A program made the position numbers and the translations under genes. The notes beneath the pieces were generated by a model. The model did not search any database, was not told the DNA's origin, and worked only from the letters and a program-made list of their open reading frames with translations. Below, piece after piece: positions 1 to 64,000 of a stretch of DNA of 64,000 nt; the first letter of the stretch is position 1; each line of letters begins with the position of its first letter. Source of the stretch: Lentilactobacillus raoultii (GTDB lineage Bacteria; Bacillota; Bacilli; Lactobacillales; Lactobacillaceae); NCBI RefSeq assembly GCF_900411375.1, contig NZ_LS422984.1:653350-717349 (forward strand). The letters run 5' to 3'.

Positions 1-393
1 AAAGACAGCGATACTTCTCATTTCTTGTCATGCAAAGATAGCACTGACGTTCAAGCACTTGCTCATGATTGGGGCTCCTCTCTTGACTTAAAGACAATGT
101 TGCCATTGAGTACATCAATTCAAGGGCTGGCAATTGATTCCAGCCAAGGCGTTTATATTTCTTCCGGGGCTGCCAAAAAGGGTGCCTATATCGCCAAAGC
201 GTCATGGGGCGGTAGCTTTAATCAACAATCAGTTTCTCCTTCAGGTGAAACCGGTTGGGATGCATCAGCTACAAGTCAAGTCGAAATTGAAGGGCTTCAG
301 CTCTATTACGGTGATGTCGACGCAGCAGTTACGAAGCATCTTGATTCAGGTGATAAAAGTTATATTTATTCTTTTCCTGAGACTCAATTTTAA
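1..393 (+). CDS. C-terminal part of a secreted protein, possibly helveticin-J-like
   Basis: The reading frame is open from the first base of the window to a TAA at 391-393, so the N-terminus lies outside. About 130 residues are visible. They are rich in Ser, Gly, Asp and aromatic residues and contain a GLAID...VYISSG stretch and a WGGSFNQQ stretch, with no membrane segment. The pattern suggests a beta-propeller-like secreted protein. The GLAxD/YISSG pattern reminds me of class III bacteriocins of the helveticin J family, but this is a resemblance only. A terminator follows at once, so it is the last gene of its transcript. Confidence 0.5.
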   Translation, partial: KDSDTSHFLSCKDSTDVQALAHDWGSSLDLKTMLPLSTSIQGLAIDSSQGVYISSGAAKKGAYIAKASWGGSFNQQSVSPSGETGWDASATSQVEIEGLQLYYGDVDAAVTKHLDSGDKSYIYSFPETQF

Positions 394-428
394 TAGTAAA
401 CAGTAATTGAAAATGTTAGGTGCAATAT

Positions 429-488
429 AAAAGGACTAAGTTTCCAAGCAGTAGCGACTGCAATGGATAGGATAATTAGTCCTTTTTA
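429..488 (+). terminator. Rho-independent terminator
   Basis: An AAAAGGACTAA arm is matched by TTAGTCCTTTTT about 35 bases later and is followed by T-rich sequence. It lies just after the partial secreted gene on the plus strand and may also serve the convergent gene on the minus strand. Confidence 0.7.
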
Positions 489-1361
489 TTATTTTTGAGG
501 AGGTAACAATGCAATTAAATAAGTACCAAATGTTTTATAGTAATTAAAAGCCTCCTTGTAAATAAGCGTACTGTTCATGCCGATTTGCCATCCCTTATAA
601 TCATTTAAATTAATTTTCTGGTTCTTTAAATCATTTAGTACAAAATCGCTAAAGATTAATTTACCACTAACAAATTCTTGAATTTGGTGTTGAGTTGGCG
701 TTGTTAAGAGCTTAATGTATTTAATATTTTGCGATACACCAATTGACTCGTTTTGAAATTCCGATCCTAGAATGTTGTCAAGCTTTGTATCCGCAATGCC
801 ATCCAGCTTTTTACTTTCTTTTGTGCCAGTGAACGATTTGATCACGGGCAAGTCCTGATAATATGTAACAGATGAATCGTAATAGTCTTCACCCACTGGC
901 CAGCCTTTAAGATCCTTCAGTTCAGCTTGGCTGGCATGAGGAACACCACCGGGATTATTTTTGGAAATGTTACTTGAAGTTTTGTCAGTCGTTGTTGCAC
1001 CGGCTGAGTAAGCGCCCTTAACCAAATACCCTTTCCACACATAGCCATGAGTCTTACCTGAAGCATTATTAACATAATAGAAAATCCCTGTTTTATGCCC
1101 ATTTGTCATCTTAAGGACTTTTGTAGCATACCACGTAGTTTTGGGGTAGTTGGTCAAGTGGTGCTGCTTAACCGTTAAATTACTGTTCCAAAGGTATGCC
1201 TTAGTACTGGTCCCGTTCCAGTGGTAGGGGACATTGGTCACCGCCTTAGATGTCACGACGTGGTAAACACCGGCTGCGTGGGTCGAAGGTGTTAATAGAT
1301 AACCGCCGCCAAGGAAACTAGCTGTTGTTAAGAAGGGAACAATTAGTGCTTTAAATTTCAT
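489..1361 (-). CDS. Secreted cell-surface protein
   Basis: A 290-residue protein with a clear signal peptide: MKFK, a hydrophobic core of about 18 residues, then an STHAAG cleavage-like site. The mature part has a tyrosine- and lysine-rich region of about 90 residues (VYHVV...TYYA...GYVWKGYL) of the kind common in surface domains of lactobacilli. A polar tail of about 150 residues follows that I do not recognise. I chose the ATG at 1361 because a GTGAGG site lies about 9 bases upstream and the signal peptide starts there. Longer in-frame starts lack both. It lies downstream of the Rgg-type regulator on the same strand, so that regulator may control it. Function unknown. Confidence 0.75.
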   Translation of the reverse strand: MKFKALIVPFLTTASFLGGGYLLTPSTHAAGVYHVVTSKAVTNVPYHWNGTSTKAYLWNSNLTVKQHHLTNYPKTTWYATKVLKMTNGHKTGIFYYVNNASGKTHGYVWKGYLVKGAYSAGATTTDKTSSNISKNNPGGVPHASQAELKDLKGWPVGEDYYDSSVTYYQDLPVIKSFTGTKESKKLDGIADTKLDNILGSEFQNESIGVSQNIKYIKLLTTPTQHQIQEFVSGKLIFSDFVLNDLKNQKINLNDYKGWQIGMNSTLIYKEAFNYYKTFGTYLIALLPPQK

Positions 1362-1476
1362 TATTAAATGCCTCACATCATAATTTATTTTGATTTTTGA
1401 ATCGTTATTTAAAAAATAATCAAAGAATTTGATTACTACAAAATTAGTATATCGCGATCGGCTATTTTTCGAGGCT

Positions 1477-2361
1477 TCATTTCGGATTCGAAAGGTGGGT
1501 CGATCTAGATGGGGGTGACGGTATTTTGGGTAATCGGGAAAGAATTTGTTGCATATCGGCTTCCTTGAGGGCTGCTGTGATGATAGCCGGGTCAATTTGA
1601 GTTGCGGTTGGTAAATGAAACAGTACCAGAAAGTATTTGCCTAAAAGCTTATAAAACATCAGCTCAGGTAACGGTGGTAAGTCACAAGTGTAGGCCAGTG
1701 GAGCCCGGGCAGGCTCAGTCATGTGATCGCGATAACAGCGATCAGCAAAGTTAACCATGATGCTTGCCATAATTCGCTGATAGCCCATATCAGGACTTTT
1801 CTTGGAGCGGGCCTGTTTGAGAACGGAATGAATCAGGACGGCCAGTTCATCAAATCCAAACAGGTCCATGGCGTCAGAAAATAGGGAAAGAGAGGTTTTA
1901 GTCCAACCGTCGCTCTTAAAAATCTGGCAGCGGATTTGCTGTTTCTCGGTATCAGATAGCTCGTTAACTTTATCGGTTAAAATAACTAGGATAAGTTTGC
2001 CAAGCGTCTCGAGGTATTGAATTCGGTCCCCTTTTTGGGATTCCTTTTTTAGACGTGTTAAAATAGCGCCTACTGCTTTGGTGTTTGCGTCGAAAAAGGC
2101 GGTATACAATTCGGTTCGCAAAGCTTCAAAGTCAAGGGCAGATTTGCTGGGATGAATGTCTTTGGCAATCTGGGCGACGAAATCAACGACGGGGATGCTG
2201 TGCATTTTAAGAATCTTTATTAATTCAATTGTGTTTAGATCATGGATGCCATTTTCAACTTTAGAATAGAACGATGGCGAAATGACGCCGGCAGCCATGT
2301 CCTTTTGACTTAAGCCAAGTTCCAAACGTTTTGCTTTTAAAAGTTGGGGTAATTCGCTCAT
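1477..2361 (-). CDS. Rgg/GadR/MutR-type HTH transcriptional regulator
   Basis: A 294-residue protein with an XRE-type helix-turn-helix at residues 1-60 (LLKAKRLELGLSQKDMA...SPSFYSKVENG). A long, probably alpha-helical C-terminal domain follows, which is the architecture of Rgg-like regulators that often answer to short peptides. The start is the ATG at 2361, preceded by AAGGAG at normal spacing. The gene directly upstream of the secreted protein on the same strand is the obvious candidate target. I could not pick out a short hydrophobic pheromone gene next to it. Confidence is high for the HTH and moderate for the Rgg subgroup. Confidence 0.8.
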   Translation of the reverse strand: MSELPQLLKAKRLELGLSQKDMAAGVISPSFYSKVENGIHDLNTIELIKILKMHSIPVVDFVAQIAKDIHPSKSALDFEALRTELYTAFFDANTKAVGAILTRLKKESQKGDRIQYLETLGKLILVILTDKVNELSDTEKQQIRCQIFKSDGWTKTSLSLFSDAMDLFGFDELAVLIHSVLKQARSKKSPDMGYQRIMASIMVNFADRCYRDHMTEPARAPLAYTCDLPPLPELMFYKLLGKYFLVLFHLPTATQIDPAIITAALKEADMQQILSRLPKIPSPPSRSTHLSNPK

Positions 2362-2435
2362 AGTTCCGGACTCCTTAATATTAATATTAGAAATTTGTTT
2401 AACTCTATTCCCAGAATGGGTGACTGTCAACAGTT

Positions 2436-2550
2436 AGTGAGTGAACAAAAGCGGTTAACACCCGGAAGATAAGGCGTCGATTGGAGAAAGCCTAGTTTTG
2501 GCTTTTTGCCATTAGATCCCTTAGATGCAGTAGATTGTTTGGTAAAGCTG
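2436..2550. repeat. Intergenic hairpin repeat, copy 1
   Basis: Begins AGTGAG(T)GAACAAAAGCG and continues with TTAACACCCG and GATAAG. It is closely similar over roughly 75 bases to the element at 22591-22710. An AAAGCC/GGCTTT inner stem is kept. It lies upstream of the Rgg-type gene. No convincing coding frame is seen. Confidence 0.7.
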
Positions 2551-2555
2551 TCCTA

Positions 2556-2640
2556 AGTGAGCGGATTCAAGCGATTATTTCACGGAATCTAAGGCACTGA
2601 TAGGAAGAATCCCATTGTGGGAGTGTAGTTGTTTGTGATA
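2556..2640. repeat. Intergenic hairpin repeat, divergent copy 2
   Basis: Starts again with AGTGAGCG and keeps, in order, AAGCG, TTA, CACGGAAT, ATAAGGC-like and AATCC blocks seen in copies 1 and 3. It is in direct tandem with copy 1 and appears to be a decayed member of the same family. The alignment is weaker than between copies 1 and 3. Confidence 0.45.
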
Positions 2641-2646
2641 AAAAAA

Positions 2647-2672
2647 TAGTCGAGGGAAAAATCCCCCGACTA
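2647..2672 (-). terminator. Rho-independent terminator
   Basis: On the minus strand TAGTCGGGGG pairs with CCCTCGACTA (one G-U pair) and is followed by TTTTTTTA. It is the likely end of the xylosidase transcript, about 215 bases after its stop codon. Nothing convincing is encoded between 2673 and 2889. Confidence 0.8.
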
Positions 2673-2889
2673 AATGATGATAGGTTGTTGCAGTAAGTCT
2701 TCTTCAGATCGAACGTTAAAAATGTCCTATGTGGTAATCCGACTGAAGAGTAGACGCTAGGTATGCTTAGTATTCGGTGCTCCCCCATTACCACTCGAAC
2801 TAAGCACTGTCAGCATACGATACAAAATTAGTTGCGTGTTAATTGTTTTCTAATTCGAAAGTTAGCACCATTTGGCAGACGCCACTTGG

Positions 2890-4512
2890 TTAATCAGGTA
2901 ACTCTTGGTAGTCAAAATAATCAAAGGTTGCCACTTCGTCGTAGCCGGCGTAATCAACGGCTGCCAGCCCAACGAAAGCGCCGGTAAAGAAGCCACCATA
3001 AGTTTGCAAAACATAATCATCTGACAAAACAGCTGCGTCTAAAGTAACGGGTACTTCATGCCAAGTTTGGCCGTCAAACGAGTAGTCGTACGTATAACTT
3101 TGTTTGCGGATGCGAGTTCTAAACCAAACGTCAGTCACTTCTTCCGGAATTTGGATGGCTTGATCCTGAAGGTAGGATTTGTAATGACCACGATTGTTTT
3201 CAGCAACTTCAATGACCCGACCCTTCTGTTCATCAAAGGTGATGAAAATCCATGACCAGTGTTGATCGTTATAGAAGTTGGTGAGGCCGGCCATTTGCTG
3301 GTAACTAAAGGGATCAAAGCTGACTTTGGTTTCGGCGTTAAAGTTAAAGGCTTGCCATCGACTGGCAATCATGGAAACGTCAAAGTTACTGGCAAGCGAG
3401 GCATGTCCAATTAGCTTCAACTGGCCATTGCCAAATGAACCGGTCTGATCCGTAAACGGCGTTCGTAAGGTATTCCAGTCGTTGTCCAAAGTAGGCTGAT
3501 CAAATTCGTCATGACGGGAGTGGATCAATGGTGCGTCAGTTGGGATGGCGTCTTTGGGGGCGTCAACCGTCACTTGACCGCCGTGGCCACCAACTACCCT
3601 GGGCCATCCCTGATCATCCCACTCGACTTTTTGAATCGAAGTTTCCCGGCCCAACGTGCTCCAGCCGCGGGGGTCATAGGCCGATTCAGTTGCATGATGC
3701 CATGGACGGGCACATAGTGAAGCGTAATACCACTCGCCACCGGGGGTGTTCACCAAAGCGCCGTGACCCTGCTTTTGAATCGGGGAATCAGGAGTGTCAA
3801 AATTAGTGATGAAGGGGCCGCCGGGTTCGGTTTCAAATGAATCCGCCTCAAGGCTTTTTGAGCGGGCAACGACTTCTTGATGGGTGAAGACGGTGCCGCC
3901 TTGGGCTGCAAACAAATAATACCACCCGCTAATCTTGTATAGATGAGGGCCTTCGACCAATTTGACGTCAGTGCCCCGATAGAGTGTCCGGGCAGTCTTT
4001 GGCATTAATTTTAACGTGTCAGGATTTAACTCGGTGCAGGTAATCCCGTTAAACGGATGGTGGTATTCTCGGTGATCCCAAGTTTGCTGAACAAGGTATT
4101 TGCGACCGTCGTCATCATGAAAGAGTGAGGCATCAAAGCCAACCCCATTTAATTTAATTGGCTCAGACCAGGGACCCGTAATATCGGTTGCGGTCGTTAA
4201 ATAGTTGGTCATGTCTTTAAAGGCGCCCTCGGTCACTTTGACATCGGTGAAAACCAGCCAGAATCGACCGTCGGCGTATGACAGATCCGGTGCCCAAATG
4301 CCACCCGATGCTGGATTGCCGCGCATATCCAGCAAGGTGGTTGTGGCAAGCGGTGATGGTAATAGTTGCCAGTGAACCAAGTCTTTGGATGAGTGCAGCC
4401 GAACGCCGGGAAACCATTCGAATGTTGAATTGGCAATGTAGTAAGTGTCGTTCACCCGAATCATGCTTGGATCGGCGTTGAAACCTGGTAGAACCGGATT
4501 TTGTATTTTCAT
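2890..4512 (-). CDS. xynB: Glycoside hydrolase family 43 beta-xylosidase
   Basis: A 540-residue cytoplasmic enzyme with no signal peptide. It should release xylose from the non-reducing end of xylo-oligosaccharides. The N-terminal five-bladed propeller opens with NPVLPGFNADPSM, whose Asp fits the GH43 catalytic base. It continues through WAPDLSY, a GFDASLFHDDDG block and VEGPHLYK, whose Glu fits the catalytic acid. From about residue 330 a beta-sandwich domain typical of GH43 xylosidases follows. The ATG at 4512 has AGGAGG just upstream. It is 40 bases downstream of the GPH transporter and is surely co-transcribed with it. Confidence 0.93.
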   Translation of the reverse strand: MKIQNPVLPGFNADPSMIRVNDTYYIANSTFEWFPGVRLHSSKDLVHWQLLPSPLATTTLLDMRGNPASGGIWAPDLSYADGRFWLVFTDVKVTEGAFKDMTNYLTTATDITGPWSEPIKLNGVGFDASLFHDDDGRKYLVQQTWDHREYHHPFNGITCTELNPDTLKLMPKTARTLYRGTDVKLVEGPHLYKISGWYYLFAAQGGTVFTHQEVVARSKSLEADSFETEPGGPFITNFDTPDSPIQKQGHGALVNTPGGEWYYASLCARPWHHATESAYDPRGWSTLGRETSIQKVEWDDQGWPRVVGGHGGQVTVDAPKDAIPTDAPLIHSRHDEFDQPTLDNDWNTLRTPFTDQTGSFGNGQLKLIGHASLASNFDVSMIASRWQAFNFNAETKVSFDPFSYQQMAGLTNFYNDQHWSWIFITFDEQKGRVIEVAENNRGHYKSYLQDQAIQIPEEVTDVWFRTRIRKQSYTYDYSFDGQTWHEVPVTLDAAVLSDDYVLQTYGGFFTGAFVGLAAVDYAGYDEVATFDYFDYQELPD

Positions 4513-4552
4513 AAAGCAATTCCTCCTAATTGGTTGAGATAGATTTTTAAGC

Positions 4553-6031
4553 TTAGAGTTTTCCTTCAGCTTTGCGTTGGTCAATTTCAAGGTTGATTTG
4601 ATCGACATCCCGATCACTCAACGGGTAACGGCTCATAATCCACATAGCGACCAAGGCTAAAACAATTGGAATCCAGATCATCGACCATTGAATTCCCAGT
4701 AAAGCTGAGGGACTTTGGGTCGCTTTGGCCCCGTCAAATTTGAAAAAGGCATTGATGTAGCCGGGAATAATCCCGCCAAGAGCCAACCCAATTTTGAAAA
4801 ACAGTCCCATAATGGCGTTGATAATACCGGCAACCCGCTTTTTGGATTGGTGTTCACCATATGAAACGACTTCTGGGACGAGTGACCACATGTAGCCGGT
4901 GGCTGAAGTGATGCCCCACTGCATGAGGAAGCGCCCGAGATATCCCAAGAGTGGTGAATTTTTGAAAGCTGGTAGTTGCCAGACAAACAAAACGATTTGA
5001 CCAACGATAAACAGTGCTAAAAACAAATAGAAAAATTGTTTTTTACCAATTCGCTTTCGAACAATCGGCCATAGGAATACCAAGAAGATACCGGGAATTG
5101 ACCCAATCAAGTTGATGGAAGCCATCCATTCGGGATGACCGACATTATATTGCATGTAGAATGGCCAAACGGTGTTGCCGAAAAACATAAAGGTGAACCC
5201 GATTAAGAAAAATAGTCCCAGAATTTGAAGTGGCTTGTTTCGCTTGATTTCAGCGAATAAGTCGGTGTATTTAACTGAAGCAGTTTCTTGCTTAGTTGGC
5301 AGGACACGTTCCTTAACACCAAGGTAAGTGGCCATCAGTAAGGCAAAGCCGATAACCATGTAGACTGACATCACCAAAAAGTAAGCGCCACCGGCATGGG
5401 ATGAGGTATAATCCCCCAAGTTTAATTTGAGACCAAACAGGCCGATGTCTTTTAATTGCTTATCCGGGGATGCAAGTTGAACAAATAAGGGAAGAAAAGT
5501 GTAAACCATTAAGTTACCGATGTTTGCTTCAGTCATTCGAACGGTCGTTAAAGTTGAAACTTCATTGTTGTCGCGAGTCAGCGACGCATTTAAGGCACCA
5601 TAAGGAATGTTGACGAACGAATAAATTAGAGCAGTGGCTAAATATGAAAGAAAGGCATAAATCACGCTACCCCTAACGGCGGTCATTGGAAAGAATAACA
5701 GGGCCGCACAGACGGTCAGTGGAATCCCAAAATAAAGTAGGAAGGGACGGTACTTTCCGCGTTTAAAGCTGCTTTTGTCAACAACTGCGCCAACCCAGGG
5801 ATCCCAAAAGACGTTCACCCAACGGACCACTAGAAAAATGGTGGCACCGATTGCGGCAGAGATGCCGTAAACGGTCGTTAAATAAAATAAGAGCATTGAG
5901 CCAACAGTTCCAAAGATCAGATTTTGGGCCAAATCACCAGCACCATAACTGATCCGCTCACGCCAGGAAAGTTTTGCAAATTCCTTTTCGGCGACGTGTT
6001 GGGTGCTGGGATCTTTAATAGTATCAACCAT
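4553..6031 (-). CDS. xynP: GPH-family sugar:cation symporter, probable xyloside transporter
   Basis: A 492-residue integral membrane protein with about 12 predicted transmembrane helices. Family signs include the N-terminal SYGAGDLAQN block, the WDPWVGAVVDKSSFKRGKYRPF loop region and repeated Gly-rich helices. Members of the glycoside-pentoside-hexuronide family import xylosides, melibiose or lactose with a cation. The xylosidase next door points to xylobiose or xylo-oligosaccharides. The start codon at 6031 has AAAGGAG upstream. A cre-like site lies 65 bases further up, so CcpA repression is likely. Confidence 0.9.
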   Translation of the reverse strand: MVDTIKDPSTQHVAEKEFAKLSWRERISYGAGDLAQNLIFGTVGSMLLFYLTTVYGISAAIGATIFLVVRWVNVFWDPWVGAVVDKSSFKRGKYRPFLLYFGIPLTVCAALLFFPMTAVRGSVIYAFLSYLATALIYSFVNIPYGALNASLTRDNNEVSTLTTVRMTEANIGNLMVYTFLPLFVQLASPDKQLKDIGLFGLKLNLGDYTSSHAGGAYFLVMSVYMVIGFALLMATYLGVKERVLPTKQETASVKYTDLFAEIKRNKPLQILGLFFLIGFTFMFFGNTVWPFYMQYNVGHPEWMASINLIGSIPGIFLVFLWPIVRKRIGKKQFFYLFLALFIVGQIVLFVWQLPAFKNSPLLGYLGRFLMQWGITSATGYMWSLVPEVVSYGEHQSKKRVAGIINAIMGLFFKIGLALGGIIPGYINAFFKFDGAKATQSPSALLGIQWSMIWIPIVLALVAMWIMSRYPLSDRDVDQINLEIDQRKAEGKL

Positions 6032-6095
6032 GTTTTTAACTCCTTTGAATAAGATTAGTTAGTCTGAGATAGATAACTGCTAACAACAACTGAAT

Positions 6096-6109
6096 TGTAT
6101 CCGCTTACA
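6096..6109 (-). promoter_or_regulatory. cre (CcpA) site
   Basis: On the minus strand the sequence reads TGTAAGCGGATACA, close to the TGWAARCGYTWNCA consensus. It sits upstream of the xyloside transporter in its promoter region, as expected for carbon catabolite control of a xylan-sugar operon. Confidence 0.7.
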
Positions 6110-6293
6110 AAGAAATGGATTAACTTCATTGGTAACACTAATTTGTTAATTTGTGACCAGGTGATTGAGACGATGAGCTTAACAAAGCGGTACCTTAACC
6201 GATGATTGTGAAGCATCCGATCCAAAAAAAGCCAAATCCCGACTGAAAATCCAGTTGAGATTTGACTTTTTCTGATGTGCTTGGCGTTGATGA

Positions 6294-7253
6294 TTATTCA
6301 AAATACCCGCTTTGAGCAACCGAGCGAACCGAGCGTTTGCGACCGATTTGTTTGCGGTAATTGCTTGGGGTCATTCCCGACCATTTTTTGAATTGCTTGC
6401 TAAAGTTTGAAAGGGTACTGGATCCCAACATGAAGGCAACTTCTTCGACTGAATATTCGGCATAACCCAATAAAAGTTTGGCCTTTCTAAATTTCTTTTC
6501 TTCAATAAAATGAAGTGGTGTCACGCCGTAAACTTTATGGAAAGTTCGGTGGCCGTAACCAGTGCTGATGTCCAGCTCATCGCAGATATCACCAAAGGAA
6601 AAGGGCGCATTCTCAATGTTCTCAACGCCATCTTCAATTCGAGTAGCCATTTTCCGAGCCAGCTTAGCTTCTCGTTCAGTAAAATGAGCCTGATGGTCAC
6701 TGGATAACGTTGTTAATTCTTGAGTGAGGTGGTAGAGATAGGTGAGTAGTGAGATTTGAATTTTTAAGTTGGTTTGTTCTTCTGTCAAACTAACATCCTT
6801 ACTAAATTTCACGATTTCCAGTGCGGTTTGCATCGAGATCTTAGCGATGGGGTTGTCTGATGGGATAACGGTGTTGGCTAGAGTGGCAATCATGGCCGAC
6901 TTGAGCCGTAAACTTTCAAAATTAAAGTGAAAACAAATGTAGGTCAGCTCTTTATCTTTGCTGGCATTTCGATTGGTATGCAATGAACCGGGCGAAATAA
7001 TTAAAACATTCCCCGGCCCATAAGTCATCGGAGCCAGACCCTTGATTTCAGTTGTTTGTTGACCCTTCAAAAGACACATTAATTCGAAGGCCTGATGTTT
7101 TTGTTCGAAAAAACTCCAACCGCCGGGAACAGTGTGCATATGACCGCCGAAGACATAGAGGCCGGATTCAATCATAGGAATTGAAACAAATTTTTTCATC
7201 GTGGTAACTTCACTTTCGGATAAATTAGTAACGAAACGATCCTCTTGTATCAT
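6294..7253 (-). CDS. AraC-family transcriptional regulator
   Basis: A 319-residue regulator. An N-terminal cupin-like sensor domain (residues about 20-170; GNVLIISPGSLHTNRN) is followed by a two-HTH AraC DNA-binding domain (residues about 205-305; FGDICDELDIS and VEEVAFMLGSSTLSNFSKQF). It is divergent in role from, but on the same strand as, the xyloside genes, which it probably activates when it binds a pentose sugar. The start is uncertain: the ATG at 7253 gives the longest product, while the ATG at 7199 (MKKFVSIP) fits family length. Neither has a strong ribosome site. Confidence 0.85.
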   Translation of the reverse strand: MIQEDRFVTNLSESEVTTMKKFVSIPMIESGLYVFGGHMHTVPGGWSFFEQKHQAFELMCLLKGQQTTEIKGLAPMTYGPGNVLIISPGSLHTNRNASKDKELTYICFHFNFESLRLKSAMIATLANTVIPSDNPIAKISMQTALEIVKFSKDVSLTEEQTNLKIQISLLTYLYHLTQELTTLSSDHQAHFTEREAKLARKMATRIEDGVENIENAPFSFGDICDELDISTGYGHRTFHKVYGVTPLHFIEEKKFRKAKLLLGYAEYSVEEVAFMLGSSTLSNFSKQFKKWSGMTPSNYRKQIGRKRSVRSVAQSGYFE

Positions 7254-7357
7254 AATAAATTACTGTCACGTCGTCAATGAAAGGGCTTACTTGATTTGTC
7301 GAAACTGAAAGTGGATTTGTCAATTTATGACCATAGTCGATAAAAATTAATTTATTT

Positions 7358-7371
7358 TAAAAACGTTTTCA
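7358..7371 (+). promoter_or_regulatory. cre-like (CcpA) site
   Basis: TAAAAACGTTTTCA matches the cre consensus at all but one position and lies about 90 bases upstream of the SDR gene, close to a possible TTGATA -35 box. Confidence 0.6.
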
Positions 7372-7462
7372 TTGGTTGATAAAGTGTGCTATCGTATCAT
7401 TGATGGTTTGTTAAAAAATGAGCAGATCAAAGCAATAAATAAATTTGATGGAGGCCACAATA

Positions 7463-8239
7463 ATGGCAAAAGTAGCGATGATTACAGGTGCGGCTCAAGG
7501 AATCGGGGCTGAAATTGCCGACCATTTGTCTAAAGATGGTTATGATATTGCGATTGCGGACTTACAACCACAAGCTCAAAAAGCTGATGAAGTGATTACG
7601 ACAGTTGAAAAGAATGGCCAAAAAGCGGTGTTTGTGCCGGTTGATGTGACGGATCAGGCAAGTGTTTCTAAAGCGGTTGCAGTTGCTGCCGAGAAATTAG
7701 GCGGCTTTGATGTGATGGTGAATAACGCCGGTATTGCGAAAGTCGATAAGTTTGAAGACATCGATCCCAAAGATTTGGAGTTGAGCTTTAGAGTTAACGT
7801 TTTTGGTGTTGTTTACGGGACCCAAGCGGCTGCCAAGAAGTTCAAAGAGCTGGGCGTTCACGGCAAAATCATCAATGCGTCATCAATCGCCGGTATGCGG
7901 GCCTTTCCCGTTTGGGCAACGTATTCAGCAACCAAGGCGGCGGTGATTAGTCTGACCCAAGCAGCAGCTAATGAATTGGCGCCGGCTCACATTACGGTCA
8001 ACGCGTATGCACCAGGAGTGGTTGGCACGACTGGCATGTGGGATGAGATTGATCAAAAAATGTCGGAAATTAACGGCAAACCACTTGGTCAAAACAAACA
8101 GGACTTTGTTAACACGATTCCACTGGGTCGAACCGTTGAACCCAACGATATTGCCAACATGGTCAGCTTTTTAGCTAGTCCGGCCGCTGATTTCATTACC
8201 GGCCAGGCTTACGCGGTTGACGGTGGGGGCTTGCTGTAA
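7463..8239 (+). CDS. SDR oxidoreductase, acetoin/diacetyl (2,3-butanediol) reductase type
   Basis: A 258-residue classical short-chain dehydrogenase. It has the TGAAQGIG nucleotide-binding motif near residue 8, NNAG, the catalytic Ser (INASSIAG) and YSATK. The C-terminal half (AYAPGVVGTTGMWDEID) is typical of diacetyl/(S)-acetoin reductases and meso-2,3-butanediol dehydrogenases, which reoxidise NADH during heterofermentative growth. I chose the ATG at 7463 because GGAGG lies 8 bases upstream and it starts exactly at the Rossmann strand. A close paralogue lies at 21813-22589. A cre-like site upstream suggests catabolite control. Exact substrate not proven. Confidence 0.88.
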   Translation: MAKVAMITGAAQGIGAEIADHLSKDGYDIAIADLQPQAQKADEVITTVEKNGQKAVFVPVDVTDQASVSKAVAVAAEKLGGFDVMVNNAGIAKVDKFEDIDPKDLELSFRVNVFGVVYGTQAAAKKFKELGVHGKIINASSIAGMRAFPVWATYSATKAAVISLTQAAANELAPAHITVNAYAPGVVGTTGMWDEIDQKMSEINGKPLGQNKQDFVNTIPLGRTVEPNDIANMVSFLASPAADFITGQAYAVDGGGLL

Positions 8240-8341
8240 CGTTGAGCTCGGTTAACTGATTAATGATGGACTGCTTACTTTTACTAATGGGATGGCTACT
8301 AAAGAAGATTTTAATACGAGATAAGCCATTCCGAAATTTAC

Positions 8342-8386
8342 AAAAAGCATTTATCGGATCCTGCTAAACTCCGGTAAATGCTTTTT
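8342..8386 (+). terminator. Rho-independent terminator
   Basis: AAAAAGCATTTA-TCGG is mirrored by CCGG-TAAATGCTTTTT with a short loop. It ends the SDR transcript. Confidence 0.85.
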
Positions 8387-8607
8387 ATGCATTCTGCTAA
8401 ATAATCACTTTTTTAATTTTGTAATGAACGTTAGCCTAAGAATGAATAAACACTTGTTAACAATAAACTATATATGCTAAAATATTTATACTTACAAGTT
8501 GGAGAGCGATTGGCATGATTTCACCTTTGAGTTGAAGGCACACGCCGAGATTAAGAAGGGATCTGATTTAAATGCCAAAGTGTGAAAAATCTTAGTGGAG
8601 ATTCTGT

Positions 8608-8706
8608 ATGGAAATTGCCATGCTGATTGTTGCGTCTGTTACTATGACGGCAACGGTATTTGGTGTTGTAGTGGCAATTATTGCACTCACCAAAAACAAA
8701 GATTAA
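8608..8706 (+). CDS. Small hydrophobic type I toxin (holin-like toxin family)
   Basis: A 32-residue peptide with the order: MEIAML, a single membrane span of Val, Ala, Ile, Thr and Met, then a charged KNKD tail. A TGGAG ribosome site lies 8 bases before the ATG. Such peptides (TxpA/Hol-Tox-like) insert in the membrane and are held off by an antisense RNA. The antisense features are present here: a consensus minus-strand promoter at 8869-8897 and a shared bidirectional terminator just after the stop codon. A 6-codon ORF at 8515-8535 with its own GGAG precedes it in the leader. Family placement is from size, topology and context. Confidence 0.75.
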   Translation: MEIAMLIVASVTMTATVFGVVVAIIALTKNKD

Positions 8707-8707
8707 G

Positions 8708-8760
8708 ACACTAAAAAAGCTCCTCTGACTTTTGGCAAAGTAAACGAGAGCTTTTAGTGT
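8708..8760. terminator. Bidirectional terminator shared by toxin mRNA and antisense RNA
   Basis: ACACTAAAAAAGCTC is mirrored by GAGCTTTTAGTGT. U-rich runs follow in both directions, so it can end the toxin mRNA from the left and the antisense RNA from the right. Confidence 0.75.
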
Positions 8761-8806
8761 AGCTGTTAGTTGAAAGCCCAACTGCTCTTCTAGCAGGTGA
8801 GTCTCA

Positions 8807-8834
8807 AGTCGGCATACTACTGCCGGCTTTTGTT
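8807..8834 (+). terminator. Rho-independent terminator
   Basis: AGTCGGCA, a loop of TACTAC, TGCCGGCT, then TTTTGTTTT. It is the distal terminator of the toxin transcript. Confidence 0.75.
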
Positions 8835-8868
8835 TTAAATTCATTAAGAATTGCTTCTTATGCTTTTT

Positions 8869-8897
8869 ATTATAAATGTACGTATAATTTCTGTCAA
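8869..8897 (-). promoter_or_regulatory. Consensus sigma-A promoter of the antisense RNA
   Basis: On the minus strand TTGACA and TATAAT are both perfect and are separated by exactly 17 bases. It drives transcription leftwards, against the toxin gene. Confidence 0.85.
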
Positions 8898-9083
8898 TTA
8901 TGACTGGTTTTACGAAAAGATCCTCTAAATCATTGGTTATTTTAAGTACAAAATACTTTTATTTGCTGTATAATATTAGAAACAAAAGGCCCCCACTTGA
9001 AATAACTTGTTTAGTCACTATTGGATTGGGGATGAGGCTGGGAGCCATCAAAGTTGATATGTTAAATAGACAGGGAGGTAAAC

Positions 9084-10091
9084 ATGAGAAACAAAGATCG
9101 AGTTCTCGGTACATTGTACGGTCAAGCGATCGGTGATGCGATGGGGATGCCGTCGGAATTGTGGCCAGTAGAAAAAATACGTCAGCGGTTTGGTGAAATT
9201 ACGACATTCTTGGATGGGCCGACTGACAATGACGTGGCCAAGAATTTTGTAAAAGGTGAGTACACAGATGACACCAATCAGGCACTTGCCATCTTGGATG
9301 CGCTGATTGAGAATCATTGGCAGCCTGATCAACAGTTGATTGCTAATCACCTGATTGCGTGGGCAATTTCAGTGGATGCCTGGCAAAAAAATATTTTGGG
9401 GCCGAGTAGTAAGGCTGCTTTAACGGCCATCAAAGCTGGTCGTGATCCCCGGTCAATTACTGATCAGGCATTAACTAATGGCGCCGGCATGCGGATTGCA
9501 CCAGTTGGAGCGTTGTTTGAACCTGATGAATTACCAGAATTAGTTTCGTTAGTGGCCCAAGTTACCAAGGTTACCCATTCCAGTGACGTCGCGATCAGCG
9601 GGGCCTGTCTAATTGCTGGCGCGGTCACTGCCGGGGTGGTTGATCAATCTTGGGATGAGATGATGACTTTTGCCCTTCAAGCAAGTGATCTTGGTTTGAA
9701 AATGGGTGCACCAACTTGGGCAGCTAAAGTTCACGCCCGACTTGAATTGGGACTGGCACTTGCCAAACGTTATCGAGGCCACACCGCTGCCTTTTCCAAA
9801 GCGATTTATGACCTGATCGGCACTGGCACCATGGTTTCAGAAAGTGTTCCAGCTGCTGTGGCGATTGCCTACTTTACCCGAAACGTCGCTGACTGCGCCC
9901 GACTTTGTGCCAATTTAGGTGGTGATACGGATACCATTGGGGCCATGGCCTGTGCCATCTGTGGTGCTAAAACCGGGATTGATGAATTGCCACTTGAATG
10001 GATTACTTTAATTGATGAACGAAATTCTCAACATGATTTAAAAAAGTATGCGGAAAAAATGATGCGTTTTCAACTTTCGACAAGGGGGTAA
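9084..10091 (+). CDS. ADP-ribosylglycohydrolase-family protein
   Basis: A 335-residue protein of the ADP-ribosylglycohydrolase fold, an all-helical enzyme with a two-metal centre. Visible motifs: AIGDAMGMPSE near residue 12, YTDDTNQALA near residue 53, and GGDTDTIGAMA in the C-terminal half. These supply the acidic metal ligands. Family members cleave N-glycosidic bonds of ADP-ribosyl and related ribosyl groups. It starts at an ATG with GGGAGG just upstream and is the first gene of a three-gene operon with an NCS1 permease and a PfkB kinase, which points to breakdown of an imported nucleoside-like compound rather than to protein de-ADP-ribosylation. Confidence 0.9.
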   Translation: MRNKDRVLGTLYGQAIGDAMGMPSELWPVEKIRQRFGEITTFLDGPTDNDVAKNFVKGEYTDDTNQALAILDALIENHWQPDQQLIANHLIAWAISVDAWQKNILGPSSKAALTAIKAGRDPRSITDQALTNGAGMRIAPVGALFEPDELPELVSLVAQVTKVTHSSDVAISGACLIAGAVTAGVVDQSWDEMMTFALQASDLGLKMGAPTWAAKVHARLELGLALAKRYRGHTAAFSKAIYDLIGTGTMVSESVPAAVAIAYFTRNVADCARLCANLGGDTDTIGAMACAICGAKTGIDELPLEWITLIDERNSQHDLKKYAEKMMRFQLSTRG

Positions 10092-10095
10092 CAAG

Positions 10096-11460
10096 ATGAC
10101 ACAAACAGAAATCAAAGTGGCTGAATCCAACCGAACATTGACGCCGGGCAAGTTATTCTATAACTGGTTTGCGGCCAATGTTGGGATTATGGGCTTTGTC
10201 TTTGGCGCCATGATTGTCAGCTATCATTTATCTTTTTTTCAAGCAATTCTGGCTTCGCTAGTCGGCGCGTTGTCGTTTTTGATACCGGGATGGGTAGCAA
10301 TGATTGGCCAACGTGAAGGGGTGACCACCTTTAAACTCAGTCGAGCCGCGTACGGGATTAATGGCAACAAGTTGCCAAACGTGATCGCCTGGATTAACAT
10401 GGTCGGCTGGTTAGCGGTAAATATTATCACCGGTACGCTGTTGCTGGTTTCACTATTTCAGGTGATTCATGTAAAAAAATCACCGCTGACGTTAGCGATT
10501 GCCCTCATTATTTTTGGTGGCTTGGTCCTTTTGTCCGGCTTTTTAAATGAAACAACGTTAGGCAAAATTCAAACTTGGTTGAGTTGGCTGTTCGGCCTTT
10601 TAACGTTACTGATTCTGGGGCTATTTTTGATGAAAGCCAATTGGCAGGCGGCCATTAACTTGCCGTCTGGCAGTTGGTTGAGTGGTTTTCTGCCAGCCGT
10701 TAGTATTGTTGCTGCAGGATCGGGTATTTCTTGGTCCATGGCGGCAGCTGATTGGGGTGCGTATGTCCAACCCAAAGCCAGCCAAGCAGCTACATTTTGG
10801 CAAACTACGCTGGGCGGTGCCGTCCCGTTATTTGTCTTAATGGCAGGTGGTGTGTTGCTAAGCACCATTGAACCGACTTTGGCAACCACGGGTGACCCGT
10901 TTGGTGTGATGTACGCGGCCCTGCCAAGTTGGATCGGGGTTCTATACTTTCTGGTGGCGGCCGGTGGTTTGGTACCACAATGTATCATTTCACTGCGATC
11001 GGCACGAATTAATTTGGCCACTATTGGGATCAAAGTCTCTCAGCCGGTTTCACTAATCCTTCACGGCACCATTATCATCCTGATTCCGGTTTATGTGTTA
11101 TTTATTTCAGGCAATTTTTTGAGTAATTTTGAATTATTCTTAGGCTTTTTAGGTATCTGTCTGGCAAGTTGGGTGGCCGTTTTCTTATGTGATGCCGTAT
11201 TGTATCGAACACGGGGATATCGACTAACACTGATGACGCCGCAATCAGGACCGGCTTATAATTGGCGAGGTTTGATTTCATGGTTGGTGGCGACAATTAC
11301 CGGTTTTCTGTTCACCAATAACGCCATTTGGACAGGTCCCTTTGCCCATGGGATTTTTAAAAATAACAGTTTGGGCGTTTTCGTGGCTGCGTTGGTGGCC
11401 GTTATTTGCATGGGGATCGGCCGACTAATTGGTCAATCCCAGGAAGCGGTGGTTAAATGA
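10096..11460 (+). CDS. NCS1-family cytosine/purine/nucleoside permease
   Basis: A 454-residue integral membrane protein with about 12 hydrophobic helices. The TPGKLFYNWFAANVGI opening, the PGWVAMIGQREG loop and the GSGISWSMAAADWG-like segment are typical of nucleobase:cation symporter-1 proteins. These import cytosine, purines, allantoin or related rings. It starts 4 bases after the glycohydrolase stop codon and overlaps the kinase gene by 4 bases (ATGA), so translation is coupled. The substrate cannot be read from sequence; the neighbours suggest a nucleoside or base. Confidence 0.87.
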   Translation: MTQTEIKVAESNRTLTPGKLFYNWFAANVGIMGFVFGAMIVSYHLSFFQAILASLVGALSFLIPGWVAMIGQREGVTTFKLSRAAYGINGNKLPNVIAWINMVGWLAVNIITGTLLLVSLFQVIHVKKSPLTLAIALIIFGGLVLLSGFLNETTLGKIQTWLSWLFGLLTLLILGLFLMKANWQAAINLPSGSWLSGFLPAVSIVAAGSGISWSMAAADWGAYVQPKASQAATFWQTTLGGAVPLFVLMAGGVLLSTIEPTLATTGDPFGVMYAALPSWIGVLYFLVAAGGLVPQCIISLRSARINLATIGIKVSQPVSLILHGTIIILIPVYVLFISGNFLSNFELFLGFLGICLASWVAVFLCDAVLYRTRGYRLTLMTPQSGPAYNWRGLISWLVATITGFLFTNNAIWTGPFAHGIFKNNSLGVFVAALVAVICMGIGRLIGQSQEAVVK

Positions 11461-12344
11461 AACGGACACTGGTCTTAGGAGCTGCCTTTGTCGATGTTCT
11501 CATGACTGTCCCACGATTACCGATTTCCGGTGAGGACGTCACTGGCAACTGGCTTGGAAATCAGATTGGTGGTTCGGCGTTTAACGTTTTTGGTGCACTT
11601 CGATATGCTCACCAGGCGGCTGACCTGGGAGTGCCGGTTGGTCAGGGACCAAATGCGGATCAAGTCAAGTGGTTCTTGAAACAGCACAATTTGTCGACTC
11701 TGGTTGAAAGTGATGGGAAAGACAATGGCTGGGATTTGGCGATGATTGAACCTAGTGGCGAGCGAACTTTTTTGACAGCGCCTGGCATTGAACAGTGTTG
11801 GCGGCCGGAGTGGTTTAAACAGGTTGAAATGGCTCAATACGACACCATTTATGTGAGTGGTTACGAAATGGAAGCCGTTCAGGCAGCTAATGTTATTCTG
11901 GATCAGCTGGAAAAACGCCGACCCGATAGTGTGCTGTTATTTGATGCATCACCGAGGATTGCGGCCATCGATGATACCATTATCAAGCGGTTGAAATCCC
12001 AAAAAGCTTGGTTTCACTGCAACGAAAGCGAGCTTAATCAATTAACGAGCCAGGCTGATTTTTCTGATCGAGTGAGCCAATTGGTAAAGGAGACTCAAGC
12101 GCCGGTGATTGTGACGTTGGGTAGTCGCGGGTCATTTGTGATGACCAAGCAGATGAAAACTGGGAAATTGGTACCAGCCACTTCAGTCCCAATTGTCAAT
12201 ACCATTGGGGCTGGCGACACGCATTGCGGTGGTCTTTTAGCAGGCTTAAATCAAGGGATGATGGTCAAAGACGCCGTGGCTTTTGCCAATCAGTTGGCTG
12301 GTCGAGTGGTGCAGATGGAGTCGGGGACACTGTTGATGGAATGA
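11457..12344 (+). CDS. PfkB-family carbohydrate/nucleoside kinase
   Basis: A 295-residue ribokinase-fold kinase. The N-terminal GGSAFNV segment (residues about 38-44) binds substrate, and NTIGAGDTHCGG near residue 250 carries the catalytic Asp and anion hole. PfkB kinases phosphorylate ribose, nucleosides or pseudouridine. It is the last gene of the operon with the glycohydrolase and the permease. The trio mirrors the enterobacterial yegT-yegU-yegV group (transporter, ADP-ribosylglycohydrolase homologue, PfkB kinase), although the transporter family differs here. Confidence 0.88.
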   Translation: MKRTLVLGAAFVDVLMTVPRLPISGEDVTGNWLGNQIGGSAFNVFGALRYAHQAADLGVPVGQGPNADQVKWFLKQHNLSTLVESDGKDNGWDLAMIEPSGERTFLTAPGIEQCWRPEWFKQVEMAQYDTIYVSGYEMEAVQAANVILDQLEKRRPDSVLLFDASPRIAAIDDTIIKRLKSQKAWFHCNESELNQLTSQADFSDRVSQLVKETQAPVIVTLGSRGSFVMTKQMKTGKLVPATSVPIVNTIGAGDTHCGGLLAGLNQGMMVKDAVAFANQLAGRVVQMESGTLLME

Positions 12345-12563
12345 ATTAATGATTAGTAATTATAGAGAATTTTAAAAGGGCATTTTTTGAAGAGAGTCTG
12401 ATAATCTATACAAACGATTTTTAAGAACTTTTGGCTTTCTTCTTGCTCTTTTTGTTGTTAAGAATTCTGCCAAAAAACTGTTATTTTACGCGAACTCTAA
12501 AAGAGAAATATCAATGTTGTTTGTTTTGTTAAAATGCAGAAATAATTAATTGGTGATTTGGCC

Positions 12564-12662
12564 GATCGTCACTGGAATTATCCTAAATGCAGGGCTTTTC
12601 ACATTCGAGATCATAATGCAGCCCTTAATATTTTAGCAAAAGGCCGGACTAAATTAACCTAG
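12564..12662 (+). pseudogene. Remnant of the C-terminus of a TnpB (IS200/IS605 family) protein
   Basis: One frame reads PKCRAFHIRDHNAALNIL and then AKGRTKLT before a TAG. This matches the end of TnpB proteins: zinc-finger CPKC, HxRDxNAAxNI with the last RuvC Asp. The first Cys of the expected CPxC is Tyr here, and no coding frame continues upstream. Only this tail is left of the gene. Confidence 0.75.
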
Positions 12663-13403
12663 ACTAGATCGTTCCTCTGGCAACCTGGGAACGTTAAAAG
12701 GCGTTGGTAATTAGCTGACCTCTACTTAGTCGACTTCGGTTGGTTAAGCAAGTCGGCTGTATCTACGCAAGTTGTGATTGCAGGGTTTTTGAATTCTAGT
12801 GCTCACAAGTTCTTGATTTTTATCAAGGATGGTTGACCGTTAAGTCAGATTAATAAGAATAAATTTATTTCAATCAGTTATTATTTTTAATCAATTCACT
12901 GAAGCATGACATGATTTAAATATAATGTCTAACGTTTATCGGTTCTTGAAAACGTTGGCATTATATTTTTTATTAATTGATGATTAAATACTTATAAATA
13001 GAAAAAGCGATCCCGCCTACTACTGGGAAGTTGAATTAATTACTAGACATAAACTATTTCAAACTGATGAGTTAATAATTATTGTGACAGTACAATTCAT
13101 TGGGACACGCCAAAAAATCATGAACTACTAGTGATCGATAGTAGGGAGAAAGGCAGTCTTTAAAAGAAACGCAACACATTGTATTTTCAATTAAATAATT
13201 TCAAACTCAATATTTGTTTTTTCTCAATGTAATAAGCTGGGAAGAAATCTTAATTGAATAATTTCATTTAATTTTAACGTGTTAATCAATAAAGTTTGTT
13301 AAATGAATAGGAGAATTAGGTGCCACAGATATGAGGATAATCGATAAAAAACATCAATTATTACCGTTTTCTGGTACAATCAGCTTGAAACAAAAATAAT
13401 GAT
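12663..13403. other. Long non-coding stretch
   Basis: No gene is supported. The first 200 bases after the TnpB remnant contain short hairpins (CGTTCC...GGAACG at about 12670-12693) and could be the old right end of the element, including its guide-RNA region. A strong hairpin at 12918-12970 (AAATATAATG...AACGTTT / AAACGTT...ATTATATTTTTT) looks like a terminator. The rest is AT-rich. An extended -10 (TGGTACAAT) at about 13371-13379 precedes the riboswitch. Confidence 0.6.
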
Positions 13404-13475
13404 GATCTGGGGTGCCAAAATGGCTGAGATAATACCCATGGAACCTGATGCAGTTAGGACTGCCGCAGGAAGATC
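13404..13475 (+). promoter_or_regulatory. TPP riboswitch (THI element)
   Basis: The aptamer runs from GATCT to AGATC. It contains the hallmark blocks GGGGTGCC, GGCTGAGA, ATACCC, GAACCTGATGCAG and CTGCCGCAGGAA in the expected order. It lies upstream of the TenA homologue, so that gene should respond to thiamine pyrophosphate. The expression platform between 13476 and 13550 is not obvious; sequestration of the GAGGAGGA ribosome site is possible. Confidence 0.93.
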
Positions 13476-13561
13476 GAGAAGTAGTGATCGACTTGAGTAG
13501 GGAAAGTGGGTCTTCTAATTGTTATGATGGCCACCAGTCAAATCATCGAGGAGGACTTACA

Positions 13562-14275
13562 ATGTCACTATCTGAAGAAATGATTCAGGAAGCACAACCT
13601 TACCTAATTGCCAACGAGAAGCATCCGTTTGTTCAAGGAATTATTAAGGGCCAGTTAACGCCGGCCCAGTTGCAATACTATGATCGACAAGATATTGCTT
13701 TTGAATATAACGAGGTGGCCGTGATTACAGCATTGGTGAATGCTAGTACGAGCACTGAACAAGCATTGCTGTTTCAAAAACGGCTGACCTTACAATTATC
13801 AATGCTCAAAGATTGGTTGAAACGCGAACCAGCTGATGGGCCACACGATTGGGAAAGCCTGAAACAAGCGCCGATTCAACCGATTAATCAGCTTTACCGG
13901 CAGCACATGGTCGCGACCATTCCAACCCATAGCGTTTTACAAATTCTACCATCATTTGCGGCCGGTGAGTGGATGTACATTGAACTGGGCAAGTTTATGG
14001 AGACCCAAACCAGAGTTGAAACCGAACCGTTTCGCAGCTTTTTGACGCTCAGTAATCAGGATTTTCTTGGGCCAAGAGGCTATATCCAACAGTTTTTCGA
14101 CATCATTGATCACGAAGCTCAAACTGCTTCGACTCAAGAACAGCAACGGGCCAAGGCGACTTTTCTGAAAAGCTGTTTGCTGGAGTGGTATTTTTGGGAT
14201 GCTGCTTATAAACAAATTACTTGGGAAAACTGGCAGACGATGGCTTTGAAGGGGCAGGCTGGTTTAGGATTATAG
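13562..14275 (+). CDS. tenA: TenA/thiaminase II family protein
   Basis: A 237-residue all-helical TenA-family protein. TenA enzymes hydrolyse aminopyrimidine breakdown products of thiamine so that the HMP part can be salvaged. Conserved parts: HPFVQGIIKG, YYDRQD near residue 40, and EWYFWDAAY near the end with the acidic active-site residue. Where canonical TenA has a Pro-Cys dipeptide supplying the nucleophile, this protein has ILPSFAAGEW, so Ser131 replaces Cys. The only Cys is in the C-terminal helix. It may belong to the cysteine-less TenA group or act on another substrate. GAGGAGGA lies 8 bases before the ATG. It sits alone behind a TPP riboswitch. Confidence 0.87.
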   Translation: MSLSEEMIQEAQPYLIANEKHPFVQGIIKGQLTPAQLQYYDRQDIAFEYNEVAVITALVNASTSTEQALLFQKRLTLQLSMLKDWLKREPADGPHDWESLKQAPIQPINQLYRQHMVATIPTHSVLQILPSFAAGEWMYIELGKFMETQTRVETEPFRSFLTLSNQDFLGPRGYIQQFFDIIDHEAQTASTQEQQRAKATFLKSCLLEWYFWDAAYKQITWENWQTMALKGQAGLGL

Positions 14276-14287
14276 AAATAGATACAA

Positions 14288-14334
14288 AGAAGAAGCGATG
14301 GCCGTTGAGTGCTGATTGGTCATCGCTTCTTTTG
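14288..14334 (+). terminator. Rho-independent terminator
   Basis: GAAGAAGCGATG is mirrored by CATCGCTTCTTTT after tenA. Confidence 0.85.
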
Positions 14335-14375
14335 ATGCAGCTATTTTAAAACCATAAAGCGGTTTAACTATGATA

Positions 14376-15087
14376 TTAATAGAAACTAGTGCCTAGTACA
14401 GGTGTGTAAACAGTTTGTGAACCTGTAGACAATACAGCGGTCCCTGTTAAGGAATGGCTCGCTCCGGTTTCCATAATTATTCTCCTAACTTTTTTTGTAA
14501 ACCGTTTAAACCCCATAGGTGGAAGACTAACATTTTTAGTTAGTGCTACTTTGCCGTCAATGTAAAAAGTGACGGACATTTGAACCGTTTGTGGGATTGA
14601 AGAAGCGATCGCTCCGTTTATCTCCACCTTTCTAGAATTAATTCTATGTACATTTCCATTCGCAACAACTATTCCTCCGGATGTAAGTGTTGTACCAGAA
14701 TCGGAACCCTCACTGGCTGGTTGCTGTGCCCCCCTGTGGGTTATTTGTTGTTGAAGAGGAGTTATTGTCTGGTGTTGCTGTGTCATTTCCGTTAACTTTA
14801 AATTGTACGGAGTATGGATCGTATGGATAACTGTCATTGTTTTCAGGTGCTGAAGAAGTTGTAGCATCAACACTTGAAGATTCAGATGACACGCTTTGGG
14901 AGCTCTCGTTGCTACTTGTAACATTTGAGCTTTAAGAACTTGTTGTTTGCATGCCCACACCTGTACTCGATGCTGAAGCAGAAGAAACTGACGTTGAAGA
15001 GGCAAAGACATTACTTCCTGTTACCGCACCCCAATGCACTTACTAAAACTAAACCGCTTAAAAGAACTTTCTTTCAAATTTTCTCAT
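14376..15087 (-). pseudogene. Broken gene for a Ser/Thr-rich secreted protein
   Basis: Minus-strand pieces of one protein are spread over different frames. Near 15080-15030 there is a signal-peptide-like KVLLSGLVLVSALG, then after a frame change GAVTGSNVFASS and a Ser-rich stretch. An in-frame TAA follows (SS-stop-SS), then a Ser/Asn/Thr linker. A further frame change occurs at a run of six G (14732-14737), and then a folded-looking C-terminal part of about 110 residues (VHRINSRKVEINGAI...FYIDGKVALTKNVSLPP). At least four lesions are seen and there is no good ribosome site, so the gene is dead unless slippage at homopolymers restores it. Low-complexity Ser-rich linkers are usual in surface proteins. 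Confidence 0.75.
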
Positions 15088-15118
15088 TTCCATGTAATAA
15101 GGAGAACATATAGAAAAG

Positions 15119-15331
15119 TCATACGAAACCCTCGATTAGTTTCAATAGTAGATAGATAGTGAAGAAAATGCCTATAAGAAGTAAGGTGAGAAATATTTCA
15201 GTAATCGGCATAAAATCAACAAAAAGGCCTGAAAATCTGCCGAAACGCTTGCTAAATTTAATGGTTAAATAGTCAGCTAAGTTATAAACCCATGCAAAAA
15301 TATCTCCAATTTGACTGAATATTTTTTTCAA
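15119..15331 (-). CDS. Small membrane protein, unknown function
   Basis: A 70-residue protein with a TTG start preceded by GAAGGAGAAAAGG. The N-terminal half is amphipathic with aromatic and basic residues (KFSKRFGRF). Residues about 42-65 form one strongly hydrophobic span (EIFLTLLLIGIFFTIYLLL). I do not recognise a family. It lies just upstream of the broken surface-protein gene on the same strand. Confidence 0.6.
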   Translation of the reverse strand: MKKIFSQIGDIFAWVYNLADYLTIKFSKRFGRFSGLFVDFMPITEIFLTLLLIGIFFTIYLLLKLIEGFV

Positions 15332-15629
15332 CCTTTTCTCCTTCTTTAATCTTTATCAATATGTAGTATACGATAATGTTTGAACATAATTCAAAGACAA
15401 AACTGCATCCGTTTAAAATCAGATCTTTGCTGGCTTTGCTTTTGGGACTCTCCAAACAATTATTTTTAAATCCAGGTATACCTAATTAATTAGTAATTTT
15501 TGGTGTAAAGATTAAAAGTCGATTCTCAAACACTATAGTTTTGATCCGTCTTGATTTTTTCTTATGATTAATCTGTAATTGTTTCTTGGACGTGGTATCT
15601 TATTGAAGAATAGTGAGGAGGAAATTAAC

Positions 15630-15956
15630 ATGGAAACTATCAAAACCCAAAAGCAAGGTAATGCGATTACTTTAACCGTTCCGCAATCATTTCACATTGG
15701 AGCGGGCGTTAATACCAATCCAATACTAACGTTGAACGGGATTTTTTATAAATTTGTGGATAATGACGAATTTTGGGACTTTGACATCGACATCTTGAAG
15801 GATTTAGTTAAACAGGGGTATCAAAGTACTGCTCTTGTGTCACACTTTAAAGCCCTAAAATCTGACGTGCCTTCTGCTTTAGGCAAATTGATTGAAGATG
15901 CTGAAGAGCAGCCTATAATGACAAAATCGGAGTTTGAAAAAGAAATTGGTTTATAG
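15630..15956 (+). CDS. Orphan MazE/AbrB-like antitoxin
   Basis: A 108-residue protein with an N-terminal swapped-hairpin AbrB-like strand pattern (IKTQKQGNAITLTVPQSF). A longer tail ends in MTKSEFEKEIGL, as in PemI/MazE-type antitoxins of lactobacilli. GAGGAGG lies before the ATG at 15630. A toxin gene would be expected directly downstream, but 15957-16166 holds no such frame, so this looks like a solitary antitoxin or a DNA-binding remnant of a lost module. Confidence 0.65.
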   Translation: METIKTQKQGNAITLTVPQSFHIGAGVNTNPILTLNGIFYKFVDNDEFWDFDIDILKDLVKQGYQSTALVSHFKALKSDVPSALGKLIEDAEEQPIMTKSEFEKEIGL

Positions 15957-16063
15957 GGGCTGACCACTAAACTAGGGATTGCGTAGCGTGAATTACCCTT
16001 TATTCGATTAATAATGGCTAAATACCCACAAAATTCCTCGTAATTTTGAATTGTATCTTAATT

Positions 16064-16107
16064 AAAAAGCTAATAACCACATGTCTTTAGTGTGATCATT
16101 AGCTTTC
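16064..16107 (-). terminator. Rho-independent terminator
   Basis: AAAGCTAATaaCCACA pairs with TGTG-ATTAGCTTT. The T-run in the minus-strand sense follows. It ends the alcohol dehydrogenase transcript. Confidence 0.7.
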
Positions 16108-16166
16108 GGATTTTAAGGCAACTATTTTAATTGATTACAGGTGATGGATTTCAAATTAACGATCCG

Positions 16167-17207
16167 TTAGTCAATCACAACTAACGATTTAATCGCTTCC
16201 CGCTTAGCCATCGCTTGATAGGCTTCATCAATGTTGTCGAGACTAAAGCGCTTGGTGAAGACTTTGCCGGGGTGAATCTCGCCATCCAAAACAGCTTTCA
16301 GCAAAACCTGCTTATCATAGGTTGTGACGGAAGCCGGTCCGCCAGCAACTGCTGTATTTTGATAGAATGGCGTGGTTAAATCAGTTTTTGGCGTATGCGG
16401 TAGGCCAACTCGACCGATAATTGCACCTGGTCGGGCAATCTTCAATGCGGTGTCGGTGGATAATTCTGTGCCAACACATTCGAGAACTGCATCCGCGCCG
16501 GCGCCGTTAGTGATCGCCATCACTTTTTTAACTGCTTCATCACCACGTTCCGGCACAATGTCGGTGGCACCAAATTCGCGAGCCAATTTTTGCCGATCTT
16601 CGTGGCGGCTCATCGCGATAATCCGTTTGGCACCCCGCATTTGGGCAGCAATCACACCACACAAACCAACAGCGCCATCACCAACGACGGCAACTGTGTC
16701 ACCGGTTTTAACATTGGCCACCCGGGCAGCATGATAACCGGTCGCCATGACGTCAGCCAACGAGAGTAGTGAATTAAGCATCCCGTCAGAGTAGTCTTCC
16801 GGTTGGCCGGGCACTTTGATGAGTGACCACTCGGCGTGTTGGTAACGAACATATTCGGCCTGACAGCCGGCACTAAAATTATCCTGATGAGTTTGGCAAC
16901 TGCCTTCGTAACCGGCCCGACAGGCAGCACAATGACCACAGCCGTGAGTGAACGGTGCAATGACAAAATCACCTGGTTTAACAGTGGTAATGTCATCGCC
17001 AACTTCTTCAACAATTCCCAAAGCCTCGTGGCCACTGTTTTCTGAGTTGGCTGGTTTGTCTTCCAGCCCACGATAGGCCCACAAATCTGAACCGCAAACA
17101 CATGCTCGAATAATGTGGAGAATCACGTCATCAGCCTTTTGTAGTTTTGGTTTTTCAACGTTTCCAATTTCAACTTTCCCCGGTTTTACAAAAATGGTTT
17201 CTTTCAA
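16167..17207 (-). CDS. Zinc-dependent alcohol dehydrogenase (MDR superfamily)
   Basis: A 346-residue medium-chain dehydrogenase. Catalytic zinc ligands are in ACVCGSD (Cys) and GHEALG (His-Glu), and the structural zinc loop is CGHCAACRAGYEGSC. The Rossmann motif VAVVGDGAVGLCG is near residue 170. Such enzymes reduce aldehydes or oxidise alcohols with NAD(P). The start is a TTG at 17207 with GGGAG about 9 bases upstream; no ATG fits better. It stands alone between terminators. The precise substrate cannot be told. Confidence 0.9.
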   Translation of the reverse strand: MKETIFVKPGKVEIGNVEKPKLQKADDVILHIIRACVCGSDLWAYRGLEDKPANSENSGHEALGIVEEVGDDITTVKPGDFVIAPFTHGCGHCAACRAGYEGSCQTHQDNFSAGCQAEYVRYQHAEWSLIKVPGQPEDYSDGMLNSLLSLADVMATGYHAARVANVKTGDTVAVVGDGAVGLCGVIAAQMRGAKRIIAMSRHEDRQKLAREFGATDIVPERGDEAVKKVMAITNGAGADAVLECVGTELSTDTALKIARPGAIIGRVGLPHTPKTDLTTPFYQNTAVAGGPASVTTYDKQVLLKAVLDGEIHPGKVFTKRFSLDNIDEAYQAMAKREAIKSLVVID

Positions 17208-17418
17208 TTGTAGGACTCCCTTTAATTATCTGCTACAAGGTTATTTTAACACTTGAAGGATAACAGGATTTCGGCGAAAAATCGATCTAGAATTTGCACA
17301 CTGGTCTGGAATGTAAATTTTGAGTATCACTTTGGTAATTTTTGGGTAAATTCCAGTTTCACCACCCCATTTTATGGCATCCTAAATAAGTAATAAATCT
17401 TAACGATAGGGGACAAAA

Positions 17419-18252
17419 ATGATGCTGGATATGATTAAAGCGGTAATCCTGGGCATTGTGGAAGGGATTACCGAGTTTTTGCCGATTAGTTCAACCGGTC
17501 ATTTGATTTTAGTGGATGAATTCATCAAAATGCACGAATCGACGCAGTTCACGGACATGTTTAACGTGGTGATTCAACTGGGGGCCATCATGGCAGTAGT
17601 AGTACTATATTTTCACAAGTTAAACCCATTGTCACCAAGAAAAGCGCCACTTGAAAAGCGGGCGACCTGGATTTTATGGGCTAAAGTGATTGTTGCCGTC
17701 TTGCCGTCGGTGGTTTTGGGACTGTTGTTCAATGATTGGATGGATGCGCACCTGATGAACTGGGAAGTTGTGTCGGCAATGTTACTGCTTTACGGGGTTC
17801 TGTTCATCTTAATTGAGAATCGAAATGCCAAGCGGCAGCCGCGGTTCACAGATTTGAATCGATTACCTTACCAAACTGCATTTATCATCGGGATGTTTCA
17901 ATTATTGTCGCTGGTCCCGGGAACGTCACGATCTGGGGCGACCATTCTTGGCGCAATCTTGATTGGCACGTCGCGGTATGTCGCCACCGAGTTTTCCTTC
18001 TTTCTAGCAATTCCGACGATGTTTGGCGCATCGCTATTAAAAGTTTATAAATATTTTGATCATGGCGGCACGTTCACTGGAACCCAAAGTGCAGTCTTGG
18101 CAATCGGAATGTTGGTGTCGTTTGTGGTGGCCTATCTGGCTATTCGCTTTCTGCTAAACTACATTAAAAATAACAACTTCAAAATTTTTGGCTGGTACCG
18201 AATTGCCCTGAGTCTGATTGTGATTGCTTACTTTGGGTTGATTGCCAGATAA
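17419..18252 (+). CDS. uppP: Undecaprenyl-diphosphatase UppP (BacA)
   Basis: A 277-residue integral membrane enzyme that dephosphorylates undecaprenyl diphosphate to recycle the lipid carrier for cell-wall synthesis. It has the family signatures [14 protein letters not shown] near residue 16 and PGTSRSGAT near residue 167, with about 8 hydrophobic helices. Start at 17419 or the next codon (both ATG), with ATAGGGGA upstream. The downstream pRiA4b-like fragment starts 9 bases after the stop codon. Confidence 0.96.
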
Positions 18253-18261
18253 TCAGTCAGG

Positions 18262-18582
18262 ATGTCTGATGATCACATTGTTGTCTGGTATAATGAACTA
18301 AAGCTTTTTGCCAACTTGATTGTCATCAAGTTAGTTTTCGAAATTCAGGATGATCAGTCGAATGATTATCCGGTAGTGGTTTCAGGGCAGGGCGCTTGTC
18401 CACCTGAAGATTCCGGTGGGGTTTATGGCTGGTTGGCGACTTACGAAGCCTACAAAGATCCTAAGAACCCGGATCACGACGATGCGGTTGAATGGTTGAC
18501 CGAATCGGAGCAGTTGCCGGAAGAGATGTCATTTGATTTGGATGATGTTAACCAATTTCTCAAAGCTCGTGTAAAACTTTAA
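18262..18582 (+). CDS. Truncated pRiA4b ORF-3-like protein
   Basis: About 106 residues. The segment VSGQGACPPEDSGGVYGW followed by YKDPKNPDHDDAVEW is the core of the plasmid pRiA4b ORF-3 family, whose function is unknown. Family members usually have some 70-90 further N-terminal residues that are absent here, and the stretch before the core is short. This is probably a 5'-truncated gene. The start is uncertain. Confidence 0.55.
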   Translation: MSDDHIVVWYNELKLFANLIVIKLVFEIQDDQSNDYPVVVSGQGACPPEDSGGVYGWLATYEAYKDPKNPDHDDAVEWLTESEQLPEEMSFDLDDVNQFLKARVKL

Positions 18583-18585
18583 AAT

Positions 18586-18647
18586 AAAAGCTGCCAGTAA
18601 CGTTATCGCTTTCACTCAAGAAGTGATCATTATTCGGCAGCTTTTTA
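18586..18647 (+). terminator. Rho-independent terminator
   Basis: AAAAGCTGCC is mirrored by GGCAGCTTTTT around an inner stem. Confidence 0.75.
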
Positions 18648-18770
18648 AAATTTAATTTAAAGCGGTTATCGGTTGGAAGTCTTAGAAATGCATGTTAAAG
18701 TAAGACATAATTAATAATAGCATTGTTAATTTGATTAAGTTAATTGATCTAAAGAAAGGAAGAAAGTTAA

Positions 18771-19925
18771 ATGAGCAAAATTAATTATCAGGAATATTGC
18801 AACGATATCAGTCAATTATTGAAGTATGCGGATAATGATAATTTGTCGGCAATAACGGCCGCTGTCAGTAAGATTAGTAAGTATGCCCATGCCTTGAGTG
18901 AGGTTGATGCCGATAAAAGCGAAGAAACAGCTAAACCGGCTGATCAAGTAGATTTGAAAGCAGCGGCGCCTACTGATCAAAAGTTGCCAAGTTCAACTAC
19001 TACTCATGATCAAACAAAAACCAGTAAGGTTGATCAGTCAGCTGAACCCGTTAATAATGCTGACATGACCTATCGTTTTCAACGAAAATTAGTCGGCGCG
19101 CAGGTTGGTATTTATCATTATGGTGAATCACTGGTTCGGAAAATGAATTTTCAGGATGGCGATATGGTTAAGATTAAAGACGGGGATGCGTTTCCACCGG
19201 CGCTTGAGCTAGTCTTAAGAAATGAGTCAGTGACACCGGCTAAAATTGTCCGAAAAACGGTGATTGCGGAAAGTGACGGCTTTGGTGGCCTGGTAGCTAA
19301 GCGAACATATGACGGCGAGCCGATTTTAAAGGATGGTGAACCAGTAACGATGCGCTTAAACATCAGTGATGTTGAGCGAAACAACGTCCAACCTGATGAT
19401 ATTGTGGAAGTGGCCTACTACGTTGATCGAGGCCCTGAAGACGTTCGAGTTCCTTGGGTTTATCGAATCGGTGATCAAACCGATACGCTGGTAGCTGAAT
19501 CAACGCCGAAACCACATCGGGCTTACGTCGATCATAAGACTAAACCAGCTGATGTCTTTACACCTAAGATTGACTTTGATTTAACCAACAAAACGGTTTT
19601 GATGGCGGGGTACTCTGCTCATCGAACCGAAGTTGAGGAAGTTGTTAAGGCCCACCACGGCAAGCTGATCGTCTTTGATCACGCAGCCAGTGGCAAAGGA
19701 ATCGAATCAGACTTGTTAACAGCGGTCAAACATGCCGACGTGGTAATTGTGATGTTACACTCGGTTAGCCACGAAACGGCTAATAAAGCGATTGCCAATG
19801 CCAGAAGCTTCAATAAAATGGTCGCTACCAGCAATATCAACAGCCCGTTGAGTATTGAAGAGGCCATTAAACGGGCGTTGAATCGCGAGCCAATTTATCA
19901 ACAATCTAGTCACGTCGTTGAATAA
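18771..19925 (+). CDS. DUF2325-domain protein
   Basis: A 384-residue soluble protein. Residues 1-45 form an acidic helical N-terminus, and residues about 46-95 a low-complexity Ala/Asp/Thr/Gln linker. A beta-rich middle domain (about 97-260; GDMVKIKDGDAFPP) follows. The C-terminal Rossmann-like domain (about 275-375) has KTVLMAGYSAHRTEVEE and ADVVIVMLHSVSHETANKA, the pattern of DUF2325. AAAGGAAGAAAG precedes the ATG. The role of DUF2325 proteins is not established; nucleotide or small-ligand binding is plausible. Bounded by terminators on both sides. Confidence 0.75.
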   Translation: MSKINYQEYCNDISQLLKYADNDNLSAITAAVSKISKYAHALSEVDADKSEETAKPADQVDLKAAAPTDQKLPSSTTTHDQTKTSKVDQSAEPVNNADMTYRFQRKLVGAQVGIYHYGESLVRKMNFQDGDMVKIKDGDAFPPALELVLRNESVTPAKIVRKTVIAESDGFGGLVAKRTYDGEPILKDGEPVTMRLNISDVERNNVQPDDIVEVAYYVDRGPEDVRVPWVYRIGDQTDTLVAESTPKPHRAYVDHKTKPADVFTPKIDFDLTNKTVLMAGYSAHRTEVEEVVKAHHGKLIVFDHAASGKGIESDLLTAVKHADVVIVMLHSVSHETANKAIANARSFNKMVATSNINSPLSIEEAIKRALNREPIYQQSSHVVE

Positions 19926-19945
19926 AATTTTATTACCAGTTATCT

Positions 19946-19998
19946 AAAAAGTCACCACCTACCCAAGTTTTTAAGTGCTTGCATAGGTGGCGACTTTT
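19946..19998. terminator. Bidirectional terminator
   Basis: AAAAAGTCACCACCTA is mirrored by TAGGTGGCGACTTTT. It lies between the convergent DUF2325 and zinc-ribbon genes. Confidence 0.8.
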
Positions 19999-20021
19999 GT
20001 ATTTAAACTTGTTAAGAGAGT

Positions 20022-20336
20022 TTATGGCTTGTTGAAAAGCAGCTTAAGTTTACCCCACATGGAAGCCTGTTGCCAATTGGCTTCCCACTGTTTGACTTTT
20101 CGGCGATACTTAGCAACCCTGATCTCCTCTTGGGTTGGCCAATTTCTTTTCGTGATTGTCACTTTGAAGCGGATCCAGCATTTGGGACATTTGCAGGTCC
20201 CCTGATAGCCTTCGGTGCGTGAGTGGGTGACGTCTGTTTGAACCCAACCGCAGTAAGGACAGGCATAGTGGTAATAACAGGCATGTTCGTCGGATTTGGT
20301 GAAGACAACACCTCGAGTGGCGAAAAATTTAATCAT
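20022..20336 (-). CDS. Small zinc-ribbon protein
   Basis: A 104-residue basic protein with two zinc knuckles, CPYCGW near residue 26 and CKCPKCW near residue 48. A Lys/Arg/Trp-rich C-terminal helical part follows. Such ribbons bind nucleic acid or proteins. No named family recognised. GGAG lies 15 bases before the ATG, which is longer than usual, so the start could be off. Confidence 0.6.
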   Translation of the reverse strand: MIKFFATRGVVFTKSDEHACYYHYACPYCGWVQTDVTHSRTEGYQGTCKCPKCWIRFKVTITKRNWPTQEEIRVAKYRRKVKQWEANWQQASMWGKLKLLFNKP

Positions 20337-20561
20337 ATAGCAGCTTTGATACTCCTTATTATTAGTGTTGAACCGGCACTAAATTATATTTCCTAATGGT
20401 TTTATAACATATCGTCGAAGAAAATTCAAACACCAATTTTTAGAGAAGACCATGCTGTCGGGGATTTATATCTCAAAATTTTTTGTTAACACGAGGGTGG
20501 TTATTTAAGATGAGTCACTCGGGATACTGATCAGCTGGTAATTTGATGATGGGCCAAGTTG

Positions 20562-20590
20562 AAAAAACGGTTACAGTGGTCGGCCGTTTT
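20562..20590 (-). terminator. Terminator overlapping the esterase stop codon
   Basis: On the minus strand GAAAACGG and CCGTTTTTTC form a stem that spans the last codons and TAA of the esterase gene. Confidence 0.5.
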
Positions 20591-21323
20591 CGAGATGAAT
20601 GTCAAGCAACCAAGTTAGAATGTCTGGTAAGACCCGTTGCCAGTACAACCAATCATGATCGCCTGGAGAAGTTCGGTAGGTGATATTTAAATGAAGCTGG
20701 TCTTTCATATAGGCGGCGAAGCGATCATTATCGGTCTTCATAAAATCCTGGTCGCCGATACAATCATAGAACTCAATCCGCTTCAAAGCGGTTTGATTTG
20801 CTTGCCGGGCGAGGTTTTCTAAGTAGTGTTTGGGTGCGGGCCCGTTAAAAATACTACGATAATCCGGCATTAACTCAGGTAAAATTGTTAAATTAACCAC
20901 TGATGAAATGGCAATTGCGGCACTGAACCAGTCGGGATGACTGAAGGCTAATTTGAGTGCACCAAAGCCACCCATTGAAACGCCACCAACAAAGTTATCT
21001 TTGGGGTCGGTTGAGAGTGGGAGCAGTTTGCGCATTTCAGGAATCACTTCTTGGGTCAAATAATCCCAGTATGGCAGCCCATTGGCCAGATTCATGTAAA
21101 AGCTGCGGCCCATCTCAGGTGTAATGATGGCTAAATTGGTGTATTTATCCAAGACTTCCAGGTTGGTTTTGCGTAGCCAGCCGTTGCCGCTGTCACCAAG
21201 TCCGTGAAATAACCAGAGGGCTTGTAATGGTTGGTTGGCAGGGATATCGTTGGGTAAAATCACATGAATGGTGGTTTGTTCCTGAAGTGCTGGCCACGCT
21301 CGAGTTAGATTCAGCAATGTCAT
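20571..21323 (-). CDS. estA: Alpha/beta-hydrolase esterase, tributyrin-esterase (EstA) type
   Basis: A 250-residue cytoplasmic serine esterase. It has an oxyanion-side WLFHGLGDSGNGW near residue 35 and the nucleophile elbow GVSMGGFGALKLA near residue 113. The charge-relay Asp and His are toward the C-terminus (GDQDF and SPGDHDW). This is the D/S-formylglutathione-hydrolase-like group that includes lactic acid bacterial EstA enzymes acting on short-chain esters. GAAGG lies upstream of the ATG. Stand-alone gene. Confidence 0.87.
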   Translation of the reverse strand: MTLLNLTRAWPALQEQTTIHVILPNDIPANQPLQALWLFHGLGDSGNGWLRKTNLEVLDKYTNLAIITPEMGRSFYMNLANGLPYWDYLTQEVIPEMRKLLPLSTDPKDNFVGGVSMGGFGALKLAFSHPDWFSAAIAISSVVNLTILPELMPDYRSIFNGPAPKHYLENLARQANQTALKRIEFYDCIGDQDFMKTDNDRFAAYMKDQLHLNITYRTSPGDHDWLYWQRVLPDILTWLLDIHLENGRPL

Positions 21324-21515
21324 TTCAAAACCTTCTTTGATCGTTTATTAATCAGTCGTTTTCAGCCTCCATCATAGCATGGTTAAATGATTGAAAGCGG
21401 CTGGAAGAATCGAAGTACTACCACCAGAGGCAACTAAAAGTAAGAAGTCGGCAAGCAAAATTAAAGTAAGTTGTTTGACTAGACTTTCTTGAAGGGCAAT
21501 GTTATATTATCGCCG

Positions 21516-21634
21516 ATAAGAAATGGCTGTTTGGTGGCTGAACAACTCAAACTTATCAGGTAAAATGATTGAAATCCGATTTAAAAAGCCACATTAGCGC
21601 CGCTATCTCCCCCTTAAGTAGTGGCGCTTTTGTA
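21516..21634 (+). ncRNA. Candidate small transcript with a terminator
   Basis: TAGACT (21480-21485) and TATATT (21504-21509), 18 bases apart, could be a promoter. A strong terminator lies at 21598-21634: GCGCC-CTA, a loop containing CTCCCCC, TAG-GGCGC, TTTTGT. The transcript would be about 120 bases. It contains a 24-codon ORF described separately. The C-rich loop resembles the anti-ribosome-site loops of some Firmicutes regulatory RNAs. Confidence 0.45.
21523..21597 (+). CDS. Possible 24-residue peptide
   Basis: ATG to TAG encodes MAVWWLNNSNLSG followed by a basic tail RFKKPH. The stop codon abuts the terminator, which is suggestive. Against it, the ribosome site (GATAAGA) is weak and very close. 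It could be a real small protein or chance. Confidence 0.3.
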   Translation: MAVWWLNNSNLSGKMIEIRFKKPH

Positions 21635-21644
21635 TGAAATCATT

Positions 21645-21658
21645 TTAAAGCGTTTGAT
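21645..21658 (+). promoter_or_regulatory. cre-like (CcpA) site
   Basis: TTAAAGCGTTTGAT matches 12 of 14 positions of the cre consensus. It lies about 155 bases upstream of the second SDR gene. Confidence 0.45.
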
Positions 21659-21812
21659 TAATCAATAAAATAACTCCTGTAGAATTAAACAGCAATTTCT
21701 GTTAAATAAAAAATTATTATGCCTGAAGTCAAATCATGTGCAATAATCTCAGGAACGACGTATTATGAAATCGAATTCAAAAGGATTCATTATTTTAGGG
21801 GAGGTTATCATT

Positions 21813-22589
21813 ATGGCAAAAAAAGTAGCTGTTGTAACCGGTTCAGCCGGTGGTTTAGGTAAAGGCATCGCAGAACGCTTGGCTAACGACGGGTTTGCGA
21901 TTGTCCTTCACGATATCAATCAGGATTTGCTGAAAGAGACCGAAGCTGAATTCAAAAATAAGGGATACGACGTTACCAGCTTTGTTGGCGATGTTTCTAA
22001 ACGTGATGATCAATTTAATTTGGTAAAACATGCGGTTGATACTTTCGGACGTTTGGATGTTTTTGTTAACAATGCCGGTATTGAAGCCGTGACACCATTC
22101 ATGGAAATTGATGAAAAAGAACTTCAACGAGCTTTCTCAATTAATGTGTTTGGCATGGTTTATGGCACTCAAGCAGCCGCAACCCAGTTCATCAAACAAG
22201 GCGGTGGCGGCAAGATTATCAGTGCGTCAAGTATTGCCGGCCATGAATCCTATGCAATGCTGGGAACCTATTCAGCAACTAAACACGGGGTTCGTTCATT
22301 TACTCAGACGGCATCCAAAGAGCTGGCTAAGTACAAGATTAACGTAAATGCTTATGCACCAGGTGTTGCCAAGACCAAGATGTGGGATCGAATTGATGCC
22401 GAAATGGTCAAGCATGATCCATCATTGAAACCGGGCGATGCTTTTGCAAAGTACAGTTCAGAAATTTCACTGGGACGTTATGAAGTACCGTCAGATGTTG
22501 CTAACTTGGTATCATTCTTGGCATCCCCAGATTCAGACTATATTACTGGCCAAACGATCCTGGTAGATGGCGGAATGGTATATCGATAA
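21813..22589 (+). CDS. SDR oxidoreductase, acetoin/diacetyl reductase type (paralogue)
   Basis: A 258-residue short-chain dehydrogenase with [19 protein letters not shown] and YSATKHG motifs. The [16 protein letters not shown] segment is shared with the SDR at 7463-8239, and the two proteins have identical length. It likely reduces acetoin or diacetyl with NAD(P)H. The ATG at 21813 is preceded by GGGGAGG; the longer upstream frame is not needed. A hairpin repeat begins just after the stop codon. Confidence 0.88.
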
Positions 22590-22590
22590 A

Positions 22591-22710
22591 AGTGAGCGAA
22601 CAAAAGCGCTTAACACCCGAATGATAAGACGCCAATCTGGGAAATCCTGGGGTTGGATTTTTCAGATTGATCTCTTATCAGGAGTGGTGCTGCTTTTGGT
22701 AGGCTCTTTC
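22591..22710. repeat. Intergenic hairpin repeat, copy 3 (best preserved)
   Basis: The whole element folds on itself. GAGC pairs with GCTC, ACAAAAGC with GCTTTTGGT (one bulge), GATAAGA with TCTTATC, CAATCTG with CAGATTG, and AAATCC with GGATTT, nested in order from outside in. The left 75 bases are closely similar to 2436-2510. It lies 2 bases after the second SDR stop codon. Confidence 0.75.
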
Positions 22711-22761
22711 CTAAGAGTGAGTTTCACCCAAGAAAAAAAGTCATTCAAAATGCAAACTATT

Positions 22762-22806
22762 AAAAAAATCACTCAACTTTCGCTTTGAGAGTTGGGTGAT
22801 TTTGTT
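22762..22806 (+). terminator. Rho-independent terminator
   Basis: AAAATCACTCAACTTTC is mirrored by GAGAGTTGGGTGATTTTG. Confidence 0.85.
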
Positions 22807-22831
22807 GTTGACAGTGATTGCTAAAAACCAG

Positions 22832-23203
22832 TTATTCTTCAGAAATGATAATTCCCTTGGCTTTTAGGTTGTTCAGACACTCAGTTAAGTAAGCCTGATT
22901 GTGCTCTGGGTAGATCGGATCTGTTAATGGACAAGGTGCTAACTGCTGATAAGCAGGACAATGTTCACCGCGATAGCAGGGATCCAACCATTTAGGGTTT
23001 GGGTGATACCCCCGACGCATCATTTCTGCCATTACCAACTGATGAAACTGATAGAGCTTATAAGGTGAATAGTGAAAAACATAGTCAACCGTTGCGTGTT
23101 TGCGGCCCCAGCCGTTACCCCGTAAAGCAGCCAGTTCATGATGCTGACCGAGTAACTGCTGGCGGGGCAGCTTGGTAATAAGTAATTGATGCCATAATCT
23201 CAT
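22832..23203 (-). CDS. TIGR02328/pyrimidine-dimer-glycosylase-like protein
   Basis: A 123-residue protein: MRLWHQLLITKLPRQQLLGQ, GNGWGRKHATVDYVF and SPYKLYQFHQLVM are the conserved blocks of a small family annotated by distant likeness to T4 endonuclease V. The phage enzyme uses an N-terminal Thr2 amine as nucleophile; here residue 2 is Arg, so glycosylase activity should not be assumed. The C-terminal half has three Cys (DPCYRGEHC, APC). Single gene. Confidence 0.7.
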   Translation of the reverse strand: MRLWHQLLITKLPRQQLLGQHHELAALRGNGWGRKHATVDYVFHYSPYKLYQFHQLVMAEMMRRGYHPNPKWLDPCYRGEHCPAYQQLAPCPLTDPIYPEHNQAYLTECLNNLKAKGIIISEE

Positions 23204-23277
23204 AAATGAAAGCCTCGAATAGTTTAGTCTTGGTAGGATGACGATTGATTATTTCAAATTTTTTTAACTGATGGCCG

Positions 23278-23574
23278 TCATGCCATTGTTGGCCAAACTT
23301 TAGAGCTGTTGTTTTGGTACTTTTGGAGAAAGAAGTTATAAGATTTTGCAGTTAATTTTTGATTTGCAAAATTTGCTAATGGAACTTTGGTTAACGGCGA
23401 CATCCTAATCTTGACCAAGTGTTTTACCTTTGATGTTTTTTCATCCGGGATAACCGGAATATCCGCCCATTTTTTAGTGTGTCCGTTGACGACAATTCCA
23501 GGTGTGCCTGAATTGAATTCAACTTCATAACCCATTTCGTTAAAAATGCTTATCAATCGTTTTTTATCCAGCAT
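23278..23574 (-). CDS. Small unknown protein, partner of the ART-like gene
   Basis: A 98-residue protein starting MLDKKRLISIFNEMGYEVEF. It has a strand-rich middle and a basic C-terminus. GAAGGGA lies upstream of the ATG. It follows the ADP-ribosyltransferase-like gene by 20 bases on the same strand, so the two form one unit. The opening recalls small nucleotide-binding or antitoxin-like proteins, but I do not recognise the family. Confidence 0.6.
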   Translation of the reverse strand: MLDKKRLISIFNEMGYEVEFNSGTPGIVVNGHTKKWADIPVIPDEKTSKVKHLVKIRMSPLTKVPLANFANQKLTAKSYNFFLQKYQNNSSKVWPTMA

Positions 23575-23594
23575 TATTAAAATGTCCCTTCTTT

Positions 23595-24134
23595 CTAAAT
23601 ATAAGTTACACTTAAGCTCTTAAAATCAATAATCGACTGGTCAATGACATTAATTTGGATGCCAGTATTTCGAATCCTATTTTGAAAGTCATTTTCCAAA
23701 TTAAGTGCCTTGTAGGTCAGTTTGTCATCTGCAAAAGTGTATTTGACGGCCTTAATGTTATGATATTTAATAAAAGCATCGATTATCAAACAACGGCACG
23801 TTGCATTATCTGATTGCGGTGTCAACTTAATAGATAAGTTTTGCAACTGTTCCGCAAATGCTTCTAAGGAGTTCCTTCCTTTCTCAGTATCTAGATTTAA
23901 GAAAACCTGTTCATCCACTTTAATTTTAACTTTAATGACACATTTGACAGATCCTCTTAAATTGGGATTTGAACATGCAAACCACTGCGCCTTGGACTTA
24001 TCTTCAACAAAAAAGTAAATGCCTTGCCCTAACCAGTGATTAGTTCTTCTCTTGAATTTGAACTTTTTGCATCGCCTAATGGATAAAAAGCGTTCTTTAG
24101 ATGTACCGTGATAGCACTGATTATAAGACAACAA
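23595..24134 (-). CDS. ADP-ribosyltransferase-fold-like protein (putative toxin)
   Basis: About 180 residues. The N-terminal CYHGTSKERFLSI, then NHWLGQGIYFFVED and KAQWFACSN, follow the H-G-T ... GxGxYF ... A-x-W-A pattern of small ADP-ribosyltransferase-like proteins found in toxin-antitoxin and abortive-infection units. The start is inferred as TTG at 24134, where GGAG lies 8 bases upstream; a longer frame reaches 24173 but with poor spacing. Low GC relative to the neighbours suggests transfer. The function is an inference from motifs. Confidence 0.55.
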   Translation of the reverse strand: MLSYNQCYHGTSKERFLSIRRCKKFKFKRRTNHWLGQGIYFFVEDKSKAQWFACSNPNLRGSVKCVIKVKIKVDEQVFLNLDTEKGRNSLEAFAEQLQNLSIKLTPQSDNATCRCLIIDAFIKYHNIKAVKYTFADDKLTYKALNLENDFQNRIRNTGIQINVIDQSIIDFKSLSVTYI

Positions 24135-24338
24135 GTTACTTTCTCCTGTTATTAAATTTTGTATGAAAAGCAATTCCTTTGAAGCAAAAAATTACTACTC
24201 AGTTATTATAAAGGGTTTTTAAGACTATATCAATGCACTAATTGTTATAATTTTATTAAGTAAATTCCGGATTCAGATATGTTAAAGCAGTTGGACAACC
24301 TAATGTTTTTAGATTGAACACGGCCATAAAGCCAGATA

Positions 24339-24668
24339 TCACCTTTCTCCATTTTGAAATAGTCGGGACTTCAACAAGTAGGTGACTTGATACTTTTCGG
24401 CTAGTTCTTTCAAAAAAGGATTCAATTGATCATTTTCAGGCGTTAACTGGGCTAATAATGTCAAATATCGTTGCTTTTCTTCTGGCGTGGCGACCTTCTT
24501 GAAATAGCCCCAAACGTGCTGATAGGTATTGGTGAGCGTTGCTTTAGTTGGTTGTTTGCTGGCCACAGAATTTAGTAAGGCGTTAAATTGCGCCTGTTTT
24601 TCTTCCGACCAGTCGTTATTTTTTGCCAGTTGGCGGAGTTGATTGTAAGTTTGCTGCGAACGGGCCAT
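24339..24668 (-). CDS. DUF1722 (YbgA) family protein
   Basis: A 109-residue helical protein. The string TLTNTYQHVWGYFKK, PEEKQRYLTLL and LKELAEKYQVTYLLKSRLF matches the DUF1722 consensus (N-x-x-QHxxGYFKK...EK...L...Y...YLxxQ). DUF1722 is found alone (YbgA) or fused to DUF523, and has been linked to tRNA or light-related roles without firm proof. The ribosome site is weak. Confidence 0.7.
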   Translation of the reverse strand: MARSQQTYNQLRQLAKNNDWSEEKQAQFNALLNSVASKQPTKATLTNTYQHVWGYFKKVATPEEKQRYLTLLAQLTPENDQLNPFLKELAEKYQVTYLLKSRLFQNGER

Positions 24669-24921
24669 GACCCAGTACTTGTTAGTTGCCCAGACAGTCT
24701 GCCAATTTTTGATGGCTGGTCACCCCTTTCTACATAGACGATAGCAAGAATTCCCCAAATTGTGAAATCTGACGATTGAAATCGGTTTGATCTAAAAGGT
24801 GATCCAAAACGAGCTAAATCAACAGGCTAGATTAGTTAAAGATGAGAGAAAATCTTACTTTTCACTTGAAAAAATTATTTGATATGGTATTATCGAGAAT
24901 AATTAAATCGTTTGATAATGT

Positions 24922-25182
24922 TATGAAGAGAAGAGTATCCGTGATGTTTCTTTAAAGAGAGCCGCGTTGGTGGAAAGCGGTAGGAAAAATGACGGTGAAG
25001 ATGAGCTCTGAACATTGAGACTTGTTCACGCAGGTGTCACGGCAGGATCCGTTACCATCCCGGGCATTTAAATTTGAATGTGCCGATGAGGTGAGCTGTG
25101 TAAGCAGGTCACAAATTAGGGTGGTAACGCGAAGCTTTCGTCCCTAGCTGCATTGATGTGGCCAGGGATGAAAGCTTTTTTC
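24922..25182 (+). promoter_or_regulatory. T-box leader, methionine specifier
   Basis: The 5' AGTA S-turn motif is followed by stem I. Its 3' side reads ACGGTGAAG-ATG-A-GCTCT, placing ATG (25001-25003) exactly where the specifier codon sits after GAA(R). The T-box AGGGTGGTAACGCG lies at about 25118-25131. A terminator follows: AAGCTTTCGTCCCT...AGGGATGAAAGCTTTTTT. It controls the methionine ABC transporter genes downstream, which agrees with an AUG specifier. Confidence 0.92.
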
Positions 25183-25343
25183 GTTTCAGATGTAAAATTC
25201 TGAGTTGCATCAACATTGATCAAACGACAATTAACTTGAAAGAGGGGTTAGAATGACGAATTTGATCGGTTAATGGTTGGATTCGGGTATCAAAGTTTTT
25301 GCTATTATTTTTTAATCCGATTAAGAAGAGGAGTGTTTAAGTT

Positions 25344-26186
25344 ATGAAAAGATCAACCAAATGGATTATTGGCATTGTAGTCATTTTGGTCATCGTTGTG
25401 GCCGGTTACTTTAGTTTTGCCAGAAAGTCGGCTACCAGTAGTCAAACTGTGACGGTAGGAATCATGTCAGGCACCAGCAAGGATGACAAAGTTTGGAATG
25501 AAGTTGCCAAAATTGCTAAGGATAAGTACAAGTTAAACGTAAAATATAAGAAGTTTACCGATTACACCCAGCCCAATAAGGCAGTTGCTAACGGGGATGT
25601 TGATATCGATGCCTTCCAGCATTACGATTTCTTAGACGACTGGAACAAGAGTAATAAAGGTAACTTGGTGCCAATTGGTCAAACATTTATTACCCCAATT
25701 CGGGTCTACTCTAAGAAAGTGAAGAGTTTGAATGATTTGAAGACCGGCGCCACAATCGCGGTACCAAACGATGCCACCAATGAATCACGGGCCCTCTTTG
25801 TTTTGAAAAATGCCGGCTTGATCACCTTTAAGCCGGGAACGACTCAGGCAACGGTCAGCTCGATCGCCAAGAATCCAAAGAAAATTAAGATTAAAGAATT
25901 GGATGCCAGTCAAACGGCCCGGGCTTTATCCGACGTTGACGCAGCGGTCATCAATACCAACTTTGCGCAAACAGCCGGTTTGAATTATAAATCAGCCATT
26001 TACGTTGAACCGCTCAATAAAGATTCTAAGAAGTGGATCAATATCGTTGCCGCTGAGAAGAAGGACAAGAACAAGAAAGCTTATAAAGAATATGTTAAAG
26101 CTTTCCAGACTAAAAAAGTTAAAAATCTAATCCATAAGGAATACGGCAACGCTGAACTTGCCGCTTGGGATCTGAAGTTCAAATAA
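25344..26186 (+). CDS. metQ: MetQ-type methionine-binding protein
   Basis: A 280-residue NLPA/MetQ-family substrate-binding protein for methionine uptake. An N-terminal hydrophobic anchor (residues about 8-25) is followed directly by SATSSQTVTVGIMSG. There is no lipobox Cys, so it is probably held by an uncleaved helix rather than a lipid. Family segments: DIDAFQHYDFL near residue 88, AVPNDATNESRALFVL near residue 139. AGAGGAG lies before the ATG. First gene after the Met T-box. Confidence 0.93.
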   Translation: MKRSTKWIIGIVVILVIVVAGYFSFARKSATSSQTVTVGIMSGTSKDDKVWNEVAKIAKDKYKLNVKYKKFTDYTQPNKAVANGDVDIDAFQHYDFLDDWNKSNKGNLVPIGQTFITPIRVYSKKVKSLNDLKTGATIAVPNDATNESRALFVLKNAGLITFKPGTTQATVSSIAKNPKKIKIKELDASQTARALSDVDAAVINTNFAQTAGLNYKSAIYVEPLNKDSKKWINIVAAEKKDKNKKAYKEYVKAFQTKKVKNLIHKEYGNAELAAWDLKFK

Positions 26187-26208
26187 GTCAAATTAACGAG
26201 GTGTTAAA

Positions 26209-27288
26209 ATGTCTGACAGCATTATCGACTTGGAAAAGATTAACGTTCACTTTGAACAGGAAGGTCAAACCATTAAAGCCGTGAATGATGTCACCATTCA
26301 CGTCGATCAGGGCGATATTTACGGGGTCGTTGGCTACTCAGGAGCCGGCAAATCGACACTGGTCCGAGTGATTAACCTGCTTCAGAAACCGACTTCCGGT
26401 AAAGTGGTGGTCAACCACGAAACGCTGTTTGAAAAAACCGATCAGTCAGCTGCGAAGATTATTGATGCTAAAAAACTGCGAATCAAGCGGCGTAAAATTG
26501 GGATGATCTTTCAGCATTTTAATCTGTTGGAAGAACGGACCGTGAGTCAAAACATTGAATTTGCCCTGCGACACAGTGGTCAAAAGGAAAAAGCTATTCA
26601 GCAGCGCGCTCAGCGACTATTGGAGTTGGTCGGTTTGGGTGATCGTGGGAAAGCCTTTCCCGCCCAGCTTTCAGGTGGTCAGCAGCAACGGGTTGCCATT
26701 GCCCGGGCGTTGGCCAATGATCCCGAAATTTTGATTTCCGATGAAGCCACTTCTGCACTGGATCCCAAGAATACGATTCAGATTCTGGACCTGCTAAAAC
26801 GAGTCAACCAGGAACTTGGGTTAACGGTTGTGTTAATTACCCATGAAATGGATGCCGTGAAACGAATTGCCAATAAGGTGGCGGTCATGAGCGACGGGCA
26901 AATCGTTGAACGTGGTAGTATCGTTGATGTCTTTACCAATCCGCAGGTCCCCTTAACTAAAGAATTAATCGGGACCTCAGGCGAATCAGCCAAGGCTCGC
27001 AAAATTCTGGCAACCCATCCGGTTCAGGCAAGCGATGATCAGTGGGAATTACTGCACTTAACCTATACCGGCCCGTCAGTTATTGAACCGGTAACTACTG
27101 AACTGTACCAGAAATTTAACGTCGAAGTCAGCATTATTTTCGGTAATGTCGATGAATTGCAGGGCATTCCGGTTGGAACACTGTTTGTGACGATGACCGG
27201 CACGCAGCAAGCCCGACAGCAGGCAATTGCTTATTTACATGATAAGAAAATTGGCGTTGCGGCAATTGAGAAGGAGGTGGCCCACTAA
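26209..27288 (+). CDS. metN: MetN methionine ABC transporter ATPase
   Basis: A 359-residue ATPase. Walker A is GYSGAGKST near residue 45, with Q-loop QHFNLLEE, signature LSGGQQQR, Walker B ILISDEATSALDP and switch THEMD. Residues about 265-355 form the NIL regulatory domain through which methionine inhibits transport. It begins 22 bases after metQ and its TAA overlaps the metI ATG by one base. Confidence 0.96.
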   Translation: MSDSIIDLEKINVHFEQEGQTIKAVNDVTIHVDQGDIYGVVGYSGAGKSTLVRVINLLQKPTSGKVVVNHETLFEKTDQSAAKIIDAKKLRIKRRKIGMIFQHFNLLEERTVSQNIEFALRHSGQKEKAIQQRAQRLLELVGLGDRGKAFPAQLSGGQQQRVAIARALANDPEILISDEATSALDPKNTIQILDLLKRVNQELGLTVVLITHEMDAVKRIANKVAVMSDGQIVERGSIVDVFTNPQVPLTKELIGTSGESAKARKILATHPVQASDDQWELLHLTYTGPSVIEPVTTELYQKFNVEVSIIFGNVDELQGIPVGTLFVTMTGTQQARQQAIAYLHDKKIGVAAIEKEVAH

Positions 27289-27986
27289 TGGCTTGGTTTG
27301 CAAAGTATTTTCCCAACGTGGTGACGCTGGGTTGGGGTGGCGACGATGGTTGGCTGACCGCCATTGGCCAGACCCTTTATATGACATTCTGGTCAGCGTT
27401 ATTCGGCGGCATTCTTGGCTTGATCTTTGGGGTTGGCTTGGTGTTGTTCGATAAGGGCGGCATCAAGGAAAATCAGATTTGGTTTAACATTTTTGATAAG
27501 ATCGTGTCGTTCTTTCGAGCAATCCCGTTTATTATTTTGCTGGCGTTTATCGCACCGGTGACGCAAAAGATTGTCGGAACCCAGATTGGGACGACGGCGG
27601 CATTAGTACCGTTGTCACTGGGGATGTTTCCCTTCTATGCCCGTCAAATTCAGGTAGCTTTGGAGAGCGTTGATCACGGAAAGATTGAAGCAGCTCAATC
27701 AGTTGGCGCGACCTTTTCTGATTTGGTCTTCGCGGTTTATCTGCAGGAAGCCCGCTCGGAAATTGCCCGGGTCACCACGGTAACACTGATTAGTTTGATT
27801 GGTTTAACGGCCATGGCTGGCGCGATTGGTGCCGGTGGCTTGGGAAATACCGCTATTGCGTATGGCTATAATCGATTTGATAACGATGTGACGGTGATGG
27901 CGACCTTGCTGGTATTGATTTTCGTGTTAGTTGTTCAATTGGTTGGGGACTTCTTGGCTAAGCGATTGAGTCATCGCAGTCAATAA
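27288..27986 (+). CDS. metI: MetI methionine ABC transporter permease
   Basis: A 232-residue permease with five or six hydrophobic helices. The EAAQSVGATFSDLVF region with EAA loop contacts MetN. A GGLGNTAIAYGY segment is typical of MetI/MetP. Translationally coupled to metN (TAATG). Confidence 0.95.
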   Translation: MAWFAKYFPNVVTLGWGGDDGWLTAIGQTLYMTFWSALFGGILGLIFGVGLVLFDKGGIKENQIWFNIFDKIVSFFRAIPFIILLAFIAPVTQKIVGTQIGTTAALVPLSLGMFPFYARQIQVALESVDHGKIEAAQSVGATFSDLVFAVYLQEARSEIARVTTVTLISLIGLTAMAGAIGAGGLGNTAIAYGYNRFDNDVTVMATLLVLIFVLVVQLVGDFLAKRLSHRSQ

Positions 27987-28035
27987 CCGGTGAGTGAAAG
28001 CTTGGTTTGATTTGGAAAGGTTCGATTAGGAAAAG

Positions 28036-29190
28036 ATGCAAAAAGAACAGCAGTTGCAAATACTCAAAGATTTAATTCGAATTCAATCGACAAACGGCAA
28101 TGAAGCCGCTGTTTCGGCTTATATTGGCAAGTTATTTGACCAACATCACATTTCATACCAAATTGATAATTTTGGTGATGACCGAGCTAATCTAGTGGCT
28201 GAAATTGGCAGCAAGCAAACGGATCAGATATTGGCGTTTGAGGGCCATCAGGATACCGTAGCCGTAGCGGATGAACATGCCTGGCAAACCAAACCGTTTG
28301 AACCGACCGTTGTGGGCGATAAACTCTATGGTCGGGGCTCGGCAGACATGAAAAGTGGTTTGGCGGCTGAAGTGATTACCTTGATTGAATTGGCGGAAGC
28401 TAATGTGCCGATCAAGGGCACCATCCGCTTGATCGCAACGGCTGGTGAGGAGTACGGCACACCCGGCGCCAATCGCTTAAATGAAAAGGGCGTTGCCAAA
28501 GACGTTTCGGCGATGGTAGTTGGCGAACCGACCAGCGGCCAAGTGATTTATGCGCATTCCGGTAGTTTGAATTATCAGGTTAAAAGCATTGGCAAAGCGG
28601 TTCACAGCTCAATTCCTGAACAGGGGGTTAATGCCATTGTTGGCTTAGCTAAGTACATCGATGCCGAAGCTGATTTGTTTGATCAGGCCGGCAAAGATCC
28701 ATTCTTGGGGCCGGTGAAGCATTCAGTAACGCTAATTAAGGGCGGTGAGCAGGTCAATATCATTCCCGGATATGCGGAATTGGCTGGTAACGTTCGGCCG
28801 ACACTGAGTTTTGATAATGATCGAGTCATTGCAGCGATTAAAGGGGCCGTTGACCGAATCAACCAAGAGACGCCTTATCAGCTGGAATTTTCATTGATTC
28901 ATAATTTCCGACCGGTCGAAACCGATCCAAAGACGCCGTTCGTCCAGTTGGTTAAGCAGGCCGCTGATACGGCTTATCAGGACCGGCAAGTTGAATTAAA
29001 GATTATCAACGGTGCGACGGATGCCAGCGTCTTCATTAAAAGCAATCCTGATATGCCCGTTGTAGTGTTGGGACCAGATGCTTGGGACGTTGCCCATCAA
29101 GTGAACGAATATACGACATTAACCAGCTTTTATGAAACGATCCAGTCTTATGAACAGATTGTGAAACGGTATTTTGAAATTGAAAACTAG
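28036..29190 (+). CDS. M20 family metallopeptidase (ArgE/DapE type)
   Basis: A 384-residue zinc amidohydrolase. Metal-binding FEGHQDTV near residue 73, GRGSADMKSG near residue 104 and AGEEYGTPG near residue 140 include the catalytic Glu-Glu. A dimerisation domain lies in the middle. Usual substrates are N-acyl amino acids such as succinyl-diaminopimelate or acetylornithine. It lies 50 bases after metI in the same direction with no terminator between, so it is probably under the methionine T-box and might free methionine from N-acyl forms. The substrate is inference. Confidence 0.88.
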   Translation: MQKEQQLQILKDLIRIQSTNGNEAAVSAYIGKLFDQHHISYQIDNFGDDRANLVAEIGSKQTDQILAFEGHQDTVAVADEHAWQTKPFEPTVVGDKLYGRGSADMKSGLAAEVITLIELAEANVPIKGTIRLIATAGEEYGTPGANRLNEKGVAKDVSAMVVGEPTSGQVIYAHSGSLNYQVKSIGKAVHSSIPEQGVNAIVGLAKYIDAEADLFDQAGKDPFLGPVKHSVTLIKGGEQVNIIPGYAELAGNVRPTLSFDNDRVIAAIKGAVDRINQETPYQLEFSLIHNFRPVETDPKTPFVQLVKQAADTAYQDRQVELKIINGATDASVFIKSNPDMPVVVLGPDAWDVAHQVNEYTTLTSFYETIQSYEQIVKRYFEIEN

Positions 29191-29196
29191 GTGAAG

Positions 29197-29245
29197 TAAA
29201 AAGCTTTCCGGAGGCAGTCAAGTGGCTGCTTTTGGAAAGCTTTTT
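29197..29245. terminator. Bidirectional terminator
   Basis: AAAAAGCTTTCC is mirrored by GGAAAGCTTTTT, between the convergent M20 peptidase and solute-binding protein genes. Confidence 0.85.
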
Positions 29246-29271
29246 GAGTGGGGAAATAAAATGCGACCTTT

Positions 29272-30645
29272 TCATTGAGGCTTGAAATTATTATTAGCAC
29301 GATTGATGCGTTTCAAATTGGAATTCATTTGCTGATTAACGCTTTTTAATGTTTTGACGACATTTTTGCCCTCGTAACTGGTTTCCATGGCGGTTTGTTC
29401 TAATTGACGGGTGTATTGCATCCCTTCCATTAACAAACCAGAGTTGGCATCGTTCGGTTTTGCGGCTGCCAATTGTTCGGCTGGGACTTTAGCTTCCGGA
29501 ATCTTTGCGTAAAGCTTTTTAAGAGTAGCCGTTTTTTCGGCTTGATGATTAATGGCCAAATACCCGGTTGCCCTTTGCCAGTTGGCTTGGCTTTGCGGTT
29601 TCAAAGCATATTTGATAAAGGCAAAAGCACCATTTTGAACCTGTTTTGATTTATCATTACCAATCCACAAAGACGCGCCACCAATGCTGACACCGTTATT
29701 TTTAACGCCATCTGGATGTGGGAAGTAAGTAATTCCCAGCTGCGGTTTCTTAGTTACCGTTAGCTGACTGATGTAAGCTGACGTGTTGAAGAAAAGCGCA
29801 ACCTTGCCAGACATAAAGCCGGCAATTTCATTGGCGGCGGCATTGGAACCCGAACCATAATTCATGAAATCGCCATTTTTAATGTTGGTTTGCAGCCACT
29901 TGAGGTATTTTTGAGTTGTGGGGTTATTCAGGTGGATATTAGTTGGTGTCCCTTTATGGCCATCGTGTTGATTAACCAGCAACGTTTTGGCATTTGCCAA
30001 TGCTTCTTCCATTAACCAGCCGTTAATTTCCATCGTCATCCCTTTAATTTGATGATGTGATCGTTGATAAACTTCTTTTGCAATTTCAGTAATTTCACTA
30101 TAACTTGGCGATTTCGAAGGTAGGTTAATGTGATATTTTTTAAGTACCGATGCATTATAGTACATCACCGGTTGGGAGATGTTAAAAGGCATTGAAAGCT
30201 GTTGTCCCTTATTGGAAAAGAACGCTTTAGCTGCTGGTGCAATTTGACTCATATCGTAATATTGTTGGTTGATGAACTTTTGCACGGGCGTGGCGTAATG
30301 AGTATGCATGATTTGAGCGGTTGAAATGTCAAATGATTGAAATAAGGCAGGGGATGAAGAGGAGCCGTGCGTTTGAATGATTTTTTGAACCGCTTCATCA
30401 TAAGAGCCTTGGTATTGTGGAATGACCTCGTATTTCGATTGTGACTGATTAAAGTTTTTGACCATCTGATTCAATGCAACCTCGGCCGGGCCGCCCATTT
30501 CATGCCAAAAGACAATTTTAGTACGACCGGTTTGGGCGGATACTTGTCGGTTGGCAGAGGAAATGACGAACCCGCCGAAGATGATCACAATTAGCAAACC
30601 AATTAACAATAGGTAGTTTTTATAAACATGGTTAACCCGTTTCAT
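29272..30645 (-). CDS. Extracellular solute-binding protein (family 1, sugar/glycerol-phosphate type)
   Basis: A 457-residue substrate-binding protein of the UgpB/MalE class. An N-terminal transmembrane anchor (residues about 10-30) without lipobox Cys is followed by TKIVFWHEMGGPAEVALNQMV, the usual start of UgpB-like proteins. It ends with a Lys/Asn-rich helix. No permease or ATPase genes lie next to it, so it either serves a transporter elsewhere or is a leftover. The ATG at 30645 has GGAGGGGCG upstream. Confidence 0.85.
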   Translation of the reverse strand: MKRVNHVYKNYLLLIGLLIVIIFGGFVISSANRQVSAQTGRTKIVFWHEMGGPAEVALNQMVKNFNQSQSKYEVIPQYQGSYDEAVQKIIQTHGSSSSPALFQSFDISTAQIMHTHYATPVQKFINQQYYDMSQIAPAAKAFFSNKGQQLSMPFNISQPVMYYNASVLKKYHINLPSKSPSYSEITEIAKEVYQRSHHQIKGMTMEINGWLMEEALANAKTLLVNQHDGHKGTPTNIHLNNPTTQKYLKWLQTNIKNGDFMNYGSGSNAAANEIAGFMSGKVALFFNTSAYISQLTVTKKPQLGITYFPHPDGVKNNGVSIGGASLWIGNDKSKQVQNGAFAFIKYALKPQSQANWQRATGYLAINHQAEKTATLKKLYAKIPEAKVPAEQLAAAKPNDANSGLLMEGMQYTRQLEQTAMETSYEGKNVVKTLKSVNQQMNSNLKRINRANNNFKPQ

Positions 30646-30884
30646 TTTCGCCCCTCCAAAATGATTAAAAATGGTGAACTATCTTCAAATTTATTATTGA
30701 AAAGTACTGTAAAAAATTGGAGTTCATCCTGTAAAAAACGGGTAAAATTTGGAAATTAATTTTTATTGGCAAAAGGGCTTGCACTTGATCGAAATCAAAC
30801 CACAGCGCTCCTTTGTTTCAAATGAAGAGACTGTTAAAATTGAAGTGAGAAAAATTCAAAATTTGTTTGAAAGGAAATGGGGTT

Positions 30885-31715
30885 ATGTTGAAGAAATGGT
30901 GGCTTGGACCGGTGATGGCGCTGGTTTGTTTAGCGGTGTTGGTTGCACCGGTCCATGCCTCAACGGATTTGGGAAACGTTAAACGGGTATTCTACGTTAA
31001 GGTGAAGAAACCGATTTTTACCGGTCAATATACTAAGATCAATGGTCATCGCGGTCATCGGCTGCTAACGCCTAAGGGGACCATTTTGCGGGTCGTAGCG
31101 GTTAGACACGAGAAGGGCAACCCTTCCCAAGCAATTTTAACGCGTGGGTTAATCAGTTACCGACTGCGTCAAAGGATAGATCTGGGAACGGGCGAGTATC
31201 GGGTTAAGCACTTCAATACAACCTATTTCAAACCTTGTCATTTAAAATTGCCGATTAGCGAATATCAATTTCAAGCCGGTCGAGCAACCATTAATCATTC
31301 GGCTTATTACAAACCGATTTTCAACTTGACCATGGATGGTTATCTACAGTACTATACGTCGGCACGATTAAAGCATGCCCATATCCAAACCACCTGGTTG
31401 TACGGTAAACATCCAGTTAACGGTAACCATAATCCGCTGAGTACCATTAAGCCGTCAGTTGCTGTGAAAATTAATAAAACTGTTGCCAAGGGACATCATT
31501 TCTACCTGTACTTTCGACAGCCAGTTAGCGGGTTAAAGGCCAAAAAGGGTCATGGCGGTTATCGACTTTTGATTAATGAACTGAAGGATCACACTAAGAC
31601 TTGGCACCAAAAGAATAATTTCTATTCACTGATGTGGCGGGATTACCACGTTGGCGGTCAGCCGTTCTATTTCCTTTGGGGAGCACAATCGAATGATTCG
31701 GGTTATTTGAAATGA
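30885..31715 (+). CDS. Secreted protein, unknown function
   Basis: A 276-residue protein. A signal peptide is clear (MLKKWW, hydrophobic core, VHAST cleavage-like site), and the mature part is very basic and rich in His, Tyr and Lys with beta-strand periodicity. The segment VFYVKVKKPIFTGQYTK recalls surface repeats of lactobacilli. I chose the ATG at 30885 because AAGGAAATGGGG precedes it. No family named. It is divergent from the solute-binding protein gene across a 240-base intergenic region. Confidence 0.72.
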   Translation: MLKKWWLGPVMALVCLAVLVAPVHASTDLGNVKRVFYVKVKKPIFTGQYTKINGHRGHRLLTPKGTILRVVAVRHEKGNPSQAILTRGLISYRLRQRIDLGTGEYRVKHFNTTYFKPCHLKLPISEYQFQAGRATINHSAYYKPIFNLTMDGYLQYYTSARLKHAHIQTTWLYGKHPVNGNHNPLSTIKPSVAVKINKTVAKGHHFYLYFRQPVSGLKAKKGHGGYRLLINELKDHTKTWHQKNNFYSLMWRDYHVGGQPFYFLWGAQSNDSGYLK

Positions 31716-31834
31716 TGTGTAACGACTAACTTGAAAGGAACAGTTTTCTCAATTAATCCAAGGACTCTAGCTATTACCATTTTGCCGGCTGTCTAGGTTA
31801 TTGAGCAGTTTTTTAAGAAAGGTGGTTCCATTAA

Positions 31835-32098
31835 TTGAAATCAGTCACATACTCGGATTTTAGACGATCTTTGAAAGTGTACCTAAAACAAGCTAGTGAA
31901 GATTCTGAGTCCCTAATTGTTACTAATGAAGATACAAAAGATAATGTTGTGATGTCTAAGAGAGACTATGATGCCATGGTAGAAACGATGCGAATAATGT
32001 CCAATCCATATTTGATGAAGAAAATTAAAGCGGCAGATAGGCAGTTCAACAGTGGCCATTATCAAGAACATCAATTAATTGAGGATAGTGATAAGTAA
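31835..32098 (+). CDS. yefM: YefM/Phd-family antitoxin
   Basis: An 87-residue antitoxin: MKSVTYSDFRRSLKVYLKQA at the N-terminus (DNA-binding fold), then LIVTNEDTKDNVVMSKRDYDAM, the classic YefM core. The C-terminus would bind YoeB. The start is a TTG with GAAAGGTGG upstream. The partner toxin gene overlaps its end but is broken, so the antitoxin is probably solitary. Confidence 0.87.
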   Translation: MKSVTYSDFRRSLKVYLKQASEDSESLIVTNEDTKDNVVMSKRDYDAMVETMRIMSNPYLMKKIKAADRQFNSGHYQEHQLIEDSDK

Positions 32099-32220
32099 GG
32101 CTTGGTCCGATGTTGCCTTGGATGATTATATGTACTGGCAAAATCAAGAACAGAAAAAATAATTAGAAAGATTACCAACTCATAAAAGATATTGATCGTC
32201 ATCCGTTTTATCAAAATTAA
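32088..32220 (+). pseudogene. Frameshifted, truncated YoeB toxin
   Basis: GTG start at 32088 overlapping yefM, with GAGGA upstream. The frame reads SKAWSDVALDDYMYWQNQEQKK, here in two parts SKAWSDVALDD and YMYWQNQEQKK, then stops at 32160. The homology resumes in another frame as KDYQLIKDIDRHPF before a stop at 32220. This is the first half of a YoeB mRNA interferase with a frameshift at an A-run; the catalytic C-terminus is missing. Confidence 0.85.
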
Positions 32221-32245
32221 AGTTGTACGAAAAGTGATGATAGCC

Positions 32246-32283
32246 AAAAAGACCGATTCAACAAAAATGAGTCGGCCTTTTCT
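32246..32283 (+). terminator. Rho-independent terminator
   Basis: AAAAAGACCGATTCA, loop, TGAGTCGGCCTTTTC. Confidence 0.8.
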
Positions 32284-32305
32284 ATTGGGTTATAAAAGTT
32301 ACCGG

Positions 32306-32374
32306 TTAAAATAGTTTTCCCAGTAATGCTGCGATAGCTGAACCGAAGAGAATCAGAATTTGAAAGGGCTCCAA
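32306..32374 (-). CDS. 22-residue hydrophobic peptide (copy B of a tandem pair)
   Basis: A TTG start with GGGAGG 7 bases upstream encodes MEPFQILILFGSAIAALLG and then KLF. It is one hydrophobic span with a single basic residue near the end. It is clearly similar to the peptide at 32488-32559 (M-x-P-x-Q-I-L-x-L). The product may be a membrane toxin, a signalling peptide or a small regulatory membrane peptide. Confidence 0.55.
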   Translation of the reverse strand: MEPFQILILFGSAIAALLGKLF

Positions 32375-32487
32375 GGCGATAACCTCCCTACATTTCAGAT
32401 GATAATTTGTCGAATCTTTAAATGGTTAGCCAGTTTGGCTTGCTTAATCAAAAGTCTTCTAAAAATGACTGTTTTACATGAAATGAT

Positions 32488-32559
32488 CTATCTTGAGATC
32501 TTCCAAAATATGGCGGCACCTGCTGCACAAATGAGAACTAAAATTTGAATGGGTCCCAT
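32488..32559 (-). CDS. 23-residue hydrophobic peptide (copy A of a tandem pair)
   Basis: An ATG start with AAAGGAAG 7 bases upstream encodes MGPIQILVLICAAGAAIF and then WKISR. Size, topology and the shared N-terminal M-x-P-x-Q-I-L-x-L with the next peptide, plus proper ribosome sites on both, argue that this is a real tandem pair. A TATAAT box on the minus strand lies about 40 bases upstream. Confidence 0.55.
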   Translation of the reverse strand: MGPIQILVLICAAGAAIFWKISR

Positions 32560-32652
32560 AGCGTTACTTCCTTTAGATATTGATTGAATTAACTTATTAT
32601 AACGCCAATTGGCATTAATAATCAGCCGCAATTTGACGATTTCTTCAAGTTA

Positions 32653-32681
32653 ATGACATTCTCGTGGATTATTTCTATAAT
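32653..32681 (+). promoter_or_regulatory. Sigma-A promoter
   Basis: ATGACA, 17 bases, TATAAT, about 30 bases upstream of the NAD(P)-binding protein gene. Confidence 0.65.
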
Positions 32682-32712
32682 GAAGACGGTAACGAAAGGA
32701 AGTTTTTTAACT

Positions 32713-33354
32713 ATGGCGAATGTATTAATCTTAGGAGCGAATGGCAAAATTGCCCGCTTGGCTGAACAGCAATTACTTGATCAAACTGATCATCATCTGA
32801 CGTTGTTCTTGCGAAAAGCCAATCGATTAACAGTGACTGATTCAAGCCGGGAAACGGTGATCGAGGGGGATGCCACCGATCAAGCAGCTTTAGTCAAAGC
32901 ATTAACCGGTATTGAGATTGTGTATGCCAACCTTGGCAATCAAGCTATTGAGAAACAGGCTAAATCTGTCGTGGCCGCAATGGATCAAGTGGGTGTCAAA
33001 CGACTAATCTGGATTTCCACTCTTGGTATTTACGATGAAGTTCCGGGAGCGTTCGGCAAATGGAATCACGAAAAATTGGATGGCGGGTACTTGGAAACTT
33101 ATGCCGCAGCTGCCAAAGTTATCGAGAATTCCGACTTGGCTTATACGATTATTCGGCCAGCCTGGTTATCAAATAAGGACATTGTCAGCTATGAAACAAC
33201 GCAAAGGGGTGAATCTTTCAAGGGCACCGAAGTTTCCCGAAAGAGCATTGCCGATTTTGTCGTGAAATTAATCAACCAACCAGACAAAGAAGTCCGTCAT
33301 TCTGTTGGGGTTAACCAGCCGAATACGGATGGTGATAAGCCGTCGTTTTATTAG
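32713..33354 (+). CDS. NAD(P)-binding protein, atypical SDR (NmrA/YwnB-like)
   Basis: A 213-residue Rossmann protein with NVLILGANGKIARLAEQ at the N-terminus (GxxGxxx dinucleotide site). WISTLGIYDEVPG sits in the place of the SDR catalytic region, and the YTIIRPAWLSN block is typical of NAD(P)H-binding epimerase-like proteins. It lacks the YxxxK pair in the classical position, so it may be a sensor or flavin-type reductase. The ATG at 32713 is preceded by GGAAG. Confidence 0.8.
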   Translation: MANVLILGANGKIARLAEQQLLDQTDHHLTLFLRKANRLTVTDSSRETVIEGDATDQAALVKALTGIEIVYANLGNQAIEKQAKSVVAAMDQVGVKRLIWISTLGIYDEVPGAFGKWNHEKLDGGYLETYAAAAKVIENSDLAYTIIRPAWLSNKDIVSYETTQRGESFKGTEVSRKSIADFVVKLINQPDKEVRHSVGVNQPNTDGDKPSFY

Positions 33355-33456
33355 GAAAAAGGCCATATAGGAATTAGTTCCTGTATGAAGCTCATCCCTT
33401 ATTAAATTAAGCGACTGTCATATGTTTTAAAGAGATAATATCATTTCAATCTTCTC

Positions 33457-33520
33457 AATCTTCCTTAGAAATGGTCAACCAGCAACTCAAGCTGGCCAAC
33501 CATTTCTTAGGAAGATTTTT
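33457..33520. terminator. Long bidirectional hairpin terminator
   Basis: AATCTTCCTTAGAAATGG is mirrored by CCATTTCTTAGGAAGATT, followed by TTTATTTTA. An inner GGTC..AACC stem extends it. Confidence 0.8.
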
Positions 33521-33529
33521 ATTTTATCA

Positions 33530-33585
33530 TTGACAAATTTACCACACAGCATATACTGTACATATAATCATATAAACAGTATATG
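33530..33585 (+). promoter_or_regulatory. Promoter with a perfect 10-base inverted-repeat operator
   Basis: TTGACA (33530-33535), 16 bases, TATACT (33552-33557). The inverted repeat CATATACTGT (33550-33559) / ACAGTATATG (33576-33585) covers the -10 box and the transcription start. The GntR gene in the same operon is the likely binder, giving autoregulation. Confidence 0.8.
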
Positions 33586-33612
33586 CAGGTATTAGCAGTG
33601 GAGGCGAGGAGC

Positions 33613-34512
33613 ATGTTATCAGTTCAGCAAGTAACTAAGCGGTTTGGTAATCAAACGGCGGTTGATCAAGCAACGTTTCAATTAAAACCAGGCGAAATTT
33701 TGGGGTTGATTGGTCAAAATGGCGCCGGTAAGACGACAACTTTTCGAATGATTCTAGGATTTTTAATGTCAGATGCCGGTCAAATTAATTGGGATGGTCA
33801 GCCAATGGCCAAATTGGACCATCGCTTTGTTGGTTATCTACCGGAAGAGCGTGGGTTGTATCCTAAAATGACCATCGAAGAACAGGTATTATTCTTTGGC
33901 CAATTGCACGGGATGAGTCGACGAGCAGTGTCAGCAGCTTTAACTGATTGGCTGGCTAGATTTCAAGTCAAAGGTAAACGTTCCGATAAAATCAAAGACC
34001 TTTCCAAAGGGAATCAGCAAAAAGTCCAACTAATTTCAGCACTAATTCATATGCCCAAATTGGCGATTTTGGACGAACCCTTTTCCGGCTTGGACCCGGT
34101 AAACGCTGGCCTATTGGAACAGGGAATTCGGTTATTGCAAAAGAATGGCACAGCAATCATTTTCTCAAGTCATGATATGCGAAACGTTGCTGAACTTTCC
34201 GATCGGATTTTAATGCTGCGGAATGGTCGAACGGTACTTTCGGGAACCGTAGATGACATTCAAAAGCAGTATGGGCGAACCCGGATTTTACTTGAACGCC
34301 CCGCATTAAATCGAGCAGAACTCGCTGGTTTGCCCGGTGTTTCTTCAGTTCGGGAAAATGGCGATCGGTATACGTTAGCTTTGAAAGATGAAACGGCTGG
34401 GTCGGCTATTTTTAAAGCCGTAAGTGCCAATGGCTATATTCAGACATTTAGCCAGCAGGCGCCAAGTTTGGATGAAATTTTTCGGATGAAAGTTGGTGAG
34501 TCAAATGACTAA
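33613..34512 (+). CDS. ABC transporter ATPase (NatA/YhaQ type)
   Basis: A 299-residue ATPase. Walker A is GQNGAGKTT near residue 38, with signature LSKGNQQK, Walker B LAILDEPFSGLDP and switch SSHDM. A C-terminal extension of about 80 residues ends in SLDEIFRMKVGE, as in sodium-efflux or ABC-2 exporters (NatA). The ATG at 33613 has GGCGAGGAG upstream. The permease gene overlaps its end. Confidence 0.92.
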   Translation: MLSVQQVTKRFGNQTAVDQATFQLKPGEILGLIGQNGAGKTTTFRMILGFLMSDAGQINWDGQPMAKLDHRFVGYLPEERGLYPKMTIEEQVLFFGQLHGMSRRAVSAALTDWLARFQVKGKRSDKIKDLSKGNQQKVQLISALIHMPKLAILDEPFSGLDPVNAGLLEQGIRLLQKNGTAIIFSSHDMRNVAELSDRILMLRNGRTVLSGTVDDIQKQYGRTRILLERPALNRAELAGLPGVSSVRENGDRYTLALKDETAGSAIFKAVSANGYIQTFSQQAPSLDEIFRMKVGESND

Positions 34513-35752
34513 ATTAAAAGTAATTATGAATCAGGTTTATCGAAAAAATCTTCACAGTTTTGGTTGGTGGTCAATGGTGTTGGCACCGTTAATCTGTGTG
34601 CTGGTGTTTGCAGGATTAAATTGGTTCAGTACGGCCAACCAGCAAACGCCTAAGGTGGCAGTTGTGGGCTCAAGTGCCGTTACCAAAGGCTTGGTACGTC
34701 AAAATAGTGCCCATTTACATTACGTCGCCTATCCGACAGAAGCCAAGGCCAAAGCAGCGTTAAGTTCGGCAGATGCTGACGGCCTGCTGGTAGTTGGTAA
34801 TCAGACAAATCAAACTAAATTGTATCAGCGTAGTGACGGTCAATCGATTGGGATTGGAACGGTTCAGGCCAATTTAGGTCGCCTGAAAACGGCGGCGGTT
34901 GCTCAAAGCTTGCATCTTAACCAATCACAGTTGACGGCTTTGCTGAAATTACCGCGGGTTGCACACCAAACTGTGACGTTGAAAGGCGGGCAGATGGTGA
35001 AGACGACTAACCAAAGTAATGCCACTAAAGATATTGTCTCAATTGCGGTGGGTCTGTTGATGTACCTGTTTCTTTTAAGCTATGGCAGTATTGTGGCTTC
35101 AGAAATTGCGACTGAAAAGGGATCGCGGATTGAGGAATCGATTTTGGCGGCCGTTGATGCTAAAACCCAGTTTTATGGTAAACTAACGGGTATCGGCGCC
35201 TTGATCTTGACCCAATTGGGATGCTATACCGTTGTTGCTTTAGGCATTGGTCTATTTGGCAATCGGCTCTCGATTATCAAAGATTGGTTGTCACAAATTG
35301 AGTGGCAACAACTTGGCTGGTCATTTGTACTGATTTTAGCGGCGTCCTTTGTGATTGGCATTATCAGTTACACCATTTTAGCGGCGCTTTGCGGCTCACT
35401 GGTTTCAACTCAGGAACAAGCCAGCCAAGCCGTTCAGCCGGTGGTTTTGTTATCAATGGTCGGCTACTTTGCTTCTTTAATGGTAGCCAACGGGAACGGT
35501 GCGATCATGTCGGTACTGAGTTATCTGCCGTTTTTAAGCCCGATGATTATGCCGGTGCGTTACGGGATTGGCCAAGTCGACTTGATGCAGGCTGGCCTTG
35601 CATTAGGGATTAATTTCATTTTCTTGATCGGCTTTGCGATGGTGAGTGCCCGAGCTTATCAAACCAATGTGTTGGTTTACAGCCAAAAGGGGCTTTGGTC
35701 GTCGTTTCGGCGGAGCTTACCCTTTGGTAAACGTCGACCGGTTCGTAATTAA
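34505..35752 (+). CDS. ABC-2 type permease (NatB/YhaP type)
   Basis: A 415-residue membrane protein. It has one N-terminal helix, a large extracytoplasmic domain (residues about 45-175) and then about five to six helices, ending in a basic tail. This is the ABC2_membrane_3 layout of NatB/YhaP exporters. It overlaps the ATPase gene by 8 bases. Substrate unknown; Na+, drugs or peptides are typical. Confidence 0.9.
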   Translation: MTKLKVIMNQVYRKNLHSFGWWSMVLAPLICVLVFAGLNWFSTANQQTPKVAVVGSSAVTKGLVRQNSAHLHYVAYPTEAKAKAALSSADADGLLVVGNQTNQTKLYQRSDGQSIGIGTVQANLGRLKTAAVAQSLHLNQSQLTALLKLPRVAHQTVTLKGGQMVKTTNQSNATKDIVSIAVGLLMYLFLLSYGSIVASEIATEKGSRIEESILAAVDAKTQFYGKLTGIGALILTQLGCYTVVALGIGLFGNRLSIIKDWLSQIEWQQLGWSFVLILAASFVIGIISYTILAALCGSLVSTQEQASQAVQPVVLLSMVGYFASLMVANGNGAIMSVLSYLPFLSPMIMPVRYGIGQVDLMQAGLALGINFIFLIGFAMVSARAYQTNVLVYSQKGLWSSFRRSLPFGKRRPVRN

Positions 35753-35821
35753 CCGATCACACTTTAATGTGGTGGTTTAATGGCACCAATCATATGAAAT
35801 TAAAAATAATGGGGAATGTTT

Positions 35822-36211
35822 ATGCGAATTGTCGTTTCAAATAAAACCGGTGTCCCGATTTATCAACAGATTGAAGATCAAATCAAAGCGGCGATTCTGG
35901 CTGGCGAGTTGCAAGCTGGCACGTTGTTACCGTCGATTCGTCAGCTTGCCAAGGATCTACAAATCAGCGTGATTACCACAACACGGGCCTATCACGATTT
36001 GGAGGCTGCCGGGTTTGTCAACAATGTTCAGGGGAAAGGGACCTACGTTTTAGGACAGGATAGCGAATTGCTGAGAGAAACCGCTTTGCGGGCAGTCGAG
36101 AAGGGACTTCAGGAGGCCTTGGATGCCGCCAAGCTGGCACATCTATCAGCTGAGGAGCTTCACCAAATGTTGGATGCTTTGATTTCTGCTGGAGGGAAAA
36201 CGGATGACTAA
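35822..36211 (+). CDS. GntR-family regulator, YtrA subfamily
   Basis: A 129-residue regulator. The winged HTH (residues about 10-75: PIYQQIEDQIKAAILAGEL, LPSIRQLAKDLQIS, GKGTYVL) is followed by a short helical dimerisation tail of about 45 residues, the mark of the YtrA subfamily. GGGGA lies 6 bases before the ATG at 35822. It sits in the middle of a six-gene ABC operon and probably represses it through the inverted repeat at 33550-33585. YtrA-like repressors often respond to cell-wall stress. Confidence 0.92.
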   Translation: MRIVVSNKTGVPIYQQIEDQIKAAILAGELQAGTLLPSIRQLAKDLQISVITTTRAYHDLEAAGFVNNVQGKGTYVLGQDSELLRETALRAVEKGLQEALDAAKLAHLSAEELHQMLDALISAGGKTDD

Positions 36212-37076
36212 TTTACTGGAAGTAACGGATTTAACCAAGGAATACGGCCACTTTTCACTGGACAAGTTGACGTTTCAGCTGCCCGAAGGTTTTATTTTAG
36301 GGATGATTGGGCCAAATGGCGCTGGTAAAACCACCACGTTGCGGATGATCTTGGATATGGCGACGCCCACCAGCGGCCAAATTAAGTTGGATGGCCAAAC
36401 CAGTCGTCAAACCAGATTGGCGGATCGGGACCAGGTTGGTATTGTTTTGGACAACACGGTGTTTCCCGATGGCTGGAAAGCTGATAAAATTGCCAGAACT
36501 TTGGCGATGGTCTATCAAAATTGGGATGGTGACCGCTTCTTTGACCTGTTAAAAGAATTTGATGTTGATCGACAGGTTAAATACAAATCATTGTCGCGGG
36601 GCTCGCAAGTTAAATTAAATTTGGCTGCAGCCATTGCCCATCAACCCAAGTTGCTTATTCTGGACGAGCCGGCAGCCGGCTTGGATCCAATTGCCCGAGA
36701 TCAATTGATCACGTTGCTACAGGGATTTATTGCGGATGGGCACCATAGTGTGTTGCTGTCCAGTCACATTACGGATGACCTTGCAAAAATCGCCGATTAT
36801 TTAGTGTACCTGATTCACGGCCAACAGTTATTTTTCGGTGAAACTCAGACTCTGCTTGATCGCTATGCGGTAGTGAAGGGTGGTCTTGATCAATTGACTG
36901 GTGTGATTAAGCAAGCGGGCATTGGTTTGAGAACTTATGAAACCGGCTTTAGTGTGCTAATGGCGCGCAAACAGTTGTCAGCACTGCCAAGGGATTTAGT
37001 TATTGAGCCGGTCAGCCTGGACGAATTAATGGTTTATTTTGGAAAGCGGGTGGCAAAAGATGAAGCACGCGCTTAA
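36204..37076 (+). CDS. ABC transporter ATPase (YtrB-like)
   Basis: A 290-residue ATPase. Walker A is GPNGAGKTT near residue 37, with signature SRGSQVKLNLA, Walker B LLILDEPAAGLDP and switch SSHITDD. The C-terminal 80 residues are variable, as in YtrB/CcmA-like proteins. It overlaps gntR by 8 bases and the next membrane gene by 17 bases. Confidence 0.92.
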   Translation: MTNLLEVTDLTKEYGHFSLDKLTFQLPEGFILGMIGPNGAGKTTTLRMILDMATPTSGQIKLDGQTSRQTRLADRDQVGIVLDNTVFPDGWKADKIARTLAMVYQNWDGDRFFDLLKEFDVDRQVKYKSLSRGSQVKLNLAAAIAHQPKLLILDEPAAGLDPIARDQLITLLQGFIADGHHSVLLSSHITDDLAKIADYLVYLIHGQQLFFGETQTLLDRYAVVKGGLDQLTGVIKQAGIGLRTYETGFSVLMARKQLSALPRDLVIEPVSLDELMVYFGKRVAKDEARA

Positions 37077-37692
37077 AGTAGCCCGGATTGATGTGGCGTG
37101 TTGGCCGGTGAAGTGGGGGATGCTGGGAGCAATTTTGGCTTTGGATCTGTTGGTTTTGATTTTGGCACTTATTAAACTTCCAATACTTTCCATTGCATTT
37201 GGATTTGCGTCAGGCCTGTCTGTAGCTGGGTTAATTATGCCATTTTATAGCAGCCAAGGGCACAATTTGGATGGAATGTTTACTCTATTTAATTTTCAGC
37301 GATCTGAAGTTGTTTTAGGACATTTCTTATATGGGCTGGGTTTTATCCTACTGGTTATTTTAAATTATTTATGCATGGCAGGTCTGATGACTTTTTTGGC
37401 GCCTGGCCAAGCTGGAATTGAGATGGTTCCGGCAATTTGCTTGGCAATGGTTGGTTTTTTAGTTTTTTTGCTTAGCGTTCAATACCCGTTTGTGATTAAC
37501 TTGGACTATGGCAAAGCACTTTGGAGCGTGGTCATTTCTTTATGCATTGTGATGTTTTTGGCCCCAACAGTTGGGACCGAGTTATCAAAAACTGGTTTAA
37601 TAGGTATCTTGATTTGCATTGTTGGTGTGATCGTAGTGCTATTTAGTTCTATCTGGCTATGTATTCGACTATATCAGAAAAAAGAATTTTAA
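37060..37692 (+). CDS. ABC-2 membrane subunit, paralogue 1
   Basis: A 210-residue protein with six hydrophobic helices, starting MKHALKVARIDVACWPVKW. It resembles the next gene over its whole length, including LDGMFTLFNFQRSEVVLGHFLYGL and the closing YQKKEF. This fits the ABC2_membrane_5 family that pairs with YtrB-like ATPases. The start is the ATG at 37060, inside the end of the ATPase gene. Confidence 0.8.
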   Translation: MKHALKVARIDVACWPVKWGMLGAILALDLLVLILALIKLPILSIAFGFASGLSVAGLIMPFYSSQGHNLDGMFTLFNFQRSEVVLGHFLYGLGFILLVILNYLCMAGLMTFLAPGQAGIEMVPAICLAMVGFLVFLLSVQYPFVINLDYGKALWSVVISLCIVMFLAPTVGTELSKTGLIGILICIVGVIVVLFSSIWLCIRLYQKKEF

Positions 37693-37730
37693 GAGCTAAC
37701 CTTGATAAACAACAGATGTGAGGTGATTTA

Positions 37731-38390
37731 ATGATGAGAAATGCTGGAAAAGTCATGCGGTTGGACGCGGCGACGTGGCCTCTTAAACTTGGCTTTTGGT
37801 GGACAATTGGATTGGTGGACTTGGTGAGCCTTCTTTTAGTGGTCGTTGGGTTTGCGGATGAGGCAATGTCAATTTTATCAGTAGTAACGGTAGGAACAGC
37901 TGCCAGCACGATTACAAGTCCTTTTTTTAGTAATCGGAAATATGGAACTGATGGAATGCTGGCAACAATGCCCTTTCAGAGGATCGAAATTGTGCTAGGG
38001 CATTTTTTCTATGGGCTGAGTCGGATTTTAACGCTAGAAATGAATTTATTTGCGATCTTTGTTTTAACTATGGAAGTTTTTCATGCTGATGATGCTGTTA
38101 ACACGTTTATTCTATTTAGTATTTCCTCAAGCCTGTTTCTATTATCAATATTGATTTTATCTTATCCGCTTATTTTTAATTTTGCATTTCAACAAGTTTT
38201 ATTGTTAGTAACGGCGGTAACAGTTAGTTTGGGACTTATTGTAATGTTGATCGTTCCAGTCATCAGTGTAGCTGATTTGATTCGACGGTTAACAGTAATG
38301 GACCTTAGTGGCTTAGGATTGCTGATGGTGATTGGACTATTGGTTTCGATTTGGCTGAGTATCAAGTTTTATGATAGAAAAGAATTTTGA
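37731..38390 (+). CDS. ABC-2 membrane subunit, paralogue 2
   Basis: A 219-residue protein with six hydrophobic helices. It starts MMRNAGKVMRLDAATWPLKL and contains TDGMLATMPFQRIEIVLGHFFYGL and a closing YDRKEF, parallel to the previous gene. The two may form a heterodimeric channel with the upstream ATPase. GTGAGGTGA lies before the ATG. Last gene of the operon. Confidence 0.8.
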   Translation: MMRNAGKVMRLDAATWPLKLGFWWTIGLVDLVSLLLVVVGFADEAMSILSVVTVGTAASTITSPFFSNRKYGTDGMLATMPFQRIEIVLGHFFYGLSRILTLEMNLFAIFVLTMEVFHADDAVNTFILFSISSSLFLLSILILSYPLIFNFAFQQVLLLVTAVTVSLGLIVMLIVPVISVADLIRRLTVMDLSGLGLLMVIGLLVSIWLSIKFYDRKEF

Positions 38391-38439
38391 GGCTCCTTTG
38401 ATATAAGGTTATTTAAGCATTTTCGAGATTATTTATCTG

Positions 38440-38495
38440 TTTTCGGTATCGTTTGGCTTGATTTGATACCGAAAACAAGTTGTTGATACAGAAAA
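38440..38495. promoter_or_regulatory. Three-half-site operator, copy 1 (downstream of fic)
   Basis: TTTTCGGTATC, 14 bases, GATACCGAAAA, 9 bases, GATACAGAAAA. The order, orientation and spacers are identical to those of the array at 39642-39697. Confidence 0.75.
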
Positions 38496-38540
38496 GGGCT
38501 CATAGTCTGTTGTTTTCGCTCAGACTATGAGTCCCGTTTT
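38496..38540 (+). terminator. Rho-independent terminator
   Basis: GGGCTCATAGTCTG is mirrored by CAGACTATGAGTCCC, then GTTTTC. It ends the ABC operon and may also serve the convergent fic gene. Confidence 0.75.
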
Positions 38541-38575
38541 CTTTGAAGTTGGATTTTAATTTAAAAAATGTTGTG

Positions 38576-39634
38576 CTAAGAATTCTGCAAGATATATTTG
38601 GAGGCTCGTCCCTGACTAATTAATTTGATTTGGTTTGATCGTTGGAGTGTTACCAAGGTCCGTTTGATGGTAATATCGCTGTATTGAGGGACCAGGGCAC
38701 CGATTTCTTGGCGAGATAGCGGCCTTAGTTCCTGCTGGAGAGCTTTAAGAATCAGGTCAGCTGCTGAAATCGGCTTTTCCTCAACGATATTAATTCGTTC
38801 ATTTAGATTTCGATAAGCTTGAAGAACAACACCCAGGAAATAATCCAGAAAAGGACCGTAATCGTTTTGATTGACATGCCAGTCTACGGAACTTTGTTTT
38901 AAAGCCTCGTAATAATTATGCTTAGTTTGTTCGATAAGATGCTCTAAACTGATATACTTGCCAACGTTAAATTTGGCTTGGTACATTGTTAGAAGCATCA
39001 GTAGGCGAGATAGTCGACCGTTGCCGTCTCTAAATGGGTGGATGGTGACAAAATCAAAGATGAAGGCCCCACAAAGGATAAGTGAAGGAAAAGTCGCATC
39101 ATTGACGGCTTGATTATAAGCTTGACAAAGTTCTTCAATTAGTTGTGGTGTGAGGTAAGCTGCTGGCGGCTGAAATCGGATTTCACGATCACCGTTTGCA
39201 AATTCAGTGATGATTTGATTATCTGAATCTTTAAAATGTCCGCCCCGGGTACTGTTGGTGTAAGCAAATAGTCGTTTATGAAGCGTTAGAATTGAACTCT
39301 TTGTGATTGGGATGTACTGAGCCTGTTCATGAACTAAACTTAGGACGTCACGATATCCGGCAATTTCGGCTTCCGATTGGTTATGTGGTTGGGTTCGTTG
39401 ATGAACCAATTCTTTTAATCGAGTATTACTGGTGTAAACACCCTCAATTCGATTAGAAGCATCGGTACTTTGGACTTTAGCCACACTGGTTAGGTGGTCC
39501 AAGATCTTTTTCGATTTAATTTGGATAGTTGATAATCGCCCTTTCAATTCGTAAATTTGGTTGAGCTTATCGACCATTTGACCAGTTAATTCTAAATGAT
39601 TCAAATCAGTATAGTTGAATTTTTTCAGGATCAT
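38576..39634 (-). CDS. fic: Fic-domain AMPylase-like protein with C-terminal winged helix
   Basis: A 352-residue Fic protein. The catalytic motif HPFRDGNGRLSR is at residues 199-210, intact, for transfer of AMP to a hydroxyl group of a target protein. An inhibitory motif S60-NRI-E64-G lies in the N-terminal helix, so this is a class II (self-inhibited) Fic. Residues about 285-350 look like a winged HTH (LSRQEIGALVPQYSDITIKRTLVTL), suggesting DNA binding. The start ATG at 39634 has AAGAGG within the neighbouring operator half-site. Solitary on its strand, flanked by matching operators on both sides. Confidence 0.9.
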   Translation of the reverse strand: MILKKFNYTDLNHLELTGQMVDKLNQIYELKGRLSTIQIKSKKILDHLTSVAKVQSTDASNRIEGVYTSNTRLKELVHQRTQPHNQSEAEIAGYRDVLSLVHEQAQYIPITKSSILTLHKRLFAYTNSTRGGHFKDSDNQIITEFANGDREIRFQPPAAYLTPQLIEELCQAYNQAVNDATFPSLILCGAFIFDFVTIHPFRDGNGRLSRLLMLLTMYQAKFNVGKYISLEHLIEQTKHNYYEALKQSSVDWHVNQNDYGPFLDYFLGVVLQAYRNLNERINIVEEKPISAADLILKALQQELRPLSRQEIGALVPQYSDITIKRTLVTLQRSNQIKLISQGRASKYILQNS

Positions 39635-39641
39635 TGACCTC

Positions 39642-39697
39642 TTTTCGGTATCATTTTACACTATTTGATACTGAAAAGATATTGTTGGTACCGAAAA
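39642..39697. promoter_or_regulatory. Three-half-site operator, copy 2 (fic promoter)
   Basis: TTTTCGGTATC, 14 bases, GATACTGAAAA, 9 bases, GGTACCGAAAA. It lies 7 bases upstream of the fic start codon and covers the expected promoter and ribosome site. Binding here would block fic expression. Confidence 0.8.
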
Positions 39698-39783
39698 ATT
39701 GAAACTCTTAAATTGTCGAATTGGAATTGGTCGGTTTTTCTTCTTTTGTATCAACGTCGTTCACATATAAGCTGACTAAATCG

Positions 39784-40065
39784 TTAGTCTTCATTAGAAT
39801 CATTCAACCAATCTTTTACGTCATGAGCATTTTTGAATTTAGTTACTGGTATGTCTTGAGCTTGTTTAAAAAAATGCAGGGTTGCTTTTTCACCAGGTGT
39901 TAGAGTTGGCTGAAATGGTAGAGAACCAGTAGCGACGATTCTTTTGTAAAACATATTAATTGCAGTTGTAGGTGTTAAGCCCAATTTGTCTAGTACTTGT
40001 TCTGTATCATTCGCTAACTCTTTATCAATCTGAACTTGAATTCGCTTTTTTTCTTTAACTGCCAT
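39784..40065 (-). CDS. relB: Orphan RelB/DinJ-family antitoxin
   Basis: A 93-residue protein: KRIQVQIDKELANDTEQVLDKLGLTPTTAINMFYKRIV is the ribbon-helix-helix domain typical of DinJ/RelB. The tail (DIPVTKFKNAHDVKDWL) would wrap a RelE/YafQ toxin. No toxin gene follows on the minus strand before fic, so it is solitary. GAAAGGTGG lies upstream of the ATG. Confidence 0.83.
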   Translation of the reverse strand: MAVKEKKRIQVQIDKELANDTEQVLDKLGLTPTTAINMFYKRIVATGSLPFQPTLTPGEKATLHFFKQAQDIPVTKFKNAHDVKDWLNDSNED

Positions 40066-40269
40066 TAAAAAGCCACCTTTCTTTGTTTACTCATATTATA
40101 TTACTTAATGAGTGCTGAGATAAACGGACGTGTCTGTGTTGACTAATACCAATTTTGTAGAAATGATAAAATAATGATAAAAGTTATATTAAAATAAGTT
40201 TTCGTTCAAATTCATTGACACGAGCTTCGAAACTAACTATGATTATTTTTAAATAATATCGATTGTGTT

Positions 40270-40520
40270 GAAGAGAAGAGTAACTGTCAGTTGTCGGAAT
40301 AAAAGAGAGGCCGGTTGATGAAAAAGGTCATCTGATAGTAACAGTGAAGATGAGCTCTGAACTTACTTTAATGTGAAAGCATTTAGTACGTGTGCCACGT
40401 TACCGGCCGACTTGTTGATTTGACAAGTTATTGAGTGATGCGTTTTGTGAAAGACGTGTAATTTGAGGTGGCACCGCGGTACTCCGTCCTTTAATTTATT
40501 TTGAGGGACGGTGTATTTTT
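40270..40520 (+). promoter_or_regulatory. T-box leader, methionine specifier (second)
   Basis: It has GAAGAGAAGAGTAA at the 5' side and ACAGTGAAG-ATG-A-GCTCTGAAC at the 3' side of stem I, with ATG (40350-40352) in the specifier position. The T-box GAGGTGGCACCGCGG is at 40465-40479. The terminator CCGTCC...GGGACGG ends in a T-run at 40515-40522, right before the coding region. The specifier block is the same as in the leader at 24922-25182. Confidence 0.92.
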
Positions 40521-40547
40521 TTGAATTTATTTGGAAGATTTTCTAAA

Positions 40548-42170
40548 GTGAAAGTTGGTTATTTGATCGGTGTTGCAGCAATTGCCTCAGTGTTAAGTGG
40601 TTGCGGTCAAGTCAAGAGTGGTCAACAGGGTGGTCAAAAAACACTTCATTGGACTGAGAATGCGGAACTTGCCGGAAATGATTTAAGCAAAGTGACCGAT
40701 GTCGAAAGTTTTAACGTTTTGCTAAACACGCAATCCGGTCTTTATCGAGCCACTGATCATGGCAATCGAACGGTTAATGATTTAGCCAAGGCAACCAAGA
40801 TATCGGATCACGGGAAGAAATATGTTATTCAACTGCGACACGCCAAATGGAGTAATGGTGATCCAATTACGGCCAAAGACTTTGTTTACTCTTGGCGCCG
40901 AACCATTGCGCCTAAAACGGCCTCACAAAACGCCTATTATATGTACTCGGTAAAAAATGCTGAAGCTATTAATAAAGGGAAGAAGTCGCCAACCACTTTA
41001 GGCATCAAAGCTAATGGCAACAATCAACTAACGATTCAGTTGGTTCGACCAGTCAGTTATTTCAAGAAATTATTAGCTTGGCCAACTTTCTTCCCATTAA
41101 ATGAAAAGGTGGTTGAGAAGTATGGTAGTCGCTTTGGGACCAGCGCTGCTAAGAATGTTTATAGCGGCCCATTTGTTTTAAAGGGTTGGAATGGGACTAA
41201 TGACCACTGGGAATTGCAGAAAAATAACCATTATTGGGATCAGAAACATGTTCGACTAAATAAAATTACTGAAACGGTGGTCAAGGACCCCCAAACCGGG
41301 CTGAACCAATATCAATCTGGTAAACTCGATCGAACAATTTTAAGTGGTAGTCAGGTTAAAAATTATCGACATAACAAAGATTTTGTCTCACGACGGATGT
41401 CTGAAACACTCTGGCTTTCATTTAACCAGAAAAAAGTCAAAGCCTTCCGAAATCAAACTATCAGGAAAGCTTTCTCACTAGCTGTTAATCGGCATCAGTT
41501 AGTTAATAATGTGTTGGCTGATGGTAGTTTGGCTGCTAAGGGATACACACCGGTCGGCTTGAGTAAAAATCCAAAGAACGGGACGGATTTTACTAAAGAC
41601 GCCTATGTCAAGAGTGGCGTTCAGTACGATCTTAAATCCGCCAAGAAGCTGTTAGCTAAGGGATATCGCCAAGCCGGCATTAAATCGATTTCAATTGGGC
41701 TAAAGGTTCCTGACACCACTTCGGATAAAGAAGCAGCTGAATTTATTCAATCGCAGCTGCAAAAATTACCCGGCGTTAAAATTGCGGTGCAATCAGTTCC
41801 CAATACGGCCTTACTTTCTCAGCAGAGTAAAGGTGATTTTCAACTGACATTGGAAGGCTGGCAACCGGTCTTCTCCGACCCAATTGAATTTTTGGACATT
41901 TGGACCTCTACTAATTCATTTAATACCGGTGGTTGGCACGATGCTCAATATGATCGGTTGATCGATCAAGCAGAAAATCAGCTTGGTAACCAACCTTATC
42001 AGCGTTGGCAGAAACTGGTGGCAGCGGAAAAGCGGCTGATGACTCATCAGGCAATGATCCCATTGTATCAAGCAGTTCAGCCGCAACTTGAAAAGTCGAC
42101 CATTAAAGGAATTAATTACAATCCTTCCGGTGTGCCTTATGATTGGAAAGACACCTATTTTGCAAGATAA
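40548..42170 (+). CDS. OppA-like oligopeptide-binding lipoprotein
   Basis: A 540-residue peptide-binding lipoprotein of solute-binding family 5. It has a signal peptide with lipobox VLSGC (lipidated Cys19 from the GTG start). WSNGDPITAKDFVYSWRR near residue 100 is the family signature. It captures peptides outside the cell for an Opp transporter encoded elsewhere. I chose GTG at 40548 with GGAAGA 10 bases upstream; a TTG at 40521 lies inside the terminator T-run. The methionine T-box implies use as a source of methionine. Confidence 0.9.
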   Translation: MKVGYLIGVAAIASVLSGCGQVKSGQQGGQKTLHWTENAELAGNDLSKVTDVESFNVLLNTQSGLYRATDHGNRTVNDLAKATKISDHGKKYVIQLRHAKWSNGDPITAKDFVYSWRRTIAPKTASQNAYYMYSVKNAEAINKGKKSPTTLGIKANGNNQLTIQLVRPVSYFKKLLAWPTFFPLNEKVVEKYGSRFGTSAAKNVYSGPFVLKGWNGTNDHWELQKNNHYWDQKHVRLNKITETVVKDPQTGLNQYQSGKLDRTILSGSQVKNYRHNKDFVSRRMSETLWLSFNQKKVKAFRNQTIRKAFSLAVNRHQLVNNVLADGSLAAKGYTPVGLSKNPKNGTDFTKDAYVKSGVQYDLKSAKKLLAKGYRQAGIKSISIGLKVPDTTSDKEAAEFIQSQLQKLPGVKIAVQSVPNTALLSQQSKGDFQLTLEGWQPVFSDPIEFLDIWTSTNSFNTGGWHDAQYDRLIDQAENQLGNQPYQRWQKLVAAEKRLMTHQAMIPLYQAVQPQLEKSTIKGINYNPSGVPYDWKDTYFAR

Positions 42171-42198
42171 TGACTGAGGGTTTGTTATCTAAGCATTA

Positions 42199-42240
42199 AA
42201 AAACGATCAAGAAAGTCGAAGAGACACTTGATCCGTTTTC
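42199..42240. terminator. Bidirectional terminator
   Basis: AAAACGATCAAG is mirrored by CTTGATCCGTTTT, between convergent genes. Confidence 0.8.
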
Positions 42241-42242
42241 GT

Positions 42243-42929
42243 TTATCCAGTTTTCTGATCCGCTTTAATTTGTCTACCAAACTCAGTCTCATCAAAGTGG
42301 TCAATCACATTTTTCAATTCAGCTTGTCTTAAACTGGCGCCAAACAACTCGCTGCCGGGTTCCGTCATGATTCCATCGGCCAAGCGATAGTGGACCACCG
42401 TGTCAAAGCCCGTGGTGCTCACAAATTCGGCTACTTGATCGACTGCGTCATGATTATCACCGGTTACAAATAAGGCTTTGCGATTCTTGGCACCGGCCGG
42501 CTTGGCTTCCTCTTGGAGATTATGGTAGCCCATGTGGTTGAACGTCTTCACGATGGTACTCTTATTGAAATATTGCTGGACCTGTTCACTGGAAGTGGTC
42601 GATGGATCCAAAACTTCTTCACGAATCCCGTCAGTTTCCCACCAGAAGTTCATTGCATCAATCACCAATTTACCCTTTAAGAGCTTTGGGTGAATATTTT
42701 TATAACGACTCAGCGGGATTGCCAGAATGATTAAATCACTTTTACTGACGACACCTTGATTGGTGGATGGTACGGCACCCGGTACCAGCGTTTCAATTGT
42801 TAGGGCAATTTTTTGAACCGAGCCGGAGCCGGAAATCCGAACGTGGTAACCAGCTGCCAAAGCCAACTGCGCTAAGACAATGCCGACTTTACCGGCACCC
42901 AAGATGCCCACCGTTTTAATTTGTGTCAT
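42243..42929 (-). CDS. NADP-dependent oxidoreductase, F420-reductase-like (PF03807)
   Basis: A 228-residue Rossmann protein: VGILGAGKVGIVLAQLALAAG binds NADP, LIILAIPLSRY follows, and FNHMGY lies near residue 133. It is like archaeal F420H2:NADP oxidoreductases and YrkD-like proteins of firmicutes. Lactobacilli are not known to make F420, so a flavin or small-molecule substrate is more likely. It overlaps the luciferase-like gene by 4 bases (ATGA), so the two are translated together and probably work together. Confidence 0.83.
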   Translation of the reverse strand: MTQIKTVGILGAGKVGIVLAQLALAAGYHVRISGSGSVQKIALTIETLVPGAVPSTNQGVVSKSDLIILAIPLSRYKNIHPKLLKGKLVIDAMNFWWETDGIREEVLDPSTTSSEQVQQYFNKSTIVKTFNHMGYHNLQEEAKPAGAKNRKALFVTGDNHDAVDQVAEFVSTTGFDTVVHYRLADGIMTEPGSELFGASLRQAELKNVIDHFDETEFGRQIKADQKTG

Positions 42930-43981
42930 TTTGCAACCGTCTCCTTGGATAGAATTTCCTTAACCCGCGGGATTACTTTGGTAGCGTACAGTTCAATCAT
43001 CCGCTCACGTTGGGCAGCGGTTTGATTACCGGCGCCGTAAACGAGATCGAAACGGCCCAAATCAAGTAACTTGATGGTTCGAGCAATTCGCTGGGCGACG
43101 TGTTCTGGGTTGCCTACGTAAAAGGAACCGGATTTGGTTTCACCGTCAAACTGTTCCCGACTCATCGGTGCCCAACCCCGGGTTAAGCCGATGCGATCAA
43201 AGTTAGCCTTGATATTTTTCCAAGCGACTGCCACAGCTTCGTCCTCGTCGTCAGCAATGAAGCCGTGAGAGTGAACGGCGACGGGATGAACCGGCTGGTT
43301 AAATTGAGCGGCGGCCTTCTTGTAGAGGTCCAAATAGGGCACAAAGCGATCAGCTTGACCGCCGATGATGGCTAAGATGACTTTGTAACCATAGCGGGCA
43401 GCTCGAATGATTGATTCGGGTGAGCCGCCAATGCCGATGTAGGTTTCCAAACCATCATAATCGGTCTTTGGATAGACGTCTTGATCTTTGAGAGATTGGG
43501 TGAAGCGACCATCCCAAGTAATTGGTTTTTCTTTGATTAATTGACTGTACATTTCCAGCTTCTCGTTAAATAAATCATCGTAATCGGTCAAATCATAACC
43601 AAACAATGGGAAGGATTCGGTAAAGGAACCACGGCCAAGCATGACTTGTGCGCGGCCATTGGAAAGTCCTTCAAGCGTCGCAAAGCGTTCGTAGACTCGA
43701 ACGGGATTGTCAGAGCTGAGCACCGTGACCGCTGTTGCCAGTTTAATATGTTGGGTGACGGAAGCAATGGCCCCCAGCACGATTTCGGGACTGGAAACAC
43801 TGTAATCCGGTCGGTGATGTTCACCAACGCCAATCACATCAACGCCAAGTTTGTCAGCTAAGGCACCTTCCTTAACAATTTGGCGAATGGATTGACCAGC
43901 TGTTAACAGGCTGCCGTCTTCAGCTGAAACAATATCACCAAAGGTTTCAAGCCCAAACTGTAATTTATCTACATTGACCAT
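42926..43981 (-). CDS. LLM-class flavin-dependent oxidoreductase
   Basis: A 351-residue bacterial-luciferase-like TIM barrel: FGLETFGDI at the start, VIGVGEHHRPDYSVSSPEIVLGAIA near residue 50, and VMLGRGSFTESFPLFGY near residue 110. It uses reduced FMN to oxidise an unknown substrate. AGGAGGATCAAC lies before the ATG at 43981; a longer in-frame extension lacks a ribosome site. Confidence 0.88.
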   Translation of the reverse strand: MVNVDKLQFGLETFGDIVSAEDGSLLTAGQSIRQIVKEGALADKLGVDVIGVGEHHRPDYSVSSPEIVLGAIASVTQHIKLATAVTVLSSDNPVRVYERFATLEGLSNGRAQVMLGRGSFTESFPLFGYDLTDYDDLFNEKLEMYSQLIKEKPITWDGRFTQSLKDQDVYPKTDYDGLETYIGIGGSPESIIRAARYGYKVILAIIGGQADRFVPYLDLYKKAAAQFNQPVHPVAVHSHGFIADDEDEAVAVAWKNIKANFDRIGLTRGWAPMSREQFDGETKSGSFYVGNPEHVAQRIARTIKLLDLGRFDLVYGAGNQTAAQRERMIELYATKVIPRVKEILSKETVAK

Positions 43982-44188
43982 GTTGATCCTCCTTTTGCTT
44001 ACTTTTTGTAAGTATGATATTAGGATATTATAGTTTGCGGGGGAATGCAAGGAAAATACATAAAAACGGATTGGTTATTATTAGAATTCTCATAGTTTGC
44101 CATAATTATGTAGTATAATAGTTATAAAAATAGATGCATTAATCGTAGAATCGATTGTTTGAAAATGTGAAGAAAGAGTAGTGATATA

Positions 44189-44920
44189 ATGCCGAGAGAG
44201 CCTAGTGTTTATATTAAGTTAGTTGATCCAATGTTTTTGACTTCCTTTGTAAATGATGGGATTATTCATTTTGGAAGCACTGCTGAGTATAGGAAAATTG
44301 AAGAAACTATGGGGAATTCTTGGATAGGCGACAAGCAGGATGGGTTGCTAACTGTTCCGACAAAGCATCTTTCGGAATTCAAGAGTGTAATCACTTATGC
44401 TGGGAAATCATATTCAGTACCTGTCACTGGAGGATTAAGCATGTCCATGGGAATGGATGCGTTTTGTTTTACACATATTGAAATTAGTGAATTACTAAAT
44501 CCTAATAAGAGGACGAAACTTATTAAAGATTTGAATAATTCTTTACTAAGTGACCCTGATTTTCCTAAAAAAGTGGTCTATTTTAAAGACTTTTCAATCT
44601 TTAAAAAGCGATTAATGAGGTGTTTGGAGATAGCAGGTTATGAGTCAGCAATTGGAAATGTAATATACGATAAAGAACCTTATGAACGTGCAGTCTGGAT
44701 TATGAAGCACTTGCCAGGAAGTGGATTAGGAAGTACATTTTGGATAAATTTTGTAAAAGCGAAAAAATTTTCAATTGAAAGGGAGACACGGATCATAATT
44801 AATCATAGGGCGTTGTTTCGGAACTTTGAAAACGTAAAAATAGGATCGATTTGTTCAATTACAAATTGTTATGATTCCCTTGCCGATTTCATAAAAGATT
44901 TTTATGAAACAAATTGCTGA
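44189..44920 (+). CDS. Unknown protein, DUF2971-like
   Basis: A 243-residue protein beginning YIKLVDPMFLTSFVNDGIIHFGS, with EYRKIEE and IGDKQDG. This pattern (small N-terminal strands, F-G-S, Y-R, G-D-x-x-D-G) is shared with DUF2971-like proteins that turn up in defence and mobile regions. No catalytic residues can be named. Strongly AT-rich compared with genes to the left. GAAAGAG lies upstream and a TATAAT box lies near 44115. First gene of the accessory region. Confidence 0.55.
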   Translation: MPREPSVYIKLVDPMFLTSFVNDGIIHFGSTAEYRKIEETMGNSWIGDKQDGLLTVPTKHLSEFKSVITYAGKSYSVPVTGGLSMSMGMDAFCFTHIEISELLNPNKRTKLIKDLNNSLLSDPDFPKKVVYFKDFSIFKKRLMRCLEIAGYESAIGNVIYDKEPYERAVWIMKHLPGSGLGSTFWINFVKAKKFSIERETRIIINHRALFRNFENVKIGSICSITNCYDSLADFIKDFYETNC

Positions 44921-45006
44921 CTTTTCAGGTTAGTAGTACGTAAAATGCATCTTGCGAAACAATTTATACTGGGTGTCAAATTTAATATTTGAGATGGGGG
45001 ATTTCT

Positions 45007-45579
45007 TTGTTTATAGCCAATATTTGTTCTGTCATTTTGCTTATTTTAGTTGCATTGACTTTTCTAACGCAACAACGTAGTAAGCAGCAAACAGCAGCCA
45101 GTAAAATTGCTACTTGGTTTAATGAGCGAGATGACGGAGTGGGTCAGTGTATTGTTAGTAATCGGAATGATTTTCCGGTATATAATATCTTCACATTTAT
45201 AATCCCTAATAATTTTAAAAGTAAAAATGTAAAAAGAATATTTGCTCATGTTATTAAAAACCAGGATGACCTCTATTTAAATCAACAATTGTTAGAGAAA
45301 AACGAGTGTAATGATCCTGAGCAAGTTGGAGTAGGTATAGAACAAATGAATAGGGAAGCTAACTTTAAAACATTAGTCTATTTTGAAAATCTTCCGCCTG
45401 GTGATAAAGACTTCCTATTCGATAATAATTATAGTTCTGGGCATGGTCATGGTGTACCAGGGATCTTTTTTACAGATAATCAAAATATAGAGTGGCTCCG
45501 CTTTTCTGATGGTAGTTTGCATCGAAAGAAATATATTAAAACAGCAACAAAATTGGCAGTTTTATTTAGTCACGTTTGA
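45007..45579 (+). CDS. Membrane-anchored protein, unknown
   Basis: About 190 residues: an N-terminal hydrophobic helix (FIANICSVILLILVALTFL), a basic stop, then a soluble domain with strand pattern (VGQCIVSNRNDFPVYNIFTFII ... FKTLVYFENLPPGDKDF). TTG start at 45007 after GGGGG. The domain layout resembles small membrane-anchored immunoglobulin-like proteins. No family recognised. AT-rich like its neighbours. Confidence 0.55.
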   Translation: MFIANICSVILLILVALTFLTQQRSKQQTAASKIATWFNERDDGVGQCIVSNRNDFPVYNIFTFIIPNNFKSKNVKRIFAHVIKNQDDLYLNQQLLEKNECNDPEQVGVGIEQMNREANFKTLVYFENLPPGDKDFLFDNNYSSGHGHGVPGIFFTDNQNIEWLRFSDGSLHRKKYIKTATKLAVLFSHV

Positions 45580-46092
45580 ACAGTATTAAGTCTGTCCTAG
45601 AGTAATTCTTAACTATTTGGTATAGTTTTGCTATTTAGTTTAAGAGCCAGTTTTATTTTTTCACTTATTTTGATTACTGATGAATACATTGAGATTCTAC
45701 CATTTGTGTATTGTCATGGAAATGTAAATGATGGTATGATAATTTTAACATTTAAATCGTGCGCTTACTGGAGTGAATTAAGCATTACTAAATTTATTAG
45801 AAGATGGCTGATTGTCACAGAAATATTGGCAGATTTGGGCCTCTGTTATTGGATGGTAAACGAAATTCGAAGTACGGTTGGGCATTCTATTACTGAGACT
45901 GCTTTTTAGATGGGATTATACAGTAATCGTTGGCTAGGTTTAGTTAGATGAGCCATAAAATAAGAATTTCAAGGTTACTGATTGATGATGGACACAGGGA
46001 CAAGCTTTTGCCAGCAAATTGTGTCTTGGAAGGCTGACAGGATGAAAGAAACTAATTTTGACAAAAATAAACTGTATTGGAGAAATGTACTG

Positions 46093-46530
46093 ATGAGGAA
46101 AAGATGGTTATGGTTGTTAGAAATTGCTGGGGTAACAGCCGGGGTAGTGGCTTTTAACTCACTAAACAATGTAGAAGCGGCTATTTGGCATAGTGGAATG
46201 CCAAAAGCTGTTAAGGGAACATGGGAAAGCAAACCTAAGAATGGTAACTATCATACATTCTTTTATCTTTGGAATTCGCCTACTGCGGGTGTGTATACAG
46301 TATCTAGATCTTATTTTGATAATCATTGGATGTGGGGAAATGAGAGGAATGGAATTTTTGGCAAGACACATTATAAGGTGATTAACCGTCATACATACAT
46401 GATAAAGGCAAAAAATAAAGATCTCTCAACTGGGTACGTGAAAGAAACCGTATATTCGCACAAACTCAAGATGAAATACTATGGTGAGAAACATGGTTAT
46501 GATGCTTTTACTATGTCCTTTCATAGATAA
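46093..46530 (+). CDS. Small secreted protein, unknown
   Basis: 145 residues. MRKRWLWLL, a hydrophobic stretch and NNVEAAIWH give a signal peptide. The mature part is rich in Trp, Tyr, His and Lys with beta pattern (GTWESKPKNGNYHTFFYLW ... MKYYGEKHGYDAFTM). Similar small secreted proteins are common in lactobacilli with no known role. The ATG at 46093 has GGAG 10 bases upstream. Confidence 0.6.
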   Translation: MRKRWLWLLEIAGVTAGVVAFNSLNNVEAAIWHSGMPKAVKGTWESKPKNGNYHTFFYLWNSPTAGVYTVSRSYFDNHWMWGNERNGIFGKTHYKVINRHTYMIKAKNKDLSTGYVKETVYSHKLKMKYYGEKHGYDAFTMSFHR

Positions 46531-46598
46531 CTAAGTAAGCTGATCTTACACCTCAATAATTAACCTATCAGTTTATTGAACGAAAGCGGCGATTTTGA

Positions 46599-47597
46599 AT
46601 GTCCTCATTTTTTCTAGCTTCACAAAATAAAAGCCACAAGTATGAATTCGAACATCAACTACTCTGGTCTCCAAAATTAAACAGAAATAAAGGTCGGAAT
46701 CAAGGATATGAAAATATGTCACGTGTTAAAAGAGGGGACATTATATTTCATGTGTTTAATCGAACTATTCATGCGGTAAGTGTTGCTAAGTTTGATGCTT
46801 ATACTTATCCTAAGCCTCCTGAGCTCAGTAAGACTATTTGGAATGATGATGGGTGGCGTGTTGACTGTGACATGATTATGATTAACCAAGAAAACGCTAT
46901 TCTTTTGGACGATTACCAAAGATGGTTTGACTCTCATAAAGGCGAAGTCTTTGACAAAATAGGAAGATTGAAGGAGCAGTATTTATTTCAGCTAAATGAA
47001 GATCAAAAGAACTTTTTGGTTAACTTACTTCCAAGAAAATTAATCCAGTCTCTTTTACTTGATGATACGGAGCCTAACGTAGATTCAATGTTTTCACATT
47101 TAGAGAAGGTTGATGTTGAAAGTGCAAGGGGAGTCAGTCTTGTAGGTGCAAGCGAAAGGGCTATGCATAGGATTGATCATAGTTTTAAAGTCAGTCACGT
47201 AAAAGATGAAGTTGGTAAGTTGGGAGAACGGCTTGTCTTTAAGTATCTAAGGCATGTCTGTTCAAATAAGTATCAGATTATTCCGATTTCCTCAAATTTA
47301 GCAGGTAACAAGGGAGACGACACGGCTGGGTATGATTTGAAATTAATTGGAAAACAAACAATAATTTATATTGATGTTAAAACAACAACTGGATCAGATG
47401 GGCCGTTTTATATGTCTGCAAATGAAAAACGGGTCTTAGACATGGTGGCTTCCAGAACGAATGAAATATATGAAATTTATCGAGTGTTTAATCTGTCCAA
47501 AACTGGTGAAGGTGTTGCTAAATTTGAAATAATTCGTGAAAAAGATCTAAACAATGCTAACTTTCAACCAGAAGACTATTTCGTTTCGCTCAGATGA
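46599..47597 (+). CDS. Predicted modification-dependent nuclease: EVE/PUA-like domain plus DUF3883 PDDEXK
   Basis: 332 residues. Residues 1-110 (FFLASQNKSHKYEFE...LWSPKLN, VKRGDIIFHVFN, AVSVAKFDAY) have the strand order of EVE/PUA-like readers of modified bases. Residues about 200-320 form a DUF3883 nuclease: E210 in GKLGERLVFKYL, then D246 in GYDLKLI, then D259-V-K261 in YIDVKTT, the PD-(D/E)xK core, followed by SANEKRVLDM and YEIYRVFN. Such fusions act as restriction enzymes against modified DNA. The ATG at 46599 follows GAAAGCGG. Next to a CRISPR array in an AT-rich island. Activity inferred. Confidence 0.7.
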   Translation: MSSFFLASQNKSHKYEFEHQLLWSPKLNRNKGRNQGYENMSRVKRGDIIFHVFNRTIHAVSVAKFDAYTYPKPPELSKTIWNDDGWRVDCDMIMINQENAILLDDYQRWFDSHKGEVFDKIGRLKEQYLFQLNEDQKNFLVNLLPRKLIQSLLLDDTEPNVDSMFSHLEKVDVESARGVSLVGASERAMHRIDHSFKVSHVKDEVGKLGERLVFKYLRHVCSNKYQIIPISSNLAGNKGDDTAGYDLKLIGKQTIIYIDVKTTTGSDGPFYMSANEKRVLDMVASRTNEIYEIYRVFNLSKTGEGVAKFEIIREKDLNNANFQPEDYFVSLR

Positions 47598-47698
47598 TTT
47601 TTATTCTGGATTTCTCAAGTGTTCAGAGATATGATTATTTTGTCCACTTAATCTCTTATGTTTTTATTTGGCTTACACGGAGAAACGGAGGATTAGTA

Positions 47699-48310
47699 AT
47701 GAAAATTCCCAAGCATCGCTATTTAAAAGAATTATTTGATTCTGATGATCCTTATTGGCTATTTGACCAAGACGAGAAGGATTTAAAAGAGGATTCGAAT
47801 TATCAATCGACTGGTATCCATTATTCGGAAATCTGGAATCTTGATGCTGAAAGTTTAGCGTGGGTTTACGAGCATTTACGATACTATAAAGGCTATACGT
47901 CAACCATGTTGTACCCCAGCTACGATAAAGGAACTGGCGAAAAGCAAAAGCCAAATATGGTTGAATATAAAGGACAAGAATATTATATAGGCAGTTTAAT
48001 TGATATTTTGCTTGATAAGATTCGCTACTACTTCAAACATGATCCGATAGAGTTTATTAAATATAAATATGCTTATATAAAGGGGCATGAAGGTGAACCA
48101 AAGCAGAGCTTTAACTTAACTGAGGGTGAGCGTAAATATTGGCAGTCAAAGGGGTTATTCCGGTCAGATAAAGCGGGCACAGTAGAAGTTACTAACCCGC
48201 ATACCTATTCAATGGAGCGGACTGATCAAGTGGGGTTATTTAAATATAAGCAGTACACCAGTGATATTTGGGATATCTGGAAAGCTTTATGGCCGAGTCT
48301 TTGGGATTGA
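47699..48310 (+). CDS. Unknown protein between the predicted nuclease and CRISPR array 1
   Basis: 203 residues, acidic N-terminus rich in Asp and Tyr (KELFDSDDPYWLFDQDEKD), then WVYEHLRYYKGYTSTMLYP and a C-terminal TSDIWDIWKALWPSLWD. No membrane segment or signal peptide. I do not recognise the family. ACGGAGG lies 8 bases before the ATG at 47699. It could be a partner of the upstream nuclease. Confidence 0.6.
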   Translation: MKIPKHRYLKELFDSDDPYWLFDQDEKDLKEDSNYQSTGIHYSEIWNLDAESLAWVYEHLRYYKGYTSTMLYPSYDKGTGEKQKPNMVEYKGQEYYIGSLIDILLDKIRYYFKHDPIEFIKYKYAYIKGHEGEPKQSFNLTEGERKYWQSKGLFRSDKAGTVEVTNPHTYSMERTDQVGLFKYKQYTSDIWDIWKALWPSLWD

Positions 48311-48564
48311 CAGAGAGCTCAATTGAGGTTTTTCCTAGATATGTGCAGGAACCTTCTTTAAGCGTAGCTACTTTATAATTAAAAATGAATAGTTTCACAA
48401 GACAATGTTTAATCGATAAAAGTGGTGCGACTTTATTATCTAAAACTTTAGCTTAGATAAAATTGTTTGAATTTTGGTGAAATCATTAGTAGGTAGTTGG
48501 CCAAACTGATAGAAATTGAGTGTTTTTTAATTTTAAAATGGCGATACAATGGGATTTATTTAGT
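48311..48564 (+). other. CRISPR array 1 leader region
   Basis: AT-rich, without coding capacity. The 28 bases just before the first repeat (AATGGCGATA...TTTAGT) match about two-thirds of the positions of the bases before array 2, beginning AATGGCG and ending TTTAGT. A TACAAT box at 48545-48550 may be the array promoter. Confidence 0.65.
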
Positions 48565-49717
48565 GTATTCCCCACGTATGTAGGGGTAATCCCTGCCCGC
48601 CTATATGCCGAAACCTCGTCTATCAGTATTCCCCACGTATGTAGGGGTAATCCTCGTTGAGCGTGATGTTCTTGACAAAAATTTTGGTATTCCCCACGTA
48701 TGTAGGGGTAATCCTAAGTTTGTCTTGAATGTCCGAGTTATCTTTGAGTATTCCCCACGTATGTAGGGGTAATCCCGCAAGCTACTTACACAAGTTGCTG
48801 GTAGCCTAGTATTCCCCACGTATGTAGGGGTAATCCTGAGTGAAGATGAAATGCTTGATCGCTTTGTCTGTATTCCCCACGTATGTAGGGGTAATCCTAC
48901 TATTAAATGCTGTACCGACTGCATTTAAAGGTATTCCCCACGTATGTAGGGGTAATCCCCCTTGTTAACATTTTCTAGTGTGTGCTCACTAGTATTCCCC
49001 ACGTATGTAGGGGTAATCCCCAAATATAGGCTTTGTAGTCCCTGTCAAAGGTGTATTCCCCACGTATGTAGGGGTAATCCCCATATGAGCAATGCCGAAA
49101 TTATGATCGCCAAGTATTCCCCACGTATGTAGGGGTAATCCTTGCTAAAACAAAATCTTGTTTATTGGCAAAAAGTATTCCCCACGTATGTAGGGGTAAT
49201 CCCTCGCAATCACTGAGCGCTTCACAGGCAATTCGGTATTCCCCACGTATGTAGGGGTAATCCCGAGGGATGCTGGTTAGTCCGGGGGCTATTCTTGTAT
49301 TCCCCACGTATGTAGGGGTAATCCTGAGTTTGGCACAAACGCAGCCGCCGTATTAGCGTATTCCCCACGTATGTAGGGGTAATCCTATCGGATAACCAGT
49401 ACAGCGTGCCAACCGGCAGTATTCCCCACGTATGTAGGGGTAATCCCGTGGCACAAGACGTACTAAATGCTTTCACATTGTATTCCCCACATATGTAGGG
49501 GTGATCCTTGAGATCTTTTTATGTATATGTATTCCCCACAGGGTGGGGGTGACCCGGATTTTGGGTTCGGCCGTACGGTATTCCTCACGGATGTGAGGGT
49601 GATCCTTAGGCGTTTGCTTAAGGTTTCCTAATTAAATTCGTATTCCCTACGGATGTAGGGGTGACTCGAATTTTTGGCTTTGCTATAAAGCATTCTCTAC
49701 TACGAAGGTGGCAATCA
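48565..49717 (+). CRISPR. CRISPR array 1, type I-E
   Basis: Sixteen 28-base repeats starting every 61 bases (48565, 48626 ... 49480) with 15 spacers of 33 bases. Repeats 1-15 are identical, beginning GTATTCCCCACG and ending GGGGTAATCC. Repeat 16 (49480-49507) differs by ACATATG and by ending GGGGTGATCC. Four further degenerate repeats follow at 49529, 49578, 49640 and 49690 with irregular spacers. The leader end is on the left, judged from the decaying right end and the homologous leader. Confidence 0.97.
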
Positions 49718-50239
49718 TTTTTATAAAATACCATTAGGGGCTGTATTTTTCTAGCAGTTGGCTGTCAAAAAATGTATTAATTGCAGCTGGTTGGTAGTGG
49801 AACGTGCTAAACATCTTCGAGACTGGTAAGGTTTTAGACTTGCCGGTCTTCTTGTGATACATGGATTATGGCTAAGTGTTTTAAAAACATGTAGTTCCGA
49901 AAATTAGATGTCGATGGTCTTTCATTTATTAGATTGACACCTCAATGTCTGGAATTAATAGCTGGAGGTGGGTCTAAATTAATGAGCAAACGAATCAATC
50001 AGTCGTGTTTAACAGTTAAAAACTACCACAACGATAATCTTACTGGGACTTTTAGATAACCTGACCAAATTATGATAGTTACAGAATAATTTTGGCGGAG
50101 AATTGGAACTTTATAAACGCGTTTGCGGCAACAAATTGTGTATCTTAAGCCTTAAAAGCTATCCTGAATAATCTCTACTTTTAAAATTGGTGCGATTTGG
50201 TCCTTTCTAAGGGCCATTTTTTATTTTTTTAGGCACTTT
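49718..50239. other. Non-coding stretch between array 1 and the insertion sequence
   Basis: AT-rich with no credible gene. A hairpin TGGTCCTT-TCT-AAGGGCCA at 50198-50216 followed by T-runs looks like a plus-strand terminator and may lie at or near the left end of the insertion sequence. Confidence 0.5.
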
Positions 50240-51752
50240 TGATCGCTGATAAAACTTGACTGGTTACTAACCGTCACTTTTTGACGAATTGGCGGCTTTA
50301 TTCAGCTGTTGAAGGCATGCCAAATAAGCCCCCGTTAAAATCCTTATTTTTTAAGTCACGTTCAGTTGCTTCTGCCTATAATTGCTGGACATTTAAGAGG
50401 ATCCGCCGGAAAGCCGCTTGGTGCACGTGGGTCGCACTTAACTTCAACTGGATTCGACGCGCCGTATGGACCACTTTCCCAGCCACTTTTAAGAGATACT
50501 TGCGAATCGTTTCAATGCAAAAGACTTGTTGGACTTTAGGAAAAGCTAGGCGGCGCATTAAATTGACCACGTTGTACGCCAGCTCGCTCATTAAGGTCCG
50601 CAGTTCGTTTTTTAACAGCGTCGAACTGTCGGTTTTGTCCATCGCAAAGCCGGTTTTAGCTTCTTTAATAAAGTTCTCCATCGTGCCCCGTCGCCGATAA
50701 ATTTTAAAGACGGTAGCGGCTGACACAGCTGAACTTAAGTTGGTAATGACGAAAGTATAATCAAATAACAGCTGGCCGGGGGTTAATTTAGCTTCGACGC
50801 AGACGCGTCGCGCAATTGTCCAGCTTTGGGCCTGATAAGTTAGCTCAAAGTAAACTGTTTGCGGCTGATCCCAACTGTAATCATCATACTGAATTAGCGC
50901 TTCTGCTTGATGCTCCAAGACGGCGTTGGTCTTTAAGCGAATCACGTAGTTCATGGCTTGCGCTTCACAAAAATCATAGAGTTCCGGCGTCGCAAACCCG
51001 CTATCGGCCCGACAGAAAAGGTCGGTCACTGGAACCGATTGTTGGTAATGCGCGATTAATGGCCGGATAAAATCCACGACCCCCGTGGAAGTATAGACGT
51101 TGCCCGGTCGCAATTTAACGTCTAAAAAATCACCGGTTTGGCCATCAAAAGCCACGATTGGATGATGCCCCCAGCAGCCGTAATGGGAATTGTAGGCCAC
51201 TCCTTGCTGGTGACCGAAGGCCTCATAATAGGTTGAATCCAAATCTAAAATCAGCGTTTGTTGATTGGTTTATCGACGGCCTAAATCAAGCAGGGCTTGG
51301 TTAGTGCGCCGCATACCGGCCAAAGTTGCCGGGGTCGCCCGCTTTAACAGGGCCGAAAGTGAGGACTGCTGGGCGACCTGCGTTAAACAGAGTTGAAAAC
51401 CCGGATCCTTCGCTAATTGATTGGCGGCGGAATCCGCCCGATAACCCGCAATGAGTTGCAGCAGCCACTGATGCAGTAACTGACCATTGCTATGCCGCCA
51501 GTATTTACGCTGATCATTAAAGGGGACCTGCGCCAGTAATTGATCCAAGTGAGTTTTATTAATGAATTCTTGGACTAGGATTAAGCCGCTATCCGACGTT
51601 AACGTGCCACCGGTATGTGAAACGTCAATTTTAGAGTTGAATTGTAACGGAATTTTCGATAAAGTCATTAGAGAGGACTCCTTTTGTTGGTTTTTTCTGA
51701 TAAATTTAATTTAACAGAACGGAGTCATTTTTTCACCCAATGGGTGAAAAAA
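50240..51752. mobile_element. IS1380-family insertion sequence (approximate limits)
   Basis: It carries one transposase gene on the minus strand. A perfect palindrome TTTTTTCACCCA / TGGGTGAAAAAA lies at 51728-51752 on the right and a terminator-like hairpin lies near 50200 on the left. I could not fix terminal inverted repeats or target duplication by eye, so the ends are estimates. It separates CRISPR array 1 from cas3. Confidence 0.65.
50376..51668 (-). pseudogene. IS1380-family transposase with an internal stop codon
   Basis: A 430-codon DDE transposase frame: FNSKIDVSHTGGTLTSDSGLILVQEF at the N-terminus is typical of IS1380. Then comes the catalytic region with LDLDSTYYEAFGHQQG, a second Asp in LFCRADSGFATPELYDF and YRRRGTMENFIKEAKTGF with the Glu. 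A TAA at 51270-51272 interrupts the frame between LGRR and TNQQT; the frame itself is unchanged, so one base change accounts for it. Unless suppressed, the element cannot move by itself. The other codons look intact, so the mutation is recent. Confidence 0.85.
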
Positions 51753-51802
51753 GCCGCTGGCCAAATCATTAATTTGATCGGGTCAGCGGCCCCTTTTTAT
51801 TT
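51753..51802 (+). terminator. Rho-independent terminator
   Basis: GCCGCTG...CAGCGGC with an inner AAATCA/TTTGAT stem, then CCCCTTTTTATTTTTT. Confidence 0.7.
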
Positions 51803-52052
51803 TTTAGAGATTATCCAGGGCTATCAATTCCTACCCTGGAATTAAAAATGTTGAAGAAATAAGCGATGTACAATGAAAACGCATTCATATATACTGGAGG
51901 GGGAAAGCAGGTTTTTCGTATTTAATTAAATAGAGGCATGATTTTTATTTTGAGTGGACTGAAATCTCAAAAAGGTGTATATTTATACTAAGCAAATGCC
52001 TAGTTACAAATATATTTGAAAAATTAGTAAAATTGAAGAGGGGCCAATAACA
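51803..52052 (+). other. Upstream region of the cas operon
   Basis: No gene. It should hold the cas promoter; several TATAAT-like boxes (TACAAT near 51870, TATACT near 51986) occur, but no -35/-10 pair is convincing. GAAGAGGGG is the ribosome site of cas3. Confidence 0.4.
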
Positions 52053-54794
52053 ATGATTCATTTATCAAAACGAGAAAGCGTAATTTGGGCTAAAATGAGA
52101 TCGGAAGGTGGAATGGGAGAGCATCTTTGGTTGCCTTTAATTACTCATTTGTTTGACACTCAGAGCACCATCAATTGGCTCTTTAACCATTGGCTGAGTC
52201 AAGAACAACAGGAGATACTGTCGCAAGGCTTATCAAACGCAGCAACTGAAAAGTTGGTGAAATTTGTTGGTTTCACCCACGACATAGGCAAGGCGACTCC
52301 TGCTTTTCAAACTAAGCCGTCATACAATGGTGATAAATCACTGGATGATGAGATGGGCGAACGTTTAATTAGAGGCGGATTTGCCGAATTAGATCGTAAA
52401 AAGTTGTCTTCTCCTTCAAAGTCTCCACACGCACTAGCAGGTGAAGCGATTCTTGACTATTTTGAAGTGCCCACGTCAATTAGCGCGATAATTGGTGGTC
52501 ATCATGGGAAACCGACCAGCTCTTCGCCTCGGCGCCAAATTAAAGTTTTTACCAGCAATTACTGGCAGAGCGACAATGACCAAGTTTTACAACAACACTG
52601 GCGCGACGTTCAGAAGGGATTCTTTAATTATGGCTTATCGTCTTCTGGTTATCAGGCGGTTGATGAGCTTCCTAATATTAATCAACCTCAAGCTGTGATT
52701 TTAGAGGGACTACTAATAATGGCCGATTGGCTGGCATCTAGCGAGCACACTGAGAATGACCTACCCCTTTTTCCACTAATTGACATGTCCAAATCATGGG
52801 ATGACATCAACATGACCGGCCGGTTTCAGCAAGCCATCCAAAATTGGTACTTGGATGGTGAATGGGTCCCCCAAAAGGTAACGACTTCTGAGGATCCTTA
52901 CCAGGCACGTTGGGGATTTAAAGCCCGGCCGGTTCAATCTGCGATGACGGAGGCCATTGGGAAAGCGGTTGATCCAGGGATGGTCATTATTGAAGCGCCG
53001 ATGGGATTAGGAAAAACGGAGATTGCATTGATTGCGGCCGAGCAGCTTGCCTATATTAAGGGCGAAGATGGTCTATTTATGGGGTTGCCGACTCAAGCGA
53101 CGACGAATGCGATGTTTGGCCGAGTTAGTGACTGGCTGAAACTTCTGGCAAAGTCTCAAGGAGAAAATTTCCCTATAAAACTGATGCACGGTAAAGCACA
53201 GTTTAATGAAAATTACAGCAAATTACCAAATGCTTCAAATATCGACAATGCTGGCGCGGTTGTTGTGAATTCTTGGTTTTCTGGGAAAAAGTCAATTTTA
53301 ACTAAGTTCACAGTGGGGACAATCGATCATTTATTACTGATGGGTTTGAAGCAGAAGCATCTTTTTCTAAGACATCTGGGTTTTAGCGGTAAGGTTGTCG
53401 TCATTGATGAAGCGCACGCTTATGATTTTTATATGAATCAGTATTTGTACAAGGCAATCAACTGGTTGGGAGCTTATCACGTACCAATCGTCATTTTGTC
53501 AGCTACACTGCCAAAAGAAAAACGGAATGCACTTTTAAAAGCGTATTTGAAGGGAAAGTATGGCAAAAAGTTTAAGCAATCTTTTGAAGCTCCCGAGGGT
53601 TGGCAAGACACCCAAGCCTACCCACTTCTCAGTCTTTTAGACGGCAACCACTTAAAACAGGTAACAAAGTTTCCCGGCCAAAGCGACCAGTTACCAGTTA
53701 AATTAACTGTTCAGCGAGTTAATGCGGCTGATGAAGATTTAATCCAGGCAGTATTGAAAAAGATTAGTCACGGCGGTATTGCGGGAGTGATAGTGAATAC
53801 TGTTAAGCGGGCTCAAGAACTCGCTAAGCTAGTTCCTCAAGATACAAAATTAATGATTCTTCACGCCTCGTTCTTGGCGCCGGCAAGGGAAAAGCAGGAA
53901 GAGCAACTTCAAAAAGCAATTGGCAAACATGGCAATCGACCTTCAAAAATGATTGTGATTGGGACTCAAGTCTTGGAACAATCATTGGATATTGATTTCG
54001 ATGTACTTTATACCGATATTGCACCCATTGATTTGATTTTACAAAGGGCCGGGCGACTGCATCGTCACCGTCTAAATCGGCCTCAAGCTTTGAAGATGCC
54101 ACAGGTTTTTGTGATGGGAATTAATGGCTTTGGTGATTATGGAGATGCTAATGAGGCCATTTATTCCAAGTATTTATTAATGAAAACCGACCATTATTTA
54201 CCGGAAACCATTACCTTACCGGATGATATCTCCACACTAGTTCAAGCAGTTTATGATTCGGCGACAGATTCTGAAGTACCCGATATTGATCAAGCTAAAT
54301 TAACATTTAAGACGGATTTTGAAAGAGAAAAACAAAAAGCAAGAGCTTTCCAAATCAAGCTGCCTAGTGATCGTCCCAACGCCACTATTCACGGCTGGCT
54401 GGATCGTGATCAGGCAGATGTTGATAAAGACGAGCAAAAGGCCAATGCGGCTGTTCGGGATATTAAAGAAACTTTGGAAGTCATTTTGACAAAACATACG
54501 GCTGAAGGGGACTTTTTACTGGATGGTCGCAAGCTTTCCGATGTTCAGCCACAAGAAATTGCTCAACAGACCATTCGAATCCCGGCAGCAGTCACACCAC
54601 AAATTGATTTGGCAATTGATCGCTTGGAAACTTTGACCAATCTATATTACCGGGATTGGCAGGATAGTAGATGGCTGAAGGGTGCTTTAGCACTACCATT
54701 GAATCAAGATCTATCAATTGATTTCTGTGGTTGGCATCTTAGCTACTCATTGGCGTTGGGGCTTAGCTACACTAAGGAGGACGAGCATGGATAA
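52053..54794 (+). CDS. cas3: Cas3 nuclease-helicase, type I-E
   Basis: 913 residues. The HD nuclease has H24 (GEHLW), H76-D77 (FTHDIGK), H126 and H150-H151 (GGHHGK) as metal ligands. The SF2 helicase has Walker A APMGLGKTE near residue 315, DEAH at 452-455, the SATLP motif and QRAGRLHRH. It is recruited by Cascade to degrade target DNA. All key residues seen are present. First gene of the cas operon; its end overlaps cas8e by 8 bases. Confidence 0.97.
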   Translation: MIHLSKRESVIWAKMRSEGGMGEHLWLPLITHLFDTQSTINWLFNHWLSQEQQEILSQGLSNAATEKLVKFVGFTHDIGKATPAFQTKPSYNGDKSLDDEMGERLIRGGFAELDRKKLSSPSKSPHALAGEAILDYFEVPTSISAIIGGHHGKPTSSSPRRQIKVFTSNYWQSDNDQVLQQHWRDVQKGFFNYGLSSSGYQAVDELPNINQPQAVILEGLLIMADWLASSEHTENDLPLFPLIDMSKSWDDINMTGRFQQAIQNWYLDGEWVPQKVTTSEDPYQARWGFKARPVQSAMTEAIGKAVDPGMVIIEAPMGLGKTEIALIAAEQLAYIKGEDGLFMGLPTQATTNAMFGRVSDWLKLLAKSQGENFPIKLMHGKAQFNENYSKLPNASNIDNAGAVVVNSWFSGKKSILTKFTVGTIDHLLLMGLKQKHLFLRHLGFSGKVVVIDEAHAYDFYMNQYLYKAINWLGAYHVPIVILSATLPKEKRNALLKAYLKGKYGKKFKQSFEAPEGWQDTQAYPLLSLLDGNHLKQVTKFPGQSDQLPVKLTVQRVNAADEDLIQAVLKKISHGGIAGVIVNTVKRAQELAKLVPQDTKLMILHASFLAPAREKQEEQLQKAIGKHGNRPSKMIVIGTQVLEQSLDIDFDVLYTDIAPIDLILQRAGRLHRHRLNRPQALKMPQVFVMGINGFGDYGDANEAIYSKYLLMKTDHYLPETITLPDDISTLVQAVYDSATDSEVPDIDQAKLTFKTDFEREKQKARAFQIKLPSDRPNATIHGWLDRDQADVDKDEQKANAAVRDIKETLEVILTKHTAEGDFLLDGRKLSDVQPQEIAQQTIRIPAAVTPQIDLAIDRLETLTNLYYRDWQDSRWLKGALALPLNQDLSIDFCGWHLSYSLALGLSYTKEDEHG

Positions 54795-56493
54795 TCGAAG
54801 TTTTAATTTGGTGACGGAGCCGTGGATTAAAGTGATTGACAAGAAGACAGATCAGGAAAGAAAGGTGTCGCTAACTGAGCTATTTCGCAACGCTCAAAAT
54901 TACCGACAACTGGCTGGCGAGATGCGCTCGCAAGATTTGGCGATTCTACGGTTTCTACTTGCAATTCTGACAACCATTTACTCCCGATTTGACGCTGAAG
55001 GAACGCCTTATGATTGGCTCAAGGTTGATCGCGAGCTAATGCAGGCAACCGGTTTTAGTGATCAAGACGAGGAGGATGAGGAAGAAGACAGCGAAAATCA
55101 GCAAGTGCTGCTTGATACTTGGGAGCAGCTGTTTAAAGCCGGCCGATTTTCAGAAATTGTTCTCAAATACCTGCAGAAGTACGCTTCCAGGTTTGATTTA
55201 TTTGGAGAGACACCCTTTTACCAAGTAACTGAGAATGAGTATAATGCTTTGGTTCCCAAAAAGAAACAGATCAGTGGTGCAAAAGGCCCCGGTTCGGTAG
55301 CTATTAAGCAAATTGATCGTCAGGTTTCGGAGAGTGCTCATACACCAGCAATTTTTACCCCTAAATCAGGCCAGTTTAAAAACCGAGTTGCCTTGGACGA
55401 ATTAGCACGTTGGCTCATTACTTACCAAAATTTTACCGGCGTAACAGACAAGACCAAGATTACTACGAAAGATAAATTTTCAGCCTCGCGAGGATGGCTT
55501 TATAGTCTGAATCCGGTATATGCGGATGGTGATGATCTCTTTCAAACGTTGATGCTAAACCTGATTTTGATTAATCCTAGTCGGCCAGACGGTCTTCAAA
55601 AGCCAGTTTGGGAATATAACGATATTCAAGACTATGTTTTTGAACGAAGAAAACAATTGCCGCCCGACAATTTGGCAGCCCTGTATACAACTTGGTCAAG
55701 AATTCTCCATGTTGACTGGACGGATGGTCACCCAACGATTTTTAGTGCCTGTATACCAATGTTTGATAGTGAAAGTACCTTCGTTGAACCGATGACAACT
55801 TGGAGAAGGGATAAAAAAAATAACGGGTACAAACCGGCTGTTAAAAGTTTGCGATCTCTTGGAATCGCTATGTGGCGCAACTTTGGTCAGTATGTAAATC
55901 CTAATCAATCGGATGATATCCATGATCCGGGAATTGTGTTGTGGCTGCAGCGACTCAAAGATGAAGGCCGGATTCCGTATGACTCATTATTAACCTTAGC
56001 GTCAGCGGTTCTTATTAGCGACGGAAATGCAACCTCTCAATCGCCGGTTGCTGAAGTCTACGATGATATGCATATTAATGCCAATGTGTTGTTTGACGAG
56101 AATAAAGCGTTTTATTGGCCGGAACGGATTGAAGAAGTAATTGAGACTACCCAACGAATTGGTGATGATTATTGGCGATTTGCAGCCAACATTGCCCGAA
56201 TTCGGAATTTAGATGGCCACTCATTCGCCAATCGATTAAGTGCCAAATTCTATGAGCAGTTAAATGACCCGTTTAAAGAGTGGTTGGCTGGGTTAACTAA
56301 TCAGGATGAGAGGGATCAAAAAATCAACTTGTGGAAAAAACAGCTTAGGACATATGTCTTAGTAGCCACTGAAAATGTGGTCCAATCCAGCTCACCTCGA
56401 GATATGAGTGGTATTCCTGGCGATAACGGACTTATGACTATTTTCACCGTAACTAATCAACTTAGATACCAAGTTGCAAAAGATCTTGGATAA
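54787..56493 (+). CDS. casA: Cas8e (Cse1/CasA), Cascade large subunit
   Basis: 568 residues. The N-terminal FNLVTEPWIKVID is the signature opening of Cse1; the protein recognises the PAM and recruits Cas3. There is an acidic insertion around residues 95-105 (DQDEEDEEED). AAGGAGG lies just before the ATG at 54787. Copy number in Cascade is one. Confidence 0.96.
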   Translation: MDNRSFNLVTEPWIKVIDKKTDQERKVSLTELFRNAQNYRQLAGEMRSQDLAILRFLLAILTTIYSRFDAEGTPYDWLKVDRELMQATGFSDQDEEDEEEDSENQQVLLDTWEQLFKAGRFSEIVLKYLQKYASRFDLFGETPFYQVTENEYNALVPKKKQISGAKGPGSVAIKQIDRQVSESAHTPAIFTPKSGQFKNRVALDELARWLITYQNFTGVTDKTKITTKDKFSASRGWLYSLNPVYADGDDLFQTLMLNLILINPSRPDGLQKPVWEYNDIQDYVFERRKQLPPDNLAALYTTWSRILHVDWTDGHPTIFSACIPMFDSESTFVEPMTTWRRDKKNNGYKPAVKSLRSLGIAMWRNFGQYVNPNQSDDIHDPGIVLWLQRLKDEGRIPYDSLLTLASAVLISDGNATSQSPVAEVYDDMHINANVLFDENKAFYWPERIEEVIETTQRIGDDYWRFAANIARIRNLDGHSFANRLSAKFYEQLNDPFKEWLAGLTNQDERDQKINLWKKQLRTYVLVATENVVQSSSPRDMSGIPGDNGLMTIFTVTNQLRYQVAKDLG

Positions 56494-56515
56494 GAGAAAG
56501 TGTGGATGAGAACTA

Positions 56516-57112
56516 ATGAAGGATAAAATCGTAACCAGTAACGATGTCGGAGCCGTTACTAATAAGATTATTCGGACGATTTATATGGATAAGGCTATTC
56601 TGGCAAGCCTTAGAGGAGCGGTATCAATTACCAGTCTAAGAGCCCAAACGGTCTGGCCGGTTTTAATTGCAAACCTGGACGAGGGAATGCTTAGTCGTAG
56701 TGGGAAACCAACTTATGCGGAGAGGGCAATTTACGCGGCAATTCGGCTTTATGCCATTTCTCAGCAGGGACCGCATACTTTGACATCACCCGAAGATAAC
56801 AAATCAAAGAGTAAATCATTTTTCGACGCTTTAGCGAATTTGCGGCAGAATGAATTGATCAGAGTTGCTTTAGATCGACGAGTCCAAATGCTTTTGAAAA
56901 CGACTAATATCAACGGCGTTATTAACTCGCTGGTTCATCTGCTCGAGATCCTAAAGGCTAATAAGATGGCACCTAAGATTGACTATCCTTTGATGGCTAA
57001 AGATCTTTATAAATTTCAGTTTGGGTATGAGCAATCGAACCAGGTTCGCCTACGCTGGGGGCAGCAGTATTTTCGATCATTTGATAAAATAACTAAATCT
57101 GAAGGGAAGTAA
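56516..57112 (+). CDS. casB: Cse2 (CasB/Cas11), Cascade small subunit
   Basis: 198 residues, all-helical and basic, with LASLRGAVSITSLRAQTVWPVL near residue 30 and RRVQMLLKTTN. Two copies line the inner side of Cascade and hold the displaced strand. It begins 22 bases after cas8e and ends 5 bases before cas7. Confidence 0.93.
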   Translation: MKDKIVTSNDVGAVTNKIIRTIYMDKAILASLRGAVSITSLRAQTVWPVLIANLDEGMLSRSGKPTYAERAIYAAIRLYAISQQGPHTLTSPEDNKSKSKSFFDALANLRQNELIRVALDRRVQMLLKTTNINGVINSLVHLLEILKANKMAPKIDYPLMAKDLYKFQFGYEQSNQVRLRWGQQYFRSFDKITKSEGK

Positions 57113-57117
57113 ACATA

Positions 57118-58206
57118 ATGACTGAACAAAACTTATATCTTGACTTAAACGTATTGCAAACCGTTCCTTCTTCAAACATCAACCGGGATGATACCGGTTC
57201 ACCCAAGTCGGCACTTTATGGTGGGGTTAGTCGGGCCAGGGTATCTTCTCAAAGTTGGAAGCGGGCAATGCGGACATTTTTTAAAGAGGCTAGTTCAGCA
57301 GTATCGACTGGCATTCGAACCAAAGAAGCTGCTCAGCTATTAGCTGACAAGTTGATGACACTGGATTCGAAATTGGATAAGGATGGCGCTCTGGATAAAG
57401 CTGCCCAGATTTTTAAGTCTGTTGGTATTAAAATTGATAAGAAAACAAGTGAGACTGGCGCACTTTTACTCGTCAGTCCGGGTCAAATTGACAAGTTGGC
57501 GCAATATGCCTTTGAAAATGATGAAATTGATAAGAGTGAAGTAAAAAAAGCGTTGAAAACGGATGATTCATTAGATTTGGCACTGTTTGGCCGAATGGTG
57601 GCTGATAATCCTGAGTTGAATGTTGAGGCAACAGCTCAAGTTGCCCATGCCATTTCGACCCATGAAGTTGTTCCCGAATTTGATTATTTTACTGCATTGG
57701 ACGATCTTCAGCCTAAGGATAATGCTGGTGCCGCTATGTTGGGAACAGTTGAATTTAATTCGTCAACGCTGTACCGTTATGCTAACTTGAATGTACGTGA
57801 GTTGGCTAAAGATCTTGGTAGTCAAGATGCTATTACTGGTGTTGAAGCCTTTATTAAAGCGTTTCTACTCTCTATGCCAACTGGAAAGCAAAACACATTT
57901 GCCAATAAGACATTGCCAAACTACGTGATGATAACATTGCGTTCTGATACACCGGTCAATCTCGTTTCGGCCTTTGAAGACCCAGTCACTTCAAGAAATG
58001 GCTACGTCAAAGAGTCTGTTCATCAACTTGAAGAAGCGTTCAAGTCAACGCTTAAGTTGGTTAATCAGCCAGAATTAACCGTTGTTTTGACTGATGCTAA
58101 GTATCAATCAGAGTTAGACGAGCAAGTAGATAATTTAACGGACTTGCTTAATAAGGTCAAAGAAGAACTGACCGAGGTGGTACAGGATGACAACGCTAAT
58201 AATTAG
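57118..58206 (+). CDS. casC: Cas7e (Cse4/CasC), Cascade backbone
   Basis: 362 residues. LYLDLNVLQTVPSSNINRDDTGSPKSALYGGVSRARVSSQSWKRAMR shows the usual start in two parts: the VPSSNINRDD turn and the SRARVSSQSWKR RNA-contact loop. Six copies coat the crRNA spacer. The end overlaps cas5 by 20 bases. Confidence 0.96.
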   Translation: MTEQNLYLDLNVLQTVPSSNINRDDTGSPKSALYGGVSRARVSSQSWKRAMRTFFKEASSAVSTGIRTKEAAQLLADKLMTLDSKLDKDGALDKAAQIFKSVGIKIDKKTSETGALLLVSPGQIDKLAQYAFENDEIDKSEVKKALKTDDSLDLALFGRMVADNPELNVEATAQVAHAISTHEVVPEFDYFTALDDLQPKDNAGAAMLGTVEFNSSTLYRYANLNVRELAKDLGSQDAITGVEAFIKAFLLSMPTGKQNTFANKTLPNYVMITLRSDTPVNLVSAFEDPVTSRNGYVKESVHQLEEAFKSTLKLVNQPELTVVLTDAKYQSELDEQVDNLTDLLNKVKEELTEVVQDDNANN

Positions 58207-58894
58207 ATTAACTGCGCCACTTCAGTCTTATGGAGATGAAGCGACATTTGCAAGGCGGACAACGGGTGACTACCCTTCTAAAAGCGCAGTGATTGGAATG
58301 GTAGCTGCTGCGTTGGGATACCATCGCGACGATCCTCAAATTTTAAAGCTCAACCAGCTTCATTTTGCAGTGAGAGTTGATCAACCAGGGACTATTCTGA
58401 CTGATTATCAAACCGTGGAGTGGAGAAGGAATACTAGGAAGGTGACCTATCGGGATTATCTACAGGATGCTGTATTTGTGGTGGCCTTGGGTAGTGATGA
58501 TAGGCAAGTGGTTGAAAGAATCAAAAATGCACTGAAACACCCACGGTTTCAGCTCTTCCTGGGTCGCCGTTCAAATGTCCCGGCGGGTGCTTTAGACCTT
58601 ACCGTGGTTGATTCTGACCCGGTTTCAGCTTTAGAAAGCTTGAAGTGGCAGGCATCTAAATGGTATCAAAAGCGGAAGAGAAAACTTGCTGACGTGGCAG
58701 TTGAAATCATTGCAGATGCTCATCTATTACCGGAAAGCCGAAGTACCATGGTTCGAGATCGAGTGGTCTCCTTTGATCAGCGGCATCGTCAGCACGGTTA
58801 TCGGCCAATTGCCGTTAAACGAGTTCGATTAAAAAATCCAAGTTTTCAGGGAAATGAAATGGCCACAAACCACGACATCATGAAGTTTCTCTAG
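58187..58894 (+). CDS. casD: Cas5e (CasD)
   Basis: 235 residues. LIIRLTAPLQSYGDEATFARRTTGDYPSKSAVIGM, here seen as APLQSYGDEA and DYPSKSAVIGMVAAALG, is the family opening. It caps the 5' handle of the crRNA. The ATG lies inside the end of cas7, so translation is coupled. Confidence 0.95.
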   Translation: MTTLIIRLTAPLQSYGDEATFARRTTGDYPSKSAVIGMVAAALGYHRDDPQILKLNQLHFAVRVDQPGTILTDYQTVEWRRNTRKVTYRDYLQDAVFVVALGSDDRQVVERIKNALKHPRFQLFLGRRSNVPAGALDLTVVDSDPVSALESLKWQASKWYQKRKRKLADVAVEIIADAHLLPESRSTMVRDRVVSFDQRHRQHGYRPIAVKRVRLKNPSFQGNEMATNHDIMKFL

Positions 58895-58906
58895 AAAGGA
58901 GTCCAG

Positions 58907-61426
<2,520 letters not shown>

Positions 61427-61455
61427 GAATGGCGGTATGACAGGGATCTTTTAGT

Positions 61456-63196
61456 GTATTCCCCACGTATGTAGGGGTGATCCTGACACGTCTATGTATC
61501 ACCATATGATACGTGAGTATTCCCCACGTATGTAGGGGTGATCCTTCTTGAATCTTTCGGTTGTGACGAATGTAATAGTATTCCCCACGTATGTAGGGGT
61601 GATCCTGAAATGTTGTTTTCGTCATGGTAGGGATCAACAGTATTCCCCACGTATGTAGGGGTGATCCTAAGGCAATGGCAAAAATTGGCGGCCGGTTGGC
61701 GTATTCCCCACGTATGTAGGGGTGATCCTCAACAATTACAAGCTAAGGAACAAGAAATTCAAGTATTCCCCACGTATGTAGGGGTGATCCTCAAACTGCC
61801 TGCGCCTATCAAGTCTGCGATTGGGTATTCCCCACGTATGTAGGGGTGATCCTATGACAAATTAATATTATTCAATCGAGTAATTGTATTCCCCACGTAT
61901 GTAGGGGTGATCCCACGGTATGAATCTAGTTGCTACAACTCAGATGGTATTCCCCACGTATGTAGGGGTGATCCCCTGTTTGTTGAGTTCCTTGTAGTTT
62001 AGATGTGGGTATTCCCCACGTATGTAGGGGTGATCCCTGTTAAATATGACCACCAATAGTCAGCTCTTCGTATTCCCCACGTATGTAGGGGTGATCCCAT
62101 TCTCCGCATCAAATCGCCATCAAAGGTCATGTATTCCCCACGTATGTAGGGGTGATCCCACGCAACGGAAAAGAACAAATACCAAGCAAAAGTATTCCCC
62201 ACGTATGTAGGGGTGATCCTGATAACGGGGAAGTCAGTTGATTGGCTAATCAGTATTCCCCACGTATGTAGGGGTGATCCCCGCTTTTCTCTTGCCTAGT
62301 TGTGGTGAACGTAGTATTCCCCACGTATGTAGGGGTGATCCTTGATTATATGATATTACGACTTCGCTAAGCCAGTATTCCCCACGTATGTAGGGGTGAT
62401 CCTGTCCAAACGGCTAAAAAGTTGGCGGCCAGTGTGTATTCCCCACGTATGTAGGGGTGATCCCAATGCTGCACTTATGTGCAAAGACATCGTAGTGTAT
62501 TCCCCACGTATGTAGGGGTGATCCTTTGCTCTTAAAGGCGAGGGCTCAGATAGTAGTGTATTCCCCACGTATGTAGGGGTGATCCTACTCATTCTTAAGC
62601 CCCCTTTACCGAACTGGCGTATTCCCCACGTATGTAGGGGTGATCCTAATGGTTACCGGTTGCCCGGCGAACTCGGGTAGTATTCCCCACGTATGTAGGG
62701 GTGATCCTCAGTTAATCAGCGTTGGGGTTGGTTATTTAAAGTATTCCCCACGTATGTAGGGGTGATCCTGTTCCAGACCCTTCTGATGGCGGAGCACAAG
62801 CGTATTCCCCACGTATGTAGGGGTGATCCTGGTTACTAATTTCCCATCAGTTTTTGAAAATAGTATTCCCCACGTATGTAGGGGTGATCCTTTTTTGCAA
62901 GAGTCGCCGCCAAGTTATCGATGGGTATTCCCCACGTATGTAGGGGTGATCCCGATTAACCCGTTTAGCAACTTGATTAATCGTCGTATTCCCCACGTAT
63001 GTAGGGGTGATCCCGGGTAATGCCAATTTTATCAGCATCCCGTCAAGTATTCCCCACGTATGTAGGGGTGATCCTTGTTGTGGCAAAGAACTTAAGTAAG
63101 CTTTTGTGTATTCCCCACGTATGTAGGGGTGATCCCCGGATGTAAATTTTACTTCGTGGACCTTTAAAGTATTTCCCACGGACGTGGGCACAATCT
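61456..63196 (+). CRISPR. CRISPR array 2, type I-E
   Basis: Twenty-eight identical 28-base repeats (61456 to 63135) beginning GTATTCCCCACG and ending GGGGTGATCC, plus one degenerate terminal repeat (63169-63196; GTATTTCCCACGGACGTGGG). There are 28 spacers: 23 of 33 bases and 5 of 34 bases (those after 61605, 61728, 61790, 61974 and 62890). The leader is on the left and starts inside or right after cas2. The repeat differs from array 1 at one base (G for A). Confidence 0.97.
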
Positions 63197-63202
63197 ACCA
63201 AA

Positions 63203-63247
63203 AAATAAGCCAAGAGTTGTCCTAAACAGACATCCCTTGGCTTATTT
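63203..63247. terminator. Bidirectional terminator
   Basis: AAATAAGCCAAG is mirrored by CTTGGCTTATTT, closing the array and the convergent dehydratase gene. Confidence 0.8.
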
Positions 63248-63261
63248 CATACATAAAATTC

Positions 63262-64000
63262 TCACTCAATTCTTGTCTGAACTGCCTCATCCATCGCACT
63301 TTCGCTCAACTCTTGACCGATCCCAGGTCGATCGGGAACTTGAAAATAGCCATTAACTGGCTGATCGTCATATTTAGCACTTGACCGAACTTGAGATTTC
63401 AAGCTAATTTCATGATGCTCATGAATAAGTGCATTGGGAATAACGGCTTCCAGTTGCAGGGCAACTGCCGTGACAATCGGACTACCACAAACATGAAATT
63501 GAACGTCAATGTCATTTGTATCGGCCATATCGCAGATCTTTTTGGCTTCAGTAATACCGCCGCAAATTCCGATATCCGGCTGGACCACGCTGAGTGCCCG
63601 ATCCTTGATAAAAGGCTCAAACCGAAATCGGGTGGAGATCCGTTCACCGCTAGCAAGGGGCTCACCAGTGGCGTCTTTAATGGCTGTCATGGTATCAGGA
63701 TTCATTGGTGCGCATGGTTCTTCAACGTAATAAAAGTTCAACTCATGATATTTTTTAATAAACTGACTGGCTGAATTAGCAGTTAACTTTGCGTGACATT
63801 CTAAGATCAACTCTCGATCAGGTCCAATCGTCTGGCGAATCGCTCTTAAACGATCCGCATACTTCTCCATGGCTTGACTAGTCAGCAAACCATGCTTAAC
63901 CTGTCTCAATTGATGATTGTTAATTACCATAAACGGATCCACTTTCACTGCCGAATAGCCTTGGTTAACTGCTCTTTCAGCTGCTTTGGCATAATCTTTT
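63262..64000 (-). CDS. Enolase-superfamily sugar-acid dehydratase (partial)
   Basis: C-terminal part of about 245 residues; the frame is open to the window edge, so the N-terminus is missing. Motifs of the mandelate-racemase/muconate-lactonizing branch: GYSAVKVDPF, ILECHAKLT, YYVEEPCAP, ASGERISTRF with the Glu ligand, QPDIGICGGITEAKKI and FHVCGSPI with the catalytic His. This set fits D-galactonate/D-mannonate dehydratase-like proteins, which take water from sugar acids. Exact substrate unknown. Confidence 0.85.
   Translation of the reverse strand, partial: KDYAKAAERAVNQGYSAVKVDPFMVINNHQLRQVKHGLLTSQAMEKYADRLRAIRQTIGPDRELILECHAKLTANSASQFIKKYHELNFYYVEEPCAPMNPDTMTAIKDATGEPLASGERISTRFRFEPFIKDRALSVVQPDIGICGGITEAKKICDMADTNDIDVQFHVCGSPIVTAVALQLEAVIPNALIHEHHEISLKSQVRSSAKYDDQPVNGYFQVPDRPGIGQELSESAMDEAVQTRIE

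Follow-up and report, generated by a model that had tools for sequence, protein, structure and literature searches.

A fic gene is bracketed by two copies of one array of operator half-sites. The explanation that best accounts for the sequence evidence, with a probability of roughly 0.7, is that Fic represses its own gene from a row of four half-sites, that the second copy serves as an auxiliary operator, and that the gene can be deleted by recombination between the two. According to this model, fic would encode an AMPylase-type Fic enzyme whose C-terminal winged helix represses fic itself. Several Fic subunits would bind one face of the DNA along four symmetrically arranged half-sites, an inward-pointing pair on each side, which span the ribosome site and the -10 box and, in the gene analyzed here, also the start codon. 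The half-site and the recognition helix would change together between lineages. Behind the gene the array is repeated, usually lacking a -10 box; the inner half-sites of this second copy would be kept while fic is present, and it most likely strengthens repression, by looping or cooperative filling, or blocks read-through. Recombination between these direct repeats would remove fic and leave one operator, making fic a deletable, perhaps insertable, unit.

The fic locus and its product

The stretch of DNA analyzed, referred to as the window, is 64,000 nt long. Both sites were found exactly where the sequence-only reading had placed them and with the sequence it had given, at 38440-38495 and 39642-39697. 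The gene runs on the minus strand, which makes 39642-39697 its promoter copy and places the downstream copy at 38440-38495. Three half-sites had been counted in each operator; a fourth, HS4, is present and in the promoter copy falls on the fic start codon. The claim that one copy covers the fic promoter and the other follows the stop codon stands, except that the latter is not "just past" it: the downstream copy is 80 bp beyond the stop codon, behind a strong hairpin. The features of the locus are as follows.

38576..39634, minus strand: fic, Fic-domain protein of 352 aa (stop codon included), FIC motif HPFRDGNGRLSR, N-terminal motif SNRIEG
38651..38686, minus strand: codons of the proposed recognition helix, residues 317-328 (QYSDITIKRTLV), with putative helix limits
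39687..39697, minus strand: promoter operator HS1, TTTTCGGTACC on the minus strand, a direct repeat of HS2 at 20 bp
39667..39677, minus strand: promoter operator HS2, TTTTCAGTATC on the minus strand
39653..39658, minus strand: -10-like TAAAAT within the operator core, absent from the list of the consensus promoter scan
39642..39652, minus strand: promoter operator HS3, GATACCGAAAA on the minus strand
39635..39641, minus strand: GAGGTCA, like a ribosome-binding site by eye
39622..39634, minus strand: promoter operator HS4, ATGATCCTGAAAA on the minus strand (TTTTCAGGATC is also listed for HS4), covering the start codon and the next codons
about 38496..38535, minus strand: hairpin between the fic stop codon and the downstream operator (fold of 38480-38580: MFE -26.7 kcal/mol, z -5.9)
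38485..38495, minus strand: downstream operator HS1, TTTTCTGTATC on the minus strand, adjoining the hairpin stem
38465..38475, minus strand: downstream operator HS2, TTTTCGGTATC
38440..38450, minus strand: downstream operator HS3, GATACCGAAAA
38420..38430, minus strand: weak downstream HS4, TTTTCGAGATT (minus strand AATCTCGAAAA), 6/9 like the promoter HS4

The consensus promoter scan listed no minus-strand promoter at the fic start. The downstream copy of the window has neither a start codon at HS4 nor a -10 box. The hairpin at 38496..38535 is the probable fic terminator and is missing from the consensus scan list.

The pattern TTTTCGGTATC-N14-GATACYGAAAA gave three matches in the window, which are the two sites, one of them on both strands, compared with a mean of 0.00 in 100 shuffles. 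The operator pattern, which had been tied to fic from the window, proved not to be common in the genome. With zero mismatches, TTTTCNGTATC-N14-GATAC occurs in the 3,070,030 bases (3.07 Mb) of the window's own genome only at the two fic-flanking sites; when up to two mismatches were allowed, there were 6 forward and 5 reverse matches versus 2 and 3 for the reversed control pattern. Among the 24 genomes of the genus, the own genome included, the full 36-base palindrome is present in one other (G004).

The window Fic matches PF02661 (E 5.6e-17) and belongs to the Fic/Doc family, having a Fic domain with the HPFx[D/E]GNGR motif. Class II Fic proteins carry a [S/T]xxxE[G/N] inhibitory motif ahead of the Fic domain. 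The window protein is of this class by S60-N-R-I-E64-G65, and residues S60, N61, R62, I63, E64 and G65 are invariant in 11 sequences. Going by its motif, the product is a putative AMPylase-type Fic enzyme. The closest solved structure, PDB 8uqu, is homologous over the full length (profile E 1e-93) and is named only Fido domain-containing protein. The C-terminal winged helix that had been suggested for Fic is likely, judging by the full-length homology to 8uqu and by sequence: the TBPIP/Hop2 winged helix scored 27.5 bits in the homologue L067 (cut-off 22.8) and 18.2 bits, below the cut-off, in the window Fic.

Directly upstream of fic is a RelB/DinJ-family antitoxin gene (39784-40065, minus strand) with no toxin partner seen beside it. 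A RelB/DinJ gene also adjoins fic, divergently, on the L. kefiranofaciens plasmid pWW1 (L031, 3445-3732). Between the RelB-like and OppA-like genes of the window, a segment at about 40266-40361 has counterparts of about 71-78% identity in many genomes of the genus; positions 40080-40560 gave no Rfam match at the gathering score.

The array in homologues and its copy behind fic

A common architecture was found upstream of the homologues, in which HS1 and HS2 point in one direction, a 12-base core follows, and HS3 and HS4 point in the opposite direction. The 9-base half-sites have centre spacings of 20, 21 and 20 bp, about two helical turns each, so that all four would face one side of the DNA. 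Of 62 operators considered, seven were dropped because the palindrome was below 7/10 (L077, L107, L108, L110-L113), and the other 55 were reduced by protein likeness to 40 non-redundant homologues. By eye, the dropped L107, L108, L111 and L113 are array-like, and L108 also has a downstream copy. Identical upstream copies were removed, and L023, L033, L034, L049, L081 and L114-L117 were not placed; in two of these, the distant homologues L033 and L034, no array could be located. The operator centre was set by hand for L058, L074, L075 and L077 and by rule for the remainder. For plasmid homologues, 639 records had a match, of which 6 were fetched and used.

When outer half-sites were sought 20±1 bp from the inner ones in these 40 Lactobacillales homologues, matches of at least 7/9 were obtained for HS4 in 26, for HS1 in 24 and for both in 21; HS4 was not found in 14/40 and HS1 in 16/40. 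Half-sites swapped in from other types reached this level in 30/1050 (HS4) and 22/1050 (HS1) trials, or 2-3%, and random positions in 84/11350. The mean outer match had a single clear peak of 5.6/9, at offset 20, and no other offset printed exceeded 3.3/9. A -10-like box (at least 5/6) lies in the 12-base core of 31/40. The recurrence of the same spacing across homologues bears out the earlier view that the geometry is kept. The promoter site is likewise kept around fic homologues, so the sites are not missing from both sides of the gene.

The start codon lies within the HS4 position in 18/40 homologues, including that of the window, and HS4 matches at 7/9 or better in 15 of those 18. In other homologues (e.g. 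L067, L068, L079) HS4 precedes the start codon at about the same spacing. Where the start codon does lie within HS4, residues 2-3 of Fic follow the half-site (MIL, MTL, MML, MAV), the first residues being ATGATCCTG with the GATACC type, ATGACATTG with GACATT, ATGATGTTG with GATGT and ATGGCGGTG with GGCGG. These relations suggest that Fic enzymes without an obvious antitoxin may set their own dose by a four-site array that shapes the first codons. Genome G377 has three fic paralogues (L077, L078, L079) with two half-site types, TTGGACGA and TTTACGGG.

To look for second operators, the stretch between 25 bp ahead of the fic stop codon and 300 bp beyond it was scanned with the half-sites belonging to the homologue in question, L061 being left out as too short. 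A second inverted pair scoring at least 16/18 is present behind fic in 11 of 39 homologues; the other 28 scored 13 or less. At the same threshold foreign half-sites gave 0/1029 and own half-sites elsewhere 0/318, while at 15 the counts were 3/1029 and 0/318. The 11 homologues span six half-site types, and the trait changes at least 8 times on the tree. Several loci have a downstream-copy half-site that touches or overlaps the fic stop codon. By simple arithmetic, the operator-to-operator distances of 1098-1218 bp have no obvious helical phasing. Past the fic stop codon of L050 is a lone operator of the GATATCGA type (centre at +344 bp), the gene's own operator being GATACCGA; its sister L056 uses GATATCGA, so this lone operator may be a remnant of a specificity used earlier.

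The downstream copy probably serves as an auxiliary operator, whether as a loop partner, a cooperative reservoir or a roadblock. The alternative that it has no regulatory role and is a decaying second direct repeat, left by duplication or cassette insertion, is doubtful, although it keeps an appreciable chance. It accords with the 28/39 homologues that have no second operator, with the near-identity of parts of the copies in L068, L051 and L056, and with the existence of a fic start truncated within its first few codons (L137, G295). Moreover, the spacers and core of the two copies are 0.55-0.61 alike, compared with 0.34-0.41 outside, so they share ancestry. However, decay should yield intermediates, and the scores are bimodal, at least 16 or at most 13 of 18. 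When species are compared, downstream copies keep their inner half-sites and differ in the core: 18/18 and 5/12 in L059/L060, 18/18 and 6/12 in L065/L071, and 17/18 and 8/12 in L142/L067, though it should be borne in mind that the copies were found by those half-sites. In the promoter copies of L059/L060 the core is kept 12/12. The pair L067/L068, out of register by one base, was not counted. Furthermore, -10 boxes were mostly lost from the downstream copies while half-sites were not; a same-strand -10 box of at least 5/6 occurs in 8/11 promoter copies versus 2/11 downstream copies, and a further downstream copy, in L064, carries it on the opposite strand. Counting against the favoured model, HS4 is not clearly conserved between species in two of the three pairs (4/9 and 2/9). 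The likeness of the two copies is 0.46 at HS1, 0.64 at HS4 and 0.58 and 0.61 in the spacers, with the outer half-sites not clearly above the spacers. A further candidate, in which the downstream copy merely remains from a second fic start, was given less weight, as its extra similarity coincides with the fourth half-site.

Sites with one operator and no fic

One flank of the locus in genome G319 has a match in 60 of 75 genomes, and 11 relatives were fetched for comparison. One of these, G720, is filled, with the order operator-fic-operator. Compared with G720, genomes G296, G735 and G725 are alike in the right flank at 85-90% over 1 kb and in the left flank at 92% over 199 bp; they have one four-site operator and no Fic match at E 1e-6, and the 70-95 bp immediately left of the operator differ. 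G225 is in the same one-operator state without fic, and its left flank matches less well (107 bp, 80%). In this set the lone operators resemble the promoter copy in their left part and core and the downstream copy at their right edge, which is followed, by eye, by the terminator. G319 itself has only the right flank in common. At this locus, G370 has a lone operator without HS1, its fic being of another type and elsewhere, and G733 has an operator and a fic remnant (L148, a 3' remnant with stops); no operator was found there in G384, G728, G240 and G721 (L145, L149-L151).

Fic-less one-operator sites are also present, less cleanly, at a second locus, that of G346, where 6/75 genomes match. G166, G091, G768 and G143 have the right flank and one lone operator, with the inner pair intact and the outer sites weak; G166 has no Fic match and the other three only distant ones. 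The shared left flank is only 30-46 bp and the gene further left differs. G370 has no operator at this locus. L056, L174, L175, L176 and L178 have the right side in common, and the gene left of the operator varies by group of relatives, as though exchange took place at the operator. At the L065 locus 36/36 genomes match one flank, and none of the 11 relatives fetched has an operator of that type. For the window's own locus no empty site was found among the 24 genomes of the genus: the ABC-permease side was found in the own genome only, and the other flank matched mainly at the positions of the RelB and OppA genes. The lone site of G004 was considered as the window's empty site and rejected, only 38 bp, the operator itself, being common to both.

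Because the two copies are direct repeats, recombination could remove fic and leave one operator. This fits the G319-locus set well and the G346-locus set partly, and it points to a simple route for the loss or gain of fic. As to direction, the filled loci L142 and L067 have comparable divergence in fic (81.5% identity) and flank (87.4%), which favours old residence and repeated loss, on a flank tree that is weakly resolved.

A scan of 397 family genomes for GATACC-type operators, with a pattern that misses the window's own downstream copy, gave a match in 21 genomes, compared with 1/397 for the reversed control pattern. The site is beside fic or a fic fragment in 15 of the 21. G295 has the operator in place together with its cut-off fic start, four genomes (G004, G247, G351, G355) have lone sites outside long reading frames, and the G339 site, inside a transporter gene, is likely due to chance. 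No Fic match was found in G004 and G247; that of G351 is only 24% identical, and G355 has a fic of another type.

Another possibility is that a mobile fic cassette uses the operators as its address, entering and leaving by recombination, and that the lone operators are docking sites. The one-operator sites in fic-less relatives, the shared right side and differing left genes of the G346 locus, the lone operators of the four genomes just named, and the sporadic distribution (47/397 genomes, and plasmid copies too) would all suit such a cassette. It is nevertheless unlikely, given the old residence favoured by L142/L067 and the finding that, where relatives of G346 have no fic, the lone operator and its flanks are conserved to about the same degree. 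An extended version, in which the operator is both regulatory site and attachment address, lone operators are docking sites, and Fic bound to both copies loops the DNA, silences the gene and guards it against deletion, is more speculative and rather improbable.

It is very unlikely that the downstream palindrome is an RNA hairpin or terminator rather than an operator. In the fic-less relatives of G346 the lone operators (L175, L176, L178) do have paired changes on both arms of the palindrome, which by eye grows into a long inverted repeat beside T runs. However, a separate strong hairpin is already present behind fic in the window, and a stem need not repeat the letters of the promoter half-sites, to which HS2/HS3 of the downstream copies are identical at 187/198 positions, albeit in copies chosen by that likeness.

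The candidate binder and known systems

The half-site type, defined by its first six letters, changes 17 times on a tree of the Fic body with 38 rows. Plain mutual information between residues and half-site bases was led by residues outside the helix and confounded by shared ancestry; it was replaced by a parsimony co-change count over 2100 residue-base pairs. The top two pairs were D320 with position 7 and R325 with position 2, whose p values of 2.3e-4 and 2.4e-4 fail correction for 2100 pairs. Ranks 4 and 6 were both I321, so that ranks 1, 2, 4 and 6 are all within the proposed recognition helix, and ranks 3 (K74) and 5 (Q350) are outside it. The helix residues as a group gave p 0.07, a ranking by summed enrichment placed V51 first and I321 fifth of 197, and an independent-pairs test (Treekit), with only 2-3 pairs, gave no significance. 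In the 38 rows, His325 goes with T at position 2 in 5/5 cases, T also occurring with two other residues, and Lys324 goes with C at position 6 in 8/8, C occurring with other residues in 3. These data are suggestive of a half-site sequence that varies between lineages partly in step with the Fic recognition helix.

Fic itself was taken as the binder because of this co-change and because self-repression has been published for the Fic protein CccR (in the accessible part of PMC9755527). Binding of the array by Fic, as an oligomer that represses its own gene, thus appears to be the best reading, in line with what had been proposed from the window. That a regulator encoded elsewhere binds the sites is most improbable since, although the statistics for Fic are suggestive only, fic has the array with it in many genera and on plasmids even as the half-site type changes 17 times, the types go with the Fic helix, and CccR, in the same source, binds its own promoter. 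There may be a family-wide recognition code for Fic winged helices, relating half-site type to helix residues.

Restriction-modification genes were reportedly found by Nobusato et al. in 2000 to be inserted with long target duplication. That arrangement is similar in that a gene unit lies between long direct repeats and the empty site has one repeat, but there the repeat is target DNA and here it is the gene's own operator. Phd-Doc resembles the present model in having a Fic-fold toxin and an operon repressed through palindromes; as described in the available text of PMC13034048, however, the antitoxin Phd binds the DNA, whereas here Fic itself would do so. CbFic2 of Coxiella burnetii and SoFic are like the window Fic in being class II, with an N-terminal inhibitory motif and a C-terminal winged helix (PMC10628234, as far as its text was available; PDB 3eqx/3zcn). 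CbFic2 activity is stimulated by DNA binding, but it was assayed with random DNA, DNA binding by SoFic is called undemonstrated, and the available text describes no specific operator.

Self-repression by Fic had seemed new from the window; it is already known from CccR of Yersinia pseudotuberculosis, a Fic-domain protein whose C-terminal HTH domain mediates repression of its own promoter. In openly licensed PMC text, as far as it was covered, there was no four-half-site Fic operator and no operator on both sides of fic, and neither an array over the start codon nor changes of half-site type were met. According to the accessible part of PMC9755527, CccR repression needs dimerization and inverted repeats near -35 and -10. 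CccR is a secreted effector, and nothing of that kind is suggested for the window Fic. Its operator consists of two inverted 10-bp repeats 26 bp apart, with neither a four-site row nor a copy behind the gene in that text, whereas the fic array described here has four half-sites at 20/21/20 bp and a second copy downstream.
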